25,485 nt of DNA from a virus. The DNA is taken from the IMG/VR virus record IMGVR_UViG_3300005529_000447, positions 1 through 25,485 of that record; one strand, given 5' to 3'. Each line of letters begins with the position of its first letter. The stretch's first letter is position 1. Under the pieces are notes generated by a model that did not search any database, had not been told where the DNA came from, and saw only the letters and a program-made list of their open reading frames with translations. Below, in pieces: positions 1 to 25,485 of the stretch. The translations under genes and the position numbers were made by a program.

Positions 1-219
1 CCTCCCGTCCCGTTTGGGGTGGTAGACGACGAGGGGCTTGTGGTCCCACGTCGGGGCGGACTCGGCCAACTCAGGGTCGTCGTAGAAGAGCGCCCCCAGT
101 GATCCCTCCCACACGCCCTTGGCGATCATGGCCGTCTGCACGACGAGCTGCTCACGACCGTCGAGGGTGTCCCGGCGGGCGGGGCCGGTCAGGTTCACGG
201 CGAACAGTTGCATCGGCAT
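1..219 (-). CDS. Partial phage head protein, probable DUF2213-like prohead protease/scaffold (N-terminus only)
   Basis: Seventy-three codons are visible before the left edge cuts the gene. The start ATG at 219 follows a GGGG stretch six bases upstream; a second ATG lies two codons in. The segment WEGSLGALFYDDPELAE and the later WDHKPLVVYHP resemble the opening of phage DUF2213-type proteins, which act in procapsid maturation (recalled family resemblance, not a search). It is the last gene of the leftward block and, with the 250-750 gene, lies behind its own promoter at 782-810. If the assignment is right, the major capsid gene should follow just outside the window. The catalytic region is not in view, so the function is inferred. 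Confidence 0.55.
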   Translation of the reverse strand, partial: MPMQLFAVNLTGPARRDTLDGREQLVVQTAMIAKGVWEGSLGALFYDDPELAESAPTWDHKPLVVYHPKRDGR

Positions 220-249
220 GACTGACCCCGCCCCCGAGAACGTTCCGGA

Positions 250-750
250 CTACTCGCCCTTCTTCCGCCGCCGGCCCGTGGCCTTGGCGGCGCCGGTCGG
301 CGCCGCCCCGGACTTCGTGAGAACCCGGCCGATGAGGTCGAGGAACAGGTTGACGATCTGGGCCTTAAGGGCCGGGTCCATCCGGTTGATCCAGTCCATC
401 AGCCCTGCCTGGACCCCGACCTCCAACTGCCGCTGGTGCTCGGCGGCGAGGGCGGTCGCGTCCTCGTCACACTTGGCGGCGACCGCCTCTAGTTCCGCGT
501 GGATCGACTGAATCTCGGCGAGGTGGGCCTGGGCCTCCGTGTCTAGGGCATGAGCCTCACCGCCCGGACCGGCGGTGCCGAACTGGACGAGTGGGCCGAC
601 CGAGGCGATGTAGGCGGCCACCTCGCGGGCCGTCAACTCCCACCGGTGGACGAGGTCACAGGCCGTCAGGATCGTCTGCGGACCCTGGGAGACGATCAGG
701 TCGCGGGCGTCCCGTAACTTCTGCACGATGTTGAACAAATTTAAATCCAC
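250..750 (-). CDS. Hypothetical alpha-helical protein, 166 aa, basic C-terminal tail
   Basis: I chose the GTG at 750 because a perfect GGAGG lies five bases upstream; longer readings would start inside the promoter and hairpin. The protein is mostly helical. Residues about 68-115 are rich in Ala/Glu/Gln (LDTEAQAHLAEIQ, ELEAVAAKCDEDA) and could form a coiled coil. Residues 120-140 form an amphipathic stretch (WINRMDPALKAQIVNLFLDL), and the C-terminus is basic (GRRRKKGE). There is no signal peptide or membrane segment. It is the first gene behind the internal promoter and precedes the putative prohead protease, so a scaffold or head-assembly role is possible. I do not recognise the family. Confidence 0.7.
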   Translation of the reverse strand: MDLNLFNIVQKLRDARDLIVSQGPQTILTACDLVHRWELTAREVAAYIASVGPLVQFGTAGPGGEAHALDTEAQAHLAEIQSIHAELEAVAAKCDEDATALAAEHQRQLEVGVQAGLMDWINRMDPALKAQIVNLFLDLIGRVLTKSGAAPTGAAKATGRRRKKGE

Positions 751-762
751 CGCCACCTCCAA

Positions 763-781
763 CCCGGCACCTCTTGCCGGG
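763..781. promoter_or_regulatory. Seven-bp dyad between promoter and SD (possible operator or 5' hairpin)
   Basis: CCCGGCA and TGCCGGG flank a five-base centre. The dyad abuts the -10 box at 782-787 and covers the expected transcription start, 13 bases before the GTG at 750. It could be a repressor site or a hairpin at the 5' end of the mRNA. Confidence 0.45.
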
Positions 782-810
782 AGTATACAAGGCCCGGGGG
801 TCGGGCACAA
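782..810 (-). promoter_or_regulatory. Sigma70-like promoter for the two left-most genes
   Basis: On the minus strand TTGTGC (810-805) and TATACT (787-782) are separated by exactly 17 bp. The -10 matches five of six consensus bases. It sits right after a terminator-like hairpin, so the gene at 250-750 and the partial gene beyond can be transcribed separately from the long structural block. Confidence 0.6.
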
Positions 811-822
811 GGGGAGTGTCCT

Positions 823-848
823 AAAAAACCCCCGGGCCGTGACCCCGG
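823..848 (-). terminator. Terminator-like hairpin closing the main leftward block
   Basis: Reading the minus strand, CCGGG (848-844) pairs with CCCGG (836-832) across a seven-base loop, followed by GGG and six T's. It lies five bases beyond the stop of the 76-aa gene. The stem is short, so termination may be partial. Confidence 0.5.
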
Positions 849-852
849 CGTG

Positions 853-1083
853 TCAGCCGGCCGCCGGGCCGGACCCGCCGAGGGTGGAAATCCCCTTCGT
901 AATGAGAATCTGGATCAACTTCGTCAGGTTCGGGTACTTGCCCCCCGCGAGGCCGGAGAGGAAGTTCGACAGGAACCCGCCGGCGCCGCCGAGCCGCTCG
1001 ATCTCGGCCTCCGGGACGCCGTGCCCGACCAGCAGTTGCCGGACCTGGGACTCCTTGTCCTCCGGCACCATCATCTTGTCCAT
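853..1083 (-). CDS. Hypothetical small protein, 76 aa
   Basis: ATG at 1083 is preceded by TAGGGGGTTTCGAG, the AGGGGG-type SD shared by several genes of this block. The N-terminal half is acidic and charged (MDKMMVPEDKESQVRQLL). The C-terminal half alternates Gly and hydrophobic residues (GGAGGFLSNFLSGLAGGKYP, LIQILI). It could be an amphipathic or membrane-associated peptide, but there is no clear single membrane span. It is the last gene before the terminator at 823-848. I do not recognise the family. Confidence 0.6.
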   Translation of the reverse strand: MDKMMVPEDKESQVRQLLVGHGVPEAEIERLGGAGGFLSNFLSGLAGGKYPNLTKLIQILITKGISTLGGSGPAAG

Positions 1084-1116
1084 CTCGAAACCCCCTACGC
1101 GAAACGGGCGAACGGG

Positions 1117-1509
1117 TCACTTCTTCTTGGCGGACGCCTTCTTCTTGGCGCCCTTCTTCGGGGCGCTGCCGGCGGCCACGTTCGCGGCCAGGGCCTCGGC
1201 GAGGGCGGCCTTGTTCGCCTCCAACTTGGCGAAGATCGCGTCGATCTTCGCCTGATCCCCGGCCGCGGCGGCGATCTGGTCCCGCAGCCCCTTAATGAGT
1301 TGACTGACGCTGTCAACGGCCGTGGTCTCGGCCTCCACGTCGGCCAGGATGTCGTCCAGCTTTGCCATGCTCGCCCCCTGATTTCTAATGAGAACTCTGA
1401 GTTGGGACTCGATCCGCGACACCGCCGCGGACAAGGACCGGAGTTGGGCGGTCGGGTCCGTGCCCCAGCCGCCCGGAAAGAAAACGTCACTACCCCTCTT
1501 CTTCGCCAC
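1117..1509 (-). CDS. Coiled-coil phage protein with Lys/Ala-rich tail, 130 aa
   Basis: GTG at 1509 has AGGGGG eight bases upstream, and that SD overlaps the TAG of the preceding gene (GTTAGGGGG). The centre (about residues 45-115) is a long helix with heptad-like hydrophobics (AKLDDILADVEAETTAVDSV, then LIKGLRDQI, IDAIFAKLEANKAALAEAL). The C-terminus is a basic KKGAKKKASAKKK tail. An internal ATG at residue 48 also has a G-rich SD (AGGGGGCGAGC), so a shorter product may be made. Such short coiled-coil proteins are common in phage structural modules, but the exact role is unknown. Confidence 0.65.
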   Translation of the reverse strand: MAKKRGSDVFFPGGWGTDPTAQLRSLSAAVSRIESQLRVLIRNQGASMAKLDDILADVEAETTAVDSVSQLIKGLRDQIAAAAGDQAKIDAIFAKLEANKAALAEALAANVAAGSAPKKGAKKKASAKKK

Positions 1510-1518
1510 GGCAACCCC

Positions 1519-2118
1519 CTAACGGAGGATGATCGTCGAGGCGGGGACGCCCGCCGACCGGGCCTGCCGGACGCCGCGGACGGCCGTCCGGTTCTGGCGA
1601 ATCCGCTGGATCAGGCCGACGCGCTGGGTCCGCTGGCGGGCCGGGGCACGAACGACTACCGAGTTCGCCACCCCGTACCCGACGTTACGGCCGATGCCAC
1701 GGCCGACGTGCCCGTAGGTCGTCGCGTAGGCCGGGGCGAACGCCAGCACGGGCGCCGCGGCGTAGGCGAGATAACTCGTCGTCACGGCCGTCGCGGTGGC
1801 GTAGCTGGGCACCGTGGCCTGGACCGGCGCGTAGGACACGGCCGGGGCCGCGGGTGCGGCCGGCGGCACGCTCGGGGCCGGGGTCGCCGGCTGGCACGGG
1901 GCCGCCGCCGGGGCACACGGCACCGCCGCCTGAACCGGCACCTGAACCGTCTGGACGTAGGGCGTGACGTACACGGCCGCGACGGGCACGGCATAGAGGG
2001 CCTGCTGGTAGGTCGTCGCCGAGTAGCTGTACGTCGAGGCCGGGACGCCGACGGACGGCGGACAGGCGGCGGCGAGGCCGGCCACGGCCAGACCGAGAAT
2101 CGCGGAAAGCAAACGCAT
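1519..2118 (-). CDS. Exported Ala/Pro/Val/Tyr-rich low-complexity protein, 199 aa
   Basis: ATG at 2118 lies seven bases after GGAGG; a GTG at 2124 overlaps the upstream stop but is too close to that SD. The N-terminus is a signal peptide (MRLLSAILGLAVAGLAAAC). A Cys at its end raises the possibility of lipidation, although LAAAC is only an approximate lipobox. The body (residues 25-140) is built from Ala, Pro, Val, Tyr and Thr. The C-terminal 50 residues are Arg-rich (APARQRTQRVGLIQRIRQNR). Planctomycetes encode many secreted proteins of this style. It is coupled to the cytochrome gene upstream, which suggests joint function at the cell surface or periplasm. Confidence 0.7.
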   Translation of the reverse strand: MRLLSAILGLAVAGLAAACPPSVGVPASTYSYSATTYQQALYAVPVAAVYVTPYVQTVQVPVQAAVPCAPAAAPCQPATPAPSVPPAAPAAPAVSYAPVQATVPSYATATAVTTSYLAYAAAPVLAFAPAYATTYGHVGRGIGRNVGYGVANSVVVRAPARQRTQRVGLIQRIRQNRTAVRGVRQARSAGVPASTIILR

Positions 2119-2120
2119 GG

Positions 2121-2666
2121 TCACTCCTCCTTCTTTTGACCGGGCTGTTGCCCGAGGGCCTTGAACACCTTGAGCAGTTCTTCCTTCTCGTCCTTCGTCA
2201 ACTTGACCCCGGAGTCGGGTGGCGGCATTGTACCACCGGACACCTCCTCGTTCAAGTGGCGAAGGTCGCGGCCGGTGAGGGTCTGCCGGAACCGGCCCTG
2301 GTCGTCAAAGAGTACGAACCCCTTCCCCCTCTCTTTGGCGACGGCCGGGGTGTGACACCCGGCACACTTGGCCGCCCCGCTGGAGAGAGCCTTCGGCACG
2401 TCCGCCGCCGGCTTCTCCGATTCGGCGGGGGGGCCGTCACCCTCGGCCAGCTTGTTGAGGGTGTCTATCAGCTTGTCGAGTTTCTCCTCGATCCGCTTGA
2501 GGCGGTCGTTGTCCTGGGCCTGCTGCGCCTGCGGGGCGGCGGGCAGGTAGCCGACGCCGTACAGGGCCGTCGCCGTGTACGCCCCGGCGACGTACTGGCC
2601 GTTGTGGTACTGGGCCGGCGCCACCCCCGCCACGCCCAACAGGGCGGCGATCGTTACGATCCTCAC
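2121..2666 (-). CDS. Secreted monohaem c-type cytochrome-like protein, 181 aa
   Basis: GTG at 2666 follows GGAGG by seven bases and overlaps the upstream TGA (GTGA). A signal peptide (MRIVTIAALLGVAGVAPAQ) precedes a Tyr/Ala-rich stretch. Residues 52-74 form a charged coiled-coil segment (DNDRLKRIEEKLDKLIDTL). The haem-binding CAGCH is at residues 101-105, and GGTMPPP with Met147 is the likely distal ligand. A lysine-rich helix follows (TKDEKEELLKVFKAL). This matches a small planctomycete cytochrome c domain acting outside the cytoplasmic membrane. Nothing here shows a redox partner except the CxxCH protein directly upstream. A cytochrome in a phage head module is unusual. Confidence 0.8.
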   Translation of the reverse strand: MRIVTIAALLGVAGVAPAQYHNGQYVAGAYTATALYGVGYLPAAPQAQQAQDNDRLKRIEEKLDKLIDTLNKLAEGDGPPAESEKPAADVPKALSSGAAKCAGCHTPAVAKERGKGFVLFDDQGRFRQTLTGRDLRHLNEEVSGGTMPPPDSGVKLTKDEKEELLKVFKALGQQPGQKKEE

Positions 2667-4090
2667 GGGACACCTCCTACGGCACGCTGGAAGATCAGGT
2701 AAGTCTCCTCGAAATGCTCTCGCCTCATCCTGATCGGCGGATTTTGGAGCAAGCCGCCAACCACCGGGTCGAACAGCTTACCCCCCGGCGCCCCCGGATC
2801 GTCTACGATGTAGGGGGCGAGTTTCTGCTTCAGAACTTCCACACCCACGCCGACCTCCCAAGCAATCTCCTCCAAGCCGAGATCTGACTCGTAATCGGCC
2901 CAAGCCGAGGCGAACAGCCTGGAGTTGTCAACCACGTCCAGGCCGTTGCACTTCCTGACCGCCGCGGCGTAGTAGGCGACGTCGAGGTCTAGCTGTCCCG
3001 GGAGGTCGGACAGGTAAACTTGCCGAAGCCTCTTAATCTTGTCGTAGCTCAGTGATCGTAACTGCCCACGATCGCGGAACAGGGTACGGGCGAAGTCGTT
3101 GATCGGCCGCAACCCCTCGACGTGACAGCGAACACACGATATGCAGATGTGGACGCGCGTGTCGTTACTGGACGACTTCTTGTCCCCGGCGATGAAGTCG
3201 GGGGCTGCGTCCTGCCTCTCTCCTTTGTCGTTGGCGAGGAAAAACACGAACAGGCCGTTTGCTAGAGACCCGTATTGCTCTGTCGCGTCCCCGTGCGGCG
3301 GCTGCGTCGCCCCGTCGAGGAGACGGAGGGTGTTCTGCTTGTCCACGGAGGATTTGAAGTCCTCGGTACGCCAGAACCCTCCGGTGATGCTCTGCAACCG
3401 CTGGATCGCCCTGTTATTAAGGGTCACGCCGGACTTCCCGACGGCCGCCCTCATCTCCTTCTTCTTCTCCTCCGCCAGCTTCACGTCCACCCCAACGAAC
3501 TTCAGGAAGTCGTTCTCGGTCTTGCCGATGCCGAGAATATCGTAGTACCCCACCACCCGATCCTTCTGCTGGCCGGTCTGGTACAGGAACCAGTCCGCCC
3601 GGAGGATGGGGACTTGACTGTCCGTGAGTGTATACAGCTCAGCGATGCCGGCCGGCCCGACCCAAGGGGCGGCGAGGAATCGCCTCTCGACGTACTTTCT
3701 GCCGTAGCCGTCCGTCACGGTCACGTCCGCCTGGACGTGGAAGTACGGGTCGTTCGCCGCCAGTAACTTGCCGTAAACCATCCGATCAATGCCGTAGTCT
3801 CGAATATCAAAGGCGACGAGTTCTCGGTGAGGACCAACCAGCCTGGGTTGGACGATCTCAGACTCTTTAGACAGTTGGTTCAGGTGGAACGAAATCCACT
3901 CGAACGCCTTCTGCCTCTCCTCGTCACTGACTTTGTAAGTCAGGTCTAGGTACTTCGTGTGCCTAGCCCGGTCCGGCGGCAGGGTCTTGGCGTCGGCGAG
4001 GGCGATTGCCACGGCCTGCGGCGGGGACGCCACCGCCGGGGCGGCGACCGCCACGAAGAGTATGTACCACGTTGGTAGGATTCGGTTCAT
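2663..4090 (-). CDS. Secreted CxxCH protein, planctomycete-type, 475 aa
   Basis: ATG at 4090 overlaps the stop of the 29-aa gene (ATGA) and follows GGGGGTGAC. A signal peptide (MNRILPTWYILFVAVAAPAV) leads a mature protein with one CVRCH haem-type motif at residues 319-323, plus an extra Cys316. The segment before it (FKSSVDKQNTLRLL, then SLANGLFVFFLANDKGERQD) resembles a secreted planctomycete family in which a LPNGLQ-type segment is followed by CMACH. Sequence between residues 330 and 475 is charged and helical. It is translationally coupled to the cytochrome at 2121-2666. An electron-transfer or sensing role outside the cell is inferred; the substrate is unknown. Confidence 0.75.
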   Translation of the reverse strand: MNRILPTWYILFVAVAAPAVASPPQAVAIALADAKTLPPDRARHTKYLDLTYKVSDEERQKAFEWISFHLNQLSKESEIVQPRLVGPHRELVAFDIRDYGIDRMVYGKLLAANDPYFHVQADVTVTDGYGRKYVERRFLAAPWVGPAGIAELYTLTDSQVPILRADWFLYQTGQQKDRVVGYYDILGIGKTENDFLKFVGVDVKLAEEKKKEMRAAVGKSGVTLNNRAIQRLQSITGGFWRTEDFKSSVDKQNTLRLLDGATQPPHGDATEQYGSLANGLFVFFLANDKGERQDAAPDFIAGDKKSSSNDTRVHICISCVRCHVEGLRPINDFARTLFRDRGQLRSLSYDKIKRLRQVYLSDLPGQLDLDVAYYAAAVRKCNGLDVVDNSRLFASAWADYESDLGLEEIAWEVGVGVEVLKQKLAPYIVDDPGAPGGKLFDPVVGGLLQNPPIRMRREHFEETYLIFQRAVGGVP

Positions 4091-4176
4091 GTCACCCCCG
4101 GCGGACGCCGCCGCGGCCCGACCATGAGTATCAGACCTACGACAACGAGAACGACGATCGCCCAGAAGACGTCCAT
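4087..4176 (-). CDS. 29-aa single-span membrane peptide
   Basis: ATG at 4176 opens a reading frame of MDVFWAIVVLVVVGLILMV followed by GPRRRPPGVT. That is one hydrophobic helix of about 18 residues and a basic tail, so the C-terminus would stay in the cytoplasm by the positive-inside rule. Its TGA overlaps the ATG of the 475-aa secreted protein (ATGA), which suggests translational coupling. A G-rich SD (TAGGGGG) lies about 11 bases upstream and overlaps the upstream gene's TAG; a GTG four codons earlier is possible but too close to it. Its role is unknown; it could help assembly of the neighbouring exported proteins. Confidence 0.55.
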   Translation of the reverse strand: MDVFWAIVVLVVVGLILMVGPRRRPPGVT

Positions 4177-4191
4177 CGGCGAGACCACCCC

Positions 4192-5130
4192 CTACGGCTG
4201 TTTGAACGTCCAGCCGCCGGGGGCCGTGACGACCTTGCCCGCCGTGTCCACCACCACCACACCCGCCGTCGATACCGGCGGGGGCGGGTTGACCGGGGGC
4301 GGGGCGGACGGCTTCGGGTACAGCTTGGCCGCGTAGTCGGCGTCGATCTTGTCGATGTCGAGGCCGCCCGGGATCGGCTGGCCGTTCTTCGTGATGCCGC
4401 CGGGCAGCTGGTAGCACATGATAGAGAGGGCGTCCACGGGCGTCGGGCTGAGGAGGGACGCCTCCGAGATCGGGGTCAGCACCTGCTCCCTCACCTCTTG
4501 GGCCGACCAGCCCTGCGTCTGCTCGAAGTAGTCGAGCGTCTTCTGCTCGTCGAGGAGGGCGACGAGGGCGGCCCGGAGGTGTTCGTGCGGGAAGCCGAGG
4601 GTGTGGCCGGTTTCGTGGCGGACGACCCGGGCGTACTCGGAGTCCGGCGTCTTCAGGACGAACGCCTCCAGGTTCATCGTCTGCTGGTCGGACGGGATGT
4701 GAAGGACGTCGGTCCCGAGATAACTCCAGTACCCGCCCTGCCCCCGACTGATCCGCACCTGCGCGTTGGCTTTGGAGGCCAGCTGGAAGACGACGTTTGC
4801 GTACTGCCCCCACGCATTCATGTGGGAGAGAATCTTGTTCTGGAGGTCGGCGACCGTGGTCTCCATGAAGGCCACGCCCAGCTTAACCCCGCCGGCGCCC
4901 CAGTATTTCGTGGTGAGAAGGGCGATCGCCTCCGGTTTCATCACCTGGGCCATGACCTCGGGCGTCATGGCCGGGGACAGGCCGCGGATGCGGGGCCGGT
5001 TGGCCGGGTTGTGCTCGACGGCCGTCCGGGCGGCGGCCACCCGCTGCGACGGGTGGAGTAGCTTGACGGAACAGCCCACGATCCGGTTCCCGGCCGGGCC
5101 GTGGCCCTGATCGACCTGACGAATCGCCAT
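4192..5130 (-). CDS. Astacin-like (M12A) zinc metallopeptidase, 312 aa
   Basis: The zinc site HETGHTLGFPH spans residues 172-182 and is followed by E183-H184, the extended HExxHxxGxxH-E signature of astacins. A Met-turn SIMCY is at 236-240. Upstream, TTKYWGAGGVKLGVAF and HMNAWGQYANVVFQ resemble the start of the astacin catalytic domain. The C-terminus (about residues 275-312) is a Pro/Val linker and short tail. There is no signal peptide, unlike secreted astacins, so the enzyme may be released by lysis or carried in the virion. ATG at 5130 has GAGGGGCGTGTC upstream. A close paralogue is encoded at 5812-6687. Confidence 0.88.
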   Translation of the reverse strand: MAIRQVDQGHGPAGNRIVGCSVKLLHPSQRVAAARTAVEHNPANRPRIRGLSPAMTPEVMAQVMKPEAIALLTTKYWGAGGVKLGVAFMETTVADLQNKILSHMNAWGQYANVVFQLASKANAQVRISRGQGGYWSYLGTDVLHIPSDQQTMNLEAFVLKTPDSEYARVVRHETGHTLGFPHEHLRAALVALLDEQKTLDYFEQTQGWSAQEVREQVLTPISEASLLSPTPVDALSIMCYQLPGGITKNGQPIPGGLDIDKIDADYAAKLYPKPSAPPPVNPPPPVSTAGVVVVDTAGKVVTAPGGWTFKQP

Positions 5131-5151
5131 GACACGCCCCTCGGTTAGTGA

Positions 5152-5811
5152 CTAGGCCCACGACCCGCCGACGCCCGCCAACCCGTTCGCCCCGCCGTCC
5201 ATCGCGGCGACGGTGAACTCGTGGGTGGTGGGCACGGTGCCGACGGTCCAGGCCGCGTTGAAGTAAGTCTCCGTGTTGCCCGAAATCGTGATCGTCTCGC
5301 CGCCGACGAACCCGTGCGCCCCGCGGGTGAAGCAGTAGCCGGGGCCGCCGTTGATTGCGACGATGCCGAGGACGGTGTGGGCGGCGTCGGCCGTCGGGAC
5401 CGGGATTTGCGTCCCCGTGGCGTTGACGTCGAGGGTCGCCTCGGACGCCGTCTCGGCGTGGAACAGGTAGGTCAGGTAGCCGCCCTGCCGGGTCACGTCC
5501 ACGGCGGGGCAGATTTTCCCGGTCGTGTTCGAGAGGACGTAGTACAGGCCGGGGATGAGGACGTTCGACGAGAATTTCAACCTGCCGTCGGCGACGTAGA
5601 CCGCCTCGTCCCCGGACAGGGTCGGGGCGATGGAGATGCCGACGACGGCGGCCTCCACGTCGGTCAGGGCGGCCGACGCCGGCTTGAGGGTGGCGTCGGC
5701 CGGGTCCCGGTAGAGTGGGACGCACAGGCCGATCGTCGCCCCGGCGGCCTCGGCCTGCGGACCGTTGGTCTGTTCGACGTAGACGTTCGTCGGGATGGTG
5801 ATGTCCGGCAT
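5152..5811 (-). CDS. Decoration-like or tail-associated phage protein, 219 aa
   Basis: ATG at 5811 follows the TAA of the second peptidase directly (TAAATG), with GGAAG as SD. The protein is beta-rich with few charged residues. Its N-terminal part (EQTNGPQAEAAGATIGLCVP, later VEAAVVGISIAPTLSGDEAV) resembles DUF2190-type capsid decoration proteins. The C-terminal part (ETITISGNTETYFNAAW, VGTVPTTHEFTV) resembles an Ig-like repeat common in phage fibres. It lies between the two metallopeptidase genes and could be their virion anchor or substrate. The assignment rests on pattern resemblance only. Confidence 0.55.
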   Translation of the reverse strand: MPDITIPTNVYVEQTNGPQAEAAGATIGLCVPLYRDPADATLKPASAALTDVEAAVVGISIAPTLSGDEAVYVADGRLKFSSNVLIPGLYYVLSNTTGKICPAVDVTRQGGYLTYLFHAETASEATLDVNATGTQIPVPTADAAHTVLGIVAINGGPGYCFTRGAHGFVGGETITISGNTETYFNAAWTVGTVPTTHEFTVAAMDGGANGLAGVGGSWA

Positions 5812-6687
5812 TTACTTCCGTTCCAGTGCTTCGAGGATTCGGTTCATCTTGTCCTCCATCGCCGCCATCCGGTCTTCGAGGACGCTGCCGGCGACCACCG
5901 CCCTCGTCGGCCGGGGGTAGATTCGGGAGCAGAACTGGCCGTCCTTCTCGTCGATGTCGTCGCCCCCGCGGACCGGCAGGCCGTCCCGGGTGATCGTCCC
6001 GGGCAACCGGTAACACATGATCGAGTCCTGATCCTCCTCCGTGTGCAGGCCCTTGACGAGTGCCTCGGAGATGGGGGTCAGGACTTGCTGGTCAACGACC
6101 GACTTCTTCCACCCCTGGGTTTTGAGGAAGTAGGCGTAAGCCTTGGCCGGGTCGATCCGGGCGACGAGGGCCGTCCTCATGTGTTCGTGGGGGAACCCGA
6201 GGACGTGGCCGGTCTCGTGGCGGACGACGCGGCGGTATTCCCCCTCGGGCGTCTTGGCGGTGAACGAGTCGAGGTTCATCGTCTTCTCGTTCGTCGGGAC
6301 GAGGCGGCAGTCGGGGCCGAGGTAGCTGTAGTAGCCCTCCCCGCGGGTGAAGGCGATTCTGACGTCGGCCAGGAGTCGGGAGGCTTCCGAGAACTGGACG
6401 TTGCCGAACGCCCCCCAGGCGTTCATGTGAAGGAGAATCCGCCGCCGCAACTCGGCCGTTGCCGTCTCCATGAATCCGACGCCCAACTTGACCCCTCCGG
6501 CGCCCCAGTATTTCGTCGTCAGGGCCGCGATCTTGAGGGCGGTGGGCGGGCCGTCGTCGGCGAGGTGGGCCGGCCGCGGGGCGTTGCCGGGGAACAGCCG
6601 CATTGCCAGTTCGGCGGCCTCGGACCACCGGTGCTCCGGTAGTTCTTTGACCGTGCAGGCGACGAAATCCGGTTTCTTGCGTGGCAC
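5812..6687 (-). CDS. Second astacin-like (M12A) zinc metallopeptidase, 291 aa
   Basis: GTG at 6687 is chosen because AGGGGG precedes it (TAGGGGGTTTCGC). The zinc site HETGHVLGFPH is at residues 157-167, followed by E-H, with Met-turn SIMCYRLPG at 222-230. The core aligns along its length with the peptidase at 4192-5130 (TTKYWGAGGVKLGV, FMET, HMNAWG, LTPISEA). The N-terminal 45 residues and the C-terminus differ: here the end is a charged helix (VLEDRMAAMEDKMNRIL) that could oligomerise. There is no signal peptide. The pair looks like a duplication that diverged at the ends, perhaps for different partners. Confidence 0.88.
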   Translation of the reverse strand: MPRKKPDFVACTVKELPEHRWSEAAELAMRLFPGNAPRPAHLADDGPPTALKIAALTTKYWGAGGVKLGVGFMETATAELRRRILLHMNAWGAFGNVQFSEASRLLADVRIAFTRGEGYYSYLGPDCRLVPTNEKTMNLDSFTAKTPEGEYRRVVRHETGHVLGFPHEHMRTALVARIDPAKAYAYFLKTQGWKKSVVDQQVLTPISEALVKGLHTEEDQDSIMCYRLPGTITRDGLPVRGGDDIDEKDGQFCSRIYPRPTRAVVAGSVLEDRMAAMEDKMNRILEALERK

Positions 6688-6712
6688 GCGAAACCCCCTA
6701 GTCGTCCTGAGC

Positions 6713-8158
6713 CTACGGTACGGATGTCCCGGCGTCAAGGTCGGACGCAATTACGTCCGGGACCGGCTGGCCGTCCACCTTACAGCCGACCCGACCGACC
6801 CCGACCGTCGTCGGTAAAACCGCGTCCCCAACGTACAACCGGCACCCGGCCAGCACGTTCGACCGACTCTGCGGCGTGTCTATCAGGTTGCCGGCCATGT
6901 CGGTCGCCCGCACGGCAACGCGGCGAATGGGCTGATCGTACATATCGAGGGCGAATCCGTTCTGGTTCCAGCGGTGGGGAGAGAGTACGGACAGGCCGGA
7001 GTTCTCGATCCTGTTGTTCGCGGCCAGCGGCCCGAACTCGACCGGGGCGTCCCGCCACTCACAATCGGAGAAGACGTTCCCGGTGTTGTCGCCCCAAAAC
7101 AGCGTCGGGGCGTCGGTCTGCATGTCCCAGACCCGGTTGTCGCGGGCGGGGGACTGGAACTGGACGCAACTGCCGCGACAGCCGTGGGCGCGGGTGGTGA
7201 AGACGAGGTTGCGGGAAAACTCGTGTGCCCCCTCGCTGATGAACGACTCGCTGCCATTCTCGGTGCCGGCAATGTTTCGGAGGCGGGTGCCGACGAACAG
7301 GCAGTCGGTGATCGGCCCGTCGTCCGTGTTGAACACCGGCCCGCGGTCCGTGTCGTCGTACTCGCAATCGATCTGACAGGCCGAGGAGCCGTCCGCGCCG
7401 GGGGAGTACCTCAGCTGGTAGGCGTGGGGCCATCCCGGACCGCGGAACCGGCACTTCCACATGAGGCCGCGGGGGGCGTTCGTCGCCCCGGCCCCGTCGA
7501 ACAGGCAGTTGATGAGGGTGACGGTCGCGTTCACGGCCCCGAGGTTGCAGTCGTGGAAGACGCACCGCTTGCAAACGAGGCCTGGGTTCCACGCGAAGAC
7601 CCCGTCTTTCGCCAGCGGCGCCTCGAAGGTGATGCCCGGCCCGAAGCCGCTGATCGTCAAGTCCGGGGACGACGAGACGACCCACGACCGCGAGGATGAG
7701 AGAATGACGGCCCCGGCCCCGAAAATTGTCCGCGGCTCCTGTGGCGGGTCGATGGTCGCGGCGCCGATGTCGTAGAGGCCGGTGAGTACCACGTCGCCGA
7801 CGGCCAGCGCCTTGGTGATCGCGGCGGCCGACGCGCCCGGCGCGAGCGTGGTCGTGTGCTTCCGCGGTGTGGGCGCCACCACGTCGAAGGCGAACTCCGG
7901 CCCCCGCCCGGAGTCGAGGAGCCACCGACCCGGTACGGCATTGGCAAGGAGGGAAACGGAGCCGTAGAACTGGAGCGGCCAGCCGTTACCGGACGTGCGG
8001 GGCAGGTGGACCCTCGGCACCTCACTTACCACACCGAACGGGCCGACCCAACGGTAGGTCGTGGGGTCGAATCCGCCGCCGACCGCCCAGACCGTCGCCA
8101 GGGAGCGGTCGGGGTCGCCCGGGACGAGGCGAGTACGGTCCTGCCCGCGGGTCGCCAT
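6713..8158 (-). CDS. Beta-helix tail-spike-like protein, 481 aa
   Basis: ATG at 8158 shares its first base with the portal's TAA (TAATG), with GAGGG upstream. Residues about 100-400 consist of short repeating strands with regular Asn/Asp/Cys positions (CVFHDCNLGAVNATVTLINC, CLFVGTRLRNIAG, VFSDCEWRDAPVEF), typical of right-handed beta-helix proteins. These form phage tail spikes and surface depolymerases. No catalytic residues can be assigned. The N-terminus (about 90 residues) could be the virion-binding part. Placement next to the portal rather than beside tail genes is unusual, although no other tail genes are in the window. Confidence 0.65.
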   Translation of the reverse strand: MATRGQDRTRLVPGDPDRSLATVWAVGGGFDPTTYRWVGPFGVVSEVPRVHLPRTSGNGWPLQFYGSVSLLANAVPGRWLLDSGRGPEFAFDVVAPTPRKHTTTLAPGASAAAITKALAVGDVVLTGLYDIGAATIDPPQEPRTIFGAGAVILSSSRSWVVSSSPDLTISGFGPGITFEAPLAKDGVFAWNPGLVCKRCVFHDCNLGAVNATVTLINCLFDGAGATNAPRGLMWKCRFRGPGWPHAYQLRYSPGADGSSACQIDCEYDDTDRGPVFNTDDGPITDCLFVGTRLRNIAGTENGSESFISEGAHEFSRNLVFTTRAHGCRGSCVQFQSPARDNRVWDMQTDAPTLFWGDNTGNVFSDCEWRDAPVEFGPLAANNRIENSGLSVLSPHRWNQNGFALDMYDQPIRRVAVRATDMAGNLIDTPQSRSNVLAGCRLYVGDAVLPTTVGVGRVGCKVDGQPVPDVIASDLDAGTSVP

Positions 8159-9828
8159 TACGGTTTACCCTCGACTTTGCCCTTCGGCCGACCGTTCTTC
8201 TTCGTCGTCGGGGTTCCCTTCCTGCCGCCCCCTTGGGGCTTGGCCGCCGGTGCCGGCTGGGCGGGGAGGGCGACGGCCGTGGCCTTGGCGATCGTCGCCG
8301 TCATCGGCTCGGGCTTGTTGGCCACCAGTTCCTTCTCGACCGCCTTCGCCTCGGTGTCGCTGAACCCGAGGCAGAGTGTCAGGGCCAGTCGGAGGGGCAT
8401 GACCTGATTCACGTCGCCCGTCACATACTGCATCAGCGCCTGGATGCGCTTGAGGCCGATCTCCGCCTTGTCCTTGTCGCCGAGGGACTTCAGGTCCCGC
8501 CAGCTGACGAAGTACTCGGCCGCCCGCGGCAGGCACCCGAGGTCCATGAGGCGGTCGATCACCGGGCGGACGAGGAACGGCTCGACGTAGTTCGCCTGCC
8601 GGCCGCCGAGTCGCTCCTTCCACGTCGTCGTGTTCTCGGTGCCGGCGAGGTGGCCGGTCTGCATCCCGAGGAACACCGGGACGGGGATGCCGCCGGTGGC
8701 GCAGAGCATGGCGATCTGCTGGTCGAGGTTGGACTTCGGGTCGGCGACCTGCGGGGAGAGCGACTTCCACTCGCCGCCGACGGCCGACAGGAACCGCTGG
8801 AGGCCGTTCTGGTAGGCCGACATCTCCGTCCGGATCGTCGCCTTGTCGATCACCCCGGACGAGAGGAACTCCGGGTAGGTGGTGAAGGCGTAGCCGGGGA
8901 ACCCGCCCTTCCAGAACATCTCGGCGGACGACCCGGCCACCTTGCGGACGTCGGTGATGATGTTGATGACGTTCTGGAGGCGGGGGACGCCGTGGACCTC
9001 GGACGCCTCCCGGTTGTCGGCGACGTGGACGACGCGGGTCCAGTGGACGCGGACGGACTTGACCACCTCCTCCTGGCCCGTGCCGCCGGTCGCGTACAGG
9101 CCGTCGCCGCCGAGCCGCAGGCTGTAGTAGAGGGGCTGGCCGAAGTGCCACGACCGGACGTCGGCGTCGATCTCCTCGATGAAGCAGTGCTCCTCGCCGA
9201 GCGCCCGGACGTAGAGGAGGTTGTGGGTGCGGGCGTTCTTGCGGACGGTCCCGTCCCGGTTGTACGAGGCGACCGGGGTGGCCGGGTCCGCCCCGTCGTC
9301 CAGGCCGAGGAGGAGGACGCCGAACCGGCCGACGCCGGACAGGCGGTCGATCCGGTGCATGTAGTGGAGGAGGAGGGTCTTGCGGACCAGGGCGGCGAGG
9401 GCCGTCTCCCACGGGGTCGGGTTCTTGGGGTCCTCCTGCTCGTAGATCGTCGGGTAGGCGGCCCAGCACTCGTCCGGCCAGATGTTGACGTACCTCGCCG
9501 CCAGCCCGACCCGGGCGTAGGCGTAGGAGTAGTCGGACGGGCCGGGGGCGGAGATGTAGCCGCACTCCTTGTCGAGGTCCCGGTTCGGGTTGCCGTCGAG
9601 GCCCCACGACCCGCCGCGGACGGCCGTCACCCGCCCGCCCGTCAGCCACGCCGGGTTCTCGGGGGACCAGTTGGCGACCGGCCCCCGGCCGGCGGCGGAC
9701 TGCTTCCACTGGTTGAGCAGGGTGTTGAAGACGGAATCCTCGCGGGACTTCCACTCCCCCTCTTCGAGGACCTGATCGGCCCCGGTCGTCCGGGAGTATT
9801 CGTTGGCGAGGATGAGTTGTCGGACCAC
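8158..9828 (-). CDS. Phage portal protein, DUF1073 (Gp6-like) type, 556 aa
   Basis: GTG at 9828 follows GGAGTAATCCC and lies just after the TAA of the 60-aa gene. The family signature is visible: DRLSGVGRFGVLLLGLDD near residues 160-180, a segment with RVVHVADN and SEVHGVPRLQNVIN near 265-290, then SAEMFWKGGFPG near 300-315, and QQIAMLCATGGIPVPVFLG near 365-390. DUF1073 proteins form the ring through which DNA enters and leaves the capsid. The last 60 residues are Ala/Pro/Lys-rich and probably disordered. Length fits the family. It is the structural anchor for calling this block a head module. Confidence 0.85.
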   Translation of the reverse strand: MVRQLILANEYSRTTGADQVLEEGEWKSREDSVFNTLLNQWKQSAAGRGPVANWSPENPAWLTGGRVTAVRGGSWGLDGNPNRDLDKECGYISAPGPSDYSYAYARVGLAARYVNIWPDECWAAYPTIYEQEDPKNPTPWETALAALVRKTLLLHYMHRIDRLSGVGRFGVLLLGLDDGADPATPVASYNRDGTVRKNARTHNLLYVRALGEEHCFIEEIDADVRSWHFGQPLYYSLRLGGDGLYATGGTGQEEVVKSVRVHWTRVVHVADNREASEVHGVPRLQNVINIITDVRKVAGSSAEMFWKGGFPGYAFTTYPEFLSSGVIDKATIRTEMSAYQNGLQRFLSAVGGEWKSLSPQVADPKSNLDQQIAMLCATGGIPVPVFLGMQTGHLAGTENTTTWKERLGGRQANYVEPFLVRPVIDRLMDLGCLPRAAEYFVSWRDLKSLGDKDKAEIGLKRIQALMQYVTGDVNQVMPLRLALTLCLGFSDTEAKAVEKELVANKPEPMTATIAKATAVALPAQPAPAAKPQGGGRKGTPTTKKNGRPKGKVEGKP

Positions 9829-9832
9829 GGGA

Positions 9833-10015
9833 TTACTCCACGGCGGCTTTAAGGTTCTTGAGGGCGTACCGGAGGGCCTTGGCCGACCGGGCCACTTCGG
9901 GGTCGTAGGGCATCCGGTCGGCCAGTTCCGCCACCGTCCGGGCGGCCAGGGCGAGGGCGCGGACCGCCTTCGGGTTCGCCAGCCTCACGCTGATGACGAG
10001 TTCGCCGAGGTCCAC
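9833..10015 (-). CDS. Hypothetical 60-aa helical protein
   Basis: GTG at 10015 is preceded by GGGGGATTGACCT and lies three bases past the upstream stop. Its stop is four bases before the portal start, so it is tightly packed in the operon. The sequence is almost wholly helical and Ala/Leu-rich (KAVRALALAARTVAELADRM, KALRYALKNLKAAVE). There are no known motifs; a small assembly or regulatory protein is possible. Confidence 0.55.
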   Translation of the reverse strand: MDLGELVISVRLANPKAVRALALAARTVAELADRMPYDPEVARSAKALRYALKNLKAAVE

Positions 10016-10018
10016 AGG

Positions 10019-10300
10019 TCAATCCCCCAGGAACGGTGAGAGCCAGTCGTTGACGACCGCGGCCACCCTGGCGGCGACCCGCGGGGCGATCTCGTCCGTG
10101 AACTCTTTCTTGTCGTCCGGGGTGGCGATCGGGTCGGGGAGTTTGTTGACCAGCCCGCCGACCTTCTCCACGAAGAATTTCCGGAACCGCTTTTCCGAGA
10201 TCAGGTCCCGGGTCGCGGCCTGCATGAGCCGGCGGACGACCGCCCCGTCGAAAATCCCCCCGGCCTTGTCCGCCTTCTTTTTCCCCTTGCCCTTCGCCAC
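10019..10300 (-). CDS. Hypothetical basic protein, 93 aa
   Basis: GTG at 10300 has AGGGGG six bases upstream, overlapping the TAG of the 43-aa gene. The N-terminus is very basic (AKGKGKKKADKAGG) and suggests nucleic-acid contact. The rest is helical (VVRRLMQAATRDLI, FRKFFVEKVGGLVNKL). It sits in the small-gene run before the portal. I do not recognise the family. Confidence 0.6.
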   Translation of the reverse strand: MAKGKGKKKADKAGGIFDGAVVRRLMQAATRDLISEKRFRKFFVEKVGGLVNKLPDPIATPDDKKEFTDEIAPRVAARVAAVVNDWLSPFLGD

Positions 10301-10310
10301 GCCACACCCC

Positions 10311-10442
10311 CTAGCCGATTTCGACCCGCCGCCCCCTCAACACCGGGAAGCCCCACACGAAAAAGTACCAGCGGTGCTCCCAGTGCCAGAAGGTGACGTG
10401 CCACCCCCACCACCCCTTCGTCCGGTCCGGCAGTCCGAACAT
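10311..10442 (-). CDS. 43-aa tryptophan-rich peptide
   Basis: ATG at 10442 follows AGGTGTGAG, whose AG overlaps the TAG of the upstream gene. The frame reads MFGLPDRTKGWWGWHVTFWH and then WEHRWYFFVWGFPVLRGRR with VEIG before TAG. Seven of 43 residues are Trp and five are Phe, with two His-Trp pairs. The short hydrophobic stretch (WYFFVWGFPVL) might insert in a membrane interface. Its stop overlaps the next gene's SD, so it is packed like a real operon member. The role is unknown. Confidence 0.5.
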   Translation of the reverse strand: MFGLPDRTKGWWGWHVTFWHWEHRWYFFVWGFPVLRGRRVEIG

Positions 10443-10449
10443 CTCACAC

Positions 10450-10677
10450 CTACTTTTTCGGAAAGTCGTAGCGGACCTCGACGTAGTGGTCGCCGCTCTC
10501 GTCCGGCCCTAGGCTGTACGAGACCTCCACCACGATCCGCCCGTCGCCGCACTCGTTGGGCGACCCAAGGGCCGGCACCCCGGGCGTCGTCGGGGCGTCC
10601 TTGGGGTTTCTGACCCCGCGGACCCGGAACCGCCGCCGGTCGATCCCGCGGGAATCGACCTCAATGACCTGAGTCAC
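10450..10677 (-). CDS. Hypothetical 75-aa beta-rich protein
   Basis: GTG at 10677 overlaps the upstream TGA (GTGA), with AAGGGG upstream. The middle has PNECGDGRIVVEVSYSLGPD, and the end is HYVEVRYDFPKK, a pattern of two or three beta strands with an exposed turn. No family is recognised. Neighbours on both sides are tightly packed, which supports its reality. Confidence 0.6.
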   Translation of the reverse strand: MTQVIEVDSRGIDRRRFRVRGVRNPKDAPTTPGVPALGSPNECGDGRIVVEVSYSLGPDESGDHYVEVRYDFPKK

Positions 10678-10841
10678 TTCTTACCCCTTCGCCTCTTGGA
10701 CGGCTTCCACCCGTGCTCGATCGCCCGGAGGAGGCGCATCTGGGACTTGGCCCGCTTTTTACTCAGGCCCTTCTTGCTCTTGAACCCCCGCGGCCCCTTC
10801 ACCCGGTAGCCGCCCTTGCCTTTTATGAGTTTATATGGAAT
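10674..10841 (-). CDS. Small basic protein (IPYK...), 55 aa, apparent ATT start
   Basis: The frame reads IPYKLIKGKGGYRVKGPRGF, then KSKKGLSKKRAKSQMRLLRA, ending IEHGWKPSKRRRGKK. It resembles very short basic phage proteins that begin MPYK and carry a GGYKV-GP-G-KSKK pattern (recalled resemblance). No ATG, GTG or TTG is available at the expected start: the codon before CCA-TAT-AAA is ATT, seven bases after a perfect AAGGAGGG. The 5' end overlaps the 3' end of the broken HNH gene by 19 bases. The stop overlaps the next gene's GTG (GTGA). Either ATT is used as a rare start or the initiator was damaged by the HNH insertion. Confidence 0.55.
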   Translation of the reverse strand: MPYKLIKGKGGYRVKGPRGFKSKKGLSKKRAKSQMRLLRAIEHGWKPSKRRRGKK

Positions 10842-11354
10842 TGCACATCCCTCCTTAAATGACCCCAGCGACGACCAGAAACTATACGACTAATTGTACT
10901 CTGGCTTACGGACAACTCACAGGCAACGGAGGTCTGTGATTCCCCATTACTACACCGACGGATGATATCACAGACTTGTCGATTCGTAAACTTGGCGAGT
11001 CCGTGGTGTTCACCCCTATTGTAGTAAGCAGTTCCGTGGAATGCCTTGTCCCTCATGTTTACCGATCTAGAGGCCCATGATAGATTCTTCAGGTTACAGT
11101 TGCTAGGGTCCCTGTCGGGAAAGTGTCTACACTCCATTCCCTCTGGGCAGGGTCCGACAAAAGTCTCCAAAGACCAGTCGATGCACCAAACACCTAGAAG
11201 CCCTCCCCTGATTACACAAGGTCACTTGAGGATATCCACCCGAATATCCGTACCTGAGTAGTCCTCTGATACCACCCTTATGACTCCACACACGACCGGC
11301 GGTGTCGATCGTGTAATTGGGGAAGTTGGGTATTGCTTTTTCTCTATACGGCAC
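10823..11354 (-). pseudogene. Frameshifted NUMOD4/HNH homing-type endonuclease
   Basis: GTG at 11354 follows GGAGGG. The first frame reads through a NUMOD4-like DNA-recognition segment (IPNFPNYTIDTAGRVWS) to VHRLVFGDF and then stops at 11127. The other frame continues with ETFVGPCPEGMECRHFPDRD, SNCNLKNLSWA and a C-terminal helix-turn-helix. Removing one T from the TTT at 11169-11171 (minus strand) restores VHRLVLETFVGPCP, the usual HNH_3 order, and gives 176 aa, nearly the same as the intact relative at 22771-23304 (177 aa). Composition is visibly less GC-rich than the neighbours. It is probably a decaying mobile element; a sequencing error is the alternative. Confidence 0.8.
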
Positions 11355-11427
11355 CGGACTACCCTCCACAAGTCGGGAAAGTGGGGCGTCCTGCCCCTCG
11401 CCTCAGTCGTCCTAGCCCTCAAATCCA

Positions 11428-11880
11428 CTACGGCGCCGTCGTCGTGGTCGTCGAGGTGGTCGTGGACGCCGCGGTGAACGTGATCGCGGCGGAGACCACC
11501 ACCGACCCGTCCGGCATCACCGCCGCGGCGTAGAACGTCGGCGTCCCGGAGTCGGTGAGGGTGAGGATCAGCTTGCCGGCCGCGTCCGTCACGCACCGGA
11601 GGTACTTCCCCGCCACCACCGCCGCCAGCACCGCCCCGCTCGCCCCCGCCGCCACCCCGCCGGTCGGCGCCGTCCCGACGATCGCCGTCGCCCCGGCCAC
11701 GCCGGACAGGTAGACGTCCACGACGGCGATCTGCGCCAGGTTCTTCCCGTTCTCGTCCTTGAGTTGGACCGTCACGGGGATGGCACTCCCGACCTGTGTC
11801 CCGGCCGTGACCGTACTCCTCGCCCCGAACAGCTGACTCGCCCAGGGGCTTTTCGCCCTCGGAATCTTCGGCACGGACAT
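11428..11880 (-). CDS. Ig-like/decoration-like phage protein, 150 aa
   Basis: ATG at 11880 lies behind GGAGGTGGAGG. The protein is beta-rich, with VTAGTQVGSAIPVTVQLKDE, then VVDVYLSGVAGATAI, GKLILTLTDSGTPTFYAAAV and MPDGSVVVSAAITFT. This pattern is common in phage Ig-like or head-decoration proteins. It ends in a Thr/Ser run (STTTSTTTTTAP), probably a flexible linker or attachment tail. It is the first gene behind the palindrome-controlled promoter at 11967-11995, with a leader of about 80 bases. Surface display on the capsid is inferred. Confidence 0.65.
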   Translation of the reverse strand: MSVPKIPRAKSPWASQLFGARSTVTAGTQVGSAIPVTVQLKDENGKNLAQIAVVDVYLSGVAGATAIVGTAPTGGVAAGASGAVLAAVVAGKYLRCVTDAAGKLILTLTDSGTPTFYAAAVMPDGSVVVSAAITFTAASTTTSTTTTTAP

Positions 11881-11944
11881 CCTCCACCTCCACAGTCCGT
11901 TCCCACCCGAAATCTCAAATCCGAACAGGGTCTCGGGCGATTCC

Positions 11945-11981
11945 CTATTCAGTTACCATGAGGATCATGGTAACTGAATAG
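11945..11981. promoter_or_regulatory. 37-bp perfect inverted repeat (candidate operator)
   Basis: The 17-base arm CTATTCAGTTACCATGA is followed by GGA and its exact reverse complement. No T-run follows on either strand, so it is not a classic terminator. The right half contains the -10 box of the leftward promoter at 11967-11995, which makes it a strong candidate binding site for a dimeric repressor of the structural genes. Confidence 0.75.
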
Positions 11982-11995
11982 TCGCCCCCCGTCAA
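11967..11995 (-). promoter_or_regulatory. Promoter of the leftward structural block
   Basis: On the minus strand TTGACG (11995-11990) and TACCAT (11972-11967) are separated by exactly 17 bp. The -35 matches five of six consensus bases and the -10 four. The start site would fall near 11960, inside the palindrome. The first gene downstream starts at 11880. Confidence 0.6.
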
Positions 11996-12139
11996 GCCCG
12001 AAATCTTCCCACAATCCCGGTCGAAATCGTCCCGTTCCCACCAAAAAGTCGAGGGAAATCACCACCCCGAATGACTGTAAGGCGGTCCGGGAAGCCGATG
12101 GTGTATGTGTCGTGTACACCTTCCGGGTATTTCCACCCC

Positions 12140-12356
12140 GTTGACTCCGTAAATTTCTGGCGCCGTGTGGTGGCGATTTCCCGTTTTGTTGACTCCGGAA
12201 ATTTTGGTATCTACATCTCTGTGGGGTCTGTTTTTGGTAGGGCGGGTTGACTCCGAAAAATTCCACACCCGAATCTCAGTGGGGGTCTGTTTTTGGTTCC
12301 ACCCCATACTGTTGATTTCAGAAATCTCTACTATCGAATCTCAGTGGGGTCCCCCC
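12140..12356. repeat. Four imperfect direct repeats in non-coding DNA (GTTGACTCCG family)
   Basis: Copies begin at 12140, 12188, 12246 and 12311. Each opens with GTTGACTCCG or a variant, then an A/T stretch (AAATTT-like). Copies two to four continue to ATCTCAGTGGGG or a near match, and copies two and three add TCTGTTTTTGG. Spacing is 48, 58 and 65 bases. No convincing gene lies here on either strand. Such arrays can be replication iterons, regulator sites or decayed duplications. The wider non-coding stretch runs from 11882 to 12642. Confidence 0.6.
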
Positions 12357-12413
12357 ACCCCGCCGCCCCTAGCGCCGCCTAACCGTCGAACACCCACCCC
12401 CCTCAACCCGTCG

Positions 12414-12515
12414 TTAGGCTCCCCTAACCACCCCGAATTAGGCTCTCCTAACAGGCCACTTCAACCCCATTGAGAGCGGAAATTAGGCTCTCCAAATCAC
12501 ACGATTAGGCTCTCT
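12414..12515. repeat. TTAGGCTC repeats with TTAGG-N4-CCTAA dyads
   Basis: TTAGGCT recurs at 12414, 12438, 12483 and 12505. The first two copies are complete dyads (GTTAGG-CTCC-CCTAAC and TTAGG-CTCT-CCTAA); the last two keep only the left half. An A/T-rich tract follows (about 12520-12565). Repeats plus an A/T-rich tract between divergent gene blocks suggest a replication origin or a regulator-binding region. Confidence 0.55.
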
Positions 12516-12642
12516 ACGGCATGGATTATTTTGGTCATATGCACCATTTTTTATGTAACATCGGGGACGATTCTGCGCTACCGCTAGTACCGCCCGCGGT
12601 GGGTCGGCCGAGATCGGCTCAAGTCACCAGGGGAACGGACCG

Positions 12643-12732
12643 ATGATGTACGCGGTGGCAGCGTTCGGGGCCGCAGTCCTGGCCGACCAGCTGCGGGTCA
12701 TCGCCGTGGCCGCGTGGCGGGGGCGGAAGTAA
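12643..12732 (+). CDS. Possible 29-aa hydrophobic peptide
   Basis: ATG-ATG at 12643 follows AGGGGAACGGACCG. The frame reads MMYAVAAFGAAVLADQLRVI then AVAAWRGRK. The Ala/Val-rich segment is interrupted by DQLR, so it is an amphipathic helix rather than a clean membrane span. It is the first possible gene of the rightward block. No family is recognised, and the short length keeps confidence low. Confidence 0.4.
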   Translation: MMYAVAAFGAAVLADQLRVIAVAAWRGRK

Positions 12733-12743
12733 TTTCCAAAAAA

Positions 12744-12778
12744 ATCGTCCGGGGGCATTGACAACACGACCGGACGAT
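12744..12778. promoter_or_regulatory. Nine-bp dyad flanking the -35 box (candidate operator)
   Basis: ATCGTCCGG (12744-12752) and CCGGACGAT (12770-12778) are exact reverse complements separated by 17 bases. The -35 TTGACA lies between the arms and the right arm fills the promoter spacer. A protein bound here would compete with RNA polymerase. Confidence 0.55.
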
Positions 12779-12786
12779 AGTAGGGT
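12758..12786 (+). promoter_or_regulatory. Rightward promoter before the first structured leader
   Basis: A perfect TTGACA (12758-12763) is followed after 17 bp by TAGGGT (12781-12786), which keeps the T, A and final T of the -10 consensus. Transcription would start near 12793 and run through the hairpin-rich leader into the 187-aa gene at 13056. Confidence 0.55.
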
Positions 12787-12792
12787 AGGAGG

Positions 12793-13048
12793 TGGCGGCA
12801 CGGATTCCGCCCGGATCGGACCGAGCGCACGGACGCACGACGGGACCACTAGCGGGGGTCCAACCCCGCAGACGCGCGACAGGCTCGGGGCACGACCCCG
12901 ACCGGCGCGGCCCTGAAAAGGGCATCGACGGACCGAACGGGGGTGCAACCCGTCGGCCCGTCACAACCCGCCCGGGTTGCGGGCCGCACGTTGCGGTTCG
13001 GCTACGGGCGGGCGGATCAGTCCCCGGCTCCGGGGACTGGACGGGGGA
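12793..13048 (+). ncRNA. Candidate structured RNA or leader with six serial hairpins
   Basis: Between the promoter and the ATG at 13056 there is no convincing gene, but local stems follow one after another: GCGGGG/CCCCGC (12852-12869), TCGGGG/CCCCGA (12885-12901), GCCCT-GAAA-AGGGC with a GNRA tetraloop (12910-12923), ACGGG/CCCGT (12937-12953), CAACCCG/CGGGTTG (12964-12979) and CAGTCCCCGG/CCGGGGACTG (13018-13039). The last stem ends 16 bases before the ATG and could control translation. GC-rich DNA makes some pairing by chance, but the regular series and the GNRA loop favour a real RNA. It matches no RNA family I know. Confidence 0.5.
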
Positions 13049-13055
13049 TTTCATC

Positions 13056-13619
13056 ATGGCGACGAAGAACAACAACGGGCGGAGCAACGGCACGGCGACG
13101 AAGAACAACAACGGGCGGAGCAACGGCACGGCGACGAAGAACAACAACGGGCGGAGCAACGGCACGGCGATCGACCGCGGGACCGACGAGGCGGTGTTGA
13201 CCGGCCGGGACACGGCCACGGCCCAGGCGGCGGCGGACGGGCGGGATCGGGACGCGGCGGGTCGGGCGGCCCGGCTGGCGGAGTTGCTGGAAGGGGTCAA
13301 GGCGATCCGGGAGCGCAACGCGGGGGATGTGTTGGCCCGCGCGGACAGGCTGAAGACGAACGTGATGATGCATTCGCCGGTCAGCGGCAAAATCATCAAG
13401 GGCGCGCTGGCCGGCGGGTACGACGGGCCGAACACGCGGGAAGACTTCTGGCTCTGGCTGGACAAGGCGGATGCCGTGACCGCGACGCAACCCGTCGCCG
13501 CGGCCGGGCAGTACATCGATCCGGACACGGGCAAGCCGAAGAGCGCGGCCACGAAGGCCGGCGTCATCACCGGGCGCGAGGCGGTCGCGTTCCTGGTGAC
13601 GGGGCCGAGGGCGGACTGA
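13056..13619 (+). CDS. Hypothetical 187-aa protein with three 12-aa Asn-rich repeats
   Basis: ATG at 13056 follows GGGGGATTTCATC; upstream codons in this frame overlap the hairpin leader and are not used. Residues 2-37 are three identical copies of ATKNNNGRSNGT. A helical Ala/Arg/Glu segment follows (RDAAGRAARLAELLEGVKAI), then VMMHSPVSGKIIKGALAGG, REDFWLWLDKADAVTAT and YIDPDTGKPKSAATKAGVIT. No enzyme motif is visible. The gene ends 20 bases before a strong terminator, so it forms a unit of promoter, long leader and single gene. The function is unknown. Confidence 0.65.
   Translation: MATKNNNGRSNGTATKNNNGRSNGTATKNNNGRSNGTAIDRGTDEAVLTGRDTATAQAAADGRDRDAAGRAARLAELLEGVKAIRERNAGDVLARADRLKTNVMMHSPVSGKIIKGALAGGYDGPNTREDFWLWLDKADAVTATQPVAAAGQYIDPDTGKPKSAATKAGVITGREAVAFLVTGPRAD
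13059..13166 (+). repeat. Three exact 36-bp tandem repeats inside a gene
   Basis: Units at 13059-13094, 13095-13130 and 13131-13166 are identical at the DNA level and keep frame. Identity at silent positions points to a very recent expansion or to ongoing copy-number change. Confidence 0.9.
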
Positions 13620-13639
13620 CCGCGAACGGGGACTACGTT

Positions 13640-13675
13640 ACCCCCGCCACGGCATGACCCGTGGCGGGGGTTTTT
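13640..13675 (+). terminator. Strong intrinsic terminator
   Basis: A perfect 13-bp stem (ACCCCCGCCACGG with CCGTGGCGGGGGT), a six-base loop and a run of T's. It closes the leader plus 187-aa gene unit. Confidence 0.85.
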
Positions 13676-13694
13676 CCGGTGACGGGGGCAAGCC

Positions 13695-14645
13695 ATGCGT
13701 ACCAGCAAATCACACCTCGTCGCGCCGGACGGTCTGAGCCGCGCGACGGAAACCACCTTCGACCGCCTGACCGTGGTCGTCCGCACGGGGACGGCCGACG
13801 ACGTTTCCGCCTTCGTCCGCGCCGTCCGGGGTGCGGACCTACTCGTCCAGCTGCGCGACCGGGACGGCTCGCGGGTGGACTGGCGATGGGCCAGGGCGCG
13901 CCAGCTGCTCGACCGCTACCGACCGCGGGCCGACGGGCCGACGACGGTGCGCACCCGGCCGACGACGGCCAACCACACCACCCCGGCCGTCAAGCCGCGG
14001 GGGGTGTGGGACCGGAACGGGTATCACCCGCACGCCAGGGGCGCGGCGAAGCGGTTCCATGCCCGCCCGGGGGTCCGCCTGACTAGCTGGCGATTAGGGG
14101 TGCTGCGGCGCGTCCTGGCCGAGAGCGGCGAGCCGGTCCCCGTCCCAGGGTCGGAAAACGGGGTGAGGGCGACCGCCGGCAACCGGAAGGCGCGGCGGGC
14201 GGCGGAACGGCGGGGCCGGCCCGTCCGCGAACGGCCGTACTCGGCCGCGTTCGTGCTCTGGGGTCGGCGCGAGGACTTGGACCGCTTCGCCCGGCTGTAC
14301 CCGGTTCTCTGGGTCGAATGGACGAAGGGAATCAAAGTCCCTTACCCGTTCGCCCGGGACCACAATCCCACGCACGGCAGGCACCTCTTGCCGCGGCTGT
14401 ACGTCCGCGCCGACGCGAAGACTTGCGCCCGACCCGTCCCGCCGACGCAACCCGTCCCGACCGCCGCCCGGGTCGAAAGCAAGTCCCGCCTGTCGTCCAA
14501 AGAGGGGGCCGCCGTACCGCGGTGGTACGGCCCGCGGGCCGAGGGAAACCCGTCGGTGCGGCCCGGGTGCCGATTCGTCCAGCCCGCGGGGGTTCCCCTC
14601 GCGTGGCAAGCCATGTCGGACTGGGCGCAAGCCGACTACCAGTAG
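13695..14645 (+). CDS. Hypothetical basic protein, 316 aa
   Basis: ATG at 13695 follows GGGGGCAAGCC. The protein is rich in Arg, Pro and Trp. It has an N-terminal alpha/beta-looking part (residues 20-75, FDRLTVVVRTGTADDVSAFV, WARARQLLDRYR), a disordered basic linker (about 78-130) and a second folded part (about 185-240, PYSAAFVLWGRREDLDRFAR, LYPVLWVEWTKGIKV). The C-terminal third is again low-complexity. The linkers suggest a nucleic-acid-binding or scaffold role, but I do not recognise the family. Two tandem terminators follow it. Confidence 0.6.
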   Translation: MRTSKSHLVAPDGLSRATETTFDRLTVVVRTGTADDVSAFVRAVRGADLLVQLRDRDGSRVDWRWARARQLLDRYRPRADGPTTVRTRPTTANHTTPAVKPRGVWDRNGYHPHARGAAKRFHARPGVRLTSWRLGVLRRVLAESGEPVPVPGSENGVRATAGNRKARRAAERRGRPVRERPYSAAFVLWGRREDLDRFARLYPVLWVEWTKGIKVPYPFARDHNPTHGRHLLPRLYVRADAKTCARPVPPTQPVPTAARVESKSRLSSKEGAAVPRWYGPRAEGNPSVRPGCRFVQPAGVPLAWQAMSDWAQADYQ

Positions 14646-14667
14646 GTGAGAGCTACCGGCCGACGAG

Positions 14668-14696
14668 GGGGCGGGGGGATTCCCCGCCCCTTTTTT
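14668..14696 (+). terminator. Intrinsic terminator, first of a tandem pair
   Basis: GGGGCGGGG pairs with CCCCGCCCC across a five-base loop, followed by six T's, about 20 bases past the stop of the 316-aa gene. Confidence 0.85.
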
Positions 14697-14725
14697 CGTG
14701 CGCTACGGTTAGTCCCCACTTTCCG

Positions 14726-14761
14726 GGCCGGGCGGGAATGACACCCGCCCGGCCTTTTTTT
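14726..14761 (+). terminator. Intrinsic terminator, second of a tandem pair
   Basis: GGCCGGGCGGG pairs with CCCGCCCGGCC over 11 bp with a seven-base loop, then seven T's. It is 30 bases beyond the first terminator, so read-through here is probably strongly restricted. Confidence 0.88.
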
Positions 14762-14806
14762 GCGCCTGAAATTGACCAGTCCCGTTGTTCCAATGGAGGA
14801 ATTATC

Positions 14807-15013
14807 ATGACCCGCCTCAGCCAGTCCGCCGCCGCCAACCGCCTGTTCGGCACCCGGCCCGCCTCGACGGCCGCCCGGTACGTCGGCAAGGTCGTTTCCG
14901 GCCCCGGCGTGGTCGGCCGGTGCGTCCACTGCCGCCGGGACGGGACGTTGCTCCTGTCCACCGCCTTCGGCCCGCGGCGCGTCCCGCTGGCCTTGGCCGT
15001 CGTCCGCGGGTAG
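14807..15013 (+). CDS. Small CxxC protein, 68 aa
   Basis: ATG at 14807 follows GGAGGAATTATC, the best SD of the block. The N-terminal 30 residues are Ala/Arg/Ser-rich. One Cys pair is present (GRCVHCRRDG), followed by strands (TLLLSTAFGPRRVPLALAVV). A single CxxC is not enough for a zinc site alone, so it may dimerise or be a redox-type pair. It lies directly behind the tandem terminators, so a promoter is expected in 14762-14800; I see no clear -35/-10 pair there. Confidence 0.65.
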   Translation: MTRLSQSAAANRLFGTRPASTAARYVGKVVSGPGVVGRCVHCRRDGTLLLSTAFGPRRVPLALAVVRG

Positions 15014-15045
15014 GATGGTCCCGAACCGCCGAAAGGGGATTCCCG

Positions 15046-15273
15046 ATGAAATGCCGATTCTACCTCTCCGTATGCTGCCCGCACGACGGGCTGTCTTACG
15101 AGGCCGGCTACTACCCGACGCCGGAACGGTTCATTCTCTCCCGCCGCGGGTGGGGCCGGCCGTCACGGGGCGCCGACCCGTGCGCCGTTGACGAGAGCAA
15201 AACCGTGGACGAGGCCACCTTCCTCGCCGCCGTGGACCAATACCTGAGGTGGGCGCGGGGCGACGAAAGTTGA
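15046..15273 (+). CDS. Hypothetical 75-aa protein
   Basis: ATG at 15046 follows GAAAGGGGATTCCCG. The N-terminus (KCRFYLSVCCPHDGLSYEAG) has three Cys residues. The end is a helix (VDEATFLAAVDQYLRWARGD). The codon pattern matches the neighbours. A 26-bp perfect palindrome follows the stop. I do not recognise the family; small early-region phage protein is the working description. Confidence 0.65.
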   Translation: MKCRFYLSVCCPHDGLSYEAGYYPTPERFILSRRGWGRPSRGADPCAVDESKTVDEATFLAAVDQYLRWARGDES

Positions 15274-15286
15274 TTTTCTGAGACCT

Positions 15287-15312
15287 GCCCGCGCCGGACG
15301 TCCGGCGCGGGC
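15287..15312. promoter_or_regulatory. 26-bp perfect palindrome between genes
   Basis: The 13-base arm GCCCGCGCCGGAC is followed at once by its reverse complement. There is no T-run. It could cap the upstream mRNA as a stable hairpin or bind a dimeric protein. It immediately follows one copy of the recurring GAGACCTGCC motif (15280-15289). Confidence 0.6.
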
Positions 15313-15344
15313 GCCACCAATCCCCTTTCCAGGGAGACCTACCG

Positions 15345-15650
15345 ATGAACGTGACCGAAGCAATCTCCAAAATCCCCGACCGCGTCCGCGCCGGGATCGC
15401 GTGGCTGGACGGGAACGAGCCCGGCTGGCGGGGCGTGGTCAACCCGGACGAACTGAAAGTGCAGTCCCTCTGCAACTGCGTCCTCGGACAGGTCTTCGGC
15501 TTCGCCGGCCTCGCCCAGACGGGGCTAGCCCGCAACGAGAGGGTTGACCTGGGGTTCTGGCACGACAAGGACGAGGTCGGCAACGACAAGGGCGCCGACG
15601 AGTACTACGCCGGACTCGACGCCGAGTGGCGGCGGGTGCTGGCCGGCTGA
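15345..15650 (+). CDS. Hypothetical 101-aa protein (WLD...CVLGQ type)
   Basis: ATG at 15345 follows CAGGGAGACCTACCG. The pattern GIAWLDGNEPGWRGVVNPDE, then LQ/VQSLCNCVLGQVFGFAGL resembles short proteins I associate with phage early regions (a helix with WLDE-PGW, then a Cys-Val-Leu-Gly-Gln segment). The C-terminus is acidic and aromatic (EYYAGLDAEWRRVL). No function is known for these proteins. A conserved Cys pair (CNC) is present. Confidence 0.65.
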   Translation: MNVTEAISKIPDRVRAGIAWLDGNEPGWRGVVNPDELKVQSLCNCVLGQVFGFAGLAQTGLARNERVDLGFWHDKDEVGNDKGADEYYAGLDAEWRRVLAG

Positions 15651-15683
15651 GATTTCTCAATCTCCCGTTCTAGGAGACCCGTG

Positions 15684-15974
15684 ATGGCACTTTCCGCGAA
15701 GGACTTACTCGTCAACCGGGTCGGGGGACTGACCCTCGAAGAGGCTCAAAAGCTTCTGGCCGTGGCCGACGCCGTGTTCCCGCCGGCGGCCGACGAAATC
15801 GTCGAGTGCCTGTTCTGCGAAACGGCGACCGACCGGGACGATGCGCCGGGGCTGGGGTGGGTGTCGTCGTTCTGGATCGACGAAACGGAGGTCCACCGCC
15901 CCGTCTGTCGCAACTGCGTGGCGGCCCGACTCGCCCTCGGTCTCCTTCCCGGCAGCTATTGCCTGAAGGACTGA
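15684..15974 (+). CDS. Small zinc-ribbon-like protein, 96 aa
   Basis: ATG at 15684 is seven bases after the GGAG in TAGGAGACCCGTG; a GTG just before it is less well placed. A helical N-terminus (LTLEEAQKLLAVADAVF) is followed by two Cys pairs, ECLFCET and PVCRNCVAARL, about 35 residues apart, a likely four-Cys zinc site. Phage proteins of this shape often bind nucleic acid or proteins. The function is not known. After its stop, a 228-base gap holds a stem-loop and two operator-like dyads. Confidence 0.65.
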   Translation: MALSAKDLLVNRVGGLTLEEAQKLLAVADAVFPPAADEIVECLFCETATDRDDAPGLGWVSSFWIDETEVHRPVCRNCVAARLALGLLPGSYCLKD

Positions 15975-15978
15975 CCTA

Positions 15979-16003
15979 CGGCCGAAGCGGTAAAATTCGG
16001 CCG
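15979..16003 (+). promoter_or_regulatory. Stem-loop after the zinc-ribbon-like gene
   Basis: CGGCCGAA pairs with TTCGGCCG across a nine-base loop, five bases past the stop. No T-run follows; it may act as a weak terminator or an mRNA 3' end. Confidence 0.4.
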
Positions 16004-16132
16004 TGGCCTGAATCCCCGCAATCGTGATTAAAGGCCGCGCCCTTGCGTCGTCTTCGGCTCAGGCTACCTAGCCATTCCCAAGGCCGGAAAACGCGGCCGT
16101 GGGGCCAAATTTTTCAACCGGCTGCGGTGTTC

Positions 16133-16163
16133 GGTAGGGGTCAAATCAGATTTGACCCCTACC
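16133..16163. promoter_or_regulatory. 31-bp inverted repeat (candidate operator)
   Basis: GGTAGGGGTCAAAT and its exact complement flank CAG. The right arm contains TTGACC (16152-16157), which could be a -35 for the gene at 16203, with a loose -10 near 16177 after a long 19-bp spacer. The geometry (long perfect arms, three-base centre) mirrors the palindrome at 11945-11981 though the sequence differs. Similar GGGGTCA...TGACCCC dyads also occur near REP-type elements, an alternative origin. Confidence 0.55.
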
Positions 16164-16175
16164 ACCACCCATTTC

Positions 16176-16191
16176 GTGTACAACCGTACAC
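16176..16191. promoter_or_regulatory. GTGTAC-AACC-GTACAC dyad before the SD
   Basis: Six-base perfect arms around AACC lie just upstream of the GGAG SD of the gene at 16203. Together with the dyad at 16133-16163 it would place two protein sites, or two hairpins, in the leader. Confidence 0.4.
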
Positions 16192-16202
16192 AGGAGCGAT
16201 CA

Positions 16203-16565
16203 ATGTCCAAGACCGTCGATTTCGTCCGGCTGGCGTGCGGCTGTATCGCAATCCCGTTGGAGGACGTCCCGACCGATCCCGCCTACCCGGTGCCCGTCCT
16301 GCGGCTCTACCACTGCTCCGACGGCGACCGCGACTCCGACCCTTACGGCCTCCGGGTCACGACCGCGAGGGCCGAGACTTTCGGCCGACTGAAGAACGGC
16401 GACAAGGCCCGGCCGTTGTCGCACCACGAGATCGAGGCCGTCCTCGATCAACTGAACCTGCGGATGGGCATGGGCCGGGCCATGCGGGACCTGTGCGGGG
16501 CCGTGAAGTGGGCGAACGAGTTGAAGTCCGAATGGTCCGACTCCCCGCCGCCGTGCGCGGGGTAA
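16203..16565 (+). CDS. Hypothetical 120-aa protein
   Basis: ATG at 16203 follows GGAGCGATCA; an upstream in-frame ATG at 16152 would fall inside the palindrome and lacks an SD. The N-terminal half has FVRLACGCIAIPLED and VLRLYHCSDGDRDSDPYG, the second half is helical (LSHHEIEAVLDQLNLRMGMG, MRDLCGAVKWANELKS). It looks like a folded alpha/beta protein with several Cys residues but no zinc-finger spacing. The family is not recognised. It starts a tightly packed run to 18110, headed by the two dyads. Confidence 0.65.
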   Translation: MSKTVDFVRLACGCIAIPLEDVPTDPAYPVPVLRLYHCSDGDRDSDPYGLRVTTARAETFGRLKNGDKARPLSHHEIEAVLDQLNLRMGMGRAMRDLCGAVKWANELKSEWSDSPPPCAG

Positions 16566-16580
16566 CTAAGGAGACCTGCC

Positions 16581-16724
16581 GTGTACCGCGTCGTGTTCGA
16601 CGACGGCCGGGTGGACTACGAGGGTATCCTCTACGCCACCGCCCGCGCCCGGTTCGTCATGCTGGAAATCTTCGGGGCGCACGGGGCGCTCTACTGCAAC
16701 GAGATCGTTCTCCGGAGGGTGTGA
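16581..16724 (+). CDS. Hypothetical 47-aa protein
   Basis: GTG at 16581 follows AAGGAGACCTGCC, the recurrent SD motif of this block. The frame reads VYRVVFDDGRVDYEGILYAT, ARARFVMLEIFGAHGALYCN, EIVLRRV. It is a compact beta-alpha-beta-like peptide. Its TGA overlaps the next ATG (TGATG), so the two are coupled. No family is recognised. Confidence 0.6.
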   Translation: MYRVVFDDGRVDYEGILYATARARFVMLEIFGAHGALYCNEIVLRRV

Positions 16725-16900
16725 TGAAGAAGTACCGCGTCGAGGTCAGTCGCGTGGAGTACCAGCTGGCGACCGTCGAAGTCGAGGCGGAAAGCGAGGA
16801 AGAGGCCGGGGAACTGGCAATGGAGTGCGACTCCGACGAGTTCCGGCTGATGGACGCCGACCAGTCCGTCGAATCCTGTAAGGAGATTAATAATGAATGA
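16724..16900 (+). CDS. Short YRVE-domain protein, 58 aa
   Basis: ATG at 16724 sits in TGATG, with GGAGG upstream. The sequence KKYRVEVSRVEYQLATVEVE, AESEEEAGELAMECDSDEF is the same domain that opens the larger proteins at 19212 and 20669: Y-x-V-x-x-S, a second strand ATVEVEA, then an acidic Ala-rich helix. Here it stands almost alone. Domains of this pattern occur in small phage and bacterial proteins of unknown role. It is highly acidic. Confidence 0.65.
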   Translation: MKKYRVEVSRVEYQLATVEVEAESEEEAGELAMECDSDEFRLMDADQSVESCKEINNE

Positions 16901-17225
16901 GAAAGACCCGATGTTCCACATCCCGACCGGCCCCGACGGCGACGGACTGAGGGCCGTCGATGCCGACGAGTTCATCGCCTGGGTCCGCCACGGCAAGCCC
17001 GGGTTCCGGGTGGGCCTGGACACGGTCGGCCCGGCGACCGTGTCCACCTGCCTCGTTGACAACACAGACACTTTCCAGAGTCCGTATGAGACGATGGTGT
17101 CCTGGCCCGGTAACGAGGCCTGGGGCAACTGGGGCGAACGGTACAAGACCAAATCCGAGGCGGCGGCCGGTCACGCCCGGACCGTCGAAAGGGTGCGGAA
17201 GGAGGTCGGCGAATGCACCACCTGA
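16893..17225 (+). CDS. Hypothetical 110-aa protein
   Basis: ATG at 16893 overlaps the previous gene by eight bases and follows AAGGAGATTAATA. The protein is soluble and acidic at its start (NEKDPMFHIPTGPDGDGL), with DADEFIAWVRHGKPGFRVGL in the middle and WPGNEAWGNWGERYKTKSEA near the end. The C-terminus is a charged helix. I see no known motif. Overlapping starts on both sides place it firmly in the operon. Confidence 0.6.
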   Translation: MNEKDPMFHIPTGPDGDGLRAVDADEFIAWVRHGKPGFRVGLDTVGPATVSTCLVDNTDTFQSPYETMVSWPGNEAWGNWGERYKTKSEAAAGHARTVERVRKEVGECTT

Positions 17226-17398
17226 CGAACGACGAGATCAAGGCGGCGGAAATCCTTGAGGGGTTCCACGCCTGCCCCGACTGCGGCACCACCGTCGTCG
17301 AGACCGACGACAAGAGGTTCCCGAACGGAATCCGCCCGGCGTCCGCGGCCGGCGACTGTTGTGAGTTCTGCGGCCCCGTCGTTGAGGAGAGTGACTGA
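17213..17398 (+). CDS. Small four-Cys protein, 61 aa
   Basis: ATG at 17213 overlaps the preceding gene by 13 bases, behind AGGAGGTCGGCGA. It has two Cys pairs, ACPDCGTT and CEFCGPV, spaced about 30 residues, with a further Cys before the second pair. That spacing fits a zinc ribbon. The N-terminus is a helix (LTNDEIKAAEILEGF). It is followed at once by another CxxC protein, so the pair may be related in role. Confidence 0.65.
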   Translation: MHHLTNDEIKAAEILEGFHACPDCGTTVVETDDKRFPNGIRPASAAGDCCEFCGPVVEESD

Positions 17399-17577
17399 TG
17401 GACGACACCGAAGAGATGTGCTCGAACTGCATGGAACACAAGAGCGTCGCCCGAATGACCGCCACCACCGACCAGGGGGTTGTCATCGACTACGCCGACC
17501 TGTGCGCCCTGTGTCTGAAAGAGGCAGCGTCCGCGGCCGGCATGTATGTAACCGGATGGTTGAACGACCGCAAGTGA
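17398..17577 (+). CDS. Small four-Cys protein, 59 aa
   Basis: ATG at 17398 overlaps the previous TGA (TGATG). Cys pairs MCSNCMEH and LCALCLKEA are about 33 residues apart, a likely zinc knuckle or ribbon; between them lies TATTDQGVVIDYADL. The end (AGMYVTGWLNDRK) is amphipathic. A weak SD (GAGAGTG) fits translation by coupling from the gene before. The function is unknown. Confidence 0.62.
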   Translation: MDDTEEMCSNCMEHKSVARMTATTDQGVVIDYADLCALCLKEAASAAGMYVTGWLNDRK

Positions 17578-17609
17578 CCGAACCGCCAACCCAATTTAGG
17601 AGACCTGTC

Positions 17610-18110
17610 ATGTCCGAACTGACCGCGACCGAACAGACCGCCCCGACCGTCCCCGACATCGAGGCCGAAATCCGGGAGCGGACTGAGTCCATTGTCGCCG
17701 ACAAGCGGCGGCAGGCGAAGAACTACCGCGACGTGGCCGACAAGTGCGAGGCCGAAATCCCCGGCGTCGAGGCCAAGGTCCGGGAGTTCTATGGTGTCAA
17801 GGCCGCCCTCGAAGCCGCGGGCTTCGAGCCGAAGGCGTCGCATTGGTGCCTGACCATGTCCGTCAAGGACGTGGAGAGGAAGGATTTGGTGCCGCTGGCG
17901 CAGGTGCTCGGCTACCTGAAGGAGCAGTGCCGCGAGGCGATCGAGAAGTACAACGACAAGGGCACGCAGGTCAAGCCGACCCACGCCCGGGTCACGTTCG
18001 AGTCCTCGAAGTACCCGTTCGTCGAGGTGACGATGGCCGTCAAGCTGGACAAGACGGTGAAGTGCCACATCCGCACCGAGAAGGTGCGGAAGCTGGTGTG
18101 TGACGTCTGA
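17610..18110 (+). CDS. Hypothetical helical protein, 166 aa
   Basis: ATG at 17610 follows TTAGGAGACCTGTC. Residues 15-75 form a long charged helix (DIEAEIRERTESIVADKRRQ, then AKNYRDVADKCEAEIPGVEA), likely a coiled coil. The second half is beta-rich (THARVTFESSKYPFVEVTMA, VKLDKTVKCHIRTEKVRKLV). There is no signal peptide. It closes the operon starting at 16203 and is followed by a strong stem-loop. I do not recognise it. Confidence 0.68.
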   Translation: MSELTATEQTAPTVPDIEAEIRERTESIVADKRRQAKNYRDVADKCEAEIPGVEAKVREFYGVKAALEAAGFEPKASHWCLTMSVKDVERKDLVPLAQVLGYLKEQCREAIEKYNDKGTQVKPTHARVTFESSKYPFVEVTMAVKLDKTVKCHIRTEKVRKLVCDV

Positions 18111-18122
18111 GGGGTGGGAAGC

Positions 18123-18155
18123 GCCACGGGTGGGGATGTTTTCCCCACCCGTGGC
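18123..18155 (+). terminator. 14-bp stem-loop closing the operon (no T-run)
   Basis: GCCACGGGTGGGGA pairs perfectly with TCCCCACCCGTGGC across a five-base loop, 12 bases after the stop. AAAGAAC follows rather than T's, so it is not a textbook intrinsic terminator. It may end transcription weakly or protect the mRNA 3' end. Confidence 0.55.
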
Positions 18156-18212
18156 AAAGAACGGTAGCGTAGGTCTGGTGACTAGTATACCCGGGGCGGG
18201 CCGAAAATCAAG

Positions 18213-18242
18213 TTGACCGGGGGGTGGCGCGTCGGGTAAGAT
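18213..18242 (+). promoter_or_regulatory. Rightward promoter before the second structured leader
   Basis: TTGACC (18213-18218) and TAAGAT (18237-18242) are 18 bp apart, with five and four consensus matches. It would start RNA near 18250 that runs about 590 bases before the first gene at 18844. Confidence 0.55.
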
Positions 18243-18249
18243 GCCGGAA

Positions 18250-18770
18250 GTAGATTGGGGGGCGGGGACCGACAATCCCCGAACCCCCCGAGGCTGGAAC
18301 AGACAGCCGAAGCATATTGTAGGGCCAATCGGCCCGAACTGCAAGGCCAAGTCACACCGGCCGGTCGGGACAGGCAAACCCGAACCAAGTAGGACGGTCA
18401 GTCCGAAACGGTAGGGCCAGTCCGCCCGGCGACATCACCCCCGGTTGGGTATCTACGAGCGTAGCCTTGAGGGGCTACCGGCAAAAGGGTGAGGAGACTT
18501 ACCCAGCCCGGCGTCGTAGGGGCGAAAAGTATTCCGCGGTTCCCGGGTATGGTATAGAAACACGGCCCGGGGGTTTCCCCTCACTTTCGGGTAGGGGCGA
18601 CTAGCGGCGGGGTGGCGGAGTAATCGAGACAAACCCCGATACCACAGTCAAGCCTCGACGGTCAAGCGACGTCCACACGGCACGTTTCTCTCGACCGCAC
18701 CGACTCTGGAGGAATTTCCCCCGGGGTCGGTGCGCGCTCAGTCCTCCGGCATCACACATTGAGACCTGTC
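18250..18770 (+). other. Hairpin-rich non-coding stretch (candidate leader RNA)
   Basis: No convincing gene lies on either strand for about 730 bases (18111-18843). Local stems include a long GGGGGG-C-GGGGA / TCCCCG-AA-CCCCCC hairpin (18257-18289) and GGGCC-AATC-GGCCC (18322-18335). GGAC/GTCC (18392-18404) and GGGC/GCCC (18414-18427) follow, and then CTAC-GAGC-GTAG (18453-18464), which competes with GTAGCC/GGCTAC. Short units of the type GTAGGGCCA-T-GCCCGAAC recur around the second to fourth of these. The stretch sits directly behind a promoter. It could be a structured RNA or a long 5' leader; I match it to no known family. Confidence 0.4.
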
Positions 18771-18784
18771 CCGACCCGTACCTG

Positions 18785-18837
18785 TCACCCGCCCGTACCC
18801 GTGGGCGGGTGATTGCGCGCCGAATCCGAAAGGGGGG
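18785..18837 (+). promoter_or_regulatory. Hairpin plus GAATCCGAAAGGGGGG leader element
   Basis: TCACCCGCCC pairs with GGGCGGGTGA across an eight-base loop (18785-18812). Nine bases later comes GAATCCGAAAGGGGGG, the SD for the GTG at 18844. The same order (10-bp stem, eight-base loop, then GAGTCCGAAAGGGGG) recurs at 20428-20476, which suggests a duplicated translational control element. Confidence 0.5.
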
Positions 18838-18843
18838 TTGTGC

Positions 18844-19005
18844 GTGGGACTGAAGTGGAAAATCTGCGCCGAATGCGGACGGAGGAAGGCGATCGGTCGG
18901 TCAAAGAGAAAGCGCAAGGACTGCCGGTCGGATAGTCTCAAGAAGTGGGATTTAACTCCACCTGAGTTCAGGAAACCGCGGGAGAGACCGTCACCCGGAG
19001 GATAG
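18844..19005 (+). CDS. Small basic CxxC protein, 53 aa
   Basis: GTG at 18844 follows AAAGGGGGGTTGTGC. The frame reads VGLKWKICAECGRRKAIGRS and KRKRKDCRSDSLKKWDLTPP, then a Pro/Arg-rich tail. One Cys pair (CAEC) and a third Cys (KDCRSD) fit a small zinc knuckle; the dense Lys/Arg suggests nucleic-acid binding. Its stop overlaps the SD of the next gene (GGAGGATAG). The family is not recognised. Confidence 0.6.
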   Translation: MGLKWKICAECGRRKAIGRSKRKRKDCRSDSLKKWDLTPPEFRKPRERPSPGG

Positions 19006-19007
19006 AA

Positions 19008-19208
19008 ATGCCGACGAAAAAGCTGTTCGGGGAAATCGCCCGGTGCGTCCGAAACGCCCGTGCCGTTACACGGAACCAGCCCGGCGCCGAGGCCGGGGTC
19101 GTCCTACTGGCCGTAGAGTTGCGAAACCTGTTCGCCCGACTCAACCCGCGGTTCGACGGGGAGTGGTTTCTCGAAGCCTGCGGGTGCCCGACCGATTCGG
19201 AGGATTGA
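19008..19208 (+). CDS. Hypothetical 66-aa helical protein
   Basis: ATG at 19008 follows GGAGGATAGAA and lies two bases past the previous stop. The sequence is helical (KKLFGEIARCVRNARAVTRN, AGVVLLAVELRNLFARLNPR) and ends in a short acidic tail (CGCPTDSED). It is the middle gene of a tight run 18844-21136. No family is recognised. Confidence 0.62.
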   Translation: MPTKKLFGEIARCVRNARAVTRNQPGAEAGVVLLAVELRNLFARLNPRFDGEWFLEACGCPTDSED

Positions 19209-19211
19209 ACC

Positions 19212-19946
19212 ATGCCGCTGTACCGCGTGGAACTGAGCAAGTGTGAGACGACCTACTACTCCGCCACCGTCACGGTGCGGGCGGACGACGAGAAGGAGGC
19301 CAAGAGGAAGGCGAGGGACGCCGACGCGGACTGGTCGGGGCCGTGTACTTCCGACGACGACGACGTGGAGGTCGTCGAAATCGACAGGCTCGGCGACGGC
19401 GGCCGGCTGGTCGAGCTATTGGCCAAACTCGACGCCTGCCAGGACTCGATGACGTGGGCAATTGAGGAGGACTTCGGCGACGACCTCAAGAAGGCGTGGG
19501 ACGCGGCCGACGACCCCGACTGGCTCTCGTGGCTGTTCGACCGCATGGACCTGGAGGACGAGGACTACCGCGCCCGCCTCCGCGACGAGAGGAAGCGGGT
19601 GTTGGAAAGCGTCGGCCCGCGCGACTACCTCTACCGCAACGAACTGGTCGAGTGCAAGAAGGCGGCCATGACGTTCGAGAGGGTCGAACGTAAGGCGCTG
19701 CAAATCCTCGGCGAAATCCCCGAGGACGCGCCCGACGACAACGAACCGGCCCCGCTCGGGGTGCCGTGTGGGGTCTGCGGTAAGACACTGACCGTAGACG
19801 GCGAGCACTTCTACTGCACCTTCCGCGGCCACACCCGGTCGTTGTGTGAGACCTGCGAATGCCCGCAGTGCGCGGCGGAAAAGAAGGCCGACGAACCCAC
19901 CGCGAAGGAGGAGGTGTCCGGTGCCGGACCGCAAGCTGAGGGTTAG
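19212..19946 (+). CDS. YRVE-domain protein with C-terminal zinc-binding tail, 244 aa
   Basis: ATG at 19212 follows GGAGGATTGAACC. Three parts are visible. Residues 1-35 are the YRVELSKCETTYYSATVTVR-type strand-strand-helix domain. Residues 65-160 form a helical acidic domain (LLAKLDACQDSMTWAIEEDF, DLKKAWDAADDPDWLSWLFD) that is shared with the protein at 20669. Residues 185-230 carry a Cys-rich region (PCGVCGKTL, HFYCTFRGH, LCETCECPQC), likely one or two zinc sites. It is a clear member of a local paralogous family, with the zinc tail gained or lost. The function is unknown. Confidence 0.72.
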   Translation: MPLYRVELSKCETTYYSATVTVRADDEKEAKRKARDADADWSGPCTSDDDDVEVVEIDRLGDGGRLVELLAKLDACQDSMTWAIEEDFGDDLKKAWDAADDPDWLSWLFDRMDLEDEDYRARLRDERKRVLESVGPRDYLYRNELVECKKAAMTFERVERKALQILGEIPEDAPDDNEPAPLGVPCGVCGKTLTVDGEHFYCTFRGHTRSLCETCECPQCAAEKKADEPTAKEEVSGAGPQAEG

Positions 19947-20226
19947 GATCACCCTCGTCAACGAGGACAAGGGGTATCAGTTCTACGAGGACGTCGAAGA
20001 CGTAGACGAGACTAACCCGAAAAAGGTGTTCCGCCTACTCCAACGGGAGTACGGGAGGTGCTCGTCGAAGCTGTACCGCGACCACCCCGGGCGGCCGGCG
20101 GTGGCGCACGGCTGGGTCTTCCGCAAGAGGGTAAGGTACACCGACTGTGACGAGTACTTCGTCCAGGAGGCGTGGTGCGAACTGTTCTGGGAGGAACCCG
20201 CCAAGCGGGAACTGGTGGAGGTCTGA
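19921..20226 (+). CDS. Hypothetical 101-aa protein
   Basis: GTG at 19921 follows GGAGGTGTCCG and overlaps the previous gene by 26 bases. The protein looks alpha/beta, with RKLRVRITLVNEDKGYQFYE, NPKKVFRLLQREYGRCSSKL and RVRYTDCDEYFVQEAWCELF. The second strand-loop is acidic, as in its neighbours. No motif is recognised. The overlap is long for a phage operon, but the SD is nearly perfect. Confidence 0.6.
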   Translation: MPDRKLRVRITLVNEDKGYQFYEDVEDVDETNPKKVFRLLQREYGRCSSKLYRDHPGRPAVAHGWVFRKRVRYTDCDEYFVQEAWCELFWEEPAKRELVEV

Positions 20227-20228
20227 CG

Positions 20229-20672
20229 GTGAGATTCCAACCGATCAGGAAACGGAGGGACGCGCCGACCGGGTTCGTGGTCCGCCTCGCCCACATCGCC
20301 TGCCGGTCGTTCGGCTACCACACGACCTACCTCGACCCGATCGAGAGGGACGACGGCGGGGAGGAACCTTTGGACGGGCATCCGCCGGGCGTCTTCCGGC
20401 CGCCGCGGCGGTTGTTCCCCGTTTTTTGTCGGGTACACCGCACCGTGTACCCGACGGCTTTGAGTCCGAAAGGGGGTGGGTTATGTCCCCGCCCGGGTAA
20501 AGCCGGGCAAGCGTCGGTCCCCCGGGCCGGGGGCGGGTCCCTTGTCGTGTCACCGTTTCGCCGACCCTCACAGCGTCCACAGAGACGCGGGTGCGGCGGG
20601 AGTGGGCATGTCGGGAAACTCGGCCCGCCCCCCGGCCCCTTCTTTTTCCCCAACACCCGAGGTGTGAGATGA
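20229..20672 (+). CDS. Hypothetical protein with doubtful C-terminal half, up to 147 aa
   Basis: GTG at 20229 is seven bases after GGAGG and two bases past the upstream stop. The first 75 residues look coding (RFQPIRKRRDAPTGFVVRLA, HIACRSFGYHTTYLDPIERD). From about residue 80 the frame becomes Pro/Gly/Arg-rich and covers a hairpin and SD-like element at 20428-20476, so it may be non-coding sequence that happens to lack stops. Its TGA overlaps the ATG at 20669 (ATGA), which favours a real gene end. A past frameshift that extended the gene is possible. Confidence 0.4.
   Translation: MRFQPIRKRRDAPTGFVVRLAHIACRSFGYHTTYLDPIERDDGGEEPLDGHPPGVFRPPRRLFPVFCRVHRTVYPTALSPKGGGLCPRPGKAGQASVPRAGGGSLVVSPFRRPSQRPQRRGCGGSGHVGKLGPPPGPFFFPNTRGVR
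20428..20476 (+). promoter_or_regulatory. Second hairpin plus GAGTCCGAAAGGGGG element
   Basis: GTCGGGTACA pairs with TGTACCCGAC across an eight-base loop (20428-20455). Six bases later comes GAGTCCGAAAGGGGG (20462-20476). The design matches the element at 18785-18837. The ATG following it (20483) opens only MSPPG before a stop, so here it may be a relic or drive a tiny leader peptide. Confidence 0.45.
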
Positions 20673-21136
20673 AGTATCTGGTGACGCTGTCCCGTCGGGT
20701 CGTCGAAGAGGCCACGGTCGAGGTCGAGGCCGACGACCGACGCTCGGCCCAATACAAGGTCCAGGACCTACCGGACGACGAGTTGCCGCCGTTCACCCCG
20801 ACCGGCGAGGTCAAGGGTCCGTTCGCTGGAGAGACCAAGCCCGTCAACCCCGGGGCGGTCTACCGGGCGCTGGAGATACTCGACGCCTGCTGTTCGGACG
20901 ACTTCCTGAAGTACGGCGACGACTTCCGCAAGGCGTGGGATGAGGGATGCGTCGGCAACTACGTCGCGTGGCTCCTCGACGCCCTGGGGTTGCTCACCAA
21001 GAAGATGCGGAAGTTCTGCGACAACAGTAACAGCTGCAAAGAGGATGAAAGGTTCCTCAAGACCGAGGCGAACTACAAAAAGGCGAAGACCCGGATCGAC
21101 CGCCTCCTCACCGGCAAGTGGAAGCCGAAGTCCTAG
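20669..21136 (+). CDS. YRVE-domain protein, 155 aa
   Basis: ATG at 20669 follows GAGGTGTGAG. The N-terminus (KYLVTLSRRVVEEATVEVEA) matches the domains at 16724 and 19212. A Pro-rich linker (about residues 35-60) leads to ALEILDACCSDDFLKYGDDF and RKAWDEGCVGNYVAWLLDAL, a helical domain clearly related to that of the 244-aa protein. The end is basic and helical (YKKAKTRIDRLLTGKWKPKS), in place of the zinc tail. It overlaps the terL stop by four bases in convergent orientation, so the rightward block ends exactly where packaging genes begin. Confidence 0.7.
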   Translation: MKYLVTLSRRVVEEATVEVEADDRRSAQYKVQDLPDDELPPFTPTGEVKGPFAGETKPVNPGAVYRALEILDACCSDDFLKYGDDFRKAWDEGCVGNYVAWLLDALGLLTKKMRKFCDNSNSCKEDERFLKTEANYKKAKTRIDRLLTGKWKPKS

Positions 21137-22710
21137 TAGTCCAAGCCCTGACGGAGGAACACCGGGTCGTCGGCCGCGAGGACGACGTCGTAGGGCCGGC
21201 GGCCCGGGTCGGGGGTGGTCTCGGGCATGGCGCCGACGTAGACGTCGTCCTCGCAAATCAGGACGAACGCCGAGGACGCACAGTCCCCCTGGTCCTTGAA
21301 CGTGGAGAACGGCCAGTGCTTGAGTTCGTCCACCAGTTCCCTCGCCCACCCGGTCCAAGAGTTGCCGACCCGCAGCGCGGCCGGCAGGTAGACGGCCCCG
21401 GCGTTCAGCTGGACGGCGAACTCCTCGGCCCGGGTCGCCTTGTCCGTGTCCTGGCGGATGACCCGGACGCGGAAGCCCATCAGCCGCTTGACGGTGTTCT
21501 GGGCGCTCTCCTTGCCGCCGCTGCCGGGTTCTTGCTCAATGCCGACGACGACCCGCTTGCCGTCCCGGTGTGCCGTCCGCTTGATGAGCCGCTCCCGCTC
21601 GAAGGCGTCCAGCCGGACCCGGTGGACGTGGAGAACCCACAGCCGGTCAACGTGGTCTTGGGCCATGAGGATGCCCACCGTCCACGCCGGCTTGCGGCCC
21701 CGGTTCTTGGCCTTGAGAACGGTCCCGGCCTTGTCCCAGAAGCGGACGATCTTCTTGTAGGCGCCGGGCGGGGTGCCCCACTTGAGCATGTCCACCTTAA
21801 ACATCGAGCCTCCAACCGGAACCGGACTTTGGAGGTACTGGCAGGCGTAGCCGAGTTCACCCAGCACGCCCGGCCCCCGCTCCCTCTCCAGTACGGACGA
21901 CGGCAGGCGGCGGACGTCCATCAGGAGGTAGGGGTACTTCGGGTTGGCCGGGTCTGGCTTGTAAAACTTGCGGAGTTCCGGCGGGTGGATTTCGCCCTCG
22001 GTGGACGCCGGGATGCGGATGTGCCTGACGTCCTTCCGCTGGAGGAACATGGCCGTCGGGTCTTCGACGTGGAGCCGCTGCATGACGAGGATGGTGGCGG
22101 AAATACTCTTTTCGACCTTCCGCCCGGACAGGGTGGACCCGATCCACTCGTTGACGTTGTGGAGTTCCTGCTCCGACACGGCCCGGCTGGGGTCGATCGG
22201 GTCGTCGATGACGGTGATGAGGCCGTGGAGTCCCTGGACCGACCCGCCGGACCCGACCGAGTACCGCATCCCGCCGGCCGTGGTGGCGAAGTGGCCCTTC
22301 GCGTTCTGGTCGTCGGACAGCTTGACCTCCGGAAAGCACGCCCGGTACTTGTCCGAGGCCACGACCATCCGGTTCTTGCGGCACAGTTCCAATGCCAGCG
22401 GGTCGGCGTAGCTGGCCCCGATGACCTGGGCGGACGGCAACCGCGTCCACACCCACGCCGGGAAGAGGATGCTACAAATCGTGGACTTGGAGGAGCCGGT
22501 CGGGACGTTGACGATCAGGTCGTACTTGAGCGGTTCGTTGTTGATCGCCCGGACGGCCAATTCCTCTAGCTCGCGGCAGAGGACTTCGATGTGCCAGTTC
22601 ATCACCAGCGGGCGGACGACGACCGTGTCCCAGAACTCCTCGACAAAATGAAGGAGGCTATCTCGACAGATAGACGCAATTAGCCTAGCTTCGGTCACTT
22701 TGATAGACAT
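21133..22710 (-). CDS. terL: Phage terminase large subunit, 525 aa
   Basis: The motor and nuclease of DNA packaging. The ATPase part has a Walker A-type NVPTGSSKST near residues 68-77 and Walker B LITVIDDP at 164-171. The C-terminal nuclease has RFWDKAGT (Asp326), VGIEQEPGSGGKE (Glu392) and FKDQGDCASS (Asp473 or Asp476) as likely metal ligands. Length is normal for the family. The start ATG at 22710 has only AAGGG about ten bases away. The first 26 codons (22710 to about 22633) are notably A/T-rich with unlike codon choice, in contrast to the rest of the gene, and adjoin the HNH insertion. TerS is upstream on the same strand, beyond that insertion. Confidence 0.92.
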   Translation of the reverse strand: MSIKVTEARLIASICRDSLLHFVEEFWDTVVVRPLVMNWHIEVLCRELEELAVRAINNEPLKYDLIVNVPTGSSKSTICSILFPAWVWTRLPSAQVIGASYADPLALELCRKNRMVVASDKYRACFPEVKLSDDQNAKGHFATTAGGMRYSVGSGGSVQGLHGLITVIDDPIDPSRAVSEQELHNVNEWIGSTLSGRKVEKSISATILVMQRLHVEDPTAMFLQRKDVRHIRIPASTEGEIHPPELRKFYKPDPANPKYPYLLMDVRRLPSSVLERERGPGVLGELGYACQYLQSPVPVGGSMFKVDMLKWGTPPGAYKKIVRFWDKAGTVLKAKNRGRKPAWTVGILMAQDHVDRLWVLHVHRVRLDAFERERLIKRTAHRDGKRVVVGIEQEPGSGGKESAQNTVKRLMGFRVRVIRQDTDKATRAEEFAVQLNAGAVYLPAALRVGNSWTGWARELVDELKHWPFSTFKDQGDCASSAFVLICEDDVYVGAMPETTPDPGRRPYDVVLAADDPVFLRQGLDY

Positions 22711-22722
22711 TACTGGACACCC

Positions 22723-22750
22723 TTGACTAATTTTGGGTAAGCGTTATTGT
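22723..22750 (+). promoter_or_regulatory. Promoter of the intact HNH gene
   Basis: TTGACT (22723-22728), a 16-bp spacer and TATTGT (22745-22750) lie just before a perfect AAGGAGG and the ATG at 22771. The element therefore appears to be transcribed on its own, against the direction of the terminase genes. Confidence 0.55.
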
Positions 22751-22770
22751 AACACCAAGGAGGTTATCAA

Positions 22771-23304
22771 ATGCCCACCTACAAATCATTAGAGTTCCTC
22801 GGCTACCCTAAGTACCGTGTTGGAGATGACGGTTCGGTGTGGAGCTATCGCTCGATGGACGTTAAGGGACAAGGCCGCATTTGGCGGTGGAGGCCAATCA
22901 AGGCTACTCCGGGAACGTGGGGACATCTAATAGTGTCCTTGTGCCGTGATGGCAAAGTGACAAACTACTTCATACATCGACTCGTCCTTCTAGCATTCGT
23001 AGGACCCTGCCCACCCGGAATGATGGCCCGGCATTTCCCTGACCGAGACCCCACCAATAACAGCCTAGGCAACCTCTCATGGGCCACAGCCCTAGTCAAC
23101 CAACGGGATCGAGACATTCACGACACTCACAATAGAGGAAGGGCAAATACCTGGACATCAAAACTAACACACCCTCAAGTTAGAAAGGCCCGAAAACTAA
23201 AAGCAGGCGGCTGGACGTACAAGCAAATCGCCAACTTCTTCAAAATCTCATACCACCTTGCCTACATGGTAGCCTCTGGACGGTCTTACACTGCCGTCAA
23301 ATGA
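22771..23304 (+). CDS. NUMOD4/HNH homing-type endonuclease, 177 aa
   Basis: ATG at 22771 follows AAGGAGGTTATCAA. A NUMOD4-like segment (YPKYRVGDDGSVWS, residues 12-25) precedes the HNH_3 core: IHRLVLLAFVGPCPPGM (68-84), RHFPDRDPTNNSLGNLSWA (87-105). The core His and Asn residues are present. Residues 127-172 form a helix-turn-helix (HPQVRKARKLKAGGWTYKQI, ANFFKISYHLAYMVASGRSY). Such enzymes nick or cut one target and spread by repair. A/T content and codon choice differ from all neighbours. It sits between terL and terS on the opposite strand, ending three bases from the terS stop. It is related to the broken copy at 10823-11354. Confidence 0.9.
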   Translation: MPTYKSLEFLGYPKYRVGDDGSVWSYRSMDVKGQGRIWRWRPIKATPGTWGHLIVSLCRDGKVTNYFIHRLVLLAFVGPCPPGMMARHFPDRDPTNNSLGNLSWATALVNQRDRDIHDTHNRGRANTWTSKLTHPQVRKARKLKAGGWTYKQIANFFKISYHLAYMVASGRSYTAVK

Positions 23305-23307
23305 GAC

Positions 23308-24108
23308 TCACTGACTTTGAGCGGCATCGACCACCTCGCCTTCCGCGGTGACGTCCTTCGGCGGCAGTTTCTTCCGCCGGATGACTTGGAGTAGCGCCCG
23401 CCGCTGCTCCAGCGGCAGGGCGGACAGGTCGGTGTTCTCATCCACCTCGATCGCGGCGACGAGGTGGTTGACGCTGCCCTCGACCTTCAGCTGCTTGGCC
23501 GGGTTGTAGCCGCGGTCGGCGTTCAACGTCTGGTTGACGAACTTGATGAGGTTGGAATCGCCCTCTTTCATGCCGCGGAACAGGCAGAACTCGGCAAAGT
23601 CCTTCATCTGGACCTTGACCTCGTCCAGCAGTCGCTTGAACCCCGGGTCGGACTTGGCCCAGCCGCGGACCTCGTCCGGATCGACGTGGACGCGGCGGCA
23701 CGCCTCCGACCCGGAGAAGTGGCAGGCGGGGAGGGCGAACAGGTACAGCGCCTGCCTCTCCTTCACCCCGCCGTCGAGGATCGACTCGATCCGCTTGGGG
23801 GTGGCGAGGTTGCTGCGGAACAGGCGGGTGATCTCGTCCCACTTGCGCTTCAGGGCCGGGTCGAGGTGCCGGTAGACGTACTCGGTGTACGTCTCGCCGA
23901 CCCCGCCCTGCTTCTTGGCGACGGACGACGACCGGCCGCGGGCGAGGACTTTCTTGATGTCGGGGTACTGGGCCAGCCACTCCCGCCACCGCTTCTTGTT
24001 ACAGCGGAAGAAGGCCATGATCTTCCGGTCGGACAGGCCCGACCGGGCGAGTTCGTAGATGGTGACGTAATGCTCGTTCGACCATCTTGTCCAGGGACCG
24101 AGGGCCAT
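23308..24108 (-). CDS. terS: Phage terminase small subunit-like protein, 266 aa
   Basis: ATG at 24108 has a G-rich SD (AAAGGCGGGTGGGGT); longer readings lack one. Residues 12-58 form a helix-turn-helix (VTIYELARSGLSDRKIMAFF, then KKRWREWLAQYPDIKKVLAR), fitting recognition of the packaging site. The region near 205-235 (FCLFRGMKEGDSNLIKFVNQ, LNADRGYNP) is a pattern often seen in terminase small subunits. A basic segment (VIRRKKLPPKD) ends the protein. Position directly before terL supports the call. Length is larger than many small subunits, and the middle part (about 85-190) is unassigned. Confidence 0.75.
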   Translation of the reverse strand: MALGPWTRWSNEHYVTIYELARSGLSDRKIMAFFRCNKKRWREWLAQYPDIKKVLARGRSSSVAKKQGGVGETYTEYVYRHLDPALKRKWDEITRLFRSNLATPKRIESILDGGVKERQALYLFALPACHFSGSEACRRVHVDPDEVRGWAKSDPGFKRLLDEVKVQMKDFAEFCLFRGMKEGDSNLIKFVNQTLNADRGYNPAKQLKVEGSVNHLVAAIEVDENTDLSALPLEQRRALLQVIRRKKLPPKDVTAEGEVVDAAQSQ

Positions 24109-24228
24109 ACCCCACCCGCCTTTCAAGGTCACGGTATCGGAGGTGGGGGCTAACCGCAAGGGAAATTTTCGCAACCGACCTCGTCAATTTAGACTCTCGT
24201 GACGATAATATAAGTAGGGAGGTGAACC

Positions 24229-24459
24229 GTGAGGTGGCGTGAAGTGTCGATGGTCGAGGCGATGGCGTTCGCCCGGTTCCGGGAGGAAGGCGAGGACGGG
24301 GCGGACCAGTGCCCCGGCGAGAATCCCCCGTTCGACCCGAACGAGTGTGCCGTCGTGGTGTTCCCCGACGGCACGGCGGTCGCGGCCCGCTCCCGCTGGG
24401 ACGGGATGAACGGCGAGGTGGAGGAAGACCTCCCGCCAGAGTTCTACGTTTACGACTGA
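24229..24459 (+). CDS. Hypothetical 76-aa acidic protein
   Basis: GTG at 24229 follows GGGAGGTGAACC. It reads RWREVSMVEAMAFARFREEG, then ADQCPGENPPFDPNECAVVV, FPDGTAVAARSRWDGMNGEV and an acidic end. A beta hairpin (CAVVVFPDGTAVAARS) is likely. It diverges from terS across about 120 bases (24109-24228). That gap has an A/T-rich TAATATAAG tract ten bases before the SD, possibly a -10, but no good -35. A small hairpin (TCGGGA-CGT-TCCCGA, 24466-24480) follows the stop. No family is recognised. Confidence 0.6.
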   Translation: MRWREVSMVEAMAFARFREEGEDGADQCPGENPPFDPNECAVVVFPDGTAVAARSRWDGMNGEVEEDLPPEFYVYD

Positions 24460-24517
24460 CAACTTTCGGGACGTTCCCGAGGGGGTTTGGTGTTTCGCCC
24501 ATTTGGAGGATGATTTC

Positions 24518-25294
24518 ATGGCGACTGAGACTGCGGTGAAGGCTCGGCCCGACAATTTGGCGCCGCTGGCGGCCCCGGAGGGCAAGTGCCCGCACAAGCT
24601 GAAGGGCACGGACGAGGCGGCGGTGACGGACTGGGCCGAGATGTGCCGCGACTACTACGAGGAGCGGGGCCAGCGGTTGACCCCGCGGGGGCTGATGACG
24701 TTCACCCGCGGCATCGAAGACAAGGAGACCCGCAAGGCGGTGAACCGGGTCATCAAGTCGGTGTACGCCGACGAGTACAAGGCCGAGGAGGCCGGCAACG
24801 CCGCCCCGCCGGCCAAGACGACCAAGAAGGAGAAGGCCGTGAAGAAGAACAAGGCCAAGGCGAAGGCGGCGGCCAAGCCGTCCGCCAACGGGCACGCGAA
24901 GAAGGCCGACAAGCCGGCCAAGGCGAAGGCCCCGGCCGCGGAGCCGCAGGTGTTGCTGGAGGCGACCGTCAAGGGCGTCCCGGTCAAGGTGACGGGCGAC
25001 CCGTCCCCGGGCGGCCGGAAGCGGACCACGGCGTTCGGCAAGCCGATCCGCGAGTGGCTCAAGGTCATGGGCGCCAAGGGGCTGTCCGTCGAGGACGCCA
25101 AGGCGGTCTGCAACACCCTCTACGCCAAGCTGGGCGACGAGGACTACGTCAACGGGTTCTGCGAGGAGGGCCGGGTCGGGTCCGGGGCGCGTGGCGCGGA
25201 AGGGGCCTTTGGTCCCGTTCCCAATTACCCCAAGAGTGAGGTCCAGGTCATCATCGCCCTCGCCCCGGCCAAGAAGGCCAAGGTCAAGAAGTGA
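24518..25294 (+). CDS. Protein with histone H1-like Lys/Ala linker, 258 aa
   Basis: ATG at 24518 is eight bases after GGAGG; the earlier in-frame start at 24503 overlaps that SD. The N-terminal domain (about residues 20-90) is helical with AAVTDWAEMCRDYYEERGQR and ETRKAVNRVIKSVYADEYKA. Residues 95-140 are a Lys/Ala repeat (KKEKAVKKNKAKAKAAAKPS, AKKADKPAKAKAPAA), like bacterial H1-type DNA-compacting tails. A C-terminal domain (IREWLKVMGAKGLSVEDAKA, CNTLYAKLGDEDYVNGFCEE) ends in a basic tail. DNA or chromatin binding is inferred from composition only. A terminator follows at once. Confidence 0.68.
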   Translation: MATETAVKARPDNLAPLAAPEGKCPHKLKGTDEAAVTDWAEMCRDYYEERGQRLTPRGLMTFTRGIEDKETRKAVNRVIKSVYADEYKAEEAGNAAPPAKTTKKEKAVKKNKAKAKAAAKPSANGHAKKADKPAKAKAPAAEPQVLLEATVKGVPVKVTGDPSPGGRKRTTAFGKPIREWLKVMGAKGLSVEDAKAVCNTLYAKLGDEDYVNGFCEEGRVGSGARGAEGAFGPVPNYPKSEVQVIIALAPAKKAKVKK

Positions 25295-25303
25295 CCGACC
25301 CGA

Positions 25304-25328
25304 GGGGGCGTGGCCCGCGCCCCCTTTT
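25304..25328 (+). terminator. Intrinsic terminator after the H1-like gene
   Basis: GGGGGCG pairs with CGCCCCC across a seven-base loop, followed by TTTTCTTT, nine bases after the stop. Confidence 0.75.
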
Positions 25329-25406
25329 CTTTCGCCCGGACCTTAACTCAGGCCAGATGGGGTCTCTATGAGCGAACTACACCGACCGGTCAAGATTTTC
25401 TGAGCC

Positions 25407-25485
25407 GTGGTGGTCCGGTACGGTCGTACCTGCCCCCGCGGATTCCTACCCGTCTTTTCCGTCAATAGTGAGGAAGAGGCCAAGC
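25407..25485 (+). CDS. Partial small protein at the right edge (N-terminus only)
   Basis: From GTG at 25407 the frame is open to the edge: VVVRYGRTCPRGFLPVFSVN followed by SEEEAK. The segment reads like a genuine folded protein. The start is poorly supported, with only AAGA-like bases upstream. An ATG at 25368 lies in the same frame but is separated by a TGA at 25401-25403 after MSELHRPVKIF, so the gene may be interrupted or simply start at one of the two GTG codons. Confidence 0.35.
   Translation, partial: MVVRYGRTCPRGFLPVFSVNSEEEAK

Follow-up and report, generated by a model that had tools for sequence, protein, structure and literature searches.

A recurring head-region module of phages combining a novel haem protein family, a small cytochrome c, an exported repeat-rich protein and an exchangeable peptidase

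What are two peptidases and two exported haem proteins doing among the head genes of a virus? The question is raised by a linear IMG/VR viral contig of 25,485 bp (the whole stretch analysed here, called the window), in which an earlier note had placed a block of such genes (1519-6687) between the portal and the prohead protease. The block lies exactly there with all genes on one (minus) strand, in the order portal, beta-helix-like protein, pepA, decoration-like protein, pepB, membrane peptide, haem475, cytochrome c, Ala/Pro-rich protein, three small genes and DUF2213. The upstream border is the portal gene (8158-9828, minus strand, as are all features of the block given below; Pfam PF06381 Phage_portal_3, E = 9e-24). 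The downstream border is the start of a DUF2213-type prohead protease gene (1-219), cut by the contig end with its first 73 residues present and recognized by homology to full-length relatives, in which the DUF2213 score is just under the cut-off and the gene adjoins the capsid gene. About 7.9 kb separate portal and DUF2213. All of the genes listed before are present in this slot, but it is wider than had been described: upstream of the peptidases, a 481-aa ORF (6713-8158) abuts the portal gene, resembles a right-handed beta-helix protein by eye and has no match in Pfam or NCBIfam, and downstream there are two small ORFs at the block end (1117-1509 and 853-1083) with no confident family match and a small coiled-coil-like gene (250-753) whose homologues adjoin DUF2213 in contigs L089 and L090.

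The genes are tightly packed, and the partial coupling proposed earlier is evident in several neighbours that abut or overlap: the gene for a 29-aa, single-span membrane peptide (4087-4176) overlaps that of haem475 through ATGA, the latter overlaps the cytochrome c gene through GTGA, and the Ala/Pro-rich gene starts at 2118. Downstream of the block, a terminator-like stem-loop with a T run (848-832) is the sole such site on the coding strand, terminator-like sites overall being no commoner than in shuffled sequence. Elsewhere in the window, an HNH-type gene (10823-11369, minus strand) is apparently split into overlapping frames (10823-11170 and 11127-11369), probably by a frameshift; a second HNH gene lies at 22771-23304 (plus strand), and an in-frame short tandem repeat (TKNNNGRSNGTA) is found at about 13059-13157 (plus strand), near the start of the ORF 12792-13619.

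The largest of the exported proteins, haem475 (2663-4090), has 475 aa, a signal-peptide-like N-terminus and one CxxCH at residues 319-323. In an alignment of 24 divergent members from phages and cells, CxxCH is fully invariant (24 of 24) and no other residue is, Y182, S220, R227 and D244 being near-invariant; the motif, earlier proposed as a haem site, is thus more than a chance occurrence. No second conserved His or Met was found among the 24 aligned members, which suggests that the haem site may be open. The window protein was matched in neither Pfam nor NCBIfam, no Pfam family was common to any two of 18 members, and a sequence search of the PDB returned nothing convincing. Its predicted structure is good (pLDDT 82, pTM 0.84), and a fold search with this model gave no match in the PDB or BFVD. 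Membership in the di-haem peroxidases (MauG and bacterial cytochrome c peroxidase) was considered and set aside, there being no Pfam, NCBIfam or fold match. In short, haem475 is a novel haem protein family, matching no named family and no known fold.

The following gene (2121-2666) encodes a small, exported-type cytochrome c, in which a coiled-coil-like N-terminal part precedes CxxCH and Met-Pro. The two features of class I cytochromes c, CxxCH and a distal Met, are both present, and judged by sequence this is the ligand set of an electron-carrier (His/Met) cytochrome c. CxxCH and Met-Pro were invariant in a first, five-member alignment; Met-Pro is missing from two cytochromes of the wider set and is present in the window (residue 147). 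The window protein is below the Pfam cut-offs of PSCyt1 and Cytochrome_CBB3 (16 bits vs 27), and the cytochromes of L094 and L098 are above one or the other, that of L094 matching PSCyt1. Next comes an Ala/Pro/Val/Tyr-rich, exported-type protein with a basic C-terminus (1519-2118). In most relatives, too, the cytochrome gene is succeeded by one for an exported low-complexity protein, and APVYAP, GYGQQ and AAPV repeats occur among these repeat proteins. A basic motif like GL[FIL]xR[IL]R closes many of them and reads VGLIQRIRQNR in the window.

Homologues of haem475 are rare in cells: they were found in three of 247 Acidobacteriota genomes (two strong), in two of 249 Pseudomonadota genomes (one strong) and in none of 117 Myxococcota genomes. 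Each of the four cellular homologues that were examined carries at least one cytochrome c site ahead of haem475 in the same polypeptide, and so the phage haem475 and small cytochrome are probably one two-haem oxidoreductase split over two genes. The earlier suggestion of captured planctomycete genes survives in part, since the astacin family is widespread across bacteria and haem475 has these rare, cytochrome-fused cellular relatives, but the genes form a recurring phage module and not a host-only locus. As for the host, a TIGR02996 match (E = 5e-24) in L086, a contig with the peptidase and without haem475, and the PSCyt1 match of the L094 cytochrome are indirect hints that it may belong to the Planctomycetota.

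Both peptidase genes, pepA (5812-6687, GTG start) and pepB (4192-5130), encode astacin/myroilysin-like metallopeptidases. The pepA product matches Astacin (PF01400, E = 5.8e-6) and Matrixin (E = 9.1e-6), each above the cut-off, and carries HExxHxxGFxHE and a Met-turn, and that of pepB matches Astacin (E = 3.3e-6, above the Pfam cut-off). The features that mark astacins, namely the zinc motif HExxHxxGxxH, a Glu after the third His and the Met-turn, are present, and H172, E173, H176, H182, E183 and M238 are invariant in 25 aligned phage and cellular sequences. The predicted structure of pepB (pLDDT 88) has myroilysin 5zjk as its best fold match (TM (target) 0.88, 30% identity). The N-terminal Cys20 of pepB is also invariant in the 25 sequences and is a candidate cysteine switch, which could keep the enzyme latent. 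Like most module peptidases, pepB has no signal peptide. The NCBIfam model 'beta-glucuronidase AbsR1' matches the pepB family, and its name may deserve a check; as an identity for pepB it was rejected, with 45 bits (E = 5e-12) against a cut-off of 650. C-terminal amphipathic helices are clear in the peptidases of L085 and L094, and were dropped as a peptidase feature since those of the window have none. The two window peptidases (within 4192-6687) are about half identical, and no second astacin copy was seen in the 20 astacin loci of the peptidase search. Between them lies the gene called decoration-like (5152-5811): the same gene adjoins the peptidase in three phages (homologues in L089 and L090), but the match to Phage_cement_2 is very weak (L089 homologue, E = 0.16). 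In L090 (10873-18041), the peptidase and decoration-like genes are present with no haem genes and with other exported proteins instead, one of which has a thioredoxin-like VCPACMAQ motif.

Astacin and haem475 occur together in 15 of 19 distinct astacin loci, as against one of 80 portal relatives (p ~3e-13, an indicative value because the compared contigs are unequal in size), and none of 80 cellular astacin loci retrieved has haem475 beside the peptidase. Among 21 loci reached by way of haem475 or the portal and not of the astacin, nine have a firm and one a weak match to a non-astacin peptidase close by: a matrixin in L059, L087, L230 and L234, a subtilisin in L252, L255 and L240, a papain-like peptidase in L186 (E = 2e-8), a sedolisin in L256 (E = 4e-84) and, weakly, a C39-like peptidase in L189. 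The remaining 11 have no recognisable peptidase nearby. Because unrelated peptidase clans interchange in the slot, protease activity itself, rather than one given protein, seems to be selected there. Exchange of the catalytic component at one position is a characteristic trait of lysis modules in phages. Directly upstream of haem475, where others carry the peptidase, three large phages have in common an uncharacterised gene of 161-173 aa (L241:7363-7884, L242:7290-7775 and L244:7251-7751).

Searches with peptidase and haem475 alignments recovered haem475 in 36 distinct viral contigs besides the window, and CxxCH is kept in 35 of these, the remaining one being truncated by the contig end. An adjacent cytochrome c is recognized in 29 of the 36 (counted by a profile, which missed the cytochrome of L091) and an exported low-complexity gene also in 29 (counted by a crude signal-peptide rule); gene calling in the relatives was simple, and some ORF boundaries are approximate. 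The carriers include the L242 contig (408 kb) and phage LR756511.1 (595 kb), and the gene order is the same in dozens of divergent phages with 20-40% identity. Portal and DUF2213 flank the cassette in L059 and L094; it stands directly ahead of DUF2213 in L089 and L098, and between capsid and head-tail connector genes in L082, L085, L096 and L100. The contig L094, from a 46-kb cassette phage (G010), also encodes MoxR-type AAA and vWA domains. Occurring at several different positions, the module is mobile within the head region and one occupant of variable slots. The synteny comparison around PF06381 (DUF1073-type) portals that had been advised indeed revealed a variable cargo slot, the gap between portal and DUF2213 ranging from 0.3 to 9.8 kb in 39 relatives and being filled with different cargo where a phage lacks the cassette. 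A host-only locus, which would have spoken against a phage system, was not what was found: head modules of further phages contain the cassette as well. No description of a phage c-type cytochrome cassette was found in the literature searched, which is not proof of absence. The module is thus real, recurring and so far undescribed in phages; its function can be put forward in conditional terms.

Taken together, the observed gene order, export-type N-termini, haem motif, split or fused relation, peptidase exchange and head-module location would fit best a module that acts late and on the envelope, whose most likely task would be to free virions from a protein-rich envelope, a reading to which we give a little less than an even chance. 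The module would be a mobile part of the late (head) operon, presumably expressed with it. Its core would consist of haem475, the small cytochrome c and the repeat-rich protein, all exported. The cytochrome, with its His/Met haem, may act as an electron relay, and haem475, with one attached haem, probably has an open site at which catalysis could take place; together they would make up a two-haem oxidoreductase, split over two chains, on the outer side of the inner membrane. The peptidase, mostly without a signal peptide, would be made beside these proteins along with a small membrane protein and held back in the cytoplasm, and that of the window would probably be latent through its cysteine switch. 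Late in infection, redox proteins and peptidase would act on the host's envelope, rich in protein (the host being probably one of the Planctomycetota), and this action may help the virions out. More tentative still is the fuller proposal that the host envelope is taken apart or rebuilt by the combined action of an exchangeable protease and two secreted partners, a split two-haem enzyme of novel fold and a repeat protein. The host-interaction or surface-remodelling role suggested earlier for these genes fits the exported proteins and likewise keeps its conditional form.

Several observations bear on release. Small membrane proteins accompany many relatives and have weak PHROG matches to spanin or hol-like families (E = 0.008-0.04); with weak matches only and no firm holin match, they were not identified as holins. 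No Pfam peptidoglycan hydrolase was found in the 78 proteins of two cassette phages, and Amidase_2, SLT and M15_4 are absent from the searched cassette contigs and nearly absent from non-cassette controls too, so that this absence fails to separate cassette phages from controls and was rejected as proof of a lysis role. We know of no haem protein in phage lysis. This, the want of a firm holin and the lack of a recognised peptidase in roughly half of the loci that haem475 led to (the compared contigs being fragments) weaken the release reading.

The main rival, which we consider unlikely, is that the module modifies the cell surface or excludes superinfection: once exported, the two-haem enzyme would oxidise or cross-link the likewise exported Tyr/Pro/Gln-rich repeat protein into a coat around the infected cell, and the peptidase would trim surface proteins. 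The repeat proteins do resemble elastic or cuticle-like matrix proteins, their genes come after the haem genes in most loci, and all three products are exported. However, tyrosine is absent from the L095 repeat protein and very scarce in its L087 counterpart, so that dityrosine cross-linking was rejected as a general mechanism; moreover, the peptidases mostly lack signal peptides, and a location in the head operon implies late expression, which would be late for exclusion. Respiratory auxiliary genes, with cytochromes that maintain electron flow during infection, are an improbable explanation. Cytochrome c oxidase genes of viruses have been reported from marine viromes (PMC3474794), and the small protein is an ordinary cytochrome c of the His/Met kind, but the cassette has no oxidase or reductase partner, its genes lie among head genes and not among early metabolic genes, and the link to a peptidase and a repeat protein would be left unexplained. 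It is improbable, too, that the peptidases, and perhaps the haem proteins, are virion cargo acting on the envelope at entry: the location between head genes, the decoration-like neighbour of the peptidase and the missing signal peptide of the latter would suit packaging, whereas the export signals of haem475, cytochrome and repeat protein, and the attachment of c-type haem outside the inner membrane, do not agree with head assembly in the cytoplasm. That host genes were picked up by chance and serve no purpose of their own, as the cellular relatives of astacin and haem475 might suggest, is hardly credible, because an order shared by dozens of phages so divergent and the invariant haem residues indicate selection.

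Although single parts, such as astacin and cytochrome c, were already known, the module was not, and haem475, its haem residues invariant, persists in carriers that range from small contigs up to the 595-kb phage. If the module does act on the envelope, it would give viruses a means, part redox and part proteolytic, of dealing with cells whose walls are rich in protein, and how phages leave Planctomycetota would become directly testable. Haem475 also offers a new family of c-type haem proteins, probably enzymes, to characterise.

Some known proteins and gene systems come near the module or its parts. Myroilysin of Myroides (family M12A) shares its fold, zinc motif, Met-turn and N-terminal Cys with pepB, which differs in being phage-encoded, lacking a signal peptide and adjoining haem genes. 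With the small His/Met cytochromes c (Cytochrome_CBB3 and PSCyt1), the module cytochromes share CxxCH followed by Met-Pro; unlike them, they are phage-encoded and have a long, exported N-terminal part that is Tyr/Pro/Gln-rich or coiled-coil. The sole resemblance of the haem475-cytochrome pair to di-haem peroxidases is the two-haem logic. The cellular fused proteins (in Acidobacteriota MAGs, and annotated as 'c-type cytochrome' on a Neorhizobium plasmid, NZ_CP123001) have the haem475 domain with CxxCH, but are single polypeptides with neither peptidase nor repeat protein seen alongside. Finally, the module differs from phage lysis cassettes of holin, endolysin and spanins in that its hydrolase is a protease, that it has two haem proteins and that no holin or spanin is confirmed, and resembles them in its presumably late genes, in an exchangeable hydrolase at a fixed place, and in the small membrane and exported proline-rich proteins close by.
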